Positions 1 through 64,000 of a DNA stretch of 64,000 nt are shown one piece after another. The notes beneath the pieces are model-generated. The model was not told the origin of the DNA, ran no database searches, and saw only the letters and a program-made list of their open reading frames with translations. Each line of letters starts with the position of its first letter. Position 1 is the first letter of the stretch. The position numbers and the translations under genes were made by a program. Origin of the DNA: Plantibacter sp. VKM Ac-2880 (lineage in GTDB: Bacteria; Actinomycetota; Actinomycetes; Actinomycetales; Microbacteriaceae); the NCBI RefSeq assembly GCF_015351235.1, contig NZ_JADKSJ010000001.1, positions 1,505,668-1,569,667 of the forward strand, in the 5' to 3' direction.

Positions 1-2
1 GC

Positions 3-122
3 GCTCGTACGCTGACGTCCATCCCGGCCGGTCCACGGCCCCTCGACGAGCGGATGGAGCGACCCGTGTCCAGCAGCGCACACCAGACGACCGCCAGCGA
101 CCGCTCGATGGGCGCGCGCTGA
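3..122 (+). CDS. Partial C-terminal end of an upstream ORF
   Basis: An open frame runs in from the left edge for 39 codons and stops with a TGA whose last base is the A of the next gene's ATG (TGATG overlap). The visible tail is Ser/Thr/Arg-rich and ends in MGAR; I recognise no domain. The one-base stop/start overlap suggests translational coupling to the lyase-like gene, which is the main reason for calling it. It could also be a chance open frame in GC-rich DNA. Confidence 0.35.
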   Translation, partial: ARTLTSIPAGPRPLDERMERPVSSSAHQTTASDRSMGAR

Positions 123-1570
123 TGGGAGCGCCGGTGGTGTTCGGGACCGGTCCGATCTCGGTCGACGACCTCGTGGCCGTGTCCCGCGACGACGCGATCG
201 TGGTCCTCGACACGGCGGCGCTCGACCGCATCGGCGCGGGCCGGGCCATCGTCGACCGGCAGACGACGGCGGTCGGAGTCGATGCTCCGGCTCCACGCAC
301 GGCGACGCTCGACGCGTCGGCGGTGGAGGAGCGCGTCGTCCACGATCGACGTGGTGGCATCGGTCTCCCGCTCTCGGTGGACCGTGCTCGAGCGGTGATC
401 GCCGCTCGGCTCGCCGGATGGACCCGTGGCGCATCCGGGATCCGCCTCGAGACCGCCGTGTTCGTCGCCGAGCTCCTCAACCGTGGGGTGACCCCGGTGA
501 TCCCCTCCGTCGGGTCCCTCGGCGACGGCGACCAGACCCACCTGGCGTCCGTCGCGACGCTCGTGCTCGGACAGGGGGAGGCGGTCCTCGCGGGCGAGCG
601 GCTCTCCGCCCGGGTCGCCCTGTCGCGGGTCGGGCTCGCACCGCTCGACCTCGCTGCGCATGAGGGGCAGGCGTTCGTCCACCACAACGCCTACTCCCTC
701 GGCGTCGGCGCGCTCGCACTCCACCGGCTCGGTGCGCTCAGTCGGCTGGCGGACACCACGAGTGCACTCTCGTCACGGGCCGGTGTGCGATCCGGGCTCG
801 GCGGGCGAGGGCCGGTCTTCGACGCGACGGTCCTCGCCGGCAGCCCGTCGGCGGGCACCCGGGCGAGCGGGGAACGGATCTCCGAGCTGTTGGCGACGCC
901 GGTCCGCCCGGAGGGCGCGCGTGGTGAACGGGACCCGGACGGACTTCGGCTCCGCGCGACCCCGCAGATCAACGGTGCCCTCGCCGACGAGGTCACCGCG
1001 GCCGTCCTGCTCGTCGAAGCGACGCTCGGCACGGCCTCGGAGGATCCACTCGTCGATCAGGCGTCGGGTGTCCTGCGGACCGGCGGACTGCTGCACGGAG
1101 CGGCGCTCGCCCGCGCTTTCGACGGGCTCCGCGCGGCGATCGCGCAGACCGCCGCTGCCGCCGAGCGACGGCTCGGACGTATCGACGGAGGCGGGGCCGA
1201 CCGCCGGGAAACCGGATCCGGGCTCGTCCCCGGCCTCCTCGGTCAGTCGGCCGCGGACCTCGTCGCCGAGCTCCGCGTGCTCGCGACCCCGGTCGTCGCC
1301 GCCGGCCCGTCCGACGAGGCCGCGGACGACCCTGCCTCCTTCGCCGGGACCTCCCTCCGACTGCTGGAACGCTCGACAGCCCTCCTCGCGGACGTGTTGG
1401 CGCTCGAGGCGGTCGTCGCAGCTGACGCGCTCGGTCCGGCGGAGCACGACGAATGGTCGGTCGGGTTCTCGGTCGCCCATGCCGGCCTCCGGTCGGTGAT
1501 CGAGCAGGAACTGCACGGTCAGCAGCTCGTGACGGCAGCGCTCACCGCCCTGGGCGTCGACCGATCCTGA
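122..1570 (+). CDS. Aromatic amino acid/histidine ammonia-lyase homologue lacking MIO and catalytic motifs
   Basis: 482 residues with the overall pattern of the HAL/PAL fold: a GIRLET-like helix, PSVG...GD, the LALSRVGLAPLDLAAHEG segment equivalent to HAL's ALAVAGLEPL...KEG, then RATPQINGAL (HAL RCQPQVMGA) and SEDPLV. However, the Ala-Ser-Gly triad that cyclises into the MIO cofactor is replaced by Ser-Leu-Gly (VGSLGDGD), the N-terminal YGxNTGFG tyrosine loop is absent, and the C-terminal NQEDHVS-like segment is missing. Homology to HAL is clear from the order of motifs, but ordinary lyase chemistry is unlikely. It may be a pseudoenzyme, a binding protein or an enzyme with different chemistry. 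It starts by overlapping the preceding stop and lies upstream of an osmolyte importer on the same strand. Confidence 0.75.
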   Translation: MGAPVVFGTGPISVDDLVAVSRDDAIVVLDTAALDRIGAGRAIVDRQTTAVGVDAPAPRTATLDASAVEERVVHDRRGGIGLPLSVDRARAVIAARLAGWTRGASGIRLETAVFVAELLNRGVTPVIPSVGSLGDGDQTHLASVATLVLGQGEAVLAGERLSARVALSRVGLAPLDLAAHEGQAFVHHNAYSLGVGALALHRLGALSRLADTTSALSSRAGVRSGLGGRGPVFDATVLAGSPSAGTRASGERISELLATPVRPEGARGERDPDGLRLRATPQINGALADEVTAAVLLVEATLGTASEDPLVDQASGVLRTGGLLHGAALARAFDGLRAAIAQTAAAAERRLGRIDGGGADRRETGSGLVPGLLGQSAADLVAELRVLATPVVAAGPSDEAADDPASFAGTSLRLLERSTALLADVLALEAVVAADALGPAEHDEWSVGFSVAHAGLRSVIEQELHGQQLVTAALTALGVDRS

Positions 1571-1571
1571 G

Positions 1572-1608
1572 GACGGCGGCCTACCGGTGCCGGTGCGAGC
1601 CCGCCGTC
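1572..1608 (+). terminator. Stem-loop after the lyase-like gene
   Basis: GACGGCGG (1572-1579) pairs with CCGCCGTC (1601-1608), directly after the stop codon of the lyase homologue. There is no T-run, as is common for actinobacterial terminators. It separates this gene from the importer operon. Confidence 0.5.
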
Positions 1609-1619
1609 GCATGCCATGT

Positions 1620-1629
1620 ATGTCGACAT
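1620..1629. promoter_or_regulatory. Small palindrome upstream of the Opu operon
   Basis: Perfect 10-bp palindrome ATGTCGACAT, about 150 bp before the ATPase start, followed by a second TGTCGA. The rest of the 208-bp gap shows nothing else clear. It is a possible operator for an osmotic or MarR/GbsR-type regulator, but a palindrome this short can occur by chance. Confidence 0.2.
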
Positions 1630-1778
1630 GTGTCGAGGGGGTGAGCGATGTCAGTGGCCTCCGGTAGGTTCGGATGCACCGACGGCGAGACGTCCAGCGA
1701 GCCACCGACCTCGGCGGCGCAGCCTCGTCGGACGAGAGCTGCCACGCCCGTCGTGCAGAGAAGAGGCATCGGTCCAGC

Positions 1779-2648
1779 ATGATCTCCTTCGAACACGTCA
1801 GCAAGCGCTTCGATGACGGCACGCTCGCGGTCGACGACTTCTCCCTCACGATCCCGTCGCGGTCCACCACGGTCTTCGTCGGCTCCTCCGGCTGCGGCAA
1901 GACCACCCTGTTGCGGATGATCAACCGCATGGTCGATCCGAGCGAGGGCCGCATCGTCATCGACGACGAGGTCGTCTCGGCCGTCGACCCCGTCCGCCTG
2001 CGGCGCCGCATCGGGTACGTCATGCAGAACTCCGGCCTGCTCCCGCACCGGACGGTCATCGACAACGTGGCCACCGTCCCGCTCCTCACCGGCGTCCCGA
2101 AGAAGCAGGCGCGGGCGGACGCCCTCACGCTGCTCGACACCGTCGGCCTCGACCGCTCGCTCGCCGACCGTTACCCGAGCCAGCTGTCCGGCGGGCAACA
2201 GCAGCGCGTCGGGGTCGCCCGAGGCCTCGCCATCGACCCGAACATCCTCCTGATGGACGAACCGTTCGGCGCCGTCGACCCGCTCGTGCGGGCCGAACTC
2301 CAGCGGGAGCTGCTCCGCCTGCAGCGCGACATCGCCAAGACGATCGTGTTCGTCACCCACGACATCGACGAGGCGTTCCTCCTCGGCGATCAGGTCGTCA
2401 TCCTGCAGAAGGGTGGTCACATCGCCCAGGTGGGCTCACCGGCGGAGATCGTCGCGGAGCCGGCGAACGACTTCGTCGCCCAGTTCATCGGTGCCGACCG
2501 CGGCCAGCGCACCCTGCACGTCGAGCGGGTGGGCGGACGGGACGTCGTCGTCGACGAGTCCGGGCGTCCAGCGGGCGTCCTCGGAGACCGTCGCGATCCC
2601 GGAGAGCCACAGGGCACGACACCGGCCGAGGGCGGCGCGTCCAGATGA
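1779..2648 (+). CDS. opuCA: Osmoprotectant (glycine betaine/carnitine/choline) ABC transporter ATP-binding protein
   Basis: 289 residues; the ATPase that powers quaternary-amine osmoprotectant uptake by an OpuC/OpuB-type importer. Walker A GSSGCGKTT, signature LSGGQQQRVG, Walker B ILLMDEPFGAVD and the switch histidine in VTHDIDEAF are all present. The C-terminus is short and lacks the tandem CBS domains of full OpuCA/ProV, so direct ionic-strength sensing through CBS is unlikely. An upstream in-frame ATG at 1674 exists, but homology begins at 1779 (MISFEHVSKRF), with an AGAAGAGG ribosome site nearby. The stop overlaps the next start by four bases (ATGA), opening an ATPase-permease-permease-binding-protein operon. 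Confidence 0.93.
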   Translation: MISFEHVSKRFDDGTLAVDDFSLTIPSRSTTVFVGSSGCGKTTLLRMINRMVDPSEGRIVIDDEVVSAVDPVRLRRRIGYVMQNSGLLPHRTVIDNVATVPLLTGVPKKQARADALTLLDTVGLDRSLADRYPSQLSGGQQQRVGVARGLAIDPNILLMDEPFGAVDPLVRAELQRELLRLQRDIAKTIVFVTHDIDEAFLLGDQVVILQKGGHIAQVGSPAEIVAEPANDFVAQFIGADRGQRTLHVERVGGRDVVVDESGRPAGVLGDRRDPGEPQGTTPAEGGASR

Positions 2649-3355
2649 ACTGGGTCGTCGCGAACTGGAGCATGATCTGGGAGCTCGTGCTCACCCATGT
2701 GCAGCTGAGCCTCCCGCCGATCATCCTCGGGTTCCTCATCTCGCTACCGCTCGGCTGGCTCGCCCACCGGTACCGGTGGTCGCGTGGGGTCCTGCTCACG
2801 GTGAGCGGCATCCTCTACGCGATCCCGTCGCTGCCGCTCTTCGTCCTCATGCCCTCCCTGATCGGGACGAAGATCCTCGACCCGGCGAACGTCGTCATCG
2901 CCCTCACCATCTACGCCGTGGCGCTCCTCGTGCGGACGATCGCCGACGCGCTCGACGCCGTCGACGCCGGCGTACGGCAGTCGGCGCAGGCCGTCGGGTT
3001 CTCGACCGGCCAACGCTTCTGGCGGGTCGAGTTCCCGCTCGCCGGTCCGCTCATGCTCGCGGGCATCCGGGTGGTCTCGGCCAGCACCATCAGCCTGTTG
3101 AGCGTCGGTGCCCTCATCGGGGTCACGAACCTCGGCTACCTGTTCACCGACGGCTACAACCGCCAGTTCCCGATCGAGATCCTCACCGGTATCGTCGGGA
3201 CGGTCGTCATCGCGATCGTGTTCGACGTCCTGCTCGTCCTCCTGGGGCGCCTGCTCATGCCCTGGACGCGCATCAGCTCGAAGGGGGCGATCCGCCGACG
3301 TCGTGCCGCCACCGAGGCCCACGAGTTGGCGACCACCGGGGGAGGAGTCGCATGA
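2645..3355 (+). CDS. opuCB: Osmoprotectant ABC transporter permease
   Basis: 236 residues, hydrophobic, with five to six predicted membrane helices and the BPD_transp_1 coupling segment (DAVDAGVRQSAQAVGFSTGQRFWRVEFPLAGPLMLAGIR in shortened form around residues 105-145). It forms the membrane channel with the second permease and is energised by the upstream ATPase. It overlaps the ATPase stop by ATGA, and its own stop overlaps the next permease ATG. The OpuCB/OpuBB assignment rests on family pattern and on the two-permease, one-binding-protein operon. Confidence 0.9.
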   Translation: MNWVVANWSMIWELVLTHVQLSLPPIILGFLISLPLGWLAHRYRWSRGVLLTVSGILYAIPSLPLFVLMPSLIGTKILDPANVVIALTIYAVALLVRTIADALDAVDAGVRQSAQAVGFSTGQRFWRVEFPLAGPLMLAGIRVVSASTISLLSVGALIGVTNLGYLFTDGYNRQFPIEILTGIVGTVVIAIVFDVLLVLLGRLLMPWTRISSKGAIRRRRAATEAHELATTGGGVA

Positions 3356-4158
3356 TCAACTTCCTCGCCGCGTTCGCGTGGATCTTCGACCCGGAGCACT
3401 GGGAGGGTCCTGGTGGCATCCCCGTCAGAGTGCTCCAGCACCTCGGCGTGACCGGCCTCACCGTCCTGATCGCCTGCCTCATCGCGATCCCGCTCGGGCT
3501 CCTCATCGGGCACACGGGCAAGGGGCGCGAGCTCGCGGTCGTGATCACCGGGTCGCTCCGAGCGCTCCCGACCCTCGGCCTGCTCTCGCTCCTGGCACTC
3601 ATCACGCTCGGCTGGGGCTTCTCGAGCACGAGCCTCGTGCCCGCGATCACGGCGCTCGTCGTGTTGGCCGTCCCGCCGGTCCTCGCCGGCGCGTACGGCG
3701 GCGTCGAGGCGATCGACCGGCAGACCGTCGACGCCGCTCGTGCCGTCGGCATGAACGAGTGGCAGATCCTCGGGAAGGTGGAGATCCCGCTGGCACTGCC
3801 GCTCATGATCGGCGGTGTCCGCTCGGCGGTCCTCCAGACGATCGCGACCGCGACGGTCGTGGCCTTCCTCACCAACGGCCCCGGGCTCGGCCGGTACATC
3901 CTCGACGGCCTGCCGGTGCGCGACTACGCGCAGATGCTCGCCGGGTCGATCATCATCATCGTGCTCGCCCTGCTGCTGGAGGGCGTCTTCTCACTCCTCC
4001 AGCGAGCGGTCGTCCCGCGCGGCGTCCAGGCGACCCAGGCCCGCGTCGACGAGACCCGCGCGCACGGCGGCGGGGTCGACGACCGATCGGCGTCACCGGA
4101 CCCCGCGCTCGCCGTGGCGGAGACGAAGATGCAGACCGCAGCGCACCGAATCGAGTAG
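3352..4158 (+). CDS. opuCD: Second osmoprotectant ABC transporter permease
   Basis: 268 residues beginning MINFLAAFAWIF. Multiple hydrophobic helices carry the permease EAA-type loop (AIDRQTVDAARAVGMNEWQIL, about residues 120-140). A polar C-terminal tail of about 40 residues follows the last helix. The ATG overlaps the previous stop (ATGA at 3352-3355), so the start is well fixed although the frame is open much further upstream. It works with the other permease, ATPase and lipoprotein encoded in the same operon. Confidence 0.9.
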   Translation: MINFLAAFAWIFDPEHWEGPGGIPVRVLQHLGVTGLTVLIACLIAIPLGLLIGHTGKGRELAVVITGSLRALPTLGLLSLLALITLGWGFSSTSLVPAITALVVLAVPPVLAGAYGGVEAIDRQTVDAARAVGMNEWQILGKVEIPLALPLMIGGVRSAVLQTIATATVVAFLTNGPGLGRYILDGLPVRDYAQMLAGSIIIIVLALLLEGVFSLLQRAVVPRGVQATQARVDETRAHGGGVDDRSASPDPALAVAETKMQTAAHRIE

Positions 4159-4249
4159 CGCTCCGAACCCTCTCGGGCGCCAGCATCGCCCGAGGCACCA
4201 TCCCGCACAACGGCACCACCGTTCTCGTCCATCACAGATAGGAAACCTC

Positions 4250-5185
4250 ATGTTCACCATTCGACAGGGTCGACGCCTCGCCGTCGGCATCGCGGCGACC
4301 GCCGCAGCGGCACTCGCCCTCAGCGCCTGCTCCGCAGGCGACCCGACCGCGGGCGAGACCGCCGCCTCCGACACCATCACCGTCGGTTCCGCCGGGTTCC
4401 CCGAGTCCGAGATCATCGCGCAGATCTACATCCAGGCGCTCGAGGCGAACGACATCAAGACCGCCGAGTCACTCAACATCGGCGCCCGCGACGTCTACAT
4501 CGCCGCCCTCGAAGACGGGTCCATCGACCTCGTCCCCGACTACAGCGGCAACCTGCTGCAGTTCTTCGACGACTCGGCGACGGCCAAGTCGAGCGACGAG
4601 GTCTACTCGGCGCTCCAGGAGGCGACTCCCAAGGGCTACGAGGTGCTCGACCAGTCGAAGGCCGAGGACAAGGACTCCTACAACGTCACCAAAGAGTTCA
4701 GCGAGGCGAACAACGTCACGAGCCTCGCCGACCTCGCGTCCCTCACCGTCCCGCTGGCCATCGGCGGGGCTCCTGAGCTCGCCGAGCGCCCGTACGGACC
4801 GAAGGGCCTGACCGAGGTCTACGGTGTCCCGGCCGACAAGCTCACCTTCGTGCCGATCAGCGACGGCGGCGGCGCGCAGACCACCGCGGCCCTCCTCGAC
4901 GGCACGGTCCAGATGGCCGACATCTACACGACCACCCCGTCGATCGCCGAGAACGACTTCGTCACGCTGGAGGACCCGGAGAACCTGATCCTCCCGCAGA
5001 ACGTCCTTCCGCTGATCAACTCGGACAAGGCCAGCGACAAGGTCAAGGAGGTGCTCAACGCCGTGTCGGCGGAGCTCACCACCGAAGACCTCATCGAGCT
5101 CAACGCCCGCAACCAGGGCGACGAGAAGGCGGCACCGAAGACCCTCGCTGCCGACTGGCTCAAGGACAAGAAGCTCTTCAACTAA
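4250..5185 (+). CDS. opuCC: Osmoprotectant ABC transporter substrate-binding lipoprotein
   Basis: 311 residues with an N-terminal lipoprotein signal: basic start, alanine-rich core and lipobox LSAC (Cys about residue 24), then an acidic/Ser/Thr linker. The mature part matches the OpuAC/QAT family: ITVGSAGFPESEIIAQIY at its start, VPDYSGNLLQFF, and a C-terminal helix ending in DWLKDKKLF. It captures betaine, choline or carnitine outside the membrane and delivers it to the permease pair. The ATG is 91 bp after the permease stop, preceded by GGAAACC. The spacing allows higher expression of the binding protein, but no separate promoter is obvious. Confidence 0.92.
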   Translation: MFTIRQGRRLAVGIAATAAAALALSACSAGDPTAGETAASDTITVGSAGFPESEIIAQIYIQALEANDIKTAESLNIGARDVYIAALEDGSIDLVPDYSGNLLQFFDDSATAKSSDEVYSALQEATPKGYEVLDQSKAEDKDSYNVTKEFSEANNVTSLADLASLTVPLAIGGAPELAERPYGPKGLTEVYGVPADKLTFVPISDGGGAQTTAALLDGTVQMADIYTTTPSIAENDFVTLEDPENLILPQNVLPLINSDKASDKVKEVLNAVSAELTTEDLIELNARNQGDEKAAPKTLAADWLKDKKLFN

Positions 5186-5199
5186 CACGGCACCACCTC

Positions 5200-5233
5200 G
5201 ATGGCGTCGCCCAGTCCGCCGGGCGGCGCCATC
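5200..5233 (+). terminator. Stem-loop terminator after the Opu operon
   Basis: GATGGCG-CGCCC (from 5200) pairs with GGGCG-CGCCATC (to 5233) around an eight-base loop, with one mismatch on each side. It lies 15 bp after the lipoprotein stop. No T-tract follows. Confidence 0.65.
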
Positions 5234-5303
5234 GCGCTGTTCGCGGTGAGCGCATCCGGGCCAGGCGGGATGTCCAGGGGGTCTGTGTGACGCTGGGAGT
5301 TGG

Positions 5304-5309
5304 TACCGT
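5304..5309 (+). promoter_or_regulatory. -10 box TACCGT, leaderless arrangement
   Basis: TACCGT ends six bases before the ATG of the DUF1684 gene, so a transcript would begin at or beside the start codon. No Shine-Dalgarno sequence precedes the ATG. Confidence 0.45.
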
Positions 5310-5315
5310 CGGGGT

Positions 5316-6095
5316 ATGAGTTCCGAGACCCCCGCCGAGTTCATCGCGTCCTGGACCGCCTGGCACACCGCCCGCGAGCGTTCGGTGCGCGCGCCGCACG
5401 GGATCGCCGCGCTGCGCTTCACGCACTGGCTGACCGAGGAGGCGACGCCTCTGGAAGGCGCTCCGGGCACCTGGCGTGCCGACGACACCGGCATCGTGGG
5501 CGAACGGCTCACCGGCACGGGCCTCACGACGCCGAGCGGCGCGCAGATCATGACCGACCGCGTCGAGCTCGTCCACGGCGAGGAACTGCACTTCGGCGAC
5601 GTCCTCTTGCGCGGCATGGAGCGTGACGGCGCGTACGCGCTCAGGGTCCTCGATCCCGAGGCTCCGACGCGCACCGCGCTGTCCGGGATCAGCGCCTTCG
5701 CGCCGGACGTCTCGTGGATCAGGCCCGCCCGATTCGTGCCCTCGCCGGGGGTGACGGTGGAGACCGAGTCGATCGACGGCCACGTCACGACCGAGACGCC
5801 GGTGGGCCGGGTCGAGTTCACCCTCGGCGACGAAGCCGTGTCCCTGACCGTCACGGGCGGCCCGAACGGGCTCTGGGCGGTGTTCTCCGACGGCACGAGC
5901 GGCGACGAGACCTACCGGTTCCGGTTCATCAGCATGCCGGCGCCCACCGCCGACGGACACGTCCTCGTGGACTTCAACCGCGCCTACCTGCCGCCGTGCG
6001 CGTTCAGCGACCACTACGTGTGCCCGCTGCCAGCCCCGAACAACCGGCTCCGCTCCCGCATCACAGCGGGCGAGCAGCTGCCACTCGGTCTCTAG
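5316..6095 (+). CDS. DUF1684 domain protein
   Basis: 259 residues, cytosolic in appearance. It matches the DUF1684 pattern: an N-terminal helix (WTAWHTARERSVRAPHG), WRADDTGI, a central GRVEFTL beta segment, and the diagnostic C-terminal block DFNRAYLPPCAFSDHYVCPLPAPNNRL with two conserved cysteines. The family has no established biochemical role that I can cite. It is probably a single gene with its own leaderless promoter and lies 21 bp before the YyaL-like gene, so the two may be co-transcribed. Confidence 0.85.
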   Translation: MSSETPAEFIASWTAWHTARERSVRAPHGIAALRFTHWLTEEATPLEGAPGTWRADDTGIVGERLTGTGLTTPSGAQIMTDRVELVHGEELHFGDVLLRGMERDGAYALRVLDPEAPTRTALSGISAFAPDVSWIRPARFVPSPGVTVETESIDGHVTTETPVGRVEFTLGDEAVSLTVTGGPNGLWAVFSDGTSGDETYRFRFISMPAPTADGHVLVDFNRAYLPPCAFSDHYVCPLPAPNNRLRSRITAGEQLPLGL

Positions 6096-6116
6096 GCCCG
6101 GGGCGACGGACCCGAC

Positions 6117-8045
6117 ATGACGAACCGGCTCGCCGGGGCGATGAGCCCCTACCTCCGCTCCCACGCCGAGCAGCCGGTCGACTGGCACCCCTGGGGGCCG
6201 GAGGCCTTCGAGGAGGCCGCCCGTCGTGACGTCCCCCTGCTGGTGTCGATCGGCTACTCGACCTGTCACTGGTGCCATGTCATGGCGAGGGAGTCCTTCG
6301 CGGACGAGCACATCGCGGAGCTGCTCCGCCGTGACTTCGTGGCCGTCAAGGTCGATCGGGAGGAGCATCCCGACGTCGACGCGAGCTACCTCGCGGCGGC
6401 CGGTGCGTTCACCCGGGAGCTCGGCTGGCCGTTGAACGTCTTCGTGACACCTCGTGGGCACGTGTTCCATGCCGGGACCTATTCGCCGCCGGTGCCGCTC
6501 CGGGGTCACCCGTCGTTCCCGCAGGTGCTCGAGGCGGTCCGGGTGGCGTGGACGGAACGCCGGGAGGACGTCGTCGCCAGCGCCGACGGCCTCGCTCGCG
6601 CGATCGCCGAGGCGATGACCGCCCCGGAGGACGCGTCCGTGCCGGGGCCCGGAGACCTCGACGCCGCGGTCGCGATCCTCGAGGGCCTCGAGGACCCCGA
6701 GTCGGGCGGATTCGGCACCGCGCCGAAGTTCCCGATGGCGCCGGTGTTCGACGTCCTGCTCACGCCGCGCGAGGGGGAGGCTGCTCGCCGTGGTGTCGAT
6801 CTCGCGCAGCGCACGCTCCGGACGATGGGGGCGTCGGCGCTCCGCGACCCGGTCGAGGGCGGGTTCTTCCGGTACGCGGTCAACCGCGACTGGACCGAGC
6901 CGCACTACGAACGCATGTTGACGGACAACGCGCTCCTGCTCACCGCCTACGCGCGGGCTTGGGCGGAGCGTCCGAGCCCGTGGGCCGCCACCGTCGCGAC
7001 CGGGACCGCCGACTTCCTCATCGACACCCTCCAGCAGCCGAGCGGCGGCTTCGGGTCCGCCCAGGACTCGGAGAGCATCGTCGACGGCGTCCGGTCCGAG
7101 GGTGGCTACTACCGTCGTGACGTGCACGGCCGAGCGACGCTCGTTCCGCCCGCGGTCGACCGCAAGGTGCTGTCGGGGTGGAACGGACTCGCCATCGGTG
7201 CGTTGGCCGAGGCGTCGACGGTCCTCGACCGCCCGGAGTGGCTCGAGGCCGCCCGGTGGGCGGCCGACGCGGTCATCGAGAACCACCTCCTTCCGGACGG
7301 CACCCTCGCCCGCGCGTCGCTCGACGAGCAGCGCTCGGGAGCGGCGGCTGCCCTCGAGGACTACGGGATGCTCGCCACCGGGTTGGTGCGTCTCGCCCTC
7401 GCGACGGGTCAGGTGCGCTACGCGGAGCTCGCCAGGGACCTCGTCGAACGATGCCTCCCTGAGGGATCGTTCGACGAGGCGTCGGGCACCGGTGCGCCGA
7501 CCGCTGTGGCCGGGTTCGTCCTACCGGGTGGCGGAGATCCGGTGCTGGCCGCTCACGGCACCCGCGTGGACGGCGACCCGTCGGAGGGCGCCTACCCGTC
7601 GGGGATCTCCGCGCTCGGCCGGGCGTCGCTGCTGCTGTACCAGCTCTCGGCGGACGGGCGCTTCCGGGCGGCCGCTGAGAGCGCCGTGCGGTTCGCCGCT
7701 TCGGCGGCGCTGCGCGCACCGACCGCGTTCGGCGCGAGCCTCGGACTGGCCGCATCGCTCGCGGAACCGGCCTCGCAACTGGTCGTCGTCGCGCCGGATC
7801 ACGTCCGCGCCGACGAGAGCGAGGACCGGGTCACCGCCGCTCGGGCGATGCGTGACGCCGTCAGGACGCGGCGCGACGCGGTGGTGACGGTGGTCACCGA
7901 TCAGGAGGCAGCCGCCTGGGCTGCTGCGGGCTTCGGTCTCTTCGCCGAGCGGACGAGTCGGGACGGTCTGCCGACCGCCTACCTCTGCCACGACTTCGTG
8001 TGCCGCCTGCCCGTGACGGACGTGGCCGCACTCGACCCACGGTGA
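6117..8045 (+). CDS. YyaL/SSP411-type thioredoxin-like domain protein (DUF255)
   Basis: 642 residues. The N-terminal thioredoxin-like domain (about 1-165) carries the family hallmark [10 protein letters not shown] (Cys-x-x-Cys) and [15 protein letters not shown]. The rest resembles the alpha/alpha barrel fold of glycoside-hydrolase-like proteins, with [30 protein letters not shown] and [11 protein letters not shown]. The length is typical (about 600-690). Function is unproven in bacteria; a redox or sugar-related role is suggested by the two folds. No clear ribosome site precedes the ATG, which is 21 bp after the DUF1684 stop. It is convergent with serine deaminase. Confidence 0.88.
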
Positions 8046-8105
8046 TCGGGTCTCCCGCCGAACGACGCTGAGGCGCGCAGACTCGGCCGAGCCGGGCGGC
8101 GCGGC

Positions 8106-9479
8106 TCAGCACTCGATGACGTTGACCGCGAGGCCGCCTTCGCTGGTCTCCTTGTACTTCGTCGACATGTCGACGCCGGTCTGGCGCATCGTCTCGATCA
8201 CGGTGTCGAGGGAGACGAGGTGCGTCCCGTCGCCGTGCAGCGACAGCCTGGCCGCACTGACCGCCGTCGACGAGGCGATCGCGTTCCGCTCGATACACGG
8301 CACCTGGACGAGTCCGCCGACCGGGTCGCAGGTGAGACCGAGGTGGTGCTCCATCGCGATCTCCGCGGCGTTCTCGACCTGCCGTGGGGTGCCGCCGAGC
8401 ACGGCGCACAGGGCACCGGCCGCCATCGCGCACGCGGAGCCGACCTCAGCCTGACATCCGCCCTCCGCGCCGGAGATGGAGGCGTTCGCCTTGAACAGCG
8501 ACCCGATCGCGGTCGCCGTGAGCAGGTACCGGCGGATGCCGTCGAGCGACGCCCCGGGGACGAACCGCAGGTAGTAGCTGCCGACCGCCGGGATGATGCC
8601 AGCCGCCCCGTTCGTCGGGGCCGTCACCACCCGCCCGCCTGAGGCGTTCTGTTCGTTGACGGCGAGCGCGAAGGCGTGGAGCCACTCCGTCGGTAGCTCT
8701 CGGCCGCTCTCCGCCTCGGCCACGTCGAGTCGCTCGCGGACGGCACGAGCGCGACGCTTGACGCCGAGGCCGCCGGGCAAGGTGCCCGTGTCCGCGAGTC
8801 CCGCCGTGACGCACTCGTGCATGGCCGCCCAGATGGCGTCGAGGCCGGCATCGACCGCTTCCGGGGTGCGCATGGCCTCCTCGTTCCGCCTGGCGATCGC
8901 GTCGATCGGCAGTCCGCTTCGATCGCAGATGTCGATGAGCGACTCGGCGGTCCGGAACGGCATGGGGACGGGGTGCTGGGGGAGCGCGGACGCCGGGTCG
9001 TCGCCGTCGCGCCTGATGAAACCGCCGCCCACCGAGTAATAGGTCTCCGAGCGGACCGGTTCTTCACTCGTGCGGTCCCAGGCGGACAGGGTCAGGGCGT
9101 TCGGGTGGCCGGGGAGGCGTGTCCTCGGGACGAAGGAGACGTCGTCTCGGGAGAAGTCGACGGGCCTGACCCCGGCGAGGAGGAGGGTTGCGCCGTCGGG
9201 GTGGTCGATCCAGGCGTGGCGGACCTCGGCCGGGTCGCATCCCTCGGGAGTGAGGCCGCGGAGTCCGGCGACGACGGCGTCCGGTGTGCCGTGGCCGATG
9301 CCGGTCGAGCCGAGGGAGCCGAAGAGTGAGCACGTGACGCGGTCGACCCGCCCGAGCAGCCCGTCGCGCTCGAGACCGTGGACGAACGCGAGCGCGGCGC
9401 GCATGGGGCCGACGGTGTGCGAACTGGAGGGGCCGATGCCGATGGAGAAGAGGTCGAATGCGGACACGTATGCCGTCAC
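8106..9479 (-). CDS. sdaA: L-serine ammonia-lyase, iron-sulfur dependent
   Basis: 457 residues, single-chain L-serine deaminase converting L-serine to pyruvate and ammonia with a labile [4Fe-4S] cluster. Visible motifs are GPSSSHTVGPM near residue 16, NASGGRVVTAPTNGAAGIIP, GGCQAEVGSACAMAAG, and LTCDPVGGLVQVPCIERN, which supply the cluster cysteines. The GTG at 9479 is chosen because AAGGAGG lies eight bases upstream; the longer frame from 9515 begins before this ribosome site. The gene is divergent from the DrrA-type ATPase and convergent with the YyaL-like gene. Confidence 0.93.
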   Translation of the reverse strand: MTAYVSAFDLFSIGIGPSSSHTVGPMRAALAFVHGLERDGLLGRVDRVTCSLFGSLGSTGIGHGTPDAVVAGLRGLTPEGCDPAEVRHAWIDHPDGATLLLAGVRPVDFSRDDVSFVPRTRLPGHPNALTLSAWDRTSEEPVRSETYYSVGGGFIRRDGDDPASALPQHPVPMPFRTAESLIDICDRSGLPIDAIARRNEEAMRTPEAVDAGLDAIWAAMHECVTAGLADTGTLPGGLGVKRRARAVRERLDVAEAESGRELPTEWLHAFALAVNEQNASGGRVVTAPTNGAAGIIPAVGSYYLRFVPGASLDGIRRYLLTATAIGSLFKANASISGAEGGCQAEVGSACAMAAGALCAVLGGTPRQVENAAEIAMEHHLGLTCDPVGGLVQVPCIERNAIASSTAVSAARLSLHGDGTHLVSLDTVIETMRQTGVDMSTKYKETSEGGLAVNVIEC

Positions 9480-9666
9480 TGGACGACCTCCTTCGGTACG
9501 ACTGGCTCCCTCCACTCTAGGCGCGATCGGCTGCGGCGATCGCTGCCGGCTCCGTCAGCGACGAACAGCGGCCGTCAGCGCCACGTGAGCGATCGGTGAG
9601 TGCCGACGAGCACACTCGTGTCCGGGTCGCCCACCGGCGGTCCGCCACGAATCGAAAGGCATCCGC

Positions 9667-10680
9667 ATGAGCATCCGCTCCGACTGGGCGATCGAGGCCC
9701 ACGGCCTCGTGAAGACCTTCGGCGACAACCGAGCGGTCGACGGCGTCGACCTCTCCGTCAGGACCGGCACCGTCTACGGCGTCCTCGGCCCGAACGGCGC
9801 CGGGAAGACCACCACCATCAGCATGCTCGCGACCCTCCTGCGTCCCGACGCGGGCAGCGCGACCATCTTCGGCCACGACATCCAGCGCGAATCGCAGGTG
9901 GTCCGCCAGCTCATCGGCGTGACCGCGCAGTTCGCCTCGGTGGACGAGAACCTCTCCGCCACCGAGAACCTCGTCATCTTCTCCCGCCTCCTCGGCCTCG
10001 GTCGTGCCGAGGCGAAGCGCAAGAGCGCCGAACTCCTCGAGGAATTCGGGCTGAGCGAGGCGGCGGCGCGCCCGCTGAAGAAGTTCTCCGGCGGCATGCG
10101 GCGTCGGCTCGACCTCGCCGCGAGCCTCATCGCGCAGCCGCCGCTCATCTTCCTCGACGAACCGACCACCGGCCTCGACCCGCGGACGAGGGCGCAGATG
10201 TGGGACACCATCCGTCGCCTCGTGGCCACCGGGTCCACGGTGCTGCTCACGACCCAGTACCTCGACGAAGCCGACCAGTTGGCCGATCGCATCGCCGTCA
10301 TCGACCGGGGCCTCGTCGTCGCCGAGGGGACGTCCGACGAACTGAAGGCATCCGTGGGGGAGTCGTCGCTGCAACTGCGACTGGCGGATCCGGCCGACCT
10401 CGAGGACGCCCGGCGCGTCATCACCGAGGTGCTCCGGGTGGAGACGGTCGTCTCGCCCGAGGCGACCCGCATCACGGCGCCCATGCGCGACCCCGACGCC
10501 GTCACCGACCTCTTCATCACGCTCCGTGAAGCCGGGATCCGGCTCGCGGAGATGAGTGTCCAGAAGCCGACGCTCGACGAGGTCTTCCTCACCCTCACCG
10601 GACACGGCGTCGAGACCGGCGACGCCGGCGCCACGTCCGACACCGATTCCTTCGACACCGCAGAGCAGGTCCACGCATGA
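9667..10680 (+). CDS. DrrA-type daunorubicin/multidrug ABC transporter ATP-binding protein
   Basis: 337 residues. Walker A GPNGAGKTTT, signature FSGGMRRRLDLA, Walker B LIFLDEPTTGLDPR, then the C-terminal domain typical of DrrA exporters (QKPTLDEVFLTLTG). It couples ATP hydrolysis to the DrrB-like permease that follows with a 4-bp ATGA overlap. The substrate is unknown: lipophilic drugs or a lipid are usual for the family. The neighbour on the other side is a very large BTAD regulator, a common arrangement for regulated efflux or secondary-metabolite export. The 187-bp gap to divergent sdaA holds the promoters. Confidence 0.92.
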   Translation: MSIRSDWAIEAHGLVKTFGDNRAVDGVDLSVRTGTVYGVLGPNGAGKTTTISMLATLLRPDAGSATIFGHDIQRESQVVRQLIGVTAQFASVDENLSATENLVIFSRLLGLGRAEAKRKSAELLEEFGLSEAAARPLKKFSGGMRRRLDLAASLIAQPPLIFLDEPTTGLDPRTRAQMWDTIRRLVATGSTVLLTTQYLDEADQLADRIAVIDRGLVVAEGTSDELKASVGESSLQLRLADPADLEDARRVITEVLRVETVVSPEATRITAPMRDPDAVTDLFITLREAGIRLAEMSVQKPTLDEVFLTLTGHGVETGDAGATSDTDSFDTAEQVHA

Positions 10681-11492
10681 GCACGATCACCATCACCCCC
10701 GGCACGGACCGGTCCCTCCGGAACCACGTCAGCCTCTCGCAGACGGTCCGCAACTCCTTCACCATGGCGTACCGCGGTCTGTTGAAGATCAAACGGACGC
10801 CCGAGCAGCTCATCGACGTGACGGTCCAGCCGATCATCTTCACGCTGATGTTCACCTACATCTTCGGCGGCGCGATCGCCGGAGACGTGGCGAGCTACCT
10901 CCCGATCATCATCCCCGGCATCCTCGTGCAGACCGTCATCACGACCTCGGTCGTGACCGGGATCCAGCTGCGCGAGGACATGGACAAGGGCGTGTTCGAC
11001 CGGTTCAAGTCGATGCCCATCGCGCGGATCGCCCCGTTGGCGGGCGCTCTGCTCGCCGACACCGTGCGGTACACGATCGCGACCACGCTCACCTTCGCCA
11101 TGGGGTTCGTGATGGGCTACCGACCGGAAGGTGGCCTTGGCTTCGTGGTGGTCGCCGGTCTGCTCGTCATCGTCTGCGCCTGGGCCATCAGCTGGATCTT
11201 TGCGTTCTTCGGCGTCATCGCCCGGAGCGCGAGCAGCGTGCAGGGCATCTCCTTCCTGGTGCTGTTCCCGCTCACGTTCCTCTCGAACGCGTTCGTGAAC
11301 CCGGACACGATGCCGGCGTTCCTCCAGGGCTTCGTCGCCGTGAACCCGGTGTCGCACCTCGTCACCGCCGTCCGTGACCTCGCGAACACGGGCACGTTCG
11401 GCTCGGACGCCTGGCTCGCGCTCCTCGGCGCTGCGGTCATCGTCGCGGTGTTCGCGCCACTGACGGTGCGGGCGTACATGCGCCGCGCCTGA
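10677..11492 (+). CDS. ABC-2 type permease (DrrB-like)
   Basis: 271 residues with six predicted membrane helices and the ABC-2 exporter family profile: the LLKIKRTPEQLIDVTVQPIIF entry segment, FDRFKSMPIARIAPLAGALLADT coupling helix region, and FLSNAFVNPDTMPAFLQGFVAVNPVSHLV near the C-terminus. It forms the exporter with the ATPase whose stop it overlaps. It ends 20 bp from the convergent regulator gene. Confidence 0.9.
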   Translation: MSTITITPGTDRSLRNHVSLSQTVRNSFTMAYRGLLKIKRTPEQLIDVTVQPIIFTLMFTYIFGGAIAGDVASYLPIIIPGILVQTVITTSVVTGIQLREDMDKGVFDRFKSMPIARIAPLAGALLADTVRYTIATTLTFAMGFVMGYRPEGGLGFVVVAGLLVIVCAWAISWIFAFFGVIARSASSVQGISFLVLFPLTFLSNAFVNPDTMPAFLQGFVAVNPVSHLVTAVRDLANTGTFGSDAWLALLGAAVIVAVFAPLTVRAYMRRA

Positions 11493-11511
11493 GATTCGCT
11501 CCGACGGACGG

Positions 11512-14500
11512 TCAGCGCGCCGCCAGGACCCGGCTGCCCAGCAGTTCGAGCGCCCTGGCGGCGCTCTCGTCCGCGGACAGGTGCGCGACGCGTTCGGCGA
11601 TGGCCGGGTCGTCGTCGGTGCGCGGCTCGCCGTGCTCATCCGGCTCGTGCAGCCTGCGGACGAGTGACGGGATGTCCTGCCGGGACGCGAGCCCGGCGGC
11701 GAGGGCGACGAGCTCAGCGCCGACCACCCGGACCTCGTCCTCGTCTGCACGCCCGTACCAGCTGCCGAGGGCGAGGACGGTGGCGCCGAGCACGGGGCGG
11801 TCGAACCGTTCCGGCAGCAGACGGCCGAGCGCGACCGTCCGGGTCCGGATCCGGCGGGCCAGACGCCCGTGGACCTCGGTCGAGGTGGTCCCGTCGAGCA
11901 CGGCCGCAGCCAGGGCGGCGGAGGCGACGAGCGCGAACCACGGCGAGCGGCGGGACTCCCCACCGCCGAAGGCCGCGAGCGCGCGACCGTAGAGCTCGGT
12001 ACCTCGTCGGCTGTCGCCCTGGGCGCGGGCGATCTCGGCGAGGCCCGCCCAGACGATCGACTCGCGTTCGGCGATCGGTGTGAAGCCCGTGGCCGGCGTC
12101 TCATCGGCGAGGAAGCGGTCGAGCACCGCCGTCGCCGACGCGTAGTCACCCCGGCCGATGTCGCCGAGCGCGATGAGCCAGTCCAGCTGGCGGAGGTCGG
12201 CCTCCGCTCCGATCGCCTCGAGGCCGGTGGCCGCCAGTGCGGCCCAGTGGAGGGCGGACTCGGGTTCGGCGTTCTGGCTGTGCAACTGCGCCAGCATGTG
12301 GGCGCTCATCGCGGCTCCCCACACGTCGCCGATCGACACGGAGAGCTCGTTCGCCCGGAGCGCGGCCACCTCGGCGGACGCCGGATCGCCCTCGTTCTCG
12401 GCCATCTGCGCCGCGAGGAGGTTGCCGACGTTGGCGACCCGAGGGTCGGGCGAGGTCCGGAACGATCGCATGAGGTCCAGCGACCGATCGGCACGTCCGG
12501 CGGCGAGCATGAGCCCGACGAGCGCCCGCATCCGCGGGTGCTCCGTCGAGTGCACGCGTTCGACTCGTCGGAGCGCCCCGATCGCGCGGGCCGATGTCCG
12601 GACGTCCGTGGCGAGGAACGTCACCGCGATGATCGCGAACGCGACCGCCGGCGCGTCGCCGCTCACCATCCGGGGGTCCTGGCGGCGGAGGACGGCGAGG
12701 ACCGGCTCGCCGAACACGAGCACCTCCTGATGCGCGCTGCGGAAGGTCCAGAACACCGCGAGCGCGGCGAAGAGCGGACCGACGACATCCGCCCGGTCGT
12801 CGGCGAGCGCCTCACGCAGGAGGCTCACGAGGGTGTCCTGTTCGAGGGCGAGGATCGCGAAGGCCTCCAGTTGCTCAGCTCCATGCATGCGCGGCTGCAT
12901 CGCGTCGGCGAAGGTGACCGCCCACCGCCGCATGGCGTCGACGACCTCCGATTCCTCGCCGGCGTCCTGCATCGCGATCATCCCGAACTCGCGGACCGTC
13001 TCGAGCATCCGGAATCGGAGCGATCCGGTCGCCGGGTCGTCCCGGACGGTGAGGAGCGACTGTCCGACGAGCGCGTCGAGGGCGTCGGCGACGTCGTCGA
13101 CCTCCGGGGCGACGGCGCCGGCCGCGTCGATGCCGAAGCCGTCGGGGAAACGCGACATGCGGCGCAGCACCGTCCGCTCACGCTCGCCGAGGAGGTTCCA
13201 GCTCCACTCGATGACCGCTTGGAGGGTCTGGTGGCGCTCGGGGGCGCTGCGGGAGCCGGTGGTGAGCAGCGCGAAACGGTTTCCGAGCCGCCGTTCCACC
13301 TCTTCCACCGACATGGACCGGGTCCGTGCCGCGGCCAGCTCGATCGCCAGGGGGAGTCCGTCCAGAGCGGCGCACAGTCGTGCCGCCGTCTCGAGGGGGA
13401 TGTGGATGCCAGGGCGGGCTGCTCGCGCGCGCTCGACGAACAGGCGCACCGCCGGGCCGGCTTCGTCCGGGTCGTCACCGTCGGCGCGGCCGGCACCGAG
13501 CGGTTCGAGCTGGTAGACGTGCTCGGCCGTGATCGACAGCGGGCTGCGGCTGGTCGCGAGGACCCGGAGTCCGGTCGTCCAGTCGAGGACGTCGGCGACC
13601 CACCGGGCCGCTGCGTCCACGAGGTGCTCGCAGTTGTCCATGACGAGCAGCGTGGGACGTTCGGACAGCCGCGCCACGATGCGCTCGTGCAGGTCCACGG
13701 GCAGGGCGGTGAATGCTTCGCCGAGGCGTCGGGAACCGGTGACGTCCCGGATGCCGAGCGCGGTGGCCACCGCGAGCGGGAGGTCCTCCGCATCCCGGAT
13801 GCTCGCGAGCTCCACGAAGACGACACCCGGTGTGGACGCTGACGCACGGCGGGCGACCTCCTGGGCCAGGCGGGTCTTGCCGAGGCCCCCCGGGCCGAGG
13901 ATCGTCGTCATGCGCACCTCGGCGACTAGCTCCCGGATCGACTCGAGGTCCGTCTCCCGTCCGATGAGCTCGTTCGGCGGCGTGCGGAGCCCCAGGACGA
14001 GGCGGTCGGCGCGTTCCCGAGGCGGGGGCGACGATGCGTCGCTGTCGGCCTGCGTCGCCGCCTGATCGGCGTCCTTCTGCAGCAGGGAGGTGTGGGCGGC
14101 GACGAGGGCGCTCGCCGGATCCGCCCCGAGCTGGTCCCGCAGATTGCGGCGGTGGTCCGCGAACAGGCGCATCGCATCGGCGCGCCGGCCGCACTGCGCG
14201 TACGCGTTGAAGAGCATCAGCTGCGTCGCGTCATCGAGCGGTGCGGCTGCGGCGAGTGACTCCAGGTCGCTGATCACGGCGACACCCTCGCCCAGATCGA
14301 TGCGGCTCTGCGCCCTGACCCGGCGCAGCTCGTCCTGGAGTCGCGCCCCGCGGCCGGAGAGCTCCTCGGCGAGCGGCGGGTCGAGCTCGGCGCCGGGGTC
14401 ACCGGTCCAGAGCCGCAAGGCCTCCTGCGCGAGCTCCGAGGCGGTGCGCGGGTCGCCGCCTCGCACCGCCGTCGACGCGGCGTCCGCGAGGGTGGAGGCG

Positions 14501-14811
14501 GCGCCGAGGTCGACGTCGTCCGCGACGGCCGTGAGCCGGTAGCCGGCGGCCGACGACTCGATGAGTCCTGGCACGGCGACGGCTCGCACCCGGGACACGA
14601 GGGTCTGCAGGGCCGCCTTCGCGCCGACCGGTGGGGCGTCGTCCCAGAGTGCATCGATGAGGGCCGTGGCGGACACGGACCGTCCGTCCGCGAGGGCGAG
14701 TGCAGCGACGAGGGCTTTGGCGCGGCGTCCACCCGGTTCGACCAGCTCACCGGCGCGCCCCTCGATGCGGACGGGACCGAGCACGGTCACTCGAGGCGTG
14801 GACGCGGGCAC
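11512..14811 (-). CDS. Large AfsR/SARP-like regulator: winged helix, BTAD, NB-ARC-type ATPase and TPR
   Basis: 1,099 residues. Order: OmpR-type winged helix (about 5-95; LGPVRIEG, RRAKALVAALAL, ALIDALWDDAPP), BTAD helical domain (about 100-245), a STAND ATPase with Walker A ILGPGGLGKTR near 305 and Walker B LLVMDNCEHL near 390, then a long helical TPR-like region to the C-terminus. Such proteins act as multidomain transcription switches. It is convergent with the DrrAB exporter, its probable target, but this is only inferred from position. The GTG at 14811 has no ribosome site; a TATGCT -10 box ends six bases upstream, suggesting a leaderless message. Confidence 0.88.
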   Translation of the reverse strand: MPASTPRVTVLGPVRIEGRAGELVEPGGRRAKALVAALALADGRSVSATALIDALWDDAPPVGAKAALQTLVSRVRAVAVPGLIESSAAGYRLTAVADDVDLGAASTLADAASTAVRGGDPRTASELAQEALRLWTGDPGAELDPPLAEELSGRGARLQDELRRVRAQSRIDLGEGVAVISDLESLAAAAPLDDATQLMLFNAYAQCGRRADAMRLFADHRRNLRDQLGADPASALVAAHTSLLQKDADQAATQADSDASSPPPRERADRLVLGLRTPPNELIGRETDLESIRELVAEVRMTTILGPGGLGKTRLAQEVARRASASTPGVVFVELASIRDAEDLPLAVATALGIRDVTGSRRLGEAFTALPVDLHERIVARLSERPTLLVMDNCEHLVDAAARWVADVLDWTTGLRVLATSRSPLSITAEHVYQLEPLGAGRADGDDPDEAGPAVRLFVERARAARPGIHIPLETAARLCAALDGLPLAIELAAARTRSMSVEEVERRLGNRFALLTTGSRSAPERHQTLQAVIEWSWNLLGERERTVLRRMSRFPDGFGIDAAGAVAPEVDDVADALDALVGQSLLTVRDDPATGSLRFRMLETVREFGMIAMQDAGEESEVVDAMRRWAVTFADAMQPRMHGAEQLEAFAILALEQDTLVSLLREALADDRADVVGPLFAALAVFWTFRSAHQEVLVFGEPVLAVLRRQDPRMVSGDAPAVAFAIIAVTFLATDVRTSARAIGALRRVERVHSTEHPRMRALVGLMLAAGRADRSLDLMRSFRTSPDPRVANVGNLLAAQMAENEGDPASAEVAALRANELSVSIGDVWGAAMSAHMLAQLHSQNAEPESALHWAALAATGLEAIGAEADLRQLDWLIALGDIGRGDYASATAVLDRFLADETPATGFTPIAERESIVWAGLAEIARAQGDSRRGTELYGRALAAFGGGESRRSPWFALVASAALAAAVLDGTTSTEVHGRLARRIRTRTVALGRLLPERFDRPVLGATVLALGSWYGRADEDEVRVVGAELVALAAGLASRQDIPSLVRRLHEPDEHGEPRTDDDPAIAERVAHLSADESAARALELLGSRVLAAR

Positions 14812-14817
14812 CTGTCG

Positions 14818-14823
14818 AGCATA
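14818..14823 (-). promoter_or_regulatory. -10 box TATGCT, leaderless arrangement
   Basis: On the minus strand TATGCT is followed by six bases and then the GTG of the BTAD regulator. This supports the chosen start and a leaderless transcript. Confidence 0.5.
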
Positions 14824-14840
14824 CCCAGCGGGTGGTGCGG

Positions 14841-15521
14841 CTACCGCAGGGTCTTGCGGGAGGTGATCTGCCCGGTGTCGAAGCCCAGCAAGTGGAGGCC
14901 TCCGTGGAAGCGGGCGTGCTCGACCTTGATGCAGCGGTCCATCACGACGTTCAGGCCCTTCGACTCGCCGTACTCGGCTGCCTCCTGGTTCCAGATGCCG
15001 AGCTGGACCCAGACGGTGGGAGCGCCGACGGCGACGACCTCGTCGATGACCTGCGGGATGTCGCTCGCCTTTCGGAACACGTCGACGATGTCGGGGACCT
15101 CGGGGAGCGACGCGAGGTCGGGGTACGCGGGCTGCCCGAGGATCTCGGTCGCGTTCGGGTTGACGAAGTAGATGCGGAAGTCGCTCGACTGCTGCAGGTA
15201 GGTGCCCACGAAGTACGAGGAGCGCGCGGGGTTGGGGGAGGCGCCCACGATCGCGACGGAGGTCGCTTCACGGAGCAGCTTGAGGCGGGCCTTGGCGTCC
15301 GGGCCGACCCAGGTGCGCTGGGACCGCAGGAGCTTCGCGAGGGGTGAGGTCGCCGGCAGCGAGCAGGTGAGCCCGTTGGTGAGTCGGACGGTCTCCGTCG
15401 CGTCCTGATCGGTCACTGCATCCTCCTGGCCGGTCACGGTCGCCCCCTGATCGCTCACCGTCGCCCGCTGATCGGTCTCCGTCGCGTCCTGATCGGTCAC
15501 TGAGCTTGTCGAAGTGCTCAT
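14841..15521 (-). CDS. CoA-binding (YccU-type Rossmann) protein with repetitive N-terminal extension
   Basis: 226 residues. The body (about 45-226) is a CoA_binding Rossmann domain: SVAIVGASPNPARSSYFVGTYL, IYFVNPNATEILGQPAYPDLASLPEVPDIVDVF and CIKVEHARFHGG. The first 43 residues are a low-complexity string of TDQxAT-like heptads encoded by five tandem 21-bp units. The ATG at 15521 has a strong AAGGAG seven bases upstream inside the end of metY, so this extension is probably translated, although each repeat also offers in-frame GTG starts. It follows metY by four bases, a pairing common in actinobacteria, suggesting a role in methionine/sulfur metabolism that remains undefined. Confidence 0.85.
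   Translation of the reverse strand: MSTSTSSVTDQDATETDQRATVSDQGATVTGQEDAVTDQDATETVRLTNGLTCSLPATSPLAKLLRSQRTWVGPDAKARLKLLREATSVAIVGASPNPARSSYFVGTYLQQSSDFRIYFVNPNATEILGQPAYPDLASLPEVPDIVDVFRKASDIPQVIDEVVAVGAPTVWVQLGIWNQEAAEYGESKGLNVVMDRCIKVEHARFHGGLHLLGFDTGQITSRKTLR
15396..15500 (-). repeat. Five tandem 21-bp repeats inside the CoA-binding gene
   Basis: Units run from 15500 down to 15396; units 1 and 5 are identical over 21 bases and the others differ at several positions. Each encodes a heptad of the form (V/T)(T/S)(D/G)Q-x-(A/D)-(T/A). Multiples of three keep the frame open. Confidence 0.9.
15494..15514 (+). repeat. Copy of the dispersed CTGAGCCTGTCGAAG element at a start codon
   Basis: The segment differs at two of 21 positions from the copies at 44074-44130. 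Here it lies within the first codons of the CoA-binding gene (minus strand) and abuts the 21-bp tandem array. Confidence 0.6.
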
Positions 15522-15525
15522 CCCG

Positions 15526-16815
15526 TTACTCCTTCACCGCTGCCGCGAGGGCCTGGTCGAGGTCGTAGATGATGTCGTCCGGGTCCTCGATGCCGACGCT
15601 CAGTCGGACGATGCCGGGCAGCACACCCGCATCGACGAGCTGCTGGTCGGAGAGCTGGGCGTGCGTGGTCGACGCCGGGTGGATGATGAGGGTCTTCGCG
15701 TCGCCGATGTTCGCCAGGTGGCTCGCGAGGTCGACGGACTCGATGAGCTTCTGGCCGACCTGGCGACCACCCTTCACCTCGAAGCTGAAGACCGAGCCCG
15801 GCCCCTTCGGCAGGTACTTGTTCGCCCGCTCGTGGTGCGAGTGGGCCGGCAGGCCGGCCCAGTTGACGGCGGCGATGCGCGGGTCGGCGTCCAGCCACTC
15901 GGCCACGATCCGCGCGTTGTCGACATGCGCCTGGATGCGGAACGGCAGCGTCTCGACGCCCTGCGCGAGCAGGAATGCCGAGTGCGGGGCGAGCGCCGGA
16001 CCGATGTCGCGCAACTGCTCCGCGCGGAGGCGGGTGAGGAAGGCGTACTCGCCGAAGTTCCCCGACCACTGCAGCCCGCCGTAACTCGGCACCGGCTGCC
16101 CGAAGAGCGGGAACTTGTCGGAGTCCCAGTCGAACCGGCCGCTCTCGACGACGACGCCACCGAGGGTCGTGCCGTGCCCGCCGAGGAACTTGGTGGCGGA
16201 GTGCGTGACGATGTCGGCACCCCACTCGATCGGCCGGTTGAGGTAGGGCGTGGCGATCGTGGAGTCGATGATGAGCGGGATGCCGTGGGCGTGGGCGACG
16301 TCGGCCAAACCCTCGATGTCGGCGATCTCGCCGGACGGGTTCGCGACCGTCTCGGCGAAGACGAGCTTCGTGTTCTCCTGGATCGCGGCGGCGTAGTCGG
16401 CCGCGTCGGAGGACTGCACGAACGTGGTCTCGATACCGAAGCGCCGGAGGGTGACGTCGAGCTGCGTGATCGACCCGCCGTAGAGGTTGGCCGAGGCGAC
16501 GATGTGGTCGCCCTGCCCGGCGAGGGAGGCGAAGGTGATGTACTGCGCGGCGAGACCGGAAGCCGTCGCGACGGCGCCGAGACCGCCTTCGAGGCTCGCG
16601 ATGCGCTCCTCGAAGCTCGCGACCGTCGGGTTCGCGAGACGGGAGTAGATGTTGCCGTACTTCTGCAGGGCGAAGCGCGCGGCGGCGTCGGCGGTGTCGT
16701 CGAAGACGAAGGCGCTCGACTGGTAGATGGGCAGCGCGCGGGCGCCGGTCACCTGGTCGGGGATGTTGCCCGCGTGGATCGCACGCGTGCGGAAGCCATA
16801 CTCACGATCTGCCAT
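15526..16815 (-). CDS. metY: O-acetylhomoserine (thiol)-lyase / bifunctional OAH/OAS sulfhydrylase
   Basis: 429 residues, PLP-dependent Cys/Met-metabolism family; makes homocysteine directly from O-acetylhomoserine and sulfide. Visible motifs are [27 protein letters not shown], the PLP-binding lysine in [13 protein letters not shown] (about residue 210), and [14 protein letters not shown] at the C-terminus. The length fits MetY rather than the shorter MetB/MetC (about 380-400). A CoA-binding protein gene follows four bases later. metX is not in the window. The 185-bp upstream gap is shared with the oppositely oriented guanidine riboswitch; I see no SAM riboswitch in it. Confidence 0.93.
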
Positions 16816-16942
16816 GCGTTCACGCTACCCGAGCACCACGCGCGGCTCGGCCCTGCTGCAACAGAAGGACGCATTGCGCGTACTGCCCAGCGCCTGCCCA
16901 GGCCGGACGCGTATCGTGAAGGGCACAGCCCCGTCGGGGTTG

Positions 16943-16978
16943 CCGGACGAGGGCGCAGTACCCGGAACGCGACAAGAC
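16943..16978 (+). ncRNA. Guanidine-III (ykkC-III) riboswitch
   Basis: CCGGACGAGG, then a short GC loop, GUACCCGG, and GACAAGAC, in the order and spacing of the ykkC-III/guanidine-III consensus. It lies directly upstream of a Gdx-type SMR exporter, the expected target. The P1 arms CCGG/CCGG are intact. The 3' strand that normally pairs with the loop as a pseudoknot is a weak match here. Binding of guanidinium is expected to expose the ribosome site GAGGAG at 16987-16992 and switch the exporter on. Confidence 0.85.
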
Positions 16979-17000
16979 TGACCACCGAGGAGTGATCGTC

Positions 17001-17324
17001 ATGTCATGGATCGTGCTCATCGCATCGGGTGTCCTGGAGGCCGTCTGGGCCACCGCGCTCGGCAAGTCCGAGGGCTTCACGAAGCTCTGGCCCACCGTCA
17101 CCTTCGGTGTGGCGCTCGTCCTGAGCATGGCGGGTCTGGCCTGGGCCATGCGCGACATCCAGGTCGGCACCGCCTACGCGGTGTGGGTCGGGATCGGTGC
17201 CGCGCTCACCGTCGGCTACGCCATGGTCTTCGGCGGCGAGGAGCTGTCCGTCGTCAAGGTGCTGCTCATCCTCGGGCTCATCGGTTGCGTCATCGGCCTG
17301 AAGCTCGTGGGCGGAGAACACTAA
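17001..17324 (+). CDS. gdx: Guanidinium exporter, small multidrug resistance family (Gdx/SugE)
   Basis: 107 residues, four membrane helices; dimeric H+-coupled antiporter exporting guanidinium. The Gdx pattern is clear: glutamate in GVLEAVWATALGKSEGFTKLWPT (essential Glu about residue 13), helix 2 to 3 with TAYAVWVGIGAALTV, and GLIGCVIGLKLV at the end. The ATG at 17001 is chosen because GAGGAG is centred eight bases upstream; an in-frame GTG at 16992 would overlap that ribosome site. The guanidine-III riboswitch lies just upstream, and the combination makes the guanidinium assignment much firmer than SMR homology alone. Confidence 0.93.
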   Translation: MSWIVLIASGVLEAVWATALGKSEGFTKLWPTVTFGVALVLSMAGLAWAMRDIQVGTAYAVWVGIGAALTVGYAMVFGGEELSVVKVLLILGLIGCVIGLKLVGGEH

Positions 17325-17352
17325 CCCGGGCAGCTCGGCGAGCCGCATGGCC

Positions 17353-18363
17353 TCAGGACAGGTGCACCGCTCCGAGCGCCAGGACGGCGATCAGGAGCCA
17401 GGATCCGAGCCCGACGACGAGCGCGCGCCACCCGGTGGTGACGAGCGTCCGCACCCGGATCGCCGCGCCGAGCGCGAACAGCGCCATCGCCAGCAGTGCG
17501 GTCTGCGCGGCGTCCGCGACGTCCAGCACGACCTCGGGCACCGGGAGGAGTGTGCGGATGAGGACGGCCGCGATGAAGCCGGCGACGAACAGCGGGACGA
17601 TCGGCGGTCGGGCGGTCGCGGTCCCGTCCGCCCCACCGCCGGCTCCGACCGACACGGTCTCGAGTCGGCGGCGTTCGATCGTCGCGGCGGCGGCGACCAT
17701 GGGCGCGAGCAGGACGACGCGGGTGAGCTTGACGACCACCGCGACGGCGAGCGCGCTCGTCCCGGCGATCTGTGCGGTCGCGACCACCTGGCCGACGTCG
17801 TGCACGCTCGCGCCCACCCAGTGGCCGAACTGCTCGTCGGTGAGGCCCAACGGCCCGCGGAGCGCGGGGAGGACGAAGATCGCGAGCGTGCCGCAGAGGG
17901 TGACGAGCGCGATCGGGGTGGCCTGTTCCTCGTCCTTCGCCTTCACGACACCGCTCATCGCACCGATCGCCGAGGCGCCGCAGATGGAGAAGCCGGTCGC
18001 GATGAGCAACGGCTCCGGGCCGGCGAGACCGATCGCCTTGCCGAGCCAGAGCGTGGTGAAGAAGGTGATGACGACGATGGCGACGGTGGTCGCCAGGGTC
18101 ACCCAGCCGAGTCCGGCGATGTCGACGAGGCTGAGCTTCAGCCCCAGCAGCACGATCCCGATCCGCATGAACCGCTTCGCGCTGAGTCCGAGTCCCGGCT
18201 TGAGCACGCCGCCCGCGAGCCGTTGGAAGGCCGGCAGCTGGCCTGTGACCATCCCGAGCAGGACGCTCGCGGTGAGGAGCGGCACGACCGGTACGAGCGT
18301 GTGCAGCCCGAGAGCGAGCAGCGCCGCCCCACCGGCGACGAGGACACCGGGGAGGGCCTTCAC
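17353..18363 (-). CDS. YeiH-type putative sulfate exporter family permease (UPF0324)
   Basis: 336 residues, about ten hydrophobic helices. Family motifs include GLGLSAKRFMRIGIVLLGLKLSL, TGFSICGASAIGAMSGVVKAKDEEQATPIALVTLCGTLAIFVLP and HWVGASVHDVGQVVATAQIAG. The substrate is not established; 'sulfate exporter' is a database family name. The GTG at 18363 is preferred because the longer frame (from 18462) overlaps the upstream mannosyltransferase by 86 bases and adds a non-homologous, proline- and glycine-rich stretch. It begins 13 bases after that gene's stop, so both are probably one operon. Confidence 0.83.
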   Translation of the reverse strand: MKALPGVLVAGGAALLALGLHTLVPVVPLLTASVLLGMVTGQLPAFQRLAGGVLKPGLGLSAKRFMRIGIVLLGLKLSLVDIAGLGWVTLATTVAIVVITFFTTLWLGKAIGLAGPEPLLIATGFSICGASAIGAMSGVVKAKDEEQATPIALVTLCGTLAIFVLPALRGPLGLTDEQFGHWVGASVHDVGQVVATAQIAGTSALAVAVVVKLTRVVLLAPMVAAAATIERRRLETVSVGAGGGADGTATARPPIVPLFVAGFIAAVLIRTLLPVPEVVLDVADAAQTALLAMALFALGAAIRVRTLVTTGWRALVVGLGSWLLIAVLALGAVHLS

Positions 18364-18376
18364 GACCGACCGCCCG

Positions 18377-19966
18377 TCAGACCCACGACGGCAACCAGGC
18401 GTGGAGGTGCCAGAACCAGTACGGAACGGTGATCGCGGTCCAGAGGGGATACCAGAAGACACTCAGGAGCGTGGTGATCGTCACGAACACGCCGATCACC
18501 CCGACGCCGGCGATCCGGCGCTCCTCCGGATCGTCCCTCGCCCCGAGGATCTTCCCGACGGCGAAGACGAGCGCGAGGATCAGATACGGCTCGAACACGA
18601 TCGTGTAGAACTGGAACACCGTGCGGTTCAGGTACAGCAGCCACGGGAGGTACCCGGCCGCGACGCCGAGCACGATGAGCCCCACCTGCCATTCTCGGTA
18701 GCGGACGAGACGGTAGACGCAGTACCCGAGGGCGACGGCGGCCCCCCACCAGATGAGCGGGTTCCCGATCGAGGTGATCGCCGAGGAGCAGGCGTCCCAG
18801 GCGCAGCCGTCGGTCCCCATCGCTGGGGACTGGTAGTACATGCTCGTCGGCCGGATCATGAGCAACCAGCCGAGCGGGTTCGCCGCGTACGGGTGCGGTG
18901 TGCTCAACCCGACGTGGAAGCCGTACGCGCTCTGGTGGTAGTGGACGAGGCTCTGGAGCCAGTGGGGGACCCAGGCGAAGGTGCCCGTCCACGCGTTGCC
19001 GACGGCGTTCGCCCACTGCCGGTCATAGCCGCCCGAGGTGAGGATCCATCCCGACCAGCTCGCGAGGTACACCACCGCGGCGACCGGGACCAGCGTCAGG
19101 AAGGAGACCGGACCCTGCTTGAGGACCGCGGCGCTCGCCCAGAGGCTGAGCCCGAGGCGGCGGCGGAGCAGGAGGTCGGTGACGATGACGTACAGGCCGA
19201 ACGCGGCGAGGAAGTACAGGCCGTTCCACTTGACCGCCGTCGCCGCACCGAACGCCACCCCGGCGGCGAGGAGCCAGGGGCGCCACCAGAGCACGGGACC
19301 CCAGGCCGGTTCAGCGCCACCGGAACGGAGCGAGGCGAGTTTCGCTGCGAGCCGGGACGCGTGCCAGGAGCGGTCCAGCAGGATCGCACCGAACCCGGCC
19401 AGCACGAACAGCATCACGAAGTTGTCGAGCAGCGACACCCGAGCCATGACGATGGCGTGTCCGTCGATGGCGAACAGGAACCCGGCGAGGACCGCGAGGA
19501 TCGACGAGGTGAACAGACGCTTCGCGATCAGGGTCACGAGGAGCACCGCCAGGGTGCCGGCGATGACGGTGGAGATCCGCCATCCGGTGCTGTCGTCGAT
19601 GCCGAAGACGGCGATGCCGAGGGCGATCAGCCATTTGCCGAGTGGCGGGTGGACGACATAGGACGGGTTCGTGCTCGGGTCGCCAGCGTCACCGTTGGCG
19701 AAGCCCTCGTCCGCCCCGTCCGGCCAGGTGCTCTCGTACCCGTTCAGCCACAACGACCACGAGTCCTTCACGTAGAACGTCTCGTCGAAGACGAGCGAGT
19801 GCGGGTGGCCGAGGTTCCAGAACCGCAGGATGAAGGCGAGGAGGGTGACTGCTGCAGGGCCGCCCCAGATCCACAGCTTCCGGCGGCGCTCGGTGCGGAG
19901 CATCCGCTCCCACCAACGGTCGAGGCGCGATCCCGTCACGGGGGCTTCCAGGAGATCGACCGACAC
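18377..19966 (-). CDS. Dolichyl/polyprenyl-phosphate-mannose protein mannosyltransferase (PMT, GT39)
   Basis: 529 residues with about eleven membrane helices. The first extracytoplasmic loop carries the GT39 catalytic Asp-Glu pair in LVFDETFYVKDSW (about residues 61-62). Further PMT motifs are VHPPLGKWLIALG, MARVSLLDNFVM and VKWNGLYFLAAFGLY. It transfers mannose from polyprenyl-phosphate-mannose to Ser/Thr of secreted proteins during Sec export. The open frame extends to 20284, but that part is antisense to rsmI and has no homology; the GTG at 19966 begins the conserved part. It is divergent from rsmI, with 39 bp between the starts. Confidence 0.9.
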   Translation of the reverse strand: MSVDLLEAPVTGSRLDRWWERMLRTERRRKLWIWGGPAAVTLLAFILRFWNLGHPHSLVFDETFYVKDSWSLWLNGYESTWPDGADEGFANGDAGDPSTNPSYVVHPPLGKWLIALGIAVFGIDDSTGWRISTVIAGTLAVLLVTLIAKRLFTSSILAVLAGFLFAIDGHAIVMARVSLLDNFVMLFVLAGFGAILLDRSWHASRLAAKLASLRSGGAEPAWGPVLWWRPWLLAAGVAFGAATAVKWNGLYFLAAFGLYVIVTDLLLRRRLGLSLWASAAVLKQGPVSFLTLVPVAAVVYLASWSGWILTSGGYDRQWANAVGNAWTGTFAWVPHWLQSLVHYHQSAYGFHVGLSTPHPYAANPLGWLLMIRPTSMYYQSPAMGTDGCAWDACSSAITSIGNPLIWWGAAVALGYCVYRLVRYREWQVGLIVLGVAAGYLPWLLYLNRTVFQFYTIVFEPYLILALVFAVGKILGARDDPEERRIAGVGVIGVFVTITTLLSVFWYPLWTAITVPYWFWHLHAWLPSWV

Positions 19967-20005
19967 CGTCTCATCTAACCACCCGGCCGGTGGGAGACTG
20001 GTCCG

Positions 20006-20863
20006 GTGATCATCCTCGGCGCGACCCCCATCGGCAACCTCGGCGACGCGTCGCCCCGACTCCGTGAGGCGTTGGCCACCGCGGAGGTCATCGTCGCCGA
20101 GGACACCCGGACGGCGATCCACCTCCTGCGGGCGCTCGGCGTGGAGTCGCGCCCCCGGCTCATCGCCATGCACGACCACAACGAGCGGGAGCGCGCCGCC
20201 GAGATCGTCGAACTCGCCCGCGAGACCGACGTGCTCGTCCTGAGCGACGCCGGCATGCCGACCGTGTCCGACCCCGGGTTCCACCTCGTGGACGCGGCCG
20301 CCACGGCGGACGTCCAGGTCACGGCGATCCCCGGACCGTCCGCGGTCGTCACGGCGCTCGCCGTCTCCGGGCTCGCGACGGACCGGTTCACCTTCGAGGG
20401 CTTCCTGCCGCGCAAGCCGGGCGACCGTCGGAGCGCCCTCCGCGCCCTCGCGACGGAACCGCGGACGATGGTCTTCTTCGAATCGCCCAACCGACTCGCC
20501 TCCTCACTCGAGGACGTTGCAGCGGTCCTCGGTGCCGACCGCCGGGTCGCCGTCTGCCGGGAGCTCACGAAGCTGTTCGAGGAGGTCAAGCGCGGAACGG
20601 CCGCGGAGCTCGCCGTCTGGGCCTCGGGCGGGGTGAAGGGCGAGATCTGCATCGTCATCGCCGGTGCCGAGGCCGTCGAGGCCGATCCCGACACCGCGCT
20701 CGAGCAGGTGCTCGCCCTCGTGGCCTCCGGTACGCGCCTGAAGGACGCCTCGAACGAGGTCGCCGAAGCCACGGGCCTGTCGAAGCGCGACCTCTACCAG
20801 GCGGCCCTGGCCGCACGCCCGCCGAAGACGGCACCGGGCTCGGAGCGGCGCCCCACGCCGTAA
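20006..20863 (+). CDS. rsmI: 16S rRNA (cytidine1402-2'-O)-methyltransferase
   Basis: 285 residues, tetrapyrrole-methylase fold. MIILGATPIGNLGD at the N-terminus, EDTRTAIHLLRALG, MHDHNE, LSDAGMPTVSDPG, AIPGPSAVVTAL, and FEGFLPRKPGDR are the RsmI signature. It methylates the ribose of C1402 in the decoding centre. The GTG at 20006 begins exactly at the conserved start; no Shine-Dalgarno is visible, and a weak GAGACT -10-like box ends six bases upstream. Confidence 0.93.
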   Translation: MIILGATPIGNLGDASPRLREALATAEVIVAEDTRTAIHLLRALGVESRPRLIAMHDHNERERAAEIVELARETDVLVLSDAGMPTVSDPGFHLVDAAATADVQVTAIPGPSAVVTALAVSGLATDRFTFEGFLPRKPGDRRSALRALATEPRTMVFFESPNRLASSLEDVAAVLGADRRVAVCRELTKLFEEVKRGTAAELAVWASGGVKGEICIVIAGAEAVEADPDTALEQVLALVASGTRLKDASNEVAEATGLSKRDLYQAALAARPPKTAPGSERRPTP

Positions 20864-20891
20864 CAGGCACGAGCGCGGTGCCCGCTCGTCC

Positions 20892-20897
20892 TAGGAT
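20892..20897 (+). promoter_or_regulatory. -10 box TAGGAT before metG, leaderless arrangement
   Basis: TAGGAT ends seven bases before the metG ATG at 20905, with no ribosome site between. It supports this start over the upstream in-frame ATG at 20878. Confidence 0.5.
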
Positions 20898-20904
20898 TGA
20901 CCCC

Positions 20905-22485
20905 ATGGCCGACGGCACCTCGTTCTACATCACCACGCCCATCTTCTACGTCAACGATGCTCCGCACATCGGGCACGCGTACACGGAGGTGGCCGCCGAC
21001 GTCCTCGCGCGCTGGCACCGTCAGGCCGGCGACCGCACCTGGTTCCTCACCGGGACGGACGAGCACGGCCAGAAGATCCTGCGCACGGCGACCGCGAACG
21101 GCGTGACGCCGAAGGAGTGGGCGGACCGCCTCGTCAGCGAGTCCTGGTACCCGCTGCTCGACACCATCGACATCTCGAACGACGACTTCATCCGCACGAC
21201 CGACGAGCGCCACGAGCAGAACGTCCAGCTCTTCCTGCAGCGTCTGTACGACGCCGGGTACATCTACACGGGTGAGTTCGAGGGCTACTACTGCGTCGGG
21301 TGCGAGGAGTACAAGCAGGAGAGCGATCTCGTCCAGGGCACCGGCGAGTACGTCGGCCAGCTCGTCTGCGCGATCCACTCCAAGCCCGTCGAACTGCTGC
21401 AGGAGAGCAACTACTTCTTCCGCATGAGCGACTTCGCGGAGCGACTGCTCGCCCTCTACGAGGAACGTCCCGAGTTCGTGCAGCCGGAATCGGCACGCAA
21501 CGAGGTCATCCAGTTCGTCCGCCAGGGCCTGAAGGACCTCTCCATCTCGCGCTCCACCTTCGACTGGGGCATCAAGGTCCCGTGGGACGAGAGCCACGTC
21601 GTCTACGTGTGGTTCGACGCCCTGCTCAACTACATCACCGCAGCCGGGTACGGCTCCGACGAGGCGGCGTTCGCCGAGCGCTGGCCGGCCACGCAGATCG
21701 TCGGCAAGGACATCCTCCGGTTCCACGCCGTCATCTGGCCGGCCATGCTCATGGCCGCCGGGCTGGAGGTGCCGAAGCGCGTCTTCGGTCACGGCTGGTT
21801 GCTCGTCGGCGGCGAGAAGATGTCGAAGTCGAAGCTCACCGGGATCGCGCCCAGCGAGATCACCGACACCTTCGGATCCGACGCGTTCCGCTACTACTTC
21901 ATGCGCGCCATCGCCTTCGGCCAGGACGGATCCTTCAGCTGGGAGGACCTCTCGGCGCGCTACCAGGCCGAACTCGCGAACGGCTTCGGCAACCTCGCCT
22001 CCCGCGTGCTGGCCATGGTCACCCGCTACTTCGAGGGCGTCGTGCCGCCGAGCGGCCCCGCCGAGCCGGCCGACATCGCGATCCAGGAGACCGTCGCCCG
22101 CGCCGCCGTGGACGCCGACGCCGCCATCGAGCGACTCGCCATCCAGGACGCGCTCGCCGCCATCTGGCGGATCGTCGACGAGCTGAACGGCTACATCACC
22201 GAGCAGGAGCCGTGGGCACTCGCAAAGGACGAGGCGAAGCGCGAACGCCTCGGCACCGTCCTCGCCACCGCGGTCGAAGGGCTCCGCGCCCTGTCGGTGC
22301 TGCTGCACCCCTTCGTCCCGAAGGCGACCACGAAGCTCTGGACCGCGCTCGGCGTCGAGGACGCCCTGGGTCAGCTCGGCGCGCAGCTCATCAGCGAGGT
22401 CGGCACCTGGGGTCAGGTCCCCGCCGGCACCACGGTGGCCGGCCTCGAGCCGCTGTTCCCGCGGATCGAGGCCGTCGCGGAATGA
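20905..22485 (+). CDS. metG: Methionyl-tRNA synthetase
   Basis: 526 residues, class I synthetase charging tRNA-Met. The HIGH motif is PHIGHAY (residues 14-20 region), the KMSKS loop is GEKMSKSKLTG, and the CP domain has YCVGCEEY plus VCAIHSKPVE in the zinc-knuckle position, as in the shorter MetG type. The anticodon-binding helical domain follows, and there is no C-terminal tRNA-binding EMAP domain. Its stop overlaps the tatD start (ATGA), beginning the conserved metG-tatD-rsmA order. Confidence 0.95.
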   Translation: MADGTSFYITTPIFYVNDAPHIGHAYTEVAADVLARWHRQAGDRTWFLTGTDEHGQKILRTATANGVTPKEWADRLVSESWYPLLDTIDISNDDFIRTTDERHEQNVQLFLQRLYDAGYIYTGEFEGYYCVGCEEYKQESDLVQGTGEYVGQLVCAIHSKPVELLQESNYFFRMSDFAERLLALYEERPEFVQPESARNEVIQFVRQGLKDLSISRSTFDWGIKVPWDESHVVYVWFDALLNYITAAGYGSDEAAFAERWPATQIVGKDILRFHAVIWPAMLMAAGLEVPKRVFGHGWLLVGGEKMSKSKLTGIAPSEITDTFGSDAFRYYFMRAIAFGQDGSFSWEDLSARYQAELANGFGNLASRVLAMVTRYFEGVVPPSGPAEPADIAIQETVARAAVDADAAIERLAIQDALAAIWRIVDELNGYITEQEPWALAKDEAKRERLGTVLATAVEGLRALSVLLHPFVPKATTKLWTALGVEDALGQLGAQLISEVGTWGQVPAGTTVAGLEPLFPRIEAVAE

Positions 22486-23387
22486 GCGAGGGCGTCGAAC
22501 CGGATCCAGCCGCCACGCCGCATCTGCGACAGCGCGAGGCGGGGGAGCGCAAGCAGCTGAGCTACCCCGAGAGCCCCGAGCCGCTGCCGGTGGCCGTGTA
22601 CGACAACCACACCCACCTCGAGCACGCCGACGGCGACGCGCCGCTGACGCCGACGGAGCACCTCGACCGCGCGGTCGCCGTCGGTGTCCGTGGGATCGTG
22701 CAGGTCGGCACCGACGTCGAGACCTCGCGCTGGTCGGCTGCGCTCGCGGCCCGCGATCCACGCGTCCTCGCGGCCGTGGCGATCCACCCGAACGACGCTC
22801 CGGACCTCGACCGCGCCGGAACACTCGACGACGCGCTGGCCGAGATCGACCGCCTGGCAGCCCAACCCCGTGTCCGCGCCGTGGGCGAGACCGGCCTCGA
22901 CTTCTTCCGCACCGAGGACGATGGCCGAGCAGCGCAGTCCGCCTCCTTCGAGGCGCACATCGCGATCGCGAAGCGGCACGGCATCGCTCTGCAGATCCAC
23001 GACCGCGACGCCCACGACGAGGTCGTCGAGACCCTGCTGCGCGTCGGGGCTCCGGAGCGCACCGTCTTCCACTGCTTCTCCGGGGGCCGCGAGCTCGCAG
23101 CGCTCTGCGCCGAGCACGGCTGGTACGCCTCGTTCGCCGGCACCGTGACGTTCAAGAACGCCGTCCCGTTGCGCGAGGCGCTCGAGGTCATGCCCCGCGA
23201 GCTCGTGATGGTCGAGACCGACGCGCCGTACCTCACGCCGGCGCCGTTCCGCGGTCGGCCCAACGCCCCCTATCTGCTGCCGCACACGGTCCGTGGCATG
23301 GCCGCGCACCTCGGCGCGGACCTCGAGGGGTTCGCGACGCAGCTCGCCACGAACACCGAGCGGGTCTACGGCTCCTGGTCCGACTGA
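22482..23387 (+). CDS. tatD: TatD family metal-dependent hydrolase (DNase)
   Basis: 301 residues, TIM-barrel amidohydrolase-like. Metal ligands are visible in DNHTHLEHA (HxH), GETGLDFFR (Glu), LQIHDRDAHDE (His), FHCFSGG (His) and VETDAPYLTP (Asp). The family has 3'-5' exonuclease activity on DNA with two divalent metals. An N-terminal extension of about 40 polar residues precedes the barrel; the start is set by the ATGA overlap with metG. rsmA follows 62 bp later. Confidence 0.92.
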   Translation: MSEGVEPDPAATPHLRQREAGERKQLSYPESPEPLPVAVYDNHTHLEHADGDAPLTPTEHLDRAVAVGVRGIVQVGTDVETSRWSAALAARDPRVLAAVAIHPNDAPDLDRAGTLDDALAEIDRLAAQPRVRAVGETGLDFFRTEDDGRAAQSASFEAHIAIAKRHGIALQIHDRDAHDEVVETLLRVGAPERTVFHCFSGGRELAALCAEHGWYASFAGTVTFKNAVPLREALEVMPRELVMVETDAPYLTPAPFRGRPNAPYLLPHTVRGMAAHLGADLEGFATQLATNTERVYGSWSD

Positions 23388-23437
23388 CCGCCGGGCGGCC
23401 TGGAGCCGTGGCGCGATCGGGGCCACCGGCGATCGGG

Positions 23438-23443
23438 GATACT
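23438..23443 (+). promoter_or_regulatory. -10-like box GATACT before rsmA
   Basis: GATACT ends six bases before the rsmA ATG; the spacer is GGGGGG, which could also serve as a very close ribosome site. A leaderless promoter or internal operon promoter is possible. Confidence 0.35.
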
Positions 23444-23449
23444 GGGGGG

Positions 23450-24301
23450 ATGACCGCTTCCGTCGCACTGCTCGGCCCAGCCGAGATCCGAGACCTCGCC
23501 ACCCTGCTCGACGTGACGCCGACGAAGAAGCTCGGTCAGAACTTCGTCATCGACGCGAACACCGTCCGCAAGATCGTCTCGGTCGCCCATGTCGCGCCGG
23601 GCGACGTGGTGGTGGAGATCGGTCCGGGACTCGGGTCGCTCACGCTGGGGCTTCTCGAGGCCGACGCGAGTGTCGTCGCGGTCGAGATCGACGGTCGCCT
23701 CGCCAAGCAGCTCCCGATCACCGTGGCGGAGATGGCGCCGGGCATGATCGACCGGCTGTCGGTCGTCCATGAGGACGCGCTCCGCATCGAGGAACTCCCC
23801 GCGCTCCCGAACCGGCTCGTCGCCAACCTGCCGTACAACATCTCCGTGCCGGTCCTGCTGCACTTCCTCGAACACTTCACCTCGCTCACCGCCGGCGTCG
23901 TCATGGTGCAGGCGGAGGTCGGGTACCGGCTGGCCGCGGTCCCCGGGAGCAAGGTCTACGGCGCTCCGAGCGCGAAGGCGGCCTGGTACGGGGCGTGGCG
24001 CATCGCCGGACAGGTCAGCCGCCAGGTGTTCTGGCCGATCCCGAACGTCGACTCCGTCCTGGTGGGCTTCGAACGACGGAGCGACGTGATCGGCACCGAG
24101 CAGGAGCGGGTCGAGACGTTCGCGCTCATCGACGCCGCCTTCCAGCAACGCCGGAAGATGCTCCGCCAGGCGCTCGGCAACGTCCTCGGCAGCTCGCAGG
24201 CGGCCACGGAGCGCATGGAGGCCGCCGGGGTCAAGCCGACCGCGCGCGGCGAGGAACTCACCGTCCACGACTTCCTGTCGATCGTCCGCGCAGGGCGATA
24301 G
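23450..24301 (+). CDS. rsmA: 16S rRNA (adenine1518/1519-N6)-dimethyltransferase
   Basis: 283 residues (KsgA). Motifs: PTKKLGQNFVID, SAM-binding VVEIGPGLGSLT, acidic VAVEIDGRLA, and the catalytic NLPYNISVPV. It dimethylates two adenines in the 3' terminal hairpin of 16S rRNA. The ATG at 23450 is used since homology begins there; the frame extends 14 codons further without conservation. It lies in the metG-tatD-rsmA-(AKR)-ispE run. Confidence 0.95.
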   Translation: MTASVALLGPAEIRDLATLLDVTPTKKLGQNFVIDANTVRKIVSVAHVAPGDVVVEIGPGLGSLTLGLLEADASVVAVEIDGRLAKQLPITVAEMAPGMIDRLSVVHEDALRIEELPALPNRLVANLPYNISVPVLLHFLEHFTSLTAGVVMVQAEVGYRLAAVPGSKVYGAPSAKAAWYGAWRIAGQVSRQVFWPIPNVDSVLVGFERRSDVIGTEQERVETFALIDAAFQQRRKMLRQALGNVLGSSQAATERMEAAGVKPTARGEELTVHDFLSIVRAGR

Positions 24302-24304
24302 CGT
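24299..24304 (+). promoter_or_regulatory. -10 box TAGCGT before the aldo/keto reductase
   Basis: TAGCGT overlaps the rsmA stop codon and ends six bases before the next ATG, giving a possible leaderless promoter inside the run. Confidence 0.45.
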
Positions 24305-24310
24305 TGGCGC

Positions 24311-25378
24311 ATGACCGCTGATGCTCGTTTCCCCCTGAACGTCCCCGACATCCACCGCCCGTACGCCGCGGCCGACGACCGCTACGCGCGGAACGACTAC
24401 CGCCAGGTGGGCACCTCCGGGCTCTTCCTGCCGCCGATCTCGCTCGGCCTCTGGTACAACTTCGGCGACAACCGGCCCTTCGACGGACAGCGTGCCCTCC
24501 TCCGGCACGCGTTCGACCACGGGATCACCCACTTCGACCTCGCGAACAACTACGGGCCGCCCTATGGTTCGGCGGAGACGAACTTCGGTCGCATGATGCG
24601 TGAGGACTTCGGCCCGTACCGCAACGAGCTCATCATCTCCTCGAAGGCCGGCTACGACTTCTGGCCAGGCCCGTACGGCAACTTCGGTTCGAAGAAGTAC
24701 CTGACCGCGAGCCTCGACGAGTCGCTCGAGCGCATGGGGCTCGACTACGTCGACATCTTCTACTCGCACCGGGTCGATGAGGTGACGCCCATCGAGGAGA
24801 CGGTCGGTGCGCTCGACGCGATCGTGCGCTCGGGGAAGGCGCTGTACGTCGGCATCTCGTCCTACTCGGCCGAACGGACCGCGGCCGCCCACGCCGCCGC
24901 CCGTGAGCTCGGGACACCCCTCGTGATCCACCAGCCCTCGTACTCGATCCTGAACCGCTGGGTGGAGGACGGGCTCACCGAGGTGCTCACCGAGACCGGC
25001 CTCGGCGCGATCGCCTTCGTGCCGCTCGCCCAGGGCCTCCTCACCGACAAGTACCTCGGGGAGGGTCCTGCAGAGCGCGCGACGAACCGCCCGTCACTGC
25101 CGGACCGCCAGGTCAGCGAGGAGATGGCGACGCGGTTGCGGTCCTTGAACGACATCGCGACCGAGCGTGGCCAGACGCTCGCGCAGATGTCCCTGGCCTG
25201 GGTGCTCAACAACCCGGCGATCACCTCCGCGCTCATCGGCGCCTCCCGGCCGGAGCAGCTCGACGAGAACCTCGCCGCGCTCGACGGCCCGGCGTTCACG
25301 ACCGAGGAGCTCGAGGAGATCGACCGGCTCGCCGAGGGCGCGGACGTCAACATCTGGGCGGACTCCTCGGACAAGTAG
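24311..25378 (+). CDS. Aldo/keto reductase, YghZ/L-glyceraldehyde-3-phosphate reductase subfamily
   Basis: 355 residues, NADPH-dependent TIM-barrel oxidoreductase. The YghZ subfamily pattern is clear: YRQVGTSGLFLPPISLGLWYNFG, THFDLANNYGPPYGSAETNFG (catalytic Tyr), ISSKAGYDFWPGPYGNFGSKKYL (Lys), YSHRVDEVTPIEET (His), VGISSYS and the cofactor-binding SALIGASRPEQL. YghZ relatives reduce methylglyoxal and L-glyceraldehyde 3-phosphate; the substrate here is inferred. It sits between rsmA and ispE, where it is not part of the usual actinobacterial order. Confidence 0.9.
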   Translation: MTADARFPLNVPDIHRPYAAADDRYARNDYRQVGTSGLFLPPISLGLWYNFGDNRPFDGQRALLRHAFDHGITHFDLANNYGPPYGSAETNFGRMMREDFGPYRNELIISSKAGYDFWPGPYGNFGSKKYLTASLDESLERMGLDYVDIFYSHRVDEVTPIEETVGALDAIVRSGKALYVGISSYSAERTAAAHAAARELGTPLVIHQPSYSILNRWVEDGLTEVLTETGLGAIAFVPLAQGLLTDKYLGEGPAERATNRPSLPDRQVSEEMATRLRSLNDIATERGQTLAQMSLAWVLNNPAITSALIGASRPEQLDENLAALDGPAFTTEELEEIDRLAEGADVNIWADSSDK

Positions 25379-25406
25379 GGCGGTCCGGGGCGGTTCCCGG
25401 ATCGAC

Positions 25407-25412
25407 TAACTT
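25407..25412 (+). promoter_or_regulatory. -10 box TAACTT before ispE, leaderless arrangement
   Basis: TAACTT ends six bases before the ispE ATG; the spacer GGAACA contains no convincing ribosome site. Confidence 0.45.
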
Positions 25413-25418
25413 GGAACA

Positions 25419-26357
25419 ATGACCACCGAGGCCATCCTCAAGCACGTGCACGTGCGCGCTCCGGGGAAGATCAACGTCTTCCTGAAAGTCGGCGACGTGA
25501 TGGACGACGGCTACCACGACGTCGCGACCGCCTACCAGGCGATCTCCTTGTACGAGGACGTGCACGCGTACCCGGCCGACGACTTCAGCGTGTCGTTCTC
25601 GGGGTCCGTCGACGTCTCCGGGGTGCCGACCGACACGAGCAACCTGGCCATCCGCGCCGCGAAGGCGCTCGCGAGGCGGACCGGGTTCCGTGGCGGCGTG
25701 CGCCTCGAGATCGAGAAGCACGTCCCGGTCGCCGGCGGGATGGGCGGTGGCTCGGCGGACGCCGCAGCCACCCTGCTCGCCTGTGACGCCCTCTGGGGCA
25801 CCGAGCGCAGCCGCGACGAGCTCCTGGCGCTGGCCGCCCGTCTCGGCGCGGACGTGCCGTTCGCGATGCTCGGCGGCACGGCCGTCGGCACCGGCCGAGG
25901 CGACCAGCTGAGCAGCGCGCTCGCGAAGGGGCAGTTCGAGTGGGTGCTCGCGCTCGCCGACTTCGGGATGTCGACGCCGCTGGTCTACCAGGAGCTGGAC
26001 GCGCACCGTGCGCGCCACATCCTCGACATCTCGCCGTCCGGTCGCCAGCCGACCGTCGACGCGGCGGTGCTCCAGGCGCTTCGGGCCGGCGACGCCCACC
26101 TGCTCGGCGACGTCCTCTACAACGACCTGCAAGCCGCCGCGTTGCAGCTGCGGCCCGTGCTCGGCGAGGTCCTCGAGTTCGGCGATTCGCAGGGTGCGCT
26201 CGGCAGCCTGGTCTCGGGCTCCGGCCCCACGATCGCCTTCCTCGCTGCGGACACCGACGACGCGCTGGAACTGCAGGTCACGCTCGCCTCGTCCGGGCTG
26301 AAGACCATCCGTGCACACGGTCCGGTGCACGGCGCCCGCATCATCTCGCAGCGCTGA
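25419..26357 (+). CDS. ispE: 4-diphosphocytidyl-2-C-methyl-D-erythritol kinase
   Basis: 312 residues, GHMP kinase of the MEP isoprenoid pathway; phosphorylates CDP-ME at the 2-hydroxyl. Visible are [31 protein letters not shown], the ATP-binding [17 protein letters not shown] (about residues 105-121), [19 protein letters not shown] and [10 protein letters not shown]. The last 17 bases overlap the end of the convergent ybdK-like gene. Confidence 0.95.
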
Positions 26358-27474
26358 GATTCAACCCCGCCCGCTGCGAGCCGGTGGCTCCTCGGTCGTG
26401 CGTGGCCTGCACGGCGTCCAGGACCACATCCGTCATCCTGCCGCCGGCGGCCCGTGCAGCGCGTTGGCGCGCCGCGCCGGTCCCGCGCTCGAGGATGCGC
26501 TCGACCCCGTAGCCCACCACCGCCTGGTCACCGTTTCGGGCGAGTGCGGGACCCACCGCCGCGAGGAGCGCCCGGACGACCTCTTCTGCGGCACGCGGCT
26601 TTCCCGTGCCCGGGTCGACGAGGTGACCGCTCACACCCGATCGGCCCGCCCGCCAGGAAGCGATGCGGAGTGCCGCCGTCGGCACCGGCAGCGGCTCCGA
26701 TCCAGCGCGCCAGTCGTCGGCCGCCGTGTCGACCAGTCCTCGGACGAGTCCCGCGACCGTCACCGCGTCGTCCCGATCGAGGCAGACGTCGGCCACGCGG
26801 ACCTCGACGGTCGGCCAGGAACGAGACAATCGGGCGTCGAAGTAGAGCATGCCCGAATCGACCGGGCCGCCCGTGTCGAGCAGACACTGCTCGTATCGCT
26901 GGTAGGCGTCGACCGAACCGAAGAGATCGGTCGGGCCGGCGCAGGGCCAGCGCCCCCACGCCTGCGACCGGTAGCTCTGGTAACCCGTGTCCTCACCCTG
27001 CCAGAACGGTGAATTGGCGGTCAGGGCCAGGACGACGGGCAGCCAGACCCGGATGCGGTCGAGGATCGCGACGCCCTCCTCCTGCGGGGTGATCGACACG
27101 TGGATGTGGAACCCGCAGGTGAGGCTTTCGCGGCCCGTGATGCCGAACCGGTCCATGATGGTCCGGTACCGAGCGCTGTCGGCTGCGTGCGGGGTCGCAG
27201 CCACCGGAGAGGTGGCAAGCGCCACAGCGCGCGCACCGGCTGCCTGCGCCGCTGCATCCGCCCGCGCCCGACCGGCTGCGACGTCCTCATGGAGCCGCTC
27301 GAGCGTCCGATGTGGCCGGCTGACCGCCTCCACCATCTCCTGCTGGATCTCACCCGTCACGGCCACAGCGTCCTGGGGGGCGAGCGATCGAAGGGCCTGT
27401 CGCGCCACTGCGAGCGGTCGTCCGGTCCGGTCGTCCACGAGGAGCAGTTCTTCTTCAACACCGATGGATCTCAT
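26341..27474 (-). CDS. ybdK: YbdK-type carboxylate-amine ligase (GCS2 family)
   Basis: 377 residues, glutamate-cysteine-ligase-like ATP-dependent ligase. [11 protein letters not shown] at the start supplies the metal/ATP acidic cluster, [11 protein letters not shown] follows, and GFHIHVSI (about residues 122-129) is the GCS2 signature; [11 protein letters not shown] lies in the C-terminal half. YbdK-family proteins form gamma-glutamyl-type amide bonds, often with weak glutamate-cysteine ligase activity; the natural substrate is uncertain. It is divergent from an N-acetylglutaminylglutamine-type amidotransferase, which suggests both act on a small glutamyl peptide. The start has GGAG nine bases upstream. 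The 3' end overlaps ispE by 17 bases. Confidence 0.88.
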
Positions 27475-27635
27475 GCTGCGAGTCTCCGGCCGCGCGGGGG
27501 CACGCGATCGGCTCTTGCAATCCTCGGATCCAGCAGGTATGTGAGCGTATATCCCGGGAGCCGGGAGAAGTCCAGCGTCGAACGCGGTCCATCCCAGGAC
27601 GCGATGGTGGAGCAGACGACGATACGGAGGACCCG
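27475..27635. promoter_or_regulatory. Divergent control region between ybdK-like and asnB-like genes
   Basis: 161 bp separate the two start codons. A GGAGG ribosome site at about 27620 serves the amidotransferase. I could not assign convincing -35/-10 pairs. Shared regulation of the two genes is plausible from the arrangement. Confidence 0.3.
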
Positions 27636-29420
27636 ATGTGCGGGATCAGCGGTGAGATCGTGTTCGGCCGTGGGCGTCCCCGGCTGGACGCGGTGAGACG
27701 GATGACGGACGCCCTCGCGAAGCGGGGACCGGACGGCGCAGGGATCTGGACCGACGGACGCGTGGCGTTCGGTCACCGACGCCTGAGCATCATCGACCTC
27801 ACCTCGGCTGGAGCCCAACCGATGGTCGACGGGGCGGCCGGGCTCGCGGTCGTGTTCAACGGCTGCATCTACAACCATCGAGAGCTCAGGCGCGAGCTGG
27901 AACCGCACTACCGGTTCGATTCGGCGAGCGACACCGAGGTGGTGTTGAAGGCCTATCAGCGTTGGGGCGAGGACTTCGTCGACCACCTCGTCGGGATGTT
28001 CGCCATCGCGATCAGCGACCAGCGATCACGTCGGGTCATCCTCGCCAGAGACCGACTCGGTGTCAAACCGCTCTACCTGTCCGAACAACCCGACCGCCTC
28101 CGCTTCGCTTCGAGCCTCCCAGCGCTCCTCGCGGGTGGTGATGTCGACACCGACATCGACGACGTCGCGCTCCATCACTACCTCAGCTGGCACTCGATCG
28201 TGCCGGCGCCACGCACGATCCTCCGCGGGGTACGGAAGCTCCCACCGGCGACCGTCCGCGTCGTCGAGGAGGACGGCCGGTCCCGAGACCGCGTCTACTG
28301 GAGTCCGCACTACGGACGTCGACCGGAGGACGCCGGACTCTCCGCTGCGGAGTGGGAGGAGCGGGTGCACGATGCGCTCCGGACGGCGGTGCGACGTCGG
28401 CTCGTCGCCGACGTCCCGGTCGGTGTCCTCCTGTCCGGCGGGCTGGACTCCAGCCTGCTGGTCGCGTTGCTCGCCGAACTTGGTCACGATCGCACGCAGA
28501 CGTTCAGCATCGGATTCTCCGGCACCGCGGATCAACGGGGCGACGAGTTCGTGTACTCCGACGCGGTCGCCCGCGCCTACGGCACGACGCACGAGCAGAT
28601 CCGGATCGATCCGGGGGAACTCGCCGCGATCCTTCCGCGCGCCGTCGATGAGATGCCGGAACCGATGAGCACCCACGACGTGCCGGCGTTCTTCCTCCTC
28701 GCTCGCAGCGTGTCGGAGCAGGTGAAGGTCGTGCAGTCGGGGCAGGGAGCCGATGAGGTCTTCGCCGGGTACGCCTATCATCAGCCCGCGGTCGGGAGAC
28801 CGCTCGCCGAAGCGGCACCGTCGTTCCTGGGGAACTTCGCGGACCTCCGTCACGATCAGCTGCGATCGTTGATCGTTCCGGACCACACCCTTGACCAGGA
28901 CGTCAGCCGTTTGGTCGTCGAGCGGGAACTCGGCCGGCCGGATGCCGAGACCGCGCTCGACGCGGTGCTGCGGTTCGACACCCACGTCCTGATGCCGGAC
29001 GACCCCGTGAAGCGGATCGACAGCATGTGCATGGCCTGGGGCGTCGAGGCACGGGTGCCGTTCCTCGATCAGGACCTCGTCGAACTCGCGGCGACCTGCC
29101 CGCCTGAGCTCAAGGCGTCGGACGGCGGCAAGGGCGTCTTGAAGTCGCTCGGACGGAAGATCCTGCCCAGGGAGGTCGTCGATCGCCGAAAGGGGTACTT
29201 CCCGGTTCCCGCGCTCCGACAACTCGACGGCCCCGTCCTCGCGTACGTGCGAGAGGTGCTCTCGTCACCGGAGGCCCGTCGCCGCGGCCTGTTGCGTGGC
29301 GGCGTGGTCGACCGGATGCTCACCCGTCCGAACGCCACGATGACGCCGACGAACCAGAACGTCCTCTGGAACCTCACCGTGCTCGAAAGCTGGTTGCAAC
29401 GCCAGGGCGTCGCCGCGTGA
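27636..29420 (+). CDS. N-acetylglutaminylglutamine-type amidotransferase (AsnB family)
   Basis: 594 residues. Class II glutamine amidotransferase with catalytic Cys2 (MCGISGE), NGCIYNHRELR and DTEVVLKAYQRWGE; the synthetase half has the PP-loop LLSGGLDSSLL (about residues 266-276) and VVQSGQGADEVFAGY. The pattern GHRRLSIIDL...NGCIYN, LHHYLSWHSIVPAPRTILRGVRKLPPATVR and MTPTNQNVLWNLTVLESWLQ matches the NAGGN amidotransferase subfamily rather than true asparagine synthetase. That family amidates N-acetylglutaminylglutamine to the osmolyte NAGGN. Its usual partner, the GNAT/ATP-grasp synthetase, is not adjacent; a YbdK-like ligase is divergent instead. Confidence 0.85.
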   Translation: MCGISGEIVFGRGRPRLDAVRRMTDALAKRGPDGAGIWTDGRVAFGHRRLSIIDLTSAGAQPMVDGAAGLAVVFNGCIYNHRELRRELEPHYRFDSASDTEVVLKAYQRWGEDFVDHLVGMFAIAISDQRSRRVILARDRLGVKPLYLSEQPDRLRFASSLPALLAGGDVDTDIDDVALHHYLSWHSIVPAPRTILRGVRKLPPATVRVVEEDGRSRDRVYWSPHYGRRPEDAGLSAAEWEERVHDALRTAVRRRLVADVPVGVLLSGGLDSSLLVALLAELGHDRTQTFSIGFSGTADQRGDEFVYSDAVARAYGTTHEQIRIDPGELAAILPRAVDEMPEPMSTHDVPAFFLLARSVSEQVKVVQSGQGADEVFAGYAYHQPAVGRPLAEAAPSFLGNFADLRHDQLRSLIVPDHTLDQDVSRLVVERELGRPDAETALDAVLRFDTHVLMPDDPVKRIDSMCMAWGVEARVPFLDQDLVELAATCPPELKASDGGKGVLKSLGRKILPREVVDRRKGYFPVPALRQLDGPVLAYVREVLSSPEARRRGLLRGGVVDRMLTRPNATMTPTNQNVLWNLTVLESWLQRQGVAA

Positions 29421-29444
29421 GTTCGGCTACAGGACTGTGCGACG

Positions 29445-30239
29445 TCAGGCCGCGACGCCTCGCACGCGGAGGGAGTTCTCGATGATCGTGAGCCCCTCCA
29501 TGCCGGGCAGCTTGGCGATGTGGCCGTCGATCCGGCGCACCTCCGCCAGGCCGTCCTCGTCGCCGAACAGGTGACCCATGACGTGGGTGACCTCGGAGTC
29601 GGGCATGACGCCGGAGCCCACCGGACCCCAGACCTTGCGCAGCAGGAACCGGGTGAGTCGGCGGGCGCTCTTCGACGACTCGAGGCGGGCCTTGGCCTGG
29701 CTCGCGTAGAACGCCACGTGGCGGGTCTCCTGCTTCGCGATGCGCTTGAGCAGCACCGAGAGGACGGGGTGCCGCTCCAACTGGGCGAGGCGGGTGTACG
29801 CGGCCGTGGCGGACCACTCGTTGGCCGCACCCCAGCTCATGTGCACGGCGATGAAATCGGTGCCGACGAGGTTGCCGAGGATCGACTGCTTGATGGGGTC
29901 GAGACGGTCCTTCCAGCCGAGCTTCAGGCGCGTCGCCTTGAGCTCGTCGAAGTCGACGGTGATGTCGTGGGCCGCCAGGACGGCGGCGAGTGCCTCGCCG
30001 TGCCAGAACTCCTCGCGGTTCCACATCGTCATGAAGGCGCCGACCTCGTCGTCCTCGTGGGACGGCGTCATGAGCATGTCCCGGAGGTAGCAGACCGTGT
30101 GGTACTCGATGTCGCACATGTACCGCAGGCTGCGGAGGGTGGAAGCGGGGAGCGGGTTCGTCTTGAACTCGTCGAAGTCGAGGTCGCTCCAGTTCACCGA
30201 GACGCTCGTCTCGGTGAACTTGTCGATGTCAAACGCCAT
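29445..30239 (-). CDS. Ferritin-like diiron protein, desaturase-like, with complete ligand set
   Basis: 264 residues, soluble helical. A full diiron-carboxylate set can be read: E45 (CDIEYHT), E77-x-x-H80 (EEFWHGE), E141 (AANEWSA) and E171-x-x-H174 (QETRHVAF), the spacing of ferritin-like oxygenases such as acyl-ACP desaturase and aldehyde-deformylating oxygenase. I do not recognise a named family. Its start lies inside the end of the acyl-reductase gene (11-bp overlap), so it is translated with it. Proposed role: O2-dependent desaturation or oxidation of a fatty alcohol, aldehyde or ether lipid; this is inference from the neighbours. It is a paralogue of the gene ending at 32619. Confidence 0.8.
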   Translation of the reverse strand: MAFDIDKFTETSVSVNWSDLDFDEFKTNPLPASTLRSLRYMCDIEYHTVCYLRDMLMTPSHEDDEVGAFMTMWNREEFWHGEALAAVLAAHDITVDFDELKATRLKLGWKDRLDPIKQSILGNLVGTDFIAVHMSWGAANEWSATAAYTRLAQLERHPVLSVLLKRIAKQETRHVAFYASQAKARLESSKSARRLTRFLLRKVWGPVGSGVMPDSEVTHVMGHLFGDEDGLAEVRRIDGHIAKLPGMEGLTIIENSLRVRGVAA

Positions 30240-32622
30240 GTGCGTTGGGGCGGTCGGGGATCGTGTCCTCGGCCGTCCGCTCTCCTCTCGGCTGTGCGGG
30301 GCGCGGTGCGCGGGTCAGTTCGTCTTCGGAGCGGACGCCCCCGGTGGTTCGGGCCCATTCTCGCACCGTCCATCGGCCGGCCTGTGCCAGCTGGTAGAGG
30401 GTGTGGTCGGGGTTCACAGCGACGGGGTTGCCGACCAACTGCAGCCAGGCCGCGTCGGCGTGCGAGTCGCCGTACCCGTAGGAGTGGGCGAGGTCCATCC
30501 CGTGCTGCTCGGCGTACTGGGTGAGCCAGGCGCCGCGGGCCTCGTCGACGAGCGGAGGGCTGTCGAGGTATCCCGTGAGGCGGCCGTGCTCGGCGTGCAT
30601 CGCGCCGGCGACGACCTCGTCGAAGAACGGTGCGAGGGGAGCGGCCATGAGGTCGATGGTGCCCGTCACGAGGATCGTCCGGTGACCGGCGGCGCGGTGC
30701 GCGGCGATCTGTTCGAGCGCCTGGGGGAGTAGTCGCGAGCGGACCGCCTTGCCGAACCCGCCTCGGACGAGCTGCTCGAGCTGGGCGACGTCGACGCCCT
30801 CGTAGCGGCGCATGAACGTGCGGATGAACTCGCCGCGGTCGCGGAGCTCGGCACCGATGTACCCGGGCATCGACGCGCCGAGTTTGGCGATCTCGATGGG
30901 CCACTGCGAGCGCGAGGTCGCGGCGAGCCGCAACCAGAGGTACTGCTCGATGAGGTTCCAGGCGAGCACCGTGCCTTCGAGGTCGAACACCGCGAGGACG
31001 TCGTCCCGCACGGGGAGGATCTTCTGCTGCTTCGCCGCGCCGGCCTTGCGGTTCGCGAACGCGCGGGTCAGCGTGGTGACGGCGGGGAAGTGGATCCGCT
31101 GGAAGTAGTCGTCCCAGTCGATCGTCGTGACGTCGAAGCCGCGGTCCGCCTGCTGCTCCGGGGTGAGTGAGGCGTGGAGCTCGCGGGTGCGACGGTCGTC
31201 GAACACGATCTCGCTCTGGACGTACGAGCGGTAGAGCCCCGTGAAGTCGCGGAGCGAGCCGAGATCGCTCGACGCCTTCCGGATGCGGTCCTGCCAGCCA
31301 CGGGTCCGTGCGTTGGCCGGGAGATGCGACACGATTCTGCCCGCTGCGCTCGTGGCCCTCTGCCGGCGGTCGATGGAGCGCTCAATGGCCCGGCCACCGG
31401 GGAAGTTCCAGGTCGGCACGCTGATGTCGCCGGCGTCGGCGGGGATCGGGTGCTCCGTGAAGTAGCTGTGCACGTTCGCGTACATCTTGTGGAACGGCAG
31501 CGGGTTGCTCGCGCCGGAGCTCACCTGGAAGTAGCGCGGCGCGGCAGGCTCGGGCGGCGTCTCGGCCGCGGCGAGGATCGCGTTCACGACGAAGTCGACC
31601 GGGATGATGTCCAGCACGCTGTCCGGCAGACCCGGGAAGTCGGGCAACTGGCCGCGACCGTAGGCGATGATCAGCGGATCGGCCACCTTGTAGCCGTCGA
31701 TCCAGCCGGGGAACGGGTGTGCGAGGGCGCTCTCGATGATGGAGGGGCGGACGAAGGACAGTCGGTTGCCCGTGCCGGCCCAACGCTCCTCGGCGACGCG
31801 TTCCGCCATCGCCTTCGTGAAGGTGTAGACGTCGGTCCAGCCGAGGCTCTCCGCCCTGGCGCGACCGTGGGCGACGAGGCGCGCGTCGACCCAGGCGATC
31901 CGTGCGGCCTCTGCCGCGGTCGAGACCGCCTGCGGACCGGCCTTGCCGTGGTCGCGGCGAGCGGTCTGCATGAGCTTCCGGAGCACCTCGGGACGACGGG
32001 AGGACTCCTCGGCGCGGATGCGGGCGGATCGCGCCGCCTCGGCCTCGGCGCGCCAGTCCACGTCGTGCACGAGGCTCCGCTCCGGCTGGATGCCCTTGCG
32101 GGTCCCGCCGACGTAGGCCGTGGACACGTGGACGACGTGCGGGGTCGCGCCGCTCTTCGCGAGCGCCGCGTAGAGGGTGGTGGCGCCGCCGACGTTCGTG
32201 GCGAAGGCCTCGTCGATCGGCGGGTCGAAGGAGACGGTCGAGGCACTGTGGATGACGACGTCGAGGTCGGACGGGAGCGCCATCTCGTCGAGTCCGCCCT
32301 CGATGACGTTCACCCGCTCGGCGACGATGGCCGAGGCCGCCTCGGCGCCGACGCGCTCGCGCCAGGCCTTGAACACGGGCTTCCGCAGGAGGGTCTGCAA
32401 GCGGTCGCTCCCGCGGACGGACCCCTTCTTGCGGATCAGCAGGCTGACCCGGGTGGTGGGGTGGTCGGCGAGCAGGCGCTCGAGCACGGCCTGCCCGAGG
32501 AAGCCGGTGCCGCCCGTGACGAGGACGTGTGCCCCGTCGAGGGCGCCGGGCGCGATCGCCGGTGCGGTGCTCGCGACAGGTTCCGGCTGCGGAACCTCGT
32601 CGGGGGTGGTGGCGTCGGTCAT
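30229..32622 (-). CDS. Fatty acyl-CoA/ACP reductase (male-sterility domain) fused to HAD-IB phosphatase-like domain
   Basis: 797 residues. An extended-SDR N-terminal half has the Rossmann motif VTGGTGFLGQAVLERLL (about 34-50), HSASTVSFDPP, VHVSTAYVGG, catalytic YTFTK (about 265) and VRPSIIES, as in fatty acyl reductases that make fatty alcohols or aldehydes. The HAD domain starts near 545 with FDLEGTV and ends with SYGYGDSHADAAWL and NPDHTLYQLA. The nucleophile motif reads D-L-E where D-x-D is usual, so phosphatase activity may be altered. The ATG at 32622 overlaps the previous stop (ATGA); an upstream open frame is only shadow. It probably supplies fatty alcohol to the AGPS-like enzyme nearby. 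Confidence 0.88.
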   Translation of the reverse strand: MTDATTPDEVPQPEPVASTAPAIAPGALDGAHVLVTGGTGFLGQAVLERLLADHPTTRVSLLIRKKGSVRGSDRLQTLLRKPVFKAWRERVGAEAASAIVAERVNVIEGGLDEMALPSDLDVVIHSASTVSFDPPIDEAFATNVGGATTLYAALAKSGATPHVVHVSTAYVGGTRKGIQPERSLVHDVDWRAEAEAARSARIRAEESSRRPEVLRKLMQTARRDHGKAGPQAVSTAAEAARIAWVDARLVAHGRARAESLGWTDVYTFTKAMAERVAEERWAGTGNRLSFVRPSIIESALAHPFPGWIDGYKVADPLIIAYGRGQLPDFPGLPDSVLDIIPVDFVVNAILAAAETPPEPAAPRYFQVSSGASNPLPFHKMYANVHSYFTEHPIPADAGDISVPTWNFPGGRAIERSIDRRQRATSAAGRIVSHLPANARTRGWQDRIRKASSDLGSLRDFTGLYRSYVQSEIVFDDRRTRELHASLTPEQQADRGFDVTTIDWDDYFQRIHFPAVTTLTRAFANRKAGAAKQQKILPVRDDVLAVFDLEGTVLAWNLIEQYLWLRLAATSRSQWPIEIAKLGASMPGYIGAELRDRGEFIRTFMRRYEGVDVAQLEQLVRGGFGKAVRSRLLPQALEQIAAHRAAGHRTILVTGTIDLMAAPLAPFFDEVVAGAMHAEHGRLTGYLDSPPLVDEARGAWLTQYAEQHGMDLAHSYGYGDSHADAAWLQLVGNPVAVNPDHTLYQLAQAGRWTVREWARTTGGVRSEDELTRAPRPAQPRGERTAEDTIPDRPNAHGV

Positions 32623-33521
32623 CGGTTCTCCTCGGTGCTTCCGTGGCGTCCACGGTGGGCGAGCTTGGCGGCGAGATGGAGGCCCGACTGACCGGGGAGC
32701 GCGTCGATGACCGCGTCGATCCCGATCACCGCCGGGTCGCTCCAGGTGGCTGTACTGCGGAACACCAGGGCGGCGAACCGTGCGGTCTGCCGGGTGCCCG
32801 TCACATCGGATCCGGTCGGCCAGACGGCGGAGCGGATGCGGCGACGGGTGATGCCCTCCGCGCGGGGCGACGCGGCGAGCCGGTCGCCGGCCTGCGCGCT
32901 GAAGAACTCCAGGTGGCGGGCCTTGGTCTCCAGGATCTCGTCGATGAGGCGGTCGAGTCCGGGATGCGCGGCGCGCTCGCGGACGGCCCGATAGGCCGCC
33001 GCGGTGATGAGGTCGTCGATCGTCCCGATCGTCATGTGCCACGCGATGATGTCCTCGCCGAGGACGTTCGCGATGAGGGCCTGACCGATCGGCGTGAACC
33101 GGTCGCTCACACCGCGGAGGGTGCGGCGGAGCCCGGTCGCCTGGACCTTGACCCGCGGCGTGCCGTTCGCCTTGAGCACGGTGTCGATGGTGTCGGTGAT
33201 CCAGTACTTCTCGTACGCCCAGGTGATGAGGAACGCGGTGACCCTGGCGTCCTTGTGGGTCGGCGTCACCAGGACGCCGCGGAGGTACTGCATGGTCGCG
33301 CGCTCGATGTCGGAGAGGGCCCGGAGCAGTGCGACCGTCTCGGGGGAGAGGGGCGTGAAGGAGAAGTCCTCCGCCTCGATCTCCTTGCGACGACTGCCGA
33401 CCGCTGAGGTGGCGTAGTCGCGGACGCTGAACCCGTGGGCGGGGCGCAGCATGGCGCTCTCCTGCTCGACGTCGTCGAGGGCGGCGGGTGCTGCTGGGCG
33501 CGGCGATTCCCGGTTCACCAT
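32619..33521 (-). CDS. Second ferritin-like protein, paralogue with degenerate diiron site
   Basis: 300 residues, aligned along its length with the protein encoded at 29445-30239 (IERATMQYLRG, LITWAYEKYW, EDIIAWHMTIG, ARHLEFFSAQAGDRL). Several ligands are lost: E77 becomes K105, H80 becomes I108 and E171 becomes K200; E73, D170 and H203 remain. It is probably a structural or regulatory partner of its intact paralogue, or uses shifted ligands (E104, E198). A 65-residue N-terminal extension is present. The ATG at 33521 has GGAG close upstream and is the first gene of a three-gene operon with ATGA and 11-bp overlaps. Confidence 0.8.
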   Translation of the reverse strand: MVNRESPRPAAPAALDDVEQESAMLRPAHGFSVRDYATSAVGSRRKEIEAEDFSFTPLSPETVALLRALSDIERATMQYLRGVLVTPTHKDARVTAFLITWAYEKYWITDTIDTVLKANGTPRVKVQATGLRRTLRGVSDRFTPIGQALIANVLGEDIIAWHMTIGTIDDLITAAAYRAVRERAAHPGLDRLIDEILETKARHLEFFSAQAGDRLAASPRAEGITRRRIRSAVWPTGSDVTGTRQTARFAALVFRSTATWSDPAVIGIDAVIDALPGQSGLHLAAKLAHRGRHGSTEENR

Positions 33522-33570
33522 GGCGTCTCCGTTCCGTGACGATCCGACCTCATCACTGTAGCTTGCAACG

Positions 33571-33590
33571 ATACGCAACGCGTAGCGTAT
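33571..33590. promoter_or_regulatory. Palindromic operator between the divergent lipid operons
   Basis: ATACGCAACGCGTAGCGTAT is a 20-bp palindrome with one mismatched pair, in the 79-bp gap between the ferritin-like gene (start 33521) and the SDR gene (start 33601). Its half-site CGTAGCG also occurs in the large palindrome in front of tetR (38445-38483). It overlaps the place where promoters for both operons must lie, and is a good candidate TetR operator. Confidence 0.6.
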
Positions 33591-33600
33591 TCTGATCCAC

Positions 33601-34398
33601 ATGGCTACAGCTCTCGTCACCGGTGGGACCTCCGGCATCGGTGCCGCGTTCGCCACGGCGCTCGCCGGGCGGGGCTTCGACCTGGTGCTCGTGGCCCGCG
33701 ACGCACAGCGCCTGGAGGCGTCGGCCGAGCGGCTCCGCGCGACCGGACGCACGGTCGAGGTGATCTCCGCCGACCTCTCCGACCGCGCCGACGTCGCACG
33801 ACTCGCCGCCCGCATCGAGGATGCCGCAGCGCCGATCGACGTCGTCGTCAACAACGCCGGCTTCGGGGTGCACGCAAGGCTGACGGATCCGGACACGAGC
33901 GAGCTCGACAACGCGATCGAGGTCATGTGCCGCAGCGTCGCCGTGCTCTCGGGCGCCGCAGCCCGTGCCATGCGTGAACGCGGCGGAGGCACCATCCTCA
34001 ACGTGTCGAGCACCGCCGGGTTCATCACCACGGGCGGGTATTCGGCGGTCAAGGCGTTCGTCACGACCTACACGGAGGCGCTCGCGGTCGAACTCGCCGG
34101 CACGGGGGTGCACGTCACGGCGCTCTGCCCGGGTTGGGTCCGCACCGAGTTCCACGACCGCGCCGGCATCAGCACCCGTTCGATCCCGTCCGGTCTCTGG
34201 ATCGACGTCGACCGACTGGTCGCCGACGCCCTCCGCGACGCCGCTCGTGGCGTCGTCGTGTCGATCCCGAGCCTCCGGTTCAAATCGCTCATGGCCCTCG
34301 TCAAGTTCGCGCCCCGCTCCTCGATCCGGTGGATCTCGGGCCGGATGTCGTCGAGTCGTCGTGCCGCGAACGCCGCCCAGTCAGGAGCCCACCGATGA
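33601..34398 (+). CDS. SDR family oxidoreductase (candidate acyl/alkyl-DHAP reductase)
   Basis: 265 residues, classical SDR. TGGTSGIGAAFATAL binds NADP(H), VNNAGFG follows, then the catalytic Ser in NVSSTAGF and Tyr-x-x-x-Lys in GGYSAVKAF; PGWVRTEF is the usual C-terminal motif. Substrate is not readable from sequence. It opens an operon with an acyltransferase and an AGPS-like flavoprotein joined by ATGA overlaps, so reduction of the ketone of acyl- or alkyl-DHAP is the natural proposal. The ATG is 11 bases after the palindromic operator, leaving little room for a ribosome site. Confidence 0.88.
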   Translation: MATALVTGGTSGIGAAFATALAGRGFDLVLVARDAQRLEASAERLRATGRTVEVISADLSDRADVARLAARIEDAAAPIDVVVNNAGFGVHARLTDPDTSELDNAIEVMCRSVAVLSGAAARAMRERGGGTILNVSSTAGFITTGGYSAVKAFVTTYTEALAVELAGTGVHVTALCPGWVRTEFHDRAGISTRSIPSGLWIDVDRLVADALRDAARGVVVSIPSLRFKSLMALVKFAPRSSIRWISGRMSSSRRAANAAQSGAHR

Positions 34399-35099
34399 CC
34401 GCAGAGCCGCGGTTCACCTCATCCCTGCACGCGAACGCGCGCTTCGTCGCACAGCGCCTCCTGCTGAAGCCGCTCGTCTGGTCGTTGACTCGCGTCCGCG
34501 TGACGGGCCGCGAGCGTCTCACCGGGGTGGACGGTCCGTTCATCGTCGTCGCGAACCACCAGTCCCACCTCGACGCCCCGCTCGTCGTCGGTGCGATGCC
34601 ACGGCGACTCTCGCGGTTCCTCGCCGCCGGTGTCGCGGCGGACTACTTCTTCGACGTCCCCGCCCGACGCCTGTTCGCGGCCCTGTTCTTCAACGCCTTC
34701 CCGGTCGACCGTTCGGGCGACCGCAAACGGGCCGGTGTGTCGAGGGATCTCCTCGAGAGCGGCGTCCCGATCCTCATCTTCCCCGAGGGCGGCAGATCCA
34801 AGACGGGTGAGCTCGGCCGGTTCAAGCCCGGCGCGGCGGCCCTCGCGACCCGCCAGGGCATCCCGTGCCTCCCGGTCGCCGTGCTCGGGACCCACGCCGC
34901 GATGCCCAAGGGGCGCAACTGGCCTGTCCCCGGACGCCCGCCCGTCAGCGTCGTCTTCGGGCGCCCGATCCACCCGCAACCGAACGAGACGCCCGTCCAG
35001 CTCATGGACCGCGTCGTCGCCGAGATCGTGGCGCTGCGCGCCTCGGTCGAGCCGGGAGCACACGTGTCGATCGACACACCACGAAAGGAAGCCGGATGA
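34395..35099 (+). CDS. PlsC/GNPAT-like glycerolipid acyltransferase
   Basis: 234 residues, LPLAT family. The HX4D catalytic motif is NHQSHLDAP (about residues 55-60), and the acceptor-binding FPEGGRSKTGELGRFKPGA is about 135-150; an N-terminal amphipathic helix suits membrane association. The family acylates lysophosphatidate; its position between an SDR and an AGPS-like enzyme makes DHAP or 1-alkyl-glycerol-3-phosphate an alternative acceptor. The start overlaps the SDR stop by ATGA and its stop overlaps the next start by ATGA. Confidence 0.9.
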   Translation: MTAEPRFTSSLHANARFVAQRLLLKPLVWSLTRVRVTGRERLTGVDGPFIVVANHQSHLDAPLVVGAMPRRLSRFLAAGVAADYFFDVPARRLFAALFFNAFPVDRSGDRKRAGVSRDLLESGVPILIFPEGGRSKTGELGRFKPGAAALATRQGIPCLPVAVLGTHAAMPKGRNWPVPGRPPVSVVFGRPIHPQPNETPVQLMDRVVAEIVALRASVEPGAHVSIDTPRKEAG

Positions 35100-36760
35100 C
35101 GTCTGTGGAGCACATGAAGTGGTGGGGCTGGGGTGTCGAGGGTGTCGCCTTCGAGCACAGCAACAAGCCGGACTTCGCGCCGTTCGTGAAACAGGCCGTC
35201 GGCCTCGACCTGCGGAAGCCGGCGCAGTCGCACCTCAGCTTCGACGAGCTCACCGTCCCGGCCTCGCGCGCGACCGAGGAGTTCATCGCCGAGCTCTCGC
35301 TGCTCGTCGGCCAGGGCCACGTCACGGCCGACGACGAGGAACGCGTCGTCCACACCTACGGCAAGAGCATCCGCGACCTGCTCCGCATCCGCGCGAACGA
35401 CCTTCCGCGGACGCCCGACCTCGTCGTGTACCCGGCCGATGAGGCCGAGGTCGCCTCCGTGGTCGCGGCGGCCGTCGCCGCGGACGCCGTCATCATCCCG
35501 TTCGGCGGCGGAACCAACATCGCCGGCTCGCTCGACCCGCAGCCGACGGAGGAGCGGGTCATCATCTCCCTCGACCTCGGCCGTCTCGACCGCGTGCTGT
35601 CGATCGACGAGGGCTCCGGCCTCGCCACCATCCAAGCGGGTGCGCAGGGACCGTCGATCGAGGAACAGCTCGGCGCCAAGGGCTGGACGATGGGCCACTT
35701 CCCCGACAGCTTCACGCACTCGACCCTCGGCGGTTGGGTGGCGACGCGCTCCTCGGGCATGCAGTCCGACAAGTACGGCGACATCGCCGACATCACCAAG
35801 GGCCTGCGCATGGTCCGGCCGAACGGGATCGTCGCGATCCGTCCTGTTCCGAGCGCTTCCACCGGACCGAGCGTCCGCGAGATGATCATCGGCAGCGAGG
35901 GCCGCCTCGGCATCATCACCGAGGTCACGGTGCAGGTCCACCGCACGCCGGCGGTCCGCGAGGTCCTCGGCTACTTCTTCCCCACCTGGGAGGCCGGACT
36001 CGCGGCGATGCACGAGATCGCCGAGAGCGACGCCAGCCCGTCCGTCACGCGCGTGTCGAACGCCCGCGAGAGCGGCTTCTCGCTCGCGACCCGGAAGGCC
36101 AGCACCGGCGTCTCGGCGCAGGTCACGAAGGGCCTCATGAAGGTCCTCACGGCCCGCGGCTGGGACCTCGAGCAGCTGTGCCTGTCCTTCATCGGTTACG
36201 AGGGCAGCGCCTCGCACGTCCGCTACGAGAAGGGCCTCGTCGGCTCGATCGTCCGCAAGCACGGCGGCATGGGTGTCGGCAAGGGCCCCGGTGCCCTGTA
36301 CGACCAGAAGAAGTTCGACACCCCCTACCTGCGCGACTTCCTGCTCGACCGTGGCGCAGCGGCCGACGTCTCGGAGACGGCCGCACCCTGGTCTCGGCTG
36401 CAGGAGGTCTACGACGCGGCGAACGACGCCGCCAACGCCGCGTACGACAAGCTCGGCGTGCACGGCTGGATCATGTGCCACCTCTCGCACTCGTACCACT
36501 CGGGTGCCTGCCTGTACTTCACCTTCGCGTTCATCACGGGCGACGACCCGATCGGTGAGTATGAGCAGGTCAAGTCGGCCATCCAGCAGTCCTTCGTCGA
36601 CCACGGCGGGACCCTGTCGCACCACCACGCGGTCGGTGTCGAGCACGCGCCGTGGATGGAGCAGGACATCTCGACCGAGGGCGTCGCGATCATGCGCGGC
36701 CTCTTCGACAGCGCGGACCCGGGATCGAACTTCAACCCCGGCAAGATCCTCGCCGACTGA
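35096..36760 (+). CDS. Alkyldihydroxyacetonephosphate-synthase (AGPS)-like FAD enzyme
   Basis: 554 residues, VAO/PCMH-type FAD fold. AGPS features: EHMKWWGWG near the N-terminus (AGPS MKWNGWG), IIPFGGGTNIAGSL (about 136-149), HFPDSFTHSTLGGWVATRSSGM, IIGSEGRLGIITEV, SYHSGACLYFTF and the triple histidine SHHHAVGVEHAPW (about 505). AGPS exchanges the acyl chain of acyl-DHAP for a fatty alcohol, forming the ether bond. Close relatives also include bacterial FAD-linked oxidases, so the reaction is probable rather than certain. AAAGGAAG precedes the ATG, which overlaps the acyltransferase stop. Confidence 0.88.
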   Translation: MTSVEHMKWWGWGVEGVAFEHSNKPDFAPFVKQAVGLDLRKPAQSHLSFDELTVPASRATEEFIAELSLLVGQGHVTADDEERVVHTYGKSIRDLLRIRANDLPRTPDLVVYPADEAEVASVVAAAVAADAVIIPFGGGTNIAGSLDPQPTEERVIISLDLGRLDRVLSIDEGSGLATIQAGAQGPSIEEQLGAKGWTMGHFPDSFTHSTLGGWVATRSSGMQSDKYGDIADITKGLRMVRPNGIVAIRPVPSASTGPSVREMIIGSEGRLGIITEVTVQVHRTPAVREVLGYFFPTWEAGLAAMHEIAESDASPSVTRVSNARESGFSLATRKASTGVSAQVTKGLMKVLTARGWDLEQLCLSFIGYEGSASHVRYEKGLVGSIVRKHGGMGVGKGPGALYDQKKFDTPYLRDFLLDRGAAADVSETAAPWSRLQEVYDAANDAANAAYDKLGVHGWIMCHLSHSYHSGACLYFTFAFITGDDPIGEYEQVKSAIQQSFVDHGGTLSHHHAVGVEHAPWMEQDISTEGVAIMRGLFDSADPGSNFNPGKILAD

Positions 36761-36781
36761 GCCATCCGGTCCTTGACCCGC

Positions 36782-36825
36782 CCTCGGGTCCCGGAGCCGG
36801 TCGAAGGGCGGCTCAGGACCCGAGG
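36782..36825. terminator. Bidirectional terminator containing a repeat-like core
   Basis: CCTCGGGTCC (36782-36791) pairs with GGACCCGAGG (36816-36825), extended inward by GAGCC/GGCTC. The loop carries GGTCGAAGGG, related to the dispersed CTGAGCCTGTCGAAGGG element. It separates the convergent AGPS-like and diacylglycerol kinase genes and includes the stop codon of the latter. Confidence 0.75.
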
Positions 36826-37841
36826 CGGGTGGAACGCGAGGTCGTCACCGGCAGGCGCACGAGCAGCGCGCCCGCGTCGACGGTCACGCGTGCCGCGGCG
36901 ACCAGACCGATGCCGTCGCCGTCGGCTTGGAACGCCGCGGGTGGTGACACCGTGACGTCCAGCCGCTCCGCCCGGAGGTAGCGGACCGCGCCGCCCGCGG
37001 ATCCGGCCGTCTCGACGGCGCTTGGCCGTGGGCGTCGCCGCGCGAGCTTCGACCTCGTCAACCGGGCGACGGGGTTGTTCGCGCGATGCAGCCAGCGGGT
37101 CACCCGGACCCCGTCCCATCCCTCGAGCGAGCGCACCATGAGCACGTCGAGGACGCCGTCGTCGATCAGTGCGTCCGGGAGGACGTCGAGTCCAGCCGAG
37201 ACGGTCCCGCAGTTCCCGACGAACATCGTGTGGGTCCGCGCGCTGCGCATCGATCCGCCGTCCGCCTTCCAGGACAGCCGCGGCCGGTCCCGACGGAAGA
37301 GCCCTCGGACGATGGGGCCGACGTAGGCGACCCAGCCGAGGCGTCGCTTGAGGACGGGATCGGCGTAGGCGACCATGTCTGCGTCCACCCCGAAGCCCGT
37401 CATCACGAGGAACGGGGTGCTCCGCCGCACGCCGTCCACAGCTCGGTACTCGATCGACCCCACGTCGATGTGGCGTTCCTCCCCGGTGAACGCCGCTCGG
37501 ACGGCTGCGGCCGTGTCGATGGGGATGCCGGCGTTCCGGGCGAAGAGGTTCGCCGTGCCGAGGGGGACCACGGCGAACGCTGTCCGGGTGTGACGCATGG
37601 CGCCGGCGACCTCGCGGACCGTGCCGTCACCGCCCGCCGCGATCACGAGCGCCGCGCCACCGTCGAGGGCCTCGGCGACCTGTTCGACGGCGGCGGACCG
37701 CTCGCGGGTCGGGATCCAGGTCGTCGGGCCCCAACCGGCGTCGTCCGCTGCGTCGTCGACGAGGCGGCGGAGACGCTCGAGCTGGACGCGCGTCGGGTTG
37801 TAGACGACCGCCGCGTGCGGTCGAGTGCTGCGGCGGTTCAT
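36813..37841 (-). CDS. Diacylglycerol kinase family lipid kinase (YegS/LCB5-like)
   Basis: 342 residues. The catalytic-domain motif AAGGDGTVREVAGAMR (about 69-84), VVPLGTANLFARN and GFGVDADMVAYAD define the DAGK_cat family; the C-terminal beta-sandwich ends in FQADGDGIGL. It phosphorylates diacylglycerol or a related lipid alcohol at the membrane. It overlaps the tetR stop by four bases, so it is expressed with the regulator, and is convergent with the ether-lipid-type operon. Phosphorylation of an alkyl- or alkyl-acylglycerol is a reasonable inference only. Confidence 0.88.
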   Translation of the reverse strand: MNRRSTRPHAAVVYNPTRVQLERLRRLVDDAADDAGWGPTTWIPTRERSAAVEQVAEALDGGAALVIAAGGDGTVREVAGAMRHTRTAFAVVPLGTANLFARNAGIPIDTAAAVRAAFTGEERHIDVGSIEYRAVDGVRRSTPFLVMTGFGVDADMVAYADPVLKRRLGWVAYVGPIVRGLFRRDRPRLSWKADGGSMRSARTHTMFVGNCGTVSAGLDVLPDALIDDGVLDVLMVRSLEGWDGVRVTRWLHRANNPVARLTRSKLARRRPRPSAVETAGSAGGAVRYLRAERLDVTVSPPAAFQADGDGIGLVAAARVTVDAGALLVRLPVTTSRSTRLGS

Positions 37842-38404
37842 GCCGCCAGTGCCGGCCAGAGCACGGAGAGGACCTGGTCCGCCCAGTCGTCGTCCATGTC
37901 GGCACCGCGGACGAGCTGCCCGAGGACGGCGCCGAGCAGGAGCGTCGCGACGAGACGGCCGTCGAGACCGGGCTTCAGGTCTCCCGTGGAGATCCGCTCG
38001 TCGACGAGGTTCGAGAGGGCGCGAGCGCGGTTCCGCGTGAGGTCACGGAGGAGGGTGGAGAACTCGGGATCGTCCTGCAGCAGGATCGAGGCGATCGTGC
38101 CGCGGCCGACCACGTCCTCGATCATCGTGCGCGCCTCGTGGAGCAGCCAGGTGAAGGTCTCGTACGTCGGCAGGTCCGCGGGGATCTCGACCGGGGTCTC
38201 CATGGCGCGGGCGACGGCCGCCGTGAGCAGCTCGGAGCGGTTGCGGTACCGCCGGTAGATCGTCGTCTTGGCGACACCGGTGGTCTCGGCGACCGCCTCG
38301 ATGTTGACGGCGACCGAGCCGCGCGAGCGCATGAGGTCGAGGGCTGCGTCGAGGATGCGGTCGCTCATCTGCTGCGCTCGGGAGACGCGTCGGGAGACCG
38401 GCAC
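37838..38404 (-). CDS. TetR family transcriptional regulator
   Basis: 188 residues. N-terminal helix-turn-helix (about 12-58; RILDAALDLMRSRG, VNIEAVAETTGVAKTTIYRRYRNRSELL), C-terminal helical ligand domain. The GTG at 38404 is preferred: GGAGGAGG lies seven bases upstream, while the longer frame from 38476 would run through the operator palindrome. A 39-bp inverted repeat lies 41 bp before the start and fits autorepression. Its half-site recurs in the control region of the lipid operons, suggesting that it regulates them; fatty acyl-CoA is a common ligand of such TetR proteins. Confidence 0.88.
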   Translation of the reverse strand: MPVSRRVSRAQQMSDRILDAALDLMRSRGSVAVNIEAVAETTGVAKTTIYRRYRNRSELLTAAVARAMETPVEIPADLPTYETFTWLLHEARTMIEDVVGRGTIASILLQDDPEFSTLLRDLTRNRARALSNLVDERISTGDLKPGLDGRLVATLLLGAVLGQLVRGADMDDDWADQVLSVLWPALAA

Positions 38405-38444
38405 CGACCAACCTCCTCCGCGCGGAAGCCGATTCCGGGTAAAC

Positions 38445-38483
38445 CAGCCGATTGCGCTACGCCCACCGTAGCGCAATCGGCTG
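38445..38483. promoter_or_regulatory. Perfect 17-bp inverted repeat, probable TetR operator
   Basis: CAGCCGATTGCGCTACG (38445-38461) and its exact complement CGTAGCGCAATCGGCTG (38467-38483) flank CCCAC. It lies in front of the tetR start. The inner half-site CGTAGCG matches the palindrome at 33571-33590, with a spacer of five here and none there. It could instead form an RNA hairpin. Confidence 0.7.
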
Positions 38484-38484
38484 A

Positions 38485-38501
38485 GGGCGCAAAGAGCGCC
38501 C
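38485..38501 (-). terminator. Short terminator hairpin after the methyltransferase-fold gene
   Basis: GGGCGC and GCGCCC flank a five-base loop, immediately after the stop of the gene ending at 38503; on the minus strand the loop is TCTTT. Confidence 0.55.
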
Positions 38502-38502
38502 G

Positions 38503-39378
38503 TCAGTCCCAGCGTGGGTCGTCAGGGTCGGGGGAGTCCTCGCCGTCGGCGTCGGTCATGACTGCCGCGCCGTCGATCCAGGCCGTCAGCGCGTCACCGT
38601 GCAGTTGTTCCGGGGCTGGTGCGCCGAACAGCTGCGGGTGTGTCACGGCCGCGAGTGGTGCGTCGCTCGCGAAGACGACGACGTTGCCGAGCGGTCCCTC
38701 GTCGTCGACCGGGTCGAAGTCGAGGACGACGGCCACGTGCGCGAACACGGTGCGGAGGGTCGCCGCCTGACGCCTGGCGTAGTCGAAGGGGCTGCCGTCG
38801 AGCAGGTTGACCGCGATCACGCCGTCGGCGGCGGACCGCGCTGCGACCCGACGGTAGAACTCGAGGCTCGCGACCCGACGATGGATCACCGCCGCATCCC
38901 AGAGGTCGACCACGGTCACCTTGGCGTCCCGCCACACCGTGCCGTCAGCGGCGGTGGGCGAGATGTCGTCGACCGGTTCGTCCGCCACGGCTCGGGCGTC
39001 GCCGAACCGGACCTCCACGCGTGAACCCTCCGGCAGGGGGAGCGCCTCGAGCATCGCGCCGTACAGTTCCGGCTCGAACTCGACGACGAGCTGCGGGGAG
39101 CCCGGTCGGGTCGCCTGCACGTAGCGGGGGAGCGTCAGCGCTCCGGCACCGAGATGCACGGTGAAGAGCGGCTCGCCGGCCGGGCCCTCGGCGTCGATCA
39201 CGCGGGCGATGTGCCGGATGTAGGGGTACTCGAGCGAGCGTGGGTCGGCGAGCGACACGACCGACTGCGGGATGTCGTCGACGGAGAGTTCGTAGCGCTG
39301 CATGCGCTTGTCGAGCAGGGTGAGCCGCGCGTCGCGTTGGTCGAGCGGGAGCCGGCGGGAACGGGAGAACAGAGCCAC
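38503..39378 (-). CDS. Spermidine-synthase-like (methyltransferase-fold) protein
   Basis: 291 residues. Rossmann-like motifs of the spermidine synthase superfamily are visible: FTVHLGAGALTLPRYV, LVVEFEPELYGAML, VRFGDARAVA, VTVVDLWDAAV and DGVIAVNLLDG. The canonical putrescine/dcAdoMet-binding residues are not obvious, so polyamine synthesis is doubtful; such actinobacterial proteins are usually annotated only by fold. It is divergent from the ABC-F gene and ends at a hairpin before tetR. The ATG start is taken from the open frame; no strong ribosome site is visible. Confidence 0.75.
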   Translation of the reverse strand: MALFSRSRRLPLDQRDARLTLLDKRMQRYELSVDDIPQSVVSLADPRSLEYPYIRHIARVIDAEGPAGEPLFTVHLGAGALTLPRYVQATRPGSPQLVVEFEPELYGAMLEALPLPEGSRVEVRFGDARAVADEPVDDISPTAADGTVWRDAKVTVVDLWDAAVIHRRVASLEFYRRVAARSAADGVIAVNLLDGSPFDYARRQAATLRTVFAHVAVVLDFDPVDDEGPLGNVVVFASDAPLAAVTHPQLFGAPAPEQLHGDALTAWIDGAAVMTDADGEDSPDPDDPRWD

Positions 39379-39423
39379 CTGTGCAGCCTAGGGTGCACGG
39401 AGGCCGCGCGTCGCCGGAGCCGG

Positions 39424-39429
39424 TATCGT
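39424..39429 (+). promoter_or_regulatory. -10 box TATCGT before the ABC-F gene
   Basis: TATCGT ends nine bases before the ATG with no ribosome site, so the message would have at most a few leader bases. Confidence 0.4.
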
Positions 39430-39438
39430 AGACCGGAT

Positions 39439-41238
39439 ATGGCACACCTTCTCGGCGCTGAAGCGCTCCACCTCGAGTACCCGACCAAAGTCGTCTTCGA
39501 CGGCATCACGATCGGGGTGAACGAGGGCGACCGCATCGGCATCGTCGGCCGCAACGGCGACGGCAAGTCCACGCTCCTCGGTCTCCTCGCGGGCCGCAAG
39601 GAGCCCGACTCCGGCCGGGTCACCGTGCGCAACGGCGTCACGGTCGGCGTGCTCGACCAGTCCGACACGCTGGACCACGACAAGACCGTCGGCCAGACCA
39701 TCGTCGGCGGGTTCGACGAGCACGAGTGGGCGGGCGACCCGAAGGTCCGCGACGTCATCTCCGGCCTCGCCTCCGACATCGCCTGGGACGCCCTCGTCGC
39801 CGATCTCAGCGGTGGTCAGCGTCGTCGGGTGGCGCTCGCGGCGCTCCTCGTCGGCGACCACGACATCCTGTTCCTCGACGAACCGACCAACCACCTCGAC
39901 GTCGAGGGCATCACCTGGCTCGCCGAACACCTGAACCGTCGGTGGTCCAGGAACTCGGGCGGCCTGCTCGTCGTGACCCACGACCGGTGGTTCCTCGACG
40001 CGATCTGCACCGCCACCTGGGAGGTGCACGATCGCATCGTCGAGCCCTTCGAGGGCGGGTACGCGGCGTACGTGCTCCAGCGCGTCGAGCGCGACCGCTC
40101 GGCCGCCGTGTCCGAGGCGAAGCGTCAGAACCTCATGAAGAAGGAGCTCGCGTGGTTGCGCCGCGGCGCCCCTGCGCGGACGGCCAAGCCCAAGTTCCGC
40201 ATCGAAGCGGCCAACGCGCTCATCGCAGACGAACCCCCGGTCCGGAACGCGGTGGAGCTGGCCGGCATGGCGACCGCGCGGCTCGGGAAGGACGTCGTCG
40301 ACATCCTCGACGTCACCGTGTCCTACGGCGACCGAACGATCATCAAGGACGTCGAATGGCGCATCGCCCCGGGTGAGCGCACCGGCATCCTCGGCGTCAA
40401 CGGCGCCGGCAAGTCGACGCTCCTCGGACTCGTCACCGGCGAGGTCGAGGCCACCGAGGGGCGTGTCAAGCGCGGCAAGACCGTGCAGGTCGCCACGCTG
40501 ACGCAGCAGCTCGACGAGCTCGCCGAGTACGAGCAGGACCGCGTGAGCGACGTCATCGGACGGAAGCGCACGAGCTACGTCGCGGGCGGCAAGGAGATGA
40601 CCCCCGGTCAGCTGCTCGAACGCCTCGGCTTCACGAGCGCCCAGCTGTCGACCCCGGTGAAGGACCTCTCCGGTGGCCAGCGTCGGCGTCTGCAGCTGCT
40701 GCTCATCCTGCTCGACGAGCCGAACGTCCTCGTCCTCGACGAGCCCACCAACGACCTCGACACCGACATGCTCGCGGCCATGGAGGACCTCCTCGACTCG
40801 TGGCCCGGCACCCTGCTCGTCGTCTCGCACGACCGGTACTTCCTCGAGCGCGTGACCGACCAGCAGTACGCGATCATGGACGGTCACTTCCGTCACCTCC
40901 CCGGCGGCATCGACCAGTACTTGAAGCTCAACGCCGGGACCGCGGGCAGCCGCTCGCAGGAGCACGACCGCCCGACAGCGTCGGGTGGCGGTCCGACGAA
41001 GAAGACGCCGAAGCTGAGTGGCGCTGAGCTGCGGAACGCCCAGCAGGAGATCAAGGCGATCGACCGCAAGCTGCACAAGCTCAACGGCCAGATCGAGCAG
41101 GCGCACGAGAAGGTCGCGGTCCACGACCAGAACGACTTCGCCGGGATCACCGCGCTCGGCGCCAAGGTCCAGGCCATGTACGGCGAGATCGCCGACCTCG
41201 AAGTGCGCTGGCTGGAGCTCTCCGAGCTCGTCGAGTAA
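39439..41238 (+). CDS. ABC-F family ATPase (Uup-like)
   Basis: 599 residues with two ABC ATPase domains and no membrane helices. First domain: Walker A GRNGDGKSTLL, LSGGQRRRVAL, LFLDEPTNHLD. Second: GVNGAGKSTLL, LSGGQRRRLQL, LVLDEPTNDLD. The linker between (about 205-275) carries the basic arm, and the C-terminal 85 residues form a coiled coil as in Uup. ABC-F proteins act on the ribosomal E site or in ribosome maintenance; an antibiotic-protection role cannot be excluded. Homology begins at the ATG at 39439, although the frame is open further upstream. Confidence 0.92.
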   Translation: MAHLLGAEALHLEYPTKVVFDGITIGVNEGDRIGIVGRNGDGKSTLLGLLAGRKEPDSGRVTVRNGVTVGVLDQSDTLDHDKTVGQTIVGGFDEHEWAGDPKVRDVISGLASDIAWDALVADLSGGQRRRVALAALLVGDHDILFLDEPTNHLDVEGITWLAEHLNRRWSRNSGGLLVVTHDRWFLDAICTATWEVHDRIVEPFEGGYAAYVLQRVERDRSAAVSEAKRQNLMKKELAWLRRGAPARTAKPKFRIEAANALIADEPPVRNAVELAGMATARLGKDVVDILDVTVSYGDRTIIKDVEWRIAPGERTGILGVNGAGKSTLLGLVTGEVEATEGRVKRGKTVQVATLTQQLDELAEYEQDRVSDVIGRKRTSYVAGGKEMTPGQLLERLGFTSAQLSTPVKDLSGGQRRRLQLLLILLDEPNVLVLDEPTNDLDTDMLAAMEDLLDSWPGTLLVVSHDRYFLERVTDQQYAIMDGHFRHLPGGIDQYLKLNAGTAGSRSQEHDRPTASGGGPTKKTPKLSGAELRNAQQEIKAIDRKLHKLNGQIEQAHEKVAVHDQNDFAGITALGAKVQAMYGEIADLEVRWLELSELVE

Positions 41239-41377
41239 CCGCCGTCGTCGACAGCGATGGACGACGTCCGTCGCTCTGTTCCGAAGTGTTACGCACCGGT
41301 TCGTCATCCCTGGTAGGCCGACGTACCGTCGAATCAGCGTCCACCGGCGCGCACCACCCGAAAGAGGAATCACAGCA

Positions 41378-42280
41378 ATGACCTTCTCGAAGAAGCTTCT
41401 GGCCGGACTGGCCATCATCCCCGCCATCGCGCTCCTCGCCGGATGCGCCGGCGGTTCAGGCGCAGCGGCCGAGGACAAGGGCACCGAGGCGAACCCCGTC
41501 AAGATCGGCGTCGTCGGCGCGAGCGACCCCTACTGGGAGACCTACAAGGAGGCCGCCGAGAAGGAGGGCATCTTCGTCGACATCGTCGACTTCGGCGAGT
41601 ACACGCAGCCGAACCCCGCGCTCACCGAGGGCGAGATCGACCTCAACCAGTTCCAGCACATCGTCTACCTCGCCCAGTACAACGAGGCCTCCGGTGAAGA
41701 CCTGACGCCCGTCGGTTCGACCGCGATCTACCCGCTCGGTCTGTACTCGACCAAGGTCGACAGCGTGAAGGACATCAAGAAGGGCGACACGATCGCCATC
41801 CCGAACGACGAGAGCAACCAGGCTCGTGCGCTCCTCGTGCTGCAGTCGGCAGGGCTCCTCGAGCTCAAGGACGGCGGAAACATCTTCTCGACGCCCGACG
41901 ACATCATCGCCGACAAGTCCAAGGTCACCGTGACCTCGCTCGAGGCCTCGCTCACCCCGACGTCGCTGCCCGACGTCACCGGTGCGATCATCAACAACGA
42001 CTTCATCAACGACTCCGGCCTCAAGGCGTCCGACGCGATCGCCGAGGACGACCCGTCCGACCCGAACGCCTTGCCGTATGTCAACATCTTCGCCGCGAAG
42101 GCCGCTGACGCCGACAACGAGACCTACGCGAAGCTCGTGAAGATCTACCAGGACACGAAGTCCGTCGTCGACGGCGTCGTGGAGAACTCCGGTGGCACGG
42201 CCGTGCCCCTGAAGACGCCGGTCAAGGACCTCGTGCAGTCGCTGGAGACCGTCCAGAAGGACATCAAGGCCAAGGGCTGA
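41378..42280 (+). CDS. metQ: Methionine ABC transporter substrate-binding lipoprotein
   Basis: 300 residues, NlpA family. Signal peptide with lipobox LLAGC (Cys about residue 23), acidic linker, then VKIGVVGASDPYWETYKEAAEKEG, VDFGEYTQPNPALTEGEIDLNQFQH, IAIPNDESNQARALLVLQSAGLL and TGAIINNDF. It binds D/L-methionine for the MetNI importer. AAAGAGGA lies ten bases before the ATG. Gene order metQ-metN-metI differs from the E. coli metNIQ. The 139-bp upstream gap shows no riboswitch that I recognise. Confidence 0.93.
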   Translation: MTFSKKLLAGLAIIPAIALLAGCAGGSGAAAEDKGTEANPVKIGVVGASDPYWETYKEAAEKEGIFVDIVDFGEYTQPNPALTEGEIDLNQFQHIVYLAQYNEASGEDLTPVGSTAIYPLGLYSTKVDSVKDIKKGDTIAIPNDESNQARALLVLQSAGLLELKDGGNIFSTPDDIIADKSKVTVTSLEASLTPTSLPDVTGAIINNDFINDSGLKASDAIAEDDPSDPNALPYVNIFAAKAADADNETYAKLVKIYQDTKSVVDGVVENSGGTAVPLKTPVKDLVQSLETVQKDIKAKG

Positions 42281-42290
42281 TCCGCCGTCC

Positions 42291-42337
42291 GATGCGTTCC
42301 TGTGGGAGGCTGTCACCCGCCCCCGCAGGAACGCATC
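42291..42337 (+). terminator. Strong hairpin between metQ and metN
   Basis: GATGCGTTCCTG (42291-42302) pairs perfectly with CAGGAACGCATC (42326-42337), extended by GGG/CCC. It lies 10 bp after the metQ stop and 45 bp before metN, so it may attenuate transcription or protect the metQ message, giving excess binding protein. Confidence 0.65.
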
Positions 42338-42382
42338 GTCGTTCCCCCGCCTGCTGACCGCCCCCACCCCGAGGACACCCGC

Positions 42383-43411
42383 ATGCCACTCGTCAGCCTC
42401 CGAGACGTCGCGAAGCGCTACCCGTCTCCGCAGAAGGGCGCCCCACCGATCGCAGCGATCGACGGCGTCGACCTCGACATCGAGGCCGGTGACGTCTTCG
42501 GCATCATCGGCTACTCGGGAGCCGGGAAGTCCACGCTCGTGCGGCTCATCAACGCGCTCGAGCCGGCGACGTCCGGCAGCATCGTCGTCGACGGGACCGA
42601 GGTGACGACGCTCTCGGAGAGCGGGCTGCGGCAGCTTCGGCTCGGCATCGGGATGATCTTCCAGCAGTTCAACCTCTTCAACTCGAAGTCGGTCCGCAAG
42701 AACATCGCCTATCCGCTCGAGGTCGCCGGACGCTCACGCTCCGAGGTGCGCACGCGGGTGGACGAGCTCCTGAAGTTCGTGGGTCTCGCCGACAAGGCGG
42801 ACAACTACCCCGACCAACTCTCCGGTGGGCAGAAGCAGCGTGTGGGCATCGCCCGGGCGCTCGCTACCTCGCCCCGGATCCTGCTCGCCGATGAGGCGAC
42901 GAGCGCGCTCGACCCCGAGACGACGCAGGAGGTGCTGGCCCTGCTCAAGCAGGTGAACCGCGACCTCGGCGTCACGATCGTCGTGATCACCCACGAGATG
43001 GAGGTGATCCAGTCGCTCGCGACCAAGGTCGCCGTCATGGAGCGCGGCAAGGTCATCGAGCAGGGTGACGTCTTCGAGGTCTTCTCCGACCCGCAGCACG
43101 CGGCGTCGAAGCGCTTCGTCTCGACGGTCATCAAGGGCGTTCCGTCGCCGGCCGAACTCGCCGTGCTCCGGGAACGCCACGTCGGACGCATCGTCACCCT
43201 GTCCTTCCGCGACGGCGACGCGTCCCAGGCCGGCGTCTTCCTCACGCTCGCGCAGGCCGGTGTCGACTTCGAGCTCGTCTACGGCGGCATCAACGACATC
43301 CAGGGGCGCGCGTTCGGGCACCTGACGCTCGCCCTCCGCGGCGACGACGCCACGATCGACGGAGCGTTGACCGCCATCGGATCACAGGCCACCGTGACGG
43401 AGGTGCGCTGA
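42383..43411 (+). CDS. metN: Methionine ABC transporter ATP-binding protein
   Basis: 342 residues. Walker A GYSGAGKSTLVRL, signature LSGGQKQRVGIARAL, Walker B ILLADEATSALDPET, and a C-terminal NIL domain (about 262-342; VTLSFRDGDASQAGVFLTLAQAG) that senses methionine for trans-inhibition. The ATG at 42383 starts the homology (MPLVSLRDVAKRY); the open frame from 42302 would include the hairpin. metI follows one base after its stop. Confidence 0.93.
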   Translation: MPLVSLRDVAKRYPSPQKGAPPIAAIDGVDLDIEAGDVFGIIGYSGAGKSTLVRLINALEPATSGSIVVDGTEVTTLSESGLRQLRLGIGMIFQQFNLFNSKSVRKNIAYPLEVAGRSRSEVRTRVDELLKFVGLADKADNYPDQLSGGQKQRVGIARALATSPRILLADEATSALDPETTQEVLALLKQVNRDLGVTIVVITHEMEVIQSLATKVAVMERGKVIEQGDVFEVFSDPQHAASKRFVSTVIKGVPSPAELAVLRERHVGRIVTLSFRDGDASQAGVFLTLAQAGVDFELVYGGINDIQGRAFGHLTLALRGDDATIDGALTAIGSQATVTEVR

Positions 43412-43412
43412 C

Positions 43413-44072
43413 ATGGACGCCCTGATCGACCTCCTGCCGAAGCTCGGCGACGCGACCGTCGAGACGCTGTACCTCGTCTCCTTCAGTCTCCTCTTCGGAG
43501 GCATCGCCGGCCTCGTCGTCGGCACCGGTCTGTACGTGACCCGACCCGGCAACCTCTACTCGCACCCGGTGCTCTACGGCGTGCTCAACGTGATCGTCAA
43601 CATCTTCCGTCCGATCCCGTTCATCATCTTCCTGGCCGCCGCACAGCCGCTCTCACGGCTCGTGATCGGCACCGGGATCGGCGCGAACGCGTTCATCTTC
43701 ATCATCTCCCTGGCCGCGACCTTCGGCATCAGCCGGATCGTCGAGCAGAACCTCCTGACGGTGTCGCCCGGTGTCATCGAGGCCTCACGGGCCGCTGGCG
43801 CGAGCCGGCTCCGGACGCTTCTGAGCATCGTCCTCCCGGAGGCGCTCGGGCCGCTGATCCTCGGCTACACCTTCGTGTTCGTCGTCATCGTCGACATGTC
43901 GGCGGTCGCCGGCTTCATCGGCGGTGGTGGGCTCGGCGCCTTCGCGATCCAGTACGGCTTCCGGCAGTTCGAGCCGGTCGTCACCTGGGCCGCCGTGATC
44001 ATCATCATCCTGCTCGTGCAGCTCATCCAGTTCTTCGGCAACTGGCTGGCACGGAAGGTCCTCCGTCGCTGA
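43413..44072 (+). CDS. metI: Methionine ABC transporter permease
   Basis: 219 residues, five membrane helices. The coupling loop GVIEASRAAGASRLRTLLSIVLPEALG (EAA motif) and the FIGGGGLGAFAIQYGF segment are typical of MetI; NIFRPIPFIIFLAAAQPLSRLVIGTGIG is also conserved. It forms the membrane channel with MetN and MetQ. It ends just before two copies of a dispersed repeat. Confidence 0.93.
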   Translation: MDALIDLLPKLGDATVETLYLVSFSLLFGGIAGLVVGTGLYVTRPGNLYSHPVLYGVLNVIVNIFRPIPFIIFLAAAQPLSRLVIGTGIGANAFIFIISLAATFGISRIVEQNLLTVSPGVIEASRAAGASRLRTLLSIVLPEALGPLILGYTFVFVVIVDMSAVAGFIGGGGLGAFAIQYGFRQFEPVVTWAAVIIIILLVQLIQFFGNWLARKVLRR

Positions 44073-44073
44073 T

Positions 44074-44130
44074 CGGTCCCTGAGCCTGTCGACGGGCGGT
44101 CCCCGCCGGTCCCTGAGCCTGTCGAAGGGC
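44074..44130. repeat. Two copies of the dispersed CTGAGCCTGTCGAAGGG element
   Basis: Copies at 44074-44097 and 44107-44130 are identical except for one base (GACGGGC versus GAAGGGC) and sit between the ends of metI and the convergent marR gene. Related sequence occurs at 15494-15514 and inside the terminator at 36782-36825. Confidence 0.8.
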
Positions 44131-44624
44131 TAGTCGAAGTCGAGGCTGAGCTTCCGCAGCAACACCGTCAGCCGGGTCTGCTCGGCTCCGCTGAGGCCGC
44201 CGAGGAGGTCCGCCTCCGCGTCGACCAGGCGGGTGATGGCGGCGTCGACGGTGTTGAGGCCGGCGTTCGTCATCTGGACGAGGATGCCCCGGCCGTCGTT
44301 GGGGTCGCCCTGCCGCTCGACGAGTCCGCGCTCGACGAGCCGGTCGATGCGGTTCGTCATCGTCCCGCTCGAGACGAGCGTCTGCAGCAGGAGCGACTTC
44401 GGGCTCAACCGGTACGGGGAACCGGCACGCCGGAGGGCGGCGAGGACGTCGAACTCCCAGGGCTCGAGGTTCGACCGGGTGAACGCCGCACGACGCGCGC
44501 GGTCGAGGTGACGGGACAGCCGGGCGACGCGGGAGAGGACCTGGAGTGGCGAGAAGTCGAGGTCCGGGCGCTCGCGGTTCCACGCGTCGACGATGCGGTC
44601 GACCTCATCGGTGCTAGCTGGCAT
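44130..44624 (-). CDS. MarR family transcriptional regulator
   Basis: 164 residues, winged helix: LEPWEFDVLAALRRAGSPYRLSPKSLL, SSGTMTNRIDRLVERGLVERQGDPNDGRGILVQMTNAG (recognition helix and wing, about 75-115). It is convergent with the methionine importer, so regulation of that operon is not indicated. The ATG at 44624 is chosen because a longer frame would run back through the tRNA-Gln region. The ligand and targets are unknown. Confidence 0.88.
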   Translation of the reverse strand: MPASTDEVDRIVDAWNRERPDLDFSPLQVLSRVARLSRHLDRARRAAFTRSNLEPWEFDVLAALRRAGSPYRLSPKSLLLQTLVSSGTMTNRIDRLVERGLVERQGDPNDGRGILVQMTNAGLNTVDAAITRLVDAEADLLGGLSGAEQTRLTVLLRKLSLDFD

Positions 44625-44726
44625 CCCACCATTATCGAGGCAACGCTCATGTCGCATCGGATCCGAGTCGGCAGCACAGGATCCGTCTGGCAGAATTGAC
44701 CACGCTGCCCGGCCTCCGGGTGGTGG

Positions 44727-44798
44727 TCCGCCATAGTGTAACGGCAGCACGGCAGCCTTTGGAGCTGTTCGGTCCAGGTTCGAATCCTGGTGGCGGAG
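44727..44798 (+). tRNA. tRNA-Gln (UUG anticodon)
   Basis: The acceptor stem TCCGCCA/TGGCGGA, the anticodon stem GCAGC/GCTGT around loop CTTTGGA with anticodon TTG, and the T arm CCAGG-TTCGAAT-CCTGG give a complete 72-base cloverleaf. CCA is not encoded. It lies 47 bp before glmU. Confidence 0.96.
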
Positions 44799-44845
44799 CG
44801 ACCGATCACCGACCGGGCGAGCGCCCGGACCGAGGGGGAGCACAC

Positions 44846-46327
44846 GTGACCGACGACCGTCTGGCCATCATCATCCTGGCTGCTGGCCAGGGAACCCGCA
44901 TGAAGTCGGTGACGCCGAAACTCCTGCATCCGCTCGGTGGCGTCCCGATCGTCGGGCACGTGCTCGCGACGGCGCGCTCGCTCGACGCCGCGCACGTCAT
45001 CGCCGTCGTCCGCCATGAGCGCGACCGGCTCGTCGAGGCCATCGAGGCCGAACTGCCCGGCGCGACCATCGTCGATCAGGACGAGGTCCCCGGCACCGGC
45101 CGCGCGGTCGAGCAGGCGCTCGTCGCGCTCCCCGACGACTTCGACGGCGACGTCCTCGTCGTGAACGGCGACGTTCCGTTGCTGAACGCCGCGACGCTCA
45201 CCACGCTCATCGAACGCCACCGCAACCACGACGTCGCCGCGACGATCCTGTCGGCCGTGCCGGACGACGCGACGGGTTACGGGCGGATCATCCGCACCGA
45301 GGCCGGGGCACTCGACTACATCGTCGAGCAGAAGGACGCGACCGACGCCGAGCGCGCCGTGAACGAGATCAACGCCGGTGTCTACCTCTTCGGGGTGGGC
45401 CAACTCCGCGACGCGCTGGCCGAGGTCACGACGGACAACGCGCAGGGCGAGAAGTACTTGACGGACGTCATCGGCCTGCTCCGCCGCGCGGGATCCGAGG
45501 TCTCGGCACTCCCTGTGAGCGACTCCTGGCTCGTCGAGGGCATCAACGACCGCGCCCAGCTGAGTGCCGCTGCGGCGAAACTCAACGCGCTCCTCGTGCG
45601 CGCCTGGCAGCTCGCCGGCGTGACCGTCCAGGACCCGGCCACGACGTGGATCGACATCAAGGCGCGCCTGCACGCCGACGTCACCCTGCTGCCGGGCACG
45701 CAGATCCTCGGAGCGACGGTCGTCGAGTCCGGTGCCACGATCGGTCCGGACACGACGCTCGTCGACACCGAGGTCGGTGCGGGTGCTCGGGTGCGCCGGA
45801 CGGACGCGACCCTGTCGGTCATCGGCGCGGGTGCCGAGGTCGGGCCCTTCGCCTACCTGCGCCCCGGCACGGTGCTCGGCGAGCGCGGCAAGATCGGCAC
45901 CTTCGTTGAGACGAAGAACGCGCAGATCGGCGAGGGGAGCAAGGTCCCGCACCTCAGCTACATCGGCGACACCGAGATCGGCGTCGAGTCGAACGTCGGC
46001 GCGGGCACCATCACCTCGAACTACGACGGCGTGCACAAGCACCGCACGACCATCGGGTCCCATGTCCGCACCGGCGCGCACAACACGCTCGTCGCTCCGG
46101 TCAGCGTCGGTGACGGCGCCTACTCGGGCGCCGGTTCGGTCATCCGCAAGGACGTCCCCGCCGGAGCGCTCGCCCTGACGGTCGCACAGCAGCGGAACGT
46201 GGAGGGCTGGGTCGAGCAGAAGCGCCCGGGGACCGCGGCGGCTTCGGCTGCAGCCGCGGCGACCGCGCCTCCGGCCGTGGATCCCGTGTCGGGCGACTCG
46301 GCTGCGGCTGGTAACGTCGACTCGTGA
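44846..46327 (+). CDS. glmU: Bifunctional UDP-GlcNAc pyrophosphorylase / glucosamine-1-phosphate acetyltransferase
   Basis: 493 residues. The N-terminal uridyltransferase has ILAAGQGTRMKS and the sugar-binding EVPGTGRAVEQAL; the C-terminal left-handed beta-helix has hexapeptide repeats and the acetyltransferase segment GTFVETKNAQIGEGSKVPHLSYIGD. It makes UDP-GlcNAc for peptidoglycan. The GTG at 44846 has GAGGGGGAG upstream. A 30-residue Ala-rich tail follows the beta-helix. The stop overlaps the GTG at the start of the prs frame. Confidence 0.95.
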   Translation: MTDDRLAIIILAAGQGTRMKSVTPKLLHPLGGVPIVGHVLATARSLDAAHVIAVVRHERDRLVEAIEAELPGATIVDQDEVPGTGRAVEQALVALPDDFDGDVLVVNGDVPLLNAATLTTLIERHRNHDVAATILSAVPDDATGYGRIIRTEAGALDYIVEQKDATDAERAVNEINAGVYLFGVGQLRDALAEVTTDNAQGEKYLTDVIGLLRRAGSEVSALPVSDSWLVEGINDRAQLSAAAAKLNALLVRAWQLAGVTVQDPATTWIDIKARLHADVTLLPGTQILGATVVESGATIGPDTTLVDTEVGAGARVRRTDATLSVIGAGAEVGPFAYLRPGTVLGERGKIGTFVETKNAQIGEGSKVPHLSYIGDTEIGVESNVGAGTITSNYDGVHKHRTTIGSHVRTGAHNTLVAPVSVGDGAYSGAGSVIRKDVPAGALALTVAQQRNVEGWVEQKRPGTAAASAAAAATAPPAVDPVSGDSAAAGNVDS

Positions 46328-47340
46328 GTGAGGCCGGAGGATTCCGGCAGAAGGCAGGGTCTGTGTCAGGCATCACGGCGGACAACAAGAAGCAGCTGGT
46401 CCTCGTCTCCGGACGAGCCCACCCGGAACTCGCCGAGGCGATCGCCGCAGAACTCGATTCCGAGCTCCTGCCCACCGATGCCAGGACCTTCGCCAACGGC
46501 GAGATCTACGCACGGTACGACGAGAGCATCCGCGGGACCGACGTCTTCGTCATCCAGTCCCACACTGCTCCGATCAACGAGTGGCTCATGGAGCAGCTCA
46601 TCATGGTCGATGCAGCGAAGCGGGCGAGCGCGAAGCGCATCACCGTCGTCGCCCCGTTCTACCCCTACGCCCGGCAGGACAAGAAGGGCCGCGGCCGCGA
46701 GCCGATCTCGGCCCGCCTCGTCGCCGACCTCTTCAAGGCCGCCGGTGCCGACCGCATCATGTCGGTCGACCTCCACGCAGCGCAGATCCAGGGATTCTTC
46801 GACGGCCCGGTCGACCACCTCTTCGCGATGCCGGTCCTCCTCGAGCACTTCCGCGCGAAGCTCGACCCGTCGACGCTGACCGTCGTCTCACCGGACATGG
46901 GCCGGGTCCGCGTCGCCGACATCTGGAGCGACAAGCTCGGCGCGCCCCTCGCGATCATCCACAAGCGCCGCGACCCGCTGGTGCCGAACCAGGTCAGCGT
47001 CCACGAGATCGTCGGACAGGTCGAGGGGCGTGTCTGCCTCCTCGTCGACGACCTCATCGACACCGGCCGCACGATCGTCAAGGCGGCCGAGGCGCTCAAG
47101 AACGCCGGCGCGATCGGCGTCGTCGTCGCCGCCACGCACGCCGTGTTCTCCGACCCCGCGGTCGAGCTCCTGCAGAGCGAGGCGATCGACTCCGTCGTCG
47201 TCACCGACACCCTGCCGGTCGACGAAGCGAAGCGCTTCGACAAGCTCACCGTCCTCTCGATCGCGCCGCTCATCGCCCGCGCGATCCACGAGGTGTTCGA
47301 CGACGGCTCCGTGACGAGCATGTTCGACGGCGCTGCGTAA
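46324..47340 (+). CDS. prs: Ribose-phosphate pyrophosphokinase
   Basis: 338 residues as called. PRPP synthetase motifs: SGRAHPELAEAIAAEL, PYARQDKKGRGREPISARLVADL, VDLHAAQIQGFFDGPVDHLFA and the PRPP loop CLLVDDLIDTGRTI. It supplies PRPP for nucleotides, histidine and tryptophan. The GTG at 46324 overlaps the glmU stop (GTGA). A second in-frame GTG at 46363, preceded by AAGGCAGGG, gives VSGITADNKKQ, the usual family start; this 325-residue form may be the real one. Two strong terminators follow. Confidence 0.93.
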   Translation: MSEAGGFRQKAGSVSGITADNKKQLVLVSGRAHPELAEAIAAELDSELLPTDARTFANGEIYARYDESIRGTDVFVIQSHTAPINEWLMEQLIMVDAAKRASAKRITVVAPFYPYARQDKKGRGREPISARLVADLFKAAGADRIMSVDLHAAQIQGFFDGPVDHLFAMPVLLEHFRAKLDPSTLTVVSPDMGRVRVADIWSDKLGAPLAIIHKRRDPLVPNQVSVHEIVGQVEGRVCLLVDDLIDTGRTIVKAAEALKNAGAIGVVVAATHAVFSDPAVELLQSEAIDSVVVTDTLPVDEAKRFDKLTVLSIAPLIARAIHEVFDDGSVTSMFDGAA

Positions 47341-47360
47341 CGTCGAAGCGCCTGAGTAAG

Positions 47361-47397
47361 GCGAAACGCCCGGTCCGTCACGGACCGGGCGTTTCGC
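47361..47397. terminator. First of two tandem terminators between prs and gnd
   Basis: A perfect 17-bp stem, starting GCGAAACGCCCGGTCCG at 47361, with loop TCA. It can act for both convergent genes. Confidence 0.9.
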
Positions 47398-47424
47398 GTA
47401 GCGCCGGAGGGCAGAAACAACGGA

Positions 47425-47455
47425 GAACGCCCGGTCCAACGAGGACCGGGCGTTC
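47425..47455. terminator. Second tandem terminator, near copy of the first
   Basis: GAACGCCCGGTCC (47425-47437) and GGACCGGGCGTTC (47443-47455) flank AACGA. The core ACGCCCGGTCC is shared with the preceding hairpin, suggesting duplication. Confidence 0.88.
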
Positions 47456-47476
47456 CGGGTGTTCGATGGCTGCGAG

Positions 47477-48937
47477 CTAGTGGCTCGAGCCCTCCTGCTC
47501 GACCTCGCTACGGTCGCCAGACCACAGCGTGTGGAAGGTGCCGTCGAGGTCGACGCGCTTGTAGGTGTGCGCGCCGAAGAAGTCGCGCTGACCCTGCACG
47601 AGCGCTGCGGGCAGACGCTCGGCGCGGAGGCCGTCGTAGTACGACAGCGACGAGGAGAACGCGGGGGAGGGGATCCCGGCCTGGGCGGCCGCGACGACCA
47701 CGCGACGCCAGCTGTCCTGCGCCTCGGCGACGGCGTCGCTGAAGTACGGTGCCGTCACGAGGGCGACGAGCTCGGGGTTCTCCTCGTAGGCCTCCGTGAT
47801 GCGGTTGAGGAACTGCGCACGGATGATGCAGCCACCGCGCCAGATCTTCGCGATCTCGCCCTTCTTGATGTCCCAGCCGTACTGATCGGCACCGGCGACG
47901 ATCTCGTCGAAGCCCTGCGAGTAGGCGATGATCTTCGAGGCGTAGAGCGCCTGGCGCACATCCTCGACGAACTGGTCGGGGTCGGCGACCGTCCACTCCT
48001 CGGAGGGGCCGGCGAGCTCGCGGGCCGCGGCGCGCTGAGCGGGCTTCGACGAGAGCGAGCGGGCGAACACGGCCTCGGCGATACCGGACACCGGGATGCC
48101 GAGGTCGAGGGCCGTCTGCACGGTCCAGGCACCAGTGCCCTTGGCACCGGCCTGGTCGAGGATGACGTCGATGAGCGGCTGCCCGGTCTTCGCATCCACC
48201 TGCTTGAGGACCTCGGCGGTGATCTCGATGAGGTAGCTCTCGAGGGTGCCGCGGTTCCACTCGGCGAAGATCTCCGCGATCTCGGCGGGCGACTTGCCCG
48301 TGCCGCGGCGGATGAGGTCGTAGGCCTCGGCGATGAGCTGCATGTCGGCGTACTCGATGCCGTTGTGGATCATCTTCACGAAGTGACCGGCGCCGTCGGT
48401 GCCGACGTGGGTCACGCACGGCTCGCCCTCGGCGACCGCGGCGATCGACTTGAGGATCGGGCCCAGGGTCTCCCACGCCTCGGCGGAGCCGCCGGGCATG
48501 ATCGACGGACCCTTCAGGGCGCCCTCCTCGCCACCGGAGATGCCCGCGCCGACGAAGTTGATGCCCGTCTCGCGCACCGCGTGCTCGCGACGAATGGTGT
48601 CGGTGAAGAGGGCGTTGCCGCCGTCGACGATGATGTCGCCCGGCTCGAAGACCTCGGTGAGCTGCTGGATGACGGCGTCGGTGCCCTTGCCCGCCTGCAC
48701 CATGATGATCGCCGTCCGCGGCTTCGACAGCGAAGCGGCGAACTCCTCGATGGTCTTGGACGCGACGAAGCCGGCCTCGGGGTGCTCGGAGACGAGCAGC
48801 TCGGTGCGTTCGGGGGAGCGGTTGTACACGGCGACCGTGTTGCCCTCGCGGCTCGCCAGGTTGCGAGCGAGGTTGCTGCCCATGACGGCCAGACCGACGA
48901 CGCCGATGTTGGCGTGCGCTTCGGCAGTGTTCACCAT
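47477..48937 (-). CDS. gnd: 6-phosphogluconate dehydrogenase, decarboxylating (NADP+)
   Basis: 486 residues, long-form (GndA-type) enzyme of the oxidative pentose phosphate pathway. N-terminal NADP motif IGVVGLAVMGSNLARNLAS with VYNRSPERTE, FVGAGISGGEEGALKGPSIMPGG, catalytic KMIHNGIEYADMQ and the C-terminal LPAALVQGQRDFFGAHTYKRVD. The ATG at 48937 has AAGGAG eight bases upstream; the longer frame to 49177 has no homology. It is divergent from gluconokinase, whose product is its substrate. Confidence 0.95.
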   Translation of the reverse strand: MVNTAEAHANIGVVGLAVMGSNLARNLASREGNTVAVYNRSPERTELLVSEHPEAGFVASKTIEEFAASLSKPRTAIIMVQAGKGTDAVIQQLTEVFEPGDIIVDGGNALFTDTIRREHAVRETGINFVGAGISGGEEGALKGPSIMPGGSAEAWETLGPILKSIAAVAEGEPCVTHVGTDGAGHFVKMIHNGIEYADMQLIAEAYDLIRRGTGKSPAEIAEIFAEWNRGTLESYLIEITAEVLKQVDAKTGQPLIDVILDQAGAKGTGAWTVQTALDLGIPVSGIAEAVFARSLSSKPAQRAAARELAGPSEEWTVADPDQFVEDVRQALYASKIIAYSQGFDEIVAGADQYGWDIKKGEIAKIWRGGCIIRAQFLNRITEAYEENPELVALVTAPYFSDAVAEAQDSWRRVVVAAAQAGIPSPAFSSSLSYYDGLRAERLPAALVQGQRDFFGAHTYKRVDLDGTFHTLWSGDRSEVEQEGSSH

Positions 48938-49210
48938 GTGGTTCTCCTTCAGAGTGGGTGATGCGGGAGGCGTTCCGAGTGCCCAGGAGTCGATCCGGCG
49001 GCGGTGTGACAGCAGTGACGCCCTCGTCGATCCGGGCATGGCCCGTGCTGCAACCGTAGCAAAGGGAGGTGTTCGCGCACCTCTCAATGACCCCGGAGGA
49101 CGGTGTGGTCCGTGGCCACTCGGGGGGCTCAGACGACCGTCGGGTATCGTGCTGTCCTGGTCGGACGAGCCGGCCACCGGTCACCGACCGGAGACCGCAG
49201 GGGGTTCCGT
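48938..49210. promoter_or_regulatory. Divergent control region of gnd and gntK
   Basis: 273 bp between the two starts. A TATCGT -10-like box at about 49145 faces gntK. I saw no clear palindrome that would mark a GntR-type operator. No gene is evident. Confidence 0.35.
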
Positions 49211-49714
49211 GTGAATGCACCGCTCGTCGTCGTCATGGGCGTGTCCGGGTCCGGGAAGAGCACGACGGGCGTCCTGATCGCCGACCGGCTCGGTGTGCCG
49301 TTCGTCGACGCCGACGCGCTGCACCCGCTCGAGAACGTCCGCAAGATGGCAGCCGGGACACCGCTCGAGGACCCGGACCGGTGGCCGTGGTTGGCCCTCG
49401 TGGGCAAGGCGCTCGCCGACGCCGAGGACACCGGACTCGTGATGGCCTGCTCGGCACTCCGCCGCGTCTACCGCGAGGCGATCCTCGCGGAGGCGCCAGG
49501 TGTCCGGTTCGTGCTGCTGCACGGCTCGCGCGAGGTGCTCGGCCGCCGCATGGAGGGCCGGAGCGGGCACTTCATGCCGCCGTCGCTGCTCGACTCCCAG
49601 TTCGCCCTGCTCGAGGAGCTGGACGCCGACGAACCGGGGTTCATCGTCGACGTCGACGCCACCGTCGACGAGATCGTGGACGAGGCGGTCGCAGGCCTCC
49701 AGGCCGTGCGGTAG
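49211..49714 (+). CDS. gntK: Gluconokinase
   Basis: 167 residues, P-loop kinase: VVVMGVSGSGKSTTG (about 7-21), DADALHPLENVRKMAAGTPLEDPDRWPWL, ACSALRRVYREAIL and EGRSGHFMPPSLLDSQFALLE are diagnostic of GntK. It phosphorylates gluconate to 6-phosphogluconate, feeding the divergent gnd product. The GTG at 49211 follows CAGGGGG; an upstream in-frame start at 49103 lies in the control region and lacks homology. No gluconate permease is adjacent. Confidence 0.94.
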   Translation: MNAPLVVVMGVSGSGKSTTGVLIADRLGVPFVDADALHPLENVRKMAAGTPLEDPDRWPWLALVGKALADAEDTGLVMACSALRRVYREAILAEAPGVRFVLLHGSREVLGRRMEGRSGHFMPPSLLDSQFALLEELDADEPGFIVDVDATVDEIVDEAVAGLQAVR

Positions 49715-49888
49715 ACTCTCCCATTGAACTTCGGCGAGGGAAGCGGCCCGTGGCAGCTTCCGTGATCGACGCGGTGGTCTGGCTTCCGGCTTTTCCTCAC
49801 GCAGATACGCGTTCGAGTTGACTCATCCATTCCGCCGCGCAGCGTCGCGGCACGACCAACCGGGTGCAAGGCCCGTGAGGAGAACATC
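49712..49888 (+). promoter_or_regulatory. Promoter and possible switching leader of rplY
   Basis: A TAGACT -10 box overlaps the gntK stop (49712-49717), giving a leader of roughly 165 bases before rplY. GGGAAGC (49738-49744) can pair with GCTTCC at 49756-49761 or at 49782-49787, so two mutually exclusive hairpins are possible. GTGAGGAG precedes the ATG. Confidence 0.4.
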
Positions 49889-50497
49889 ATGTCTGAAGAC
49901 CTGAAGGTAGCCGCGGAACTCCGCGAATCGTTCGGCAAGGGCGCAGCCCGCAAGCTTCGTGCCCTCGGCAAGATCCCCGCCGTGCTCTACGGCCACGGCA
50001 CGGAGCCCGTGCACGTCTCGTTGCCCGGCCACCAGATGCTGCTCATCCTCCGCAAGTCGAACGCGGTCCTCGAGCTCGACATCGACGGCAAGGGCCAGCT
50101 CGCCCTGGTGAAGGACGTCCAGAAGGACCCCGTGCGCCAGATCATCGAGCACCTCGACCTCATCGTGGTCAAGAAGGGCGAGAAGGTCCAGGTCGACATC
50201 CCCGTGACCATCGAGGGCGAGTCCGCAGCTGGCACCATCCTCAACCAGGACGCCACCACGGTCAGCCTCGAGGTCGAGGCGACCCACATCCCCGAGCGCG
50301 TCACCGTCAGCGTCGAGGGCCTCGAAGAGGGCGCCCAGATCCTGGCCGGCGACCTCGAGCTCCCGAAGGGCGCGTCGCTCATCACCGAGGCCGACGTCCT
50401 CATCGTCGCGATCACCGTGCCGTCCGCTCCGGCCGACGAGGAGACGGAGGCCGCTGAGGCCGCCGCCGAGGAGACCGCAGCCGAGGCCGCAGAGTAG
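49889..50497 (+). CDS. rplY: 50S ribosomal protein L25/general stress protein Ctc
   Basis: 202 residues. The N-terminal L25 domain (about 1-92; LRESFGKGAARKLRALGKIPAVLYGHG) binds 5S rRNA, and the C-terminal TL5/CTC domain (about 98-180; KVQVDIPVTIEGESAAGTILNQD) follows, with an acidic Ala/Glu tail. This is the longer two-domain form usual in actinobacteria. pth follows, as in most actinobacterial genomes. Confidence 0.95.
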   Translation: MSEDLKVAAELRESFGKGAARKLRALGKIPAVLYGHGTEPVHVSLPGHQMLLILRKSNAVLELDIDGKGQLALVKDVQKDPVRQIIEHLDLIVVKKGEKVQVDIPVTIEGESAAGTILNQDATTVSLEVEATHIPERVTVSVEGLEEGAQILAGDLELPKGASLITEADVLIVAITVPSAPADEETEAAEAAAEETAAEAAE

Positions 50498-50531
50498 TCA
50501 CCACCCCAGCAGACGAACCTGTCGCCCGCCG

Positions 50532-50550
50532 GCTCCGATACGCTCGGAGC
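50532..50550 (+). promoter_or_regulatory. Hairpin and TACGCT -10 box before pth
   Basis: GCTCCGA and TCGGAGC flank TACGC just upstream of an in-frame ATG at 50551. TACGCT (50539-50544) ends six bases before that ATG, matching the leaderless pattern seen elsewhere in the window. Confidence 0.4.
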
Positions 50551-50625
50551 ATGGCAGGCGGCAGGTTCGCTCGGTTTCTGGCCGGTCTCACCGGGCGTAC
50601 CGAGGCGTTCGATCAGGAAGGCAGC

Positions 50626-51207
50626 ATGGCTGCAGACACATGGCTCGTCGTCGGGCTCGGCAACCCTGGCGAGCAGTACGCCCGCAACCGGCACAACGTC
50701 GGGCAGATGGTCCTCGACGAACTCGCCAAGCGGATCGGCGGCACCTTCAAGAGCCATAAGGGCAACGCCCGCGTGGCGGAGGGACGACTCGTCCCCGGAG
50801 GTCCGAAGCTCATCCTCGCGAAGCCCAACAGCTACATGAATCTCTCCGGCGGGCCGACCGCTGCGCTCGCCCAGTTCTTCTCGGTGGAGCCCGATCACGT
50901 CATCGCGGTCCACGACGAGCTCGACATCCCGTTCGATTCGATCAAGCTCAAGCAGGGCGGTGGTCACGGCGGCCACAACGGCATCCGCGACATCGCTGCG
51001 GCCCTGAAGACTCCCGAGTTCTCCCGGGTGCGCGTCGGCATCGGCCGCCCGCCCGGCCGTCAGGACGCAGCCGACTTCGTCCTCAAGGACTTCGCGGGGA
51101 CGGAGCGGGAGCAGCTTCCGATGCTCGTCTCGGACGGGGCGGACGCTGTCGAACTCCTCGTGTCCGAAGGGCTGCTGGCGGCCCAGACCCGGTTCCACGG
51201 GGCCTGA
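50626..51207 (+). CDS. pth: Peptidyl-tRNA hydrolase
   Basis: 193 residues from the ATG at 50626: WLVVGLGNPGEQYARNRHNVGQMV (with catalytic His), KPNSYMNLSGG, VHDELDIPF (Asp) and GGGHGGHNGIRDI. It releases peptides from stalled peptidyl-tRNAs. AGGAAGG lies seven bases upstream. A leaderless start at 50551 would add 25 residues (MAGGRFARFLAG...), so the N-terminus is not certain. Confidence 0.94.
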   Translation: MAADTWLVVGLGNPGEQYARNRHNVGQMVLDELAKRIGGTFKSHKGNARVAEGRLVPGGPKLILAKPNSYMNLSGGPTAALAQFFSVEPDHVIAVHDELDIPFDSIKLKQGGGHGGHNGIRDIAAALKTPEFSRVRVGIGRPPGRQDAADFVLKDFAGTEREQLPMLVSDGADAVELLVSEGLLAAQTRFHGA

Positions 51208-51258
51208 CCCCCGCGAGCTGCGGGGTCGTCAGCGCCACGGTGGTGTCCCGGGGCCGGG

Positions 51259-52044
51259 TCACCGGGTAGACGACTCCGGCGCGGACGTCGGTCGGGCTCG
51301 CACGTACCGGGAGAGCAGCAGGTCCTCCGAACGCAGGAGGTGCTGCAGGTGGAACCCGCGCGGCGCCGCCGGCGACGGCCCGGCCGAGATCCGCGAGCTC
51401 TGGCCGCCGACGAGGGTCGGACTGATCGTCAGGCAGAACTCGTCGACGGCGTCCGCGTCGATGAACGAGCCGAACAGCGCCGGCCCGCCCTCGCAGAGGA
51501 TCTGCCGCAGGCCGCGTTCCGCGAGGGCTGCGACCACCCGTGCCGGTTCGACGTGCTCGTCGCCGCACACGACGACGTCGGCGACCGCTTCGATCGCCGC
51601 ACGCTTCGCCGGGTCGGCTCGATCCGTCGTGATGACGAGCGGGCGGACGGGAGCGAGGGTGAAGACGTCCGAGCGGAGGTCGAGGTCGAGCGAACCGGAG
51701 ACGATCGCGAACACGGGGTGCAACGGGAGGTCGTGTTCGTCCCGCCAGGTCGCGGCGTCGACGTCGAGGCGCATCGCCCCGTACCCCTCGTCGCGTACCG
51801 TGCCCGCTCCGACCAGGACGACGTCCGCCAGTCGGCGCAGGACGTCGAACACGACCTTGTCGGCCGGCCCGCCGAGGTCTCCCGAGACGCCGTCGACGGT
51901 GGCGCCGCCGTCGAGGCTCGCCACGAAGTTGACGCGTACCGTCGTGACGGCACGGTCGTCGACGGAGTACGCGGCCACGAGGTCGTCGATCGACAAGGGC
52001 TCGTCGCGGCCGGGGACGAGACTGGTGATGCTGGGGATGCTCAT
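51259..52044 (-). CDS. RibD C-terminal-domain pyrimidine reductase family protein (Rv2671-like)
   Basis: 261 residues, DHFR-like fold of the RibD reductase domain without the deaminase domain. VRVNFVASLDGGATVDG, VFDVLRRLADVVLVGAGTVRDEGYG, RQILCEGGPALFGSFIDADAVDEFCLTISPTL are the family motifs; NADPH is the expected cofactor. The mycobacterial relative Rv2671 can act as an alternative dihydrofolate reductase. It follows the FolP2-like gene by 23 bp on the same strand, so a pterin or folate role is attractive but unproven. Confidence 0.85.
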   Translation of the reverse strand: MSIPSITSLVPGRDEPLSIDDLVAAYSVDDRAVTTVRVNFVASLDGGATVDGVSGDLGGPADKVVFDVLRRLADVVLVGAGTVRDEGYGAMRLDVDAATWRDEHDLPLHPVFAIVSGSLDLDLRSDVFTLAPVRPLVITTDRADPAKRAAIEAVADVVVCGDEHVEPARVVAALAERGLRQILCEGGPALFGSFIDADAVDEFCLTISPTLVGGQSSRISAGPSPAAPRGFHLQHLLRSEDLLLSRYVRARPTSAPESSTR

Positions 52045-52067
52045 CGGGCTCCTCGAGGGGGTGTGGG

Positions 52068-53006
52068 TCAGAGGTTGTGGACGGGCGCGACCGGCGCGCG
52101 GAAGCCGAGGATCGCCTCGACCATGCGCACGGCGGCGATGGATTCCGGCACGGCGTGCATGCGCACGATGCGGGCACCCAGCAGGATGCAGGCGGTCGCC
52201 GCGGCGAGCGACCCTTCGAGGCGCTCGGTCTTCGGGCGGTCCAGGGACTCGCCGATGAAGTCTTTGTTCGACACGGCGGCGAGCGTCGGGAAGCCGAGTG
52301 CGGCGATCTCACCCAGGTGACGGGTCAGTTCGAGTGTCTGCACGGTGGTCTTGTTGAGGTCGTGACCTGGGTCGACGATGAGCCGGGACTCCGGGACACC
52401 GTGGGCGATCGCGAGCTCCACCCGGTCCGCGAGGAACGCGGCGACCTCGCGCGCGACGTCGTCGTAGTGCGGTCGAGGGTGGGGCTGCCTGGGCTTCGCC
52501 AGGCTGTGCGTGATGACGAGGGTCGCCTCGCTCGCGGCGACCACGTCGGCGAGTGTGGGATCGTGGATGCCCGTCGTGTCGTTGATGACGGAGGCACCGG
52601 CCGCAATGCAGGCGGCGGCGACCTCGGGGCGGAAGGTGTCGACGGAGATGACGACGTCGCTCCGAGCGGCGAGGGCCTCGACCACCGGGAGGACCCGGTC
52701 CAGTTCCTCGGCCGCCGGGATCTCCGGACCGGGGGCGAACTTCGCGCCGCCGATGTCGACCCAGTCCGCGCCCTGTTCCGCGGCCGTCACCGCCGCCTCG
52801 ACGGCGCGGTCGAGCGAGAACGTCGCGCCCTGGTCGAAGAAGGAGTCGGGAGTGCGGTTGATGATCGCCATGACCGCGACCTGCTTCGAGAAGTCGAACG
52901 TCCGTGCACCGATCCGGCGGATCGGCTGACGGATGGGCGGGAGGGGGAAGCCGCGAACCGGCTCCACCGCTGCGTACTGGTCGGGCCGGGGCTCCGTGCT
53001 GGTCAT
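52068..53006 (-). CDS. folP2: Dihydropteroate synthase homologue, FolP2-like
   Basis: 312 residues, TIM barrel of the pterin-binding family. Motifs read VMAIINRTPDSFFDQGATF, ADWVDIGGAKFAPG, VISVDTFRPEVA, ASVINDTTG, VDPGHDLNKTT and RMHAV. Canonical DHPS has NVTPDSFSDGG and DPGIGFGK, while the mycobacterial paralogue FolP2 has NRTPDSFYD and DPAHDFGK, much closer to this protein. FolP2 is reported to lack DHPS activity, so this is probably not the main folate enzyme. It is the first gene of a pair with the RibD-like reductase and is divergent from mfd. Confidence 0.87.
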   Translation of the reverse strand: MTSTEPRPDQYAAVEPVRGFPLPPIRQPIRRIGARTFDFSKQVAVMAIINRTPDSFFDQGATFSLDRAVEAAVTAAEQGADWVDIGGAKFAPGPEIPAAEELDRVLPVVEALAARSDVVISVDTFRPEVAAACIAAGASVINDTTGIHDPTLADVVAASEATLVITHSLAKPRQPHPRPHYDDVAREVAAFLADRVELAIAHGVPESRLIVDPGHDLNKTTVQTLELTRHLGEIAALGFPTLAAVSNKDFIGESLDRPKTERLEGSLAAATACILLGARIVRMHAVPESIAAVRMVEAILGFRAPVAPVHNL

Positions 53007-53119
53007 GGCTCAATCATGGCGCGTCCGACGGACCGGGACGGCGCATGAGGCGTCGTCCGCAGCCGATTGACAGCGGTGCAGCGCTCGTCCGTCCGGTCAC
53101 CGGTGTCGGTGGCTCGGCG

Positions 53120-53125
53120 TAGGCT
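53120..53125 (+). promoter_or_regulatory. -10 box TAGGCT before mfd, leaderless arrangement
   Basis: TAGGCT ends six bases before the GTG of mfd, with no ribosome site between. Confidence 0.5.
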
Positions 53126-53131
53126 GTCCCG

Positions 53132-56100
53132 GTGACGCTTCAGGGTTTGACTCACGCGCTTCGGCGCGCCGCAACGATCGACGACGCCCTCGCGTACGCG
53201 GGCAAGAGCGCGGATTTCTCCGTGATCGACGGCCTCCGTGCCCCGCTCCTCGCGGCGCTCATGGACGAACGCGGTCGCCAGGGGGCATCCCAGGCGGCCC
53301 TCGTCGTGACGGCGACCGGCCGCGACTCGGAGCGACTCCGCTCCGCGCTCAGCGACCTCATGCCCGAAGCCGAGATCGTGGAGTTCCCCGCCTGGGAGAC
53401 CCTGCCGCACGAGCGCCTCAGCCCGAGCGCGGAGATCGTCGGGCGACGACTGGAGGCGCTCCGGCGGCTCGGCGCCTGGACCGGCGAGCGTCCGTTCCTC
53501 CTCGTGGCGTCCGTCAGGGCGGCCCTCCAGCCCGTGGCGGACAACCTGACCGACACCGCCCCGATCGAGCTCGTCCAGGGTGGCCGCGGACACGATCTGG
53601 CCGCCATCGCCCTGCGGCTCGTCGAGTTGGCGTACACGCGCGTCGACATGGTGTCCCGACGCGGCGAATTCGCGCTGCGCGGCGGCATCCTCGATGTCTT
53701 CCCGCCCGTCGCGGACCACCCCTACCGGGTCGAGTTCTTCGGCGACGAGGTCGACGGCATCCGGGCGTTCTCGGTGGCCGACCAGCGCTCGCTGCCCGAA
53801 CCGGTCGACGCGATCCGCCTGCCGCCGTCACGCGAGTTGCTCCTCAGCCCCGCCGTCCGGCAGCGCGCCGCGGAGATGCAGCACGAGTTCCCGAGCCTGA
53901 CGGGCATCCTCGAGAAGATCGCGGAGGGCATCGCGGTCGAGGGCATGGAGTCGCTCACCCCGGCGCTCGTCGACCGCCTCGTGCCGCTGACGCACTACCT
54001 GCCCGACGGCGCGGCCGTCGCCGTCGTCTCACCCGAACGCGTCGTCACCCGCTCGATCAGCCTCGCCGAGACGAACCGCGAGTTCCTCGCCGCAGCCTGG
54101 AGCGCGGCGACCGTCGGGGCGAACGCGCCGATCGACCTCGCGTCCGGCGACTTCATGTCGCTGGGGGCGCTGAAGGACTCCGTCACGTTCAGTGCGCCAG
54201 GGGCTCCTGCCCCCGACCACCCGTGGTGGACCCTCAGCGGCTTCCGTGCCGGGCCCGACGTCGAGACCCTCCCCGAACACCTCGAACTCGACGAACTCCT
54301 CACCGTCACGGTCGAGGGCGACACGGTGCCGAGTTTCCACGGCAACGTCGAGGGCGCCATCGAGCACGTCGCCGCCCGCGTCCGTGAGGGCTGGACGGTC
54401 ATCGTCGCCGCCCGTGGGGTCGGTCTCGTCGAGCGCGCCGCCGACGTCCTCGCCGAGCACGAGATCGCCGCGCGCATGGTCGACGAGCTGCCCGCGGACC
54501 CGGAACCCGGCGTCGCCTACCTCCTGCAGGCCGACGTCGAGGGCGGCTTCGAGCTCGCGCCGTCGAAGCTCATGCTGCTCGGCGAGACCGAGTTCTACGG
54601 GCGGACCGCCGGCTACGACTCTCGACTCGTCAAGAAGCTCGCCACCCGCCGGAAGAACGTCGTCGACCCGATGCAGCTGCGCTCCGGCGACTTCGTCGTG
54701 CACCAGACCCACGGCATCGGCAAGTTCGTCGAGATGACCCAACGGGAGGTCTCGAGCGGTGGCCGCAACCCCGTGAAGAGCACCCGTGAGTACCTGGTGC
54801 TCGAGTACGCGCCGTCCAAGCGCGGATACCCGGGCGACAAACTGCTCGTCCCCACCGACCAGCTCGACCTCCTCACCCGCTACGTCGGTGGCGAGGCACC
54901 GCAGCTCAGCAAGATGGGCGGTAGCGACTGGTCGCAGGCCAAGAGCAAGGCGCGCAAGGCCGTCCGCGACATCGCGGTCGAGCTCGTCAAGCTGTACTCG
55001 GCCCGCATGGCGTCGAAGGGACACGCCTTCGGGCCCGACACCCCGTGGCAGCGCGAACTCGAGGAGGCGTTCCCGTTCGCGGAGACGCCCGACCAGTTGC
55101 AGACCATCGACGAGGTCAAGGCTGACATGGAGCGCGAGATCCCCATGGACCGCCTCCTGTCCGGCGACGTCGGGTTCGGGAAGACGGAGGTCGCCGTCCG
55201 GGCGGCGTTCAAGGCGGTCCAGGACGGCAAGCAGGTCGCGATGCTCGTGCCGACGACCTTGCTCGTCAAGCAGCACTTCGAGACCTTCCAGGAGCGCTTC
55301 GCCGGATTCCCGGTGCACCTCCGGCCGCTCAGCCGCTTCCAGAGCGACAAGGAGGCGAAGGAGGCGCTCGCCGGACTGGCGGACGGCACGGTCGACGTCA
55401 TCATCGGGACCCACCGCCTGCTGACCGACAAGGTGCACTTCAAGGACCTCGGTCTCGTGATCATCGACGAGGAGCAGCGGTTCGGCGTCGAGCACAAGGA
55501 CGCCCTCAAGAAGCTGAAGACGAACGTCGACATCCTGGCGATGAGCGCGACGCCGATCCCGCGCACGCTCGAGATGGCGGTCACCGGCATCCGGGAGATG
55601 TCGACCCTCGCGACGCCGCCGGAGGATCGGCACCCGATCCTGTCGTTCGTCGGCCCGTACAACGGCAAGCAGGTCTCGGCGGCGATCCGGCGCGAGCTCC
55701 TCCGTGAGGGGCAGATCTTCTTCGTCCACAACCGCGTCTCGTCGATCAGCCGGGTCGCGGCCGACCTCGCCGAACTGGTTCCTGAGGCTCGGATCGCGAT
55801 CGCGCACGGCCAGCTGGGCGAGGCCGCACTCGAACAGGTCGTCGTCGACTTCTGGGAGCGCCGCTTCGACGTCCTCGTCTGCACGACGATCATCGAGACC
55901 GGCCTCGACATCTCGAATGCGAACACGATCATCATCGACCGTGCCGACAAGTACGGCCTGAGCCAGCTGCACCAGCTCCGCGGGCGGGTGGGGCGCGGTC
56001 GCGAGCGAGCGTACGCGTACTTCCTCTACGACGAGCACAAGCCCCTCTCCGAGACCGCCCACGACCGCCTGTCGACGATCGCGGCCAACAACGAGCTCGG

Positions 56101-56755
56101 CAGCGGCATGCAGGTCGCGCTCAAGGACCTGGAGATCCGCGGGGCCGGCAACATGCTCGGTGGCGAGCAGGCGGGACACATCGCCGGTGTCGGGTTCGAC
56201 CTCTACCTCCGCATGATCGGCGAGGCCGTGTCGACCTTCCGCGGCGACGTCGCCGAGGGCCAGACGGAACTCCGGCTGGAACTGCCGGTCGACGCACACA
56301 TCCCCGAGGAGTACGTCGACAGCGAGCGCCTGCGGCTCGAGGCCTACCAGAAGCTGTCCGCCGCCTCCGGTCCCGCCGCGAAGGACGGCCAGATCGACCT
56401 CGTCATCGACGAGCTCACCGACCGCTACGGGGAACCGCCGGCGCAGGTGAGCACGCTCGTGGCGGTCTCGCGGCTGCGGCAGCGGGCGCAGCGGTCCGGG
56501 CTCAGCGACCTCATCGCCGTGGGGCCGAACCTCCGGGTCACGCCCGCGGATCTGCCGGATTCGATCCAGACCCGGTTGCGGCGCATGTACCCCGGTGCCA
56601 AATACCTCGCTCAGACGAACACGGTCATCGTGCCGTTGCCGCGGGTCGGCGACGAAGCCTTGGCAGACACGGATCTCATCGCGTGGGTGCAGCAGTTCCT
56701 GAACGCGATCTACCCGTTGCCTGAGGCACCTGCGGGGGAGACGCCGCGGTCCTGA
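53132..56755 (+). CDS. mfd: Transcription-repair coupling factor
   Basis: 1,207 residues. UvrB-homology N-terminal module (FPAWETLPHERLSP), the RNA-polymerase-interacting domain (about 510-590; RSGDFVVHQTHGIGKFVEM, KLLVPTDQLDLLTRYVG), then superfamily 2 translocase motifs: Walker A SGDVGFGKTEVA (about 675), DEEQ in VIIDEEQRFG, the TRG-containing GLDISNANTIIIDRADKYGLSQLHQLRGRVGR, and the C-terminal TRCF domain. It removes stalled polymerase at lesions and recruits UvrA. The position after rplY-pth is the standard actinobacterial one, here with the folP2 pair inserted. Confidence 0.96.
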   Translation: MTLQGLTHALRRAATIDDALAYAGKSADFSVIDGLRAPLLAALMDERGRQGASQAALVVTATGRDSERLRSALSDLMPEAEIVEFPAWETLPHERLSPSAEIVGRRLEALRRLGAWTGERPFLLVASVRAALQPVADNLTDTAPIELVQGGRGHDLAAIALRLVELAYTRVDMVSRRGEFALRGGILDVFPPVADHPYRVEFFGDEVDGIRAFSVADQRSLPEPVDAIRLPPSRELLLSPAVRQRAAEMQHEFPSLTGILEKIAEGIAVEGMESLTPALVDRLVPLTHYLPDGAAVAVVSPERVVTRSISLAETNREFLAAAWSAATVGANAPIDLASGDFMSLGALKDSVTFSAPGAPAPDHPWWTLSGFRAGPDVETLPEHLELDELLTVTVEGDTVPSFHGNVEGAIEHVAARVREGWTVIVAARGVGLVERAADVLAEHEIAARMVDELPADPEPGVAYLLQADVEGGFELAPSKLMLLGETEFYGRTAGYDSRLVKKLATRRKNVVDPMQLRSGDFVVHQTHGIGKFVEMTQREVSSGGRNPVKSTREYLVLEYAPSKRGYPGDKLLVPTDQLDLLTRYVGGEAPQLSKMGGSDWSQAKSKARKAVRDIAVELVKLYSARMASKGHAFGPDTPWQRELEEAFPFAETPDQLQTIDEVKADMEREIPMDRLLSGDVGFGKTEVAVRAAFKAVQDGKQVAMLVPTTLLVKQHFETFQERFAGFPVHLRPLSRFQSDKEAKEALAGLADGTVDVIIGTHRLLTDKVHFKDLGLVIIDEEQRFGVEHKDALKKLKTNVDILAMSATPIPRTLEMAVTGIREMSTLATPPEDRHPILSFVGPYNGKQVSAAIRRELLREGQIFFVHNRVSSISRVAADLAELVPEARIAIAHGQLGEAALEQVVVDFWERRFDVLVCTTIIETGLDISNANTIIIDRADKYGLSQLHQLRGRVGRGRERAYAYFLYDEHKPLSETAHDRLSTIAANNELGSGMQVALKDLEIRGAGNMLGGEQAGHIAGVGFDLYLRMIGEAVSTFRGDVAEGQTELRLELPVDAHIPEEYVDSERLRLEAYQKLSAASGPAAKDGQIDLVIDELTDRYGEPPAQVSTLVAVSRLRQRAQRSGLSDLIAVGPNLRVTPADLPDSIQTRLRRMYPGAKYLAQTNTVIVPLPRVGDEALADTDLIAWVQQFLNAIYPLPEAPAGETPRS

Positions 56756-56815
56756 TGGGACCGCGGGACGAGGAGGTCGGCACCCGCGGCTGATCCGACA
56801 GGTATCGTTCATTCC

Positions 56816-56821
56816 TAGCGT
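56816..56821 (+). promoter_or_regulatory. -10-like TAGCGT before the alpha/beta hydrolase
   Basis: TAGCGT ends six bases before the ATG, but the spacer GGAGGG may instead be a ribosome site; TATCGT, about 15 bases further upstream, is an alternative -10. Confidence 0.3.
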
Positions 56822-56827
56822 GGAGGG

Positions 56828-57796
56828 ATGAAGAAGTTCCTCCGCATCGTCCTCACCGGGGTCGTGGCGCTCGTCGCGCTCGTGCTCGCCGGGCTCCTCA
56901 CCACAACCATCGTCAACACCGCCGCATCGGCTTCCGAGGCCACGCGCATCGAGGACTACGGGCAGCGGGTCGAGGTCGACGGCAGACGCATGAACGTCCA
57001 GGTGGCGGGGGAGGGCGACCAGACGATCGTCCTCCTGCCGGGCTTCGGTACCGGTTCGCCCGTGCTCGACTTCTCGCCGCTCACCGACGAGCTGGCCGCG
57101 ACGTACCGGGTGGTCGTCGTCGAGCCGCTCGGGTACGGGCTCAGCGACCAGACCGACGTGCCCCGCACGACCGCGAACATCGTCTCCGAGATCCACGAGG
57201 CCGTGTCCGCGCTCGGCATCGACCGGTACGTGCTGATGGGGCACTCCATCGCGGGGATCTACGCGCTGGACTACGTCGAGCGGTTCCGAGACGAGGTGAC
57301 GGCGTTCGTCGGCATCGACAGCAGCGTCCCCGACCAGCCCGGGATGGACGTCTCCCTGCCGGTCGACGCCCTGCGCGCGGCCAAGGCGCTCGGCATCACC
57401 CGTCTCGTCACGGCGCTGTCGGGAGACCCGTATCCGGATCCGCCCTACGAGCAGCACACCCGGGAGCAGCTCGGGATGATCTCGCAGCGGAACACTTCGA
57501 GCGCCACCTCGTCGGACGAGATGTCCCGCATCGCGGCGAACTTCCGCGCGGCGAAAGGGAAGACCTTCCCGAGCGACCTGCCGGTGCTGCTCTTCGTGCA
57601 ACGCCACAACCCGACGGTGGAGGGCTGGCTCCCGCTGCACGAGGACCAGGCGGCGAGCGTCATCCACGGCGAGGTCGTCCCGCTCGACGCCGACCACTAC
57701 CTGCACCACACGAAATCGCCCGAGATCGCGGCCGGGGTCGGGCGATTCCTCGCCGTAGCGGGCGTCGGTGAGCCGGCCGTCCCACCCCGCGGATGA
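56828..57796 (+). CDS. Membrane-anchored alpha/beta hydrolase
   Basis: 322 residues. A basic start and one hydrophobic helix (about 5-33) indicate an uncleaved anchor or signal peptide; the catalytic domain would be outside. The nucleophile elbow is MGHSIAG (Ser about 138), the oxyanion region LLPGFGTGSPVLDF, and the catalytic His is in DADHYLHHT. Substrate unknown. It is close to the downstream aldehyde dehydrogenase (53 bp) but with a probable separate promoter between. Confidence 0.85.
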   Translation: MKKFLRIVLTGVVALVALVLAGLLTTTIVNTAASASEATRIEDYGQRVEVDGRRMNVQVAGEGDQTIVLLPGFGTGSPVLDFSPLTDELAATYRVVVVEPLGYGLSDQTDVPRTTANIVSEIHEAVSALGIDRYVLMGHSIAGIYALDYVERFRDEVTAFVGIDSSVPDQPGMDVSLPVDALRAAKALGITRLVTALSGDPYPDPPYEQHTREQLGMISQRNTSSATSSDEMSRIAANFRAAKGKTFPSDLPVLLFVQRHNPTVEGWLPLHEDQAASVIHGEVVPLDADHYLHHTKSPEIAAGVGRFLAVAGVGEPAVPPRG

Positions 57797-57849
57797 TCGG
57801 TCGGCGGACGTATGCTGGGGCGCACGATCCCGTCGAGTCGGAGGAACCC

Positions 57850-59301
57850 ATGGCGACCACTACCCGGACGATCCAGGACCCGGAGACGGTCGTCGCCGAC
57901 ACCGTGGCCCGGCTCCGACAGACCTTCGACCGCGGGGCGACGAAGCCCCTCGCCTGGCGCCTCCGGCAGCTCCGTGCCCTGAAGCAGCTGCTGCTCGAAC
58001 GCGGGGATGAGTTGGAGCGGGCGCTCGCGACAGATCTGGGTAAGAGCGGCACGGAGGCGCAGATCACCGAGATCGGTCTGCTCATCAGTGAGCTCGACCA
58101 CACCCTGAAGCACCTGAAGCGCTGGGTCAGGCCGCGGCGGGTGGCCGTACCGCTGACCCTCGCGCCGGCTTCCGCGTCGGTCGTCGCGGAGCCGGTCGGC
58201 GTGGTGCTCGTGATCGGGCCATGGAACTACCCGGTCCAACTATGTCTCGGGCCGATGATCGGAGCGCTCGCCGCGGGGAACGCCGTCGTCCTGAAGCCCA
58301 GCGAGCTCGCCCCGGCGACGAGCGCGGCGCTCGCCCGGCTGCTCCCCGAGTACCTCGACGACCGCGCGGTCGCCGTGGTCGAGGGCGACGCGGAGGTCGC
58401 CGCCGCCCTTCTCGCCGAACGGTTCGACCACCTCTTCTACACGGGAGGAGCCCCCGTCGGGCGGGTCGTCGCCCGGGCGGCGGCGGAGCACCTGACGCCG
58501 ATCACCCTCGAACTCGGCGGGAAGTCGCCGGTCTACATCGACGACACGGTCGACCTCGCGGACGCCGCCCGACGGATCATGTGGGGCAAACTCATGAACG
58601 CCGGCCAGACCTGCGTCGCCCCCGACTACCTGCTGGCCACGAAGTCCGTGGCCGACCGACTGGTCCCGTACCTCCGCGATGCGGTCGCGAACCTCTACGG
58701 CGCCGACCCGGCCGGCAACGCCGACTACGGTCGCATCATCTCCGACCGACATTTCGGACGGGTCAGTGGCCTCCTCGACGGTCTGGAACCGGTCATCGGC
58801 GGTGCCGTGGACGCGTCACAGCGGTACATCGCCCCGACGGTCGTGAACGGTGTCGAGGCGTCCGCCCCGATCATGCAGGAGGAGATCTTCGGGCCGATCC
58901 TGCCGATCCTCCACGTGTCCGGGCTCGAACAGGCCATCGCCCACATCCGGGCGGGGGAGAAGCCGCTCGCGCTCTACGTCTTCAGCGACGACGCGGCCAC
59001 CCGCCGTCGGTTCAGCAGGGACACCTCCTCCGGAGCCCTCGCCTTCGGCACCCCGGCCGCCCACCTGATGGTCCCCGGGCTGCCGTTCGGCGGTGTCGGA
59101 GGGAGTGGGATGGGCGCGTACCACGGCCGCCACTCCTTCGACACGTTCAGCCACGCCAAGGCCGTGTTCTCGAAGCCGCTCACGCCCGACACCCTGTCGC
59201 TCGTCTACCCGCCCTTCACCGAGGCCAGGGACCGCATCGCGCGGCTGCTCTCCCGGACCGGTCGGGCGAGCGGCGAGCGTCGCGGTGGACCGAGCCGATG
59301 A
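57850..59301 (+). CDS. Aldehyde dehydrogenase, class-3 (fatty-aldehyde-like)
   Basis: 483 residues. Cofactor segment VIGPWNYPVQLCLGPMIGALAAGNAVVLKPSE, catalytic Glu in TLELGGKSPVYID (about 220) and Cys in NAGQTCVAPDY (about 254), EEIFGPILPI and PFGGVGGSGMGAYHG place it in the class 3 ALDH group, which oxidises medium- and long-chain aldehydes. The ATG at 57850 has GGAGGAA upstream; the open frame starts 19 codons earlier across a TATGCT -10-like box. mazG overlaps its stop by ATGA. It could dispose of fatty aldehydes, although it lies 20 kb from the acyl-reductase locus. Confidence 0.92.
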   Translation: MATTTRTIQDPETVVADTVARLRQTFDRGATKPLAWRLRQLRALKQLLLERGDELERALATDLGKSGTEAQITEIGLLISELDHTLKHLKRWVRPRRVAVPLTLAPASASVVAEPVGVVLVIGPWNYPVQLCLGPMIGALAAGNAVVLKPSELAPATSAALARLLPEYLDDRAVAVVEGDAEVAAALLAERFDHLFYTGGAPVGRVVARAAAEHLTPITLELGGKSPVYIDDTVDLADAARRIMWGKLMNAGQTCVAPDYLLATKSVADRLVPYLRDAVANLYGADPAGNADYGRIISDRHFGRVSGLLDGLEPVIGGAVDASQRYIAPTVVNGVEASAPIMQEEIFGPILPILHVSGLEQAIAHIRAGEKPLALYVFSDDAATRRRFSRDTSSGALAFGTPAAHLMVPGLPFGGVGGSGMGAYHGRHSFDTFSHAKAVFSKPLTPDTLSLVYPPFTEARDRIARLLSRTGRASGERRGGPSR

Positions 59302-59978
59302 GCACCGAGCCCGTCGGCGACACCTCCGGTGCGCGCCTCGTCGAGGCGATGCGCCAGATCCGCGACCGCTGCGTGTGGACGCAGGGCATCGATCATCGGA
59401 TGCTCGTCCCGTATCTGATCGAGGAGAGCTACGAACTCGTGGAGGCGGTCGAGGCGGGGTCGCGCGAGGATCTCGTCGAAGAACTCGGCGACGTGCTGTG
59501 GCAGGTCGTCTTCCACGCGGAGATCGCGTCGAGGGATCCGGACGCGCCGTTCGACTTCGACGACGTCGCCGACGCGGTCACCCGCAAGATGGTCCACCGG
59601 CACCCGCACGTCTTCGGCGACGAGCAGGCACCGACCCCGGAGGACGTCCTGCGGGTCTGGAACGCGGCGAAGGCGACCGAGAAGGCGCAGCGGGCGAGCG
59701 CCCTCGAGGGGATCCCGCAGGCGATGCCCTCGCTCGCCCTCGCCGACAAGGTGCTCGGCCGCGCCGCGCCGCTGGGCGTGCGGCCGGAGCCCGAGGCGGA
59801 GCGGTTCGCCGACGAGGACGCCCTCGGTGACCACCTCCTCGCCGTGGTCGCCGCAGCGAAGGCGGACGGGCTCGACGCCGAGCGGGCGCTCCGCGGGGCG
59901 GTCCGTCGGCTCAGCGCGCGGGTGCTCGACGCCGAGCGCCCGGGTGCGGAACCGACGACGTCCGACCGGGACGGCTGA
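59298..59978 (+). CDS. mazG: MazG family nucleoside triphosphate pyrophosphohydrolase
   Basis: 226 residues. The all-alpha NTP-PPase motif is clear: RCVWTQGIDHRMLVPYLIEESYELVEAVEAG, then DLVEELGDVLWQVVFHAEIA (EExxE and ExxD metal ligands, about 43-75), and VTRKMVHRHPHVFGD. MazG hydrolyses non-canonical NTPs. The start overlaps the ALDH stop. Position between mfd and eno is conserved among actinobacteria. Confidence 0.92.
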   Translation: MSTEPVGDTSGARLVEAMRQIRDRCVWTQGIDHRMLVPYLIEESYELVEAVEAGSREDLVEELGDVLWQVVFHAEIASRDPDAPFDFDDVADAVTRKMVHRHPHVFGDEQAPTPEDVLRVWNAAKATEKAQRASALEGIPQAMPSLALADKVLGRAAPLGVRPEPEAERFADEDALGDHLLAVVAAAKADGLDAERALRGAVRRLSARVLDAERPGAEPTTSDRDG

Positions 59979-60018
59979 CCGCCGGTCACCCGCTCACGGG
60001 ACACCGTCGGCGCCGTGC

Positions 60019-60024
60019 CAGAAT
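60019..60024 (+). promoter_or_regulatory. -10-like CAGAAT before hisS
   Basis: CAGAAT ends six bases before the ATG of hisS, again the leaderless spacing; TGAGGC is a poor ribosome site. Confidence 0.35.
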
Positions 60025-60030
60025 TGAGGC

Positions 60031-61338
60031 ATGGCTGCTCCAGTGAACCCGCCGCGCGGCATGCGTGACTTCCTCCCCGCCGACAAGGCCCGTCGGGAGC
60101 ACGCGTTGGGCACCATCCGCCGGGTGTTCACGGCGCACGGCTTCGACGAGATCGAGACGCCGGTGGTCGAGGAGTATGACCGCCTGCACTCCGGGCTCGG
60201 TGGCGACAACGAGAAGATGGCGTTCAACATCCTCCGGCGCAAGCTCACGCCGGAGGCCATCGTGGCCGCGGCCGAGAACCAGACCGAGCTCACCGACCTC
60301 GGGCTGCGGTTCGACCTCACGGTGCCGCTCGCGCGGTTCTACGCCTCCCACCGGGCGGAGCTGCCGCCGGTGTTCCGCTCCATCCAGATCGCACCGGTCT
60401 GGCGCGGCGAGCGCCCGCAGCAGGGCCGGTACCGCCAGTTCGTGCAGTGCGACATCGACATCATCGGTGAGGCCTCGAACCTCGCCGAAGCTGAACTCAT
60501 CACGGCGACGCTCGCGACCCTGGTCGAACTCGGGATCACCGGGTCCACGGTGCGCATCAACGACCGCCGCCTGCTGATCGGCATGCTCGACTCCCTGGGG
60601 TTCCCCGCCGACACGCACGCGCAGGTGCTCATCACGATCGACAAACTCGACAAGATCGGCGAGGCGGGCGTGGTCGCCGAACTCCGCGAACGCGGGGTCG
60701 ATGCCACCGCCGTCGATGCTCTCGAAGCCTTCTTCTCCCGGCCGCAGACGATGGAGTCCAACACCTTCGGCGAACGCGCGATCCGGAAGGCCCTGCCGGC
60801 CGGCGCGGACGACACCGTGGTGGCGGAGCTCGACGCGCTCGGCAAGGCCGTCGCCGCGGCGAGCCCGCTCCAGGGCCAGCCGGCCGACCCGTTCGCGAAC
60901 CCCCTCGTCTTCGACCCGTTCCTCGTGCGGGGGATGGGCTACTACACGGGTGCGATCTTCGAGATCGCCCACCCGGATCTCGGATACTCGCTCGGCGGTG
61001 GCGGTCGCTATGACGGGATGATCGGTCGCTTCCTCGGTCAGGACGTGCCAGCCGCCGGATTCTCGATCGGGTTCGAGCGCATCGTGGACCTCGTCGAGCT
61101 CCCGAGCGACGCCGCCGGCGAATCGGTCGTCCTCGTGCACGACCGCGACGTCTCCGCGTCCACGCTCGTCGCGCTCAAGGCGGGACTCGTCGCCGAGGGT
61201 CGGCGCGTCCGACTCGAGGCACGCGTGAAGAACCTCCGCGCGCTCCTCGACCGCGTGACGACGGCCGGCTTCGGTTCCTTCGCCTTCGTGACGGCGGAGT
61301 CGACGCGCGAATCGCTCGAGTTCAAGCCGCTCGACTGA
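60031..61338 (+). CDS. hisS: Histidyl-tRNA synthetase
   Basis: 435 residues, class II. Motif 1 lies around DEIETPVVEEYDRLHSGL, motif 2 is VWRGERPQQGRYRQFVQCDIDIIG, the histidine-A motifs are GMGYYTGAIFEI and GYSLGGGGRYDGMIG, and motif 3 is AAGFSIGFERI. The C-terminal anticodon domain (about 345-435) is present. It is not in the usual mazG-eno interval of all actinobacteria, so it appears as an insertion. No T-box is visible in the 52-bp upstream gap. Confidence 0.94.
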   Translation: MAAPVNPPRGMRDFLPADKARREHALGTIRRVFTAHGFDEIETPVVEEYDRLHSGLGGDNEKMAFNILRRKLTPEAIVAAAENQTELTDLGLRFDLTVPLARFYASHRAELPPVFRSIQIAPVWRGERPQQGRYRQFVQCDIDIIGEASNLAEAELITATLATLVELGITGSTVRINDRRLLIGMLDSLGFPADTHAQVLITIDKLDKIGEAGVVAELRERGVDATAVDALEAFFSRPQTMESNTFGERAIRKALPAGADDTVVAELDALGKAVAAASPLQGQPADPFANPLVFDPFLVRGMGYYTGAIFEIAHPDLGYSLGGGGRYDGMIGRFLGQDVPAAGFSIGFERIVDLVELPSDAAGESVVLVHDRDVSASTLVALKAGLVAEGRRVRLEARVKNLRALLDRVTTAGFGSFAFVTAESTRESLEFKPLD

Positions 61339-61451
61339 GCCTCGGCACGACGAGGTCCGCGACGCACGGCGCGCTTCCGAGCGCCTGCCCAGCTCCTCGG
61401 GGGAGGATGGAGCATTCCGACGGAACCGCACCGCGAGGTGGACGCCCGCTC

Positions 61452-62480
61452 ATGACCCCCTCGACCGGAGAACTGGTTCCGATGACCGCCACGGCCTCTC
61501 AGACGCGCTCCCGCCGCGCGCCGGAGACGGCCGTCCCCGTTCGACGCGGCGTCGGTCGTGTCCGTCGCAAGGCGACCACGATCGCGTTGCTCGTGGGTGT
61601 CCCGCTCGCGCTCCTCACGGCCGCGCATGCGCTCGTGCCGGACGTCCTCGGCCTGGGACTCGTGTGGGACAACGCACTGCCGTGGACCTGGGTCGTGCTC
61701 CCCGTCCTCGCCCTCCTGCTGCTCGTGGCGCGGACGCCGGGTGCCGTCATCGGCCTGCTCGCCCCGATGCTCGTCTGGGCCTTCCTGTTCGGGCCGGGCG
61801 TCGTCCCGCTGGGCGACGCGCGGCAGGGTGTCCCGGCAGCGGCTTCGCTGTCCGTCGCCAGCCAGAACCTCGGCCCGGCGGGCGACCCGGCGGTCATCGC
61901 GGGCTCGCTCGCGGCGAGCGGGGCCGACCTCATCGCGCTGCAGGAGATCGAGGACCAGGACCGAGAACCCCTCGCGGCGACCCTCGACGCCGACTACCCG
62001 TACTCCGTCCTCACCGGGACCGTCGGCCTCTGGAGCCGGTACCCGATCGAGGACTCGGTCGGCCTGAAGCTGGGCCTCGACTGGTATCGGGCGATCAACG
62101 CCGTCGTGGAGACGCCGTCGGGTGCGGTGAGCGTCTACGTCATCCACGCCGACTCCGCCCGCCCCGGCGCGCACGCCGAGCGCGACGTGATGCTCGAGGA
62201 GCTGGCCGAGGCCGTCGCGGCGAACACCAGGGACCGCGTCGTCGTCATGGGCGACTTCAACGCCTCCGCCTCCGACCGCGCGCTCGCCGCGTTGCAGAGC
62301 GAGGTCTCGGAACCGAATCAGAGCGAGGGCGGGTTCGGCCTCACCTGGCCGGCGGGAGCCCCGCTCATGCGACTCGACCACGTGTTCGTGCGCGGCATGG
62401 TCGCGACCCACAACGCCGTCGGCGACGCACAGGGGAGCGACCACCACGGCATCGTCTCGAGCTTCCGGCTCGACCGCTGA
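61452..62480 (+). CDS. Membrane-anchored endonuclease/exonuclease/phosphatase family protein
   Basis: 342 residues. After a basic N-terminus there are two to three hydrophobic helices (about 40-115), then an extracytoplasmic EEP domain with ASQNLG, ALQEIEDQD (metal Glu), VIHADSARPG, GDFNASASD and LDHVF...DHHGIVSSF. Such proteins hydrolyse phosphodiesters or phosphoesters; a secreted DNase, sphingomyelinase-like or phosphatase role cannot be separated here. In-frame ATGs at 61407, 61452 and 61482 are all possible; 61452 has GAGGTGG nearest a useful distance. Confidence 0.83.
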   Translation: MTPSTGELVPMTATASQTRSRRAPETAVPVRRGVGRVRRKATTIALLVGVPLALLTAAHALVPDVLGLGLVWDNALPWTWVVLPVLALLLLVARTPGAVIGLLAPMLVWAFLFGPGVVPLGDARQGVPAAASLSVASQNLGPAGDPAVIAGSLAASGADLIALQEIEDQDREPLAATLDADYPYSVLTGTVGLWSRYPIEDSVGLKLGLDWYRAINAVVETPSGAVSVYVIHADSARPGAHAERDVMLEELAEAVAANTRDRVVVMGDFNASASDRALAALQSEVSEPNQSEGGFGLTWPAGAPLMRLDHVFVRGMVATHNAVGDAQGSDHHGIVSSFRLDR

Positions 62481-62536
62481 GGCTCGTCACCCGTCGGCGG
62501 ACCGGGGCCCTGCGCCCGCTCAGCCGATGTCACTAG

Positions 62537-63877
<1,341 letters not shown>

Positions 63878-63889
63878 GCATCGTCACCT

Positions 63890-63931
63890 GAAGGCTCTCA
63901 GGGGTGCCGATCGGCACCCCTGAGAGCCTTC
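63890..63931 (+). terminator. Terminator after eno
   Basis: A perfect palindrome with 21-base arms, starting GAAGGCTCTCAGGGGTGCC at 63890; 13 bp after the eno stop. The middle bases must form the loop. No T-run follows. Confidence 0.88.
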
Positions 63932-63951
63932 GTCGTGTGCGGGAGGCGCCT

Positions 63952-64000
63952 GTGAAGAAGCCATCAATGCCGGCCGGGGGCGAGCCCAAGGGCACGCCAC
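63952..64000 (+). CDS. Start of a CDS cut by the window edge, probably FtsB/DivIC-like
   Basis: GGGAGG at 63941-63946 precedes a GTG at 63952 that opens a frame reading MKKPSMPAGGEPKGTP to the edge. The visible residues carry no domain. Genes directly after eno in actinobacteria normally encode a septum formation initiator (FtsB/DivIC) with a polar, proline-rich N-terminus, which this resembles. Assignment is by position only. Confidence 0.5.
   Translation, partial: MKKPSMPAGGEPKGTP

Follow-up and report, generated by a model that had tools for sequence, protein, structure and literature searches.

A candidate ether-lipid and plasmalogen gene cluster in Plantibacter with a possible CarF-independent diiron desaturase

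The Plantibacter gene cluster described here very probably makes ether lipids. With more reserve, we read it as a complete aerobic ether-lipid/plasmalogen pathway in which a soluble diiron protein, A, would serve as a CarF-independent plasmanyl desaturase; both this whole explanation and the narrower claim that A is the desaturase appear moderately probable to us. The reading starts from computed observations: the family identity of the alkylglycerone-phosphate synthase (AGPS) and FAR proteins, their conservation and co-occurrence, the intact diiron ligands of A, a likely operator, and the absence of CarF and PF09989. The window is the whole stretch of DNA analysed, 64,000 nt of the genome of Plantibacter, a plant-associated bacterium; all coordinates follow its numbering, and the features are these:

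29445-30239, minus strand: diiron protein A, ferritin-like and soluble, with an acyl-ACP-desaturase-like fold; candidate plasmanyl (vinyl-ether-forming) desaturase
30229-32622, minus strand: FAR (NAD_binding_4 plus Sterile; Pfam, solved relative 7eoz) fused to a HAD-IB phosphatase
32619-33521, minus strand: ferritin-like protein B, a paralogue of A whose metal site is degenerate; probably a non-catalytic partner (start possibly 33452 instead of 33521)
33571-33590, strandless: palindrome ATACGCAACGCGTAGCGTAT, a putative operator for TetR, in the gap that separates the two divergent operons
33601-34398, plus strand: SDR (short-chain dehydrogenase; adh_short 2.5e-44), candidate alkyl/acyl-DHAP reductase
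34395-35099, plus strand: LPLAT/PlsC-family acyltransferase (PF01553 6.8e-22), candidate DHAP or alkyl-G3P acyltransferase
35096-36760, plus strand: AGPS homologue (by scores, tree and active-site residues)
36813-37841, minus strand: YegS/DAGK-family lipid kinase (PF00781 1.3e-21), possible alkylglycerol/diacylglycerol kinase
37838-38476, minus strand: TetR-family regulator (PF00440 3.5e-10), putative regulator of the cluster

Gene calls and Pfam matches resolve two divergent operons, A–FAR/HAD–B and SDR–LPLAT–AGPS, whose genes overlap by 11 bp (A/FAR) or by 4 bp each (B/FAR, SDR/LPLAT and LPLAT/AGPS). The sequence-only reading had described such a six-gene divergent layout, and its coordinates and overlaps hold. 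Its range also spans the YegS-type lipid kinase and the TetR gene, neither of which it named. Both operons, the kinase and the TetR gene form a conserved unit, and in Subtercola and Labedella a DAGK gene adjoins A.

What identifies the flavoprotein as an AGPS? The motifs pointed out earlier (the MKWWGWG N-terminus, GHFPDS/GGWVATRSSGM and HHH) are all present. The protein scores 391.7 bits against Dictyostelium AGPS 2uuu and 298 against 4bby, versus 79 against glycolate oxidase, and the tree sets it among known AGPS, split from the oxidases with support 100. The guinea-pig positions that we take to form the AGPS active site (H300, D303, R419, R515, Y578 and H615-617) are all identical in the Plantibacter protein; position 527 in the same numbering differs, with V for S. 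Tree and active-site residues thus assign it to the AGPS family, and exchange activity is predicted. A glycolate/lactate-type oxidase, in a cluster for wax ester, glycolipid or other lipid synthesis, would belong to the same superfamily and would suit the generic NCBIfam GlcD matches, which lie below cut-off. Grouping with such oxidases had been named beforehand as an outcome that would speak against the proposal; score and tree group the protein with AGPS instead, the active-site residues are retained, and we dropped the oxidase reading of the flavoprotein as highly improbable, along with the explanation built on it.

FAR matches NAD_binding_4 (PF07993, 2.3e-47) and Sterile (PF03015, 7.8e-8; 32.8 bits, just below the 35.4 cut-off), and its best solved relative, the fatty acyl-CoA reductase 7eoz, aligns with 158 bits over residues 24-512, spanning both domains. 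The family identities of FAR and AGPS are computed in this way, and the enzymatic step of each is a prediction from family. The SDR is kept in the cluster across other carrier loci; its nearest NCBIfam model is mycolate reductase, with a score below the model cut-off. The nearest solved relative of LPLAT, in a comparison made without a GNPAT reference, is the PlsC-type acyltransferase 5kym, and LPLAT may act as the acyl-DHAP synthase.

Of 200 Microbacteriaceae genomes, 53 carry both A and AGPS, 7 carry only A, 2 only AGPS and 138 neither (Fisher 5e-38, a statistic that ignores kinship among genomes); the two AGPS-alone genomes are incomplete assemblies. Counted by genus, 27 have both, 2 only A and 1 only AGPS. 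A scan of named loci, which lists carriers only, found all six genes within 10 kb in 51 of the best 80 of 402 loci by strict gene call (Frondihabitans, Frigoribacterium and Kineococcus lie outside those 80), so the grouping is not due to chance; tblastn adds a few six-gene loci. In Naasia, Microlunatus and Jiangella A stands apart from AGPS, yet an AGPS of 63-70% identity is found elsewhere in the genome; FAR is present in three tested genomes with A so placed, and Jiangella has a contiguous FAR-SDR-PlsC-AGPS operon. At two Propionibacteriaceae-type loci (L122 and L133) the B-FAR-A unit adjoins an animal-type AGPS (488 bits to 4bby in L122), which, judged by sequence, amounts to a non-orthologous swap of AGPS inside the unit. 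Taken together, the AGPS tree and active site, FAR, SDR, LPLAT, co-occurrence and the AGPS replacement within the operon strongly support a role in ether-lipid biosynthesis, as the sequence-only reading had proposed.

Save for one derived clade, A comes with AGPS wherever the genome is complete. Agromyces terreus and the genomes G025, G102, G162, G057, G079 and G142 keep A and B with no close AGPS and no FAR; the five AGPS-less A+B genomes placed in the A tree group as a single clade nested within the AGPS-linked copies, with L065, L075, L105, L119, L125 and L136 (some truncated or unlinked) scored as AGPS-bearing without the gene being seen directly. In this derived clade, which lacks AGPS and FAR, A must have another task. 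Conversely, genome G533 holds an AGPS of 59% identity and no A match. More distant homologues of A (37-48%) occur in other parts of the phylum; they have no ether-lipid neighbours within the 11-20 kb inspected and were left out of the system counts.

The palindrome between the operons is the sole match in the window, against 0.03 expected. A related palindrome is present in 23 of the 23 loci carrying TetR and in 4 of 28 with no TetR called. This co-variation of TetR with a promoter-region palindrome suggests that the palindrome is likely its operator, and the TetR protein would control the promoter region common to both divergent operons.

Dimethylacetals (DMAs) released on methanolysis are a mark of plasmalogens, and free fatty aldehydes, which FAR could produce, can give rise to them too. 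Reports of DMAs from aerobic Subtercola date back to 2000, and Kineococcus followed later (PMC5945732, PMC7472656). Subtercola vilae DB165 yields 17.0% i-16:0, 3.2% a-15:0 and 1.9% a-17:0 DMA, and S. lobariae 6.9%, 9.7% and 2.6% in the same order (PMC5945732). The statement on DMAs in Microbacteriaceae that accompanied the original proposal is right for Subtercola, with lower or less certain levels in Agreia and Frigoribacterium (PMC5945732, PMC12823222). The two sequenced DMA-positive species examined, S. vilae DB165 and S. lobariae, both carry the cluster. The MIDI system names DMAs only through its anaerobe database, and called the a-15:0 DMA of Kineococcus '14:0 2-OH' (PMC7472656). Frondihabitans, reported without DMAs, yet shows '14:0 2-OH' and is therefore a poor DMA-negative control; Lacisediminihabitans profunda, a congener of a cluster carrier, shows traces of '14:0 2-OH' only. 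In the literature we found no lipid analysis of Plantibacter, nothing usable on DMAs in Herbiconiux, Jiangella or Labedella, and no gene proposed for the DMAs of aerobic Subtercola or Kineococcus.

No CarF-like gene had been visible at the locus, and the absence extends to the whole host genome, which has no match to PF10520 (the CarF family); the same is true of the S. vilae DB165 and S. lobariae genomes. The search works: PF10520 turns up in 15 of 346 genomes when the phylum is scanned, and 14 of these matches exceed its cut-off. The anaerobic pathway was searched through a single domain, PF09989, which we take to be part of the anaerobic plasmalogen enzyme PlsA: none of 18 genomes, the host and Subtercola included, has a match, and four control genomes do.

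Both ferritin-like proteins of the sequence-only reading are present, and A alone keeps the metal ligands. In A the ligands E45, E77xxH80, E141 and E171xxH174 are identical in 94 of 94 aligned copies. The AF2 model (pLDDT 88.9) has acyl-ACP desaturases in all ten best VIA-align rows (Z 16.6-17.9); the structure matches listed are mostly acyl-ACP desaturases, R2lox and R2, joined by an azoxy synthase and an aldehyde-deformylating oxidase, and families missing from these matches may be relatives all the same. Alignment and model agree on the fold and E/ExxH/E/ExxH ligand set of soluble acyl-ACP-desaturase-like diiron enzymes. FA_desaturase_2 (PF03405) scores 18.5 bits in the Plantibacter protein, below its 22.7 cut-off, and matches 42 of 50 A homologues at E up to 0.01 (best 1.5e-5); a Pfam search of A itself gives no match to PF10520 (CarF/PEDS1 Lipid_desat). 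The fold is common to R2lox, R2 and oxygenases as well, which counts against a firm desaturase assignment. B is homologous to A (hhalign 100%, E 9e-56), and nearly all of its 75 copies have E77 changed to K/R/Q, H80 to I/L/V/M and E171 to K/R. From these substitutions B is probably a non-catalytic partner of A, and one not universally required, since B is not detectable in Jiangella and Actinopolymorpha.

Could the cluster make saturated alkyl-ether lipids only? A, with B, would then act elsewhere in the pathway, for example by desaturating or hydroxylating the fatty acyl or alkyl chain upstream of the AGPS step, and the DMAs would come from fatty aldehydes or another enzyme. The operon shared with FAR, the acyl-chain substrates known for acyl-ACP desaturases, the persistence of A and B without AGPS and FAR in one clade, and the a-15:1 acid reported in Kineococcus rubinsiae (PMC7472656) would all suit this account. 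It leaves the large DMA fractions of Subtercola, where no CarF or PF09989 protein was found, poorly explained, and the presence of AGPS in complete A genomes outside the derived clade would be odd for a general acyl desaturase; we hold it to be rather unlikely. Still less probable is an ADO- or AGMO-like oxygenase that deformylates the FAR aldehyde or cleaves alkyl ethers. The A gene does adjoin FAR, and the aldehyde-deformylating diiron protein 6d9f resembles the A model with Z 15.1, but the acyl-ACP desaturases score higher, and neither AGPS co-occurrence nor DMA accumulation is expected of alkane formation or ether cleavage.

A plasmanyl desaturase remains our preferred reading of A. The replacement of CarF by the diiron protein, put forward from the sequence, fits most findings and stands as a candidate role; the derived clade that keeps A and B without AGPS and FAR fits it poorly. 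In the pathway that we infer, FAR would reduce fatty acyl-CoA or -ACP to fatty alcohol, a cluster-borne or housekeeping LPLAT would make acyl-DHAP, and AGPS would swap the acyl chain for the alcohol. The SDR would reduce the resulting alkyl-DHAP to alkyl-G3P, and LPLAT with housekeeping enzymes would finish the alkyl-acyl phospholipids. A would then create the vinyl ether by oxidising C1'-C2' of the O-alkyl chain, in place of the membrane enzyme CarF/PEDS1, assisted in most lineages by its metal-site-degenerate paralogue B.

Plasmalogens have been described as nearly absent in aerobic bacteria except myxobacteria, and in the aerobic route the enzyme identified as forming the vinyl-ether bond is CarF/PEDS1 (PMC9131029). 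We lean slightly towards the broader hypothesis that aerobic actinobacteria evolved a second, CarF-independent route to vinyl-ether lipids: a soluble diiron enzyme with the acyl-ACP desaturase/R2lox fold, accompanied in most cases by a paralogue with a degenerate metal site, would desaturate the O-alkyl lipids that a TetR-controlled AGPS operon supplies. Plasmalogens would then be widespread in aerobic Actinomycetota, and most would have escaped notice since DMAs can be labelled as hydroxy acids by routine fatty-acid software. If true, this would explain the long-unexplained plasmalogen signals of aerobic actinobacteria, for which the cluster offers concrete genes and one candidate enzyme, along with named, sequenced strains that show the phenotype. 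Were A the desaturase, O2-dependent enzymes would have invented the vinyl-ether bond more than once, and plasmalogen synthesis would gain a soluble enzyme as a tool.

How does the cluster compare with known systems? Of the animal aerobic pathway (FAR1, GNPAT, AGPS, PexRAP/DHRS7B and PEDS1/TMEM189), it has counterparts of FAR, the PF01553 acyltransferase, AGPS and the SDR, and its proposed last step is likewise O2-dependent. It differs in having FAR fused to HAD, its genes in one bacterial operon pair and, instead of a PF10520 desaturase, a soluble carboxylate-type diiron candidate unrelated to the animal membrane enzyme. In Myxococcus xanthus, MXAN_1676-1674, the elb operon and CarF offer an AGPS homologue, FAR and acyltransferase domains, a HAD protein and dehydrogenase-family genes; the Plantibacter cluster lacks CarF and an ElbD-type multidomain protein, and its AGPS is closely associated with FAR and A, whereas A and B are unreported in M. 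xanthus (PMC9131029). With the PlsA/PlsR pathway it would have the end product in common, but anaerobes reductively convert diacyl lipids, and PF09989 is absent from the host and Subtercola genomes. The soluble acyl-ACP desaturases (castor delta-9, Mtb DesA2) and R2-like ligand-binding oxidases have the fold and the E/ExxH/E/ExxH ligands in common with A, which is set apart by 12-17% identity, a PF03405 score below cut-off, an O-alkyl chain as its proposed substrate and its degenerate partner B.

The cluster is well supported as an aerobic ether-lipid operon in actinobacteria. It consists of six genes in two divergent operons of the 4.03 Mb host genome, and domain searches returned the make-up that the sequence-only reading had described.

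29445-30239, minus strand: A, diiron protein
30229-32622, minus strand: FAR-HAD, reductase-phosphatase fusion
32619-33521, minus strand: B, ferritin-like paralogue of A
33601-34398, plus strand: SDR, short-chain dehydrogenase
34395-35099, plus strand: LPLAT, acyltransferase
35096-36760, plus strand: AGPS, flavoprotein

Within each operon, adjacent genes share 11 bp (A/FAR) or 4 bp (remaining pairs), and a YegS-type lipid kinase gene and then a TetR gene follow the six. Three named Plantibacter strains have an A protein 100% identical to the host's, which places the host in Plantibacter (Microbacteriaceae). The gene beside the cluster at 27636-29420 matches TIGR03104 with 843.7 bits (cut-off 570.1); this N-acetylglutaminylglutamine amidotransferase is probably unrelated to the lipid genes. 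Subtercola and Labedella clusters carry, between FAR and A, both an extra LarA-like gene (Lar_N, lactate racemase domain) and a second gene of the PlsC family (L130:7651-9836, L137:7596-9859, L097:7691-9990), and a DAGK gene then follows.

Between the divergent operons lies a 20-bp palindrome (33571-33590) that is matched nowhere else in the window (0.03 matches expected). Among the named loci, which are the best 80 of 402 carriers, a related palindrome occupies the same place in all 23 that have a TetR gene next to the cluster and in 4 of the 28 without a called one; of these four, L101 has a TetR match by tblastn, L124 has a 32% match, and the contigs of L075 and L077 stop near the cluster. 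The Fisher value of 1e-10 overstates this association, because the loci are related and the test was devised after the pattern had been seen.

The sequence-only reading held that grouping of the flavoprotein with lactate or glycolate oxidases would speak against it. The protein reaches 391.7 bits with Dictyostelium AGPS and 298 with the guinea-pig enzyme, and it falls on the AGPS side of a split marked 100* in a tree that includes a solved glycolate oxidase, lactate dehydrogenases and the GlcD-like paralogue from the host itself. It shares guinea-pig H300, D303, R419, R515, Y578 and H615-617, which we take to be the active site; position 527 is not matched. Scores, tree and kept positions therefore leave the proposal standing, and the identity as a glycolate or lactate oxidase (79 bits against glycolate oxidase, opposite side of the split) is rejected.

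Diiron protein A largely accompanies this AGPS. Among 200 Microbacteriaceae genomes, 53 have A with a close AGPS, seven A alone and two AGPS alone, the last being 85% and 77% complete. All six genes lie within 10 kb in 51 of the 80 named loci (best 80 of 402) by a strict gene call, and tblastn adds a few. In Naasia, Microlunatus and Jiangella, where A is unlinked, a 63-70% AGPS is found elsewhere in the genome; FAR is present in 3/3 tested genomes of this kind, and Jiangella has FAR-SDR-PlsC-AGPS in one contiguous operon. At the Propionibacteriaceae-type loci L122 and L133, the AGPS found with B-FAR-A (5078-6847 and 411-2180, respectively) belongs to another subfamily and groups with animal AGPS, not with that of related actinobacteria; the L122 protein reaches 488 bits with the guinea-pig enzyme (4bby) and 285 with 2uuu. 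AGPS is thus kept in the unit even when its lineage is swapped.

What could be the reaction of A? Its ligands E45, E77xxH80, E141 and E171xxH174 are kept in 94/94 aligned copies. In its clear paralogue B (hhalign E 9e-56), E45 and often E141 and H174 are retained, and nearly all copies replace E77 by K/R/Q, H80 by I/L/V/M and E171 by K/R. Searches with B in Jiangella and Actinopolymorpha found one place per genome, A itself, and no separate B, so that B appears to be a frequent partner that is nevertheless dispensable. AlphaFold2 gave a good model of A (pLDDT 88.9, pTM 0.87). Soluble acyl-ACP desaturases fill its top ten VIA-align rows (Z 16.6-17.9; 3.2-3.7 angstrom across 208-241 residues), followed by R2lox (Z about 16). 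These matches support a fold class and not a reaction, because the best Foldseek E-value is 1e-3 and helical bundles easily reach high Z.

Dimethylacetals are documented in Subtercola vilae DB165 (i-16:0 17.0%, a-15:0 3.2%, a-17:0 1.9%) and S. lobariae (i-16:0 6.9%, a-15:0 9.7%, a-17:0 2.6%; PMC5945732). Both genomes contain the cluster, and profile searches found in them neither PF10520, the CarF family (control: matches in 15/346 genomes of the phylum, 14 over the cut-off), nor PF09989, the domain tested for the anaerobic PlsA/R pathway (four control genomes matched). In Kineococcus rubinsiae, a-15:0 DMA identified by GC-MS had earlier been named 14:0 2OH by the MIDI system (PMC7472656), and both a-15:0 aldehyde/DMA and 14:0 2OH are reported from Frigoribacterium species (PMC12823222). 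Dimethylacetals point to plasmalogens without proving them, because free aldehydes can also yield them.

A is a candidate vinyl-ether desaturase by elimination, neither CarF nor PF09989 having been found, and by its co-occurrence, its fold and the phenotype of two sequenced species. The main argument against this is that the link of A to AGPS is not obligatory in every genome: in Agromyces terreus, G025, G102, G162, G057, G079 and G142, both A and B persist without a close AGPS or FAR (G142, perhaps others, has just a distant 37% AGPS-like protein), and G533, a distant MAG, carries a 59% AGPS without any A match. The five of these A+B-only members placed in the A tree form one starred clade, nested within AGPS-linked ones; the nearest row outside, L138, is an extra copy from a genome also holding AGPS and a second A/B pair. 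In the A+B-only clade (L139-L141, L134), A keeps all its ligands, and for that reason a second role for the enzyme is likely. In the remaining A-only genome, G107, A (4434-5225) has the same contig place as in L105, whose contig ends in the LPLAT gene, and the G107 cluster appears to be cut there by the contig end.

A literature search found no description of the cluster or of a soluble vinyl-ether desaturase; subscription papers were mostly outside its coverage and novelty is unproven. Related genes also occur in other settings. Distant A homologues (37-48%; L143-L152) stand alone in other actinobacterial lineages, with neither B nor ether-lipid genes nearby. Proteins of the CarF family (PF10520) are frequent in one family of actinobacteria, f18 (G225, G329 and others; L153, L154), where no genome with PF10520 in the phylum sample has an AGPS match at E 1e-60; G328 (f47) is the only genome of that sample with both. 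A second actinobacterial AGPS-like clade (L159-L162, L164), 34-39% identical to the window AGPS, has an adjoining DAGK gene and often regulator-like and GlpD-like genes, with FAR and A absent, and its neighbourhood presumably resembles the Mycobacterium Rv2249c-Rv2252 region.
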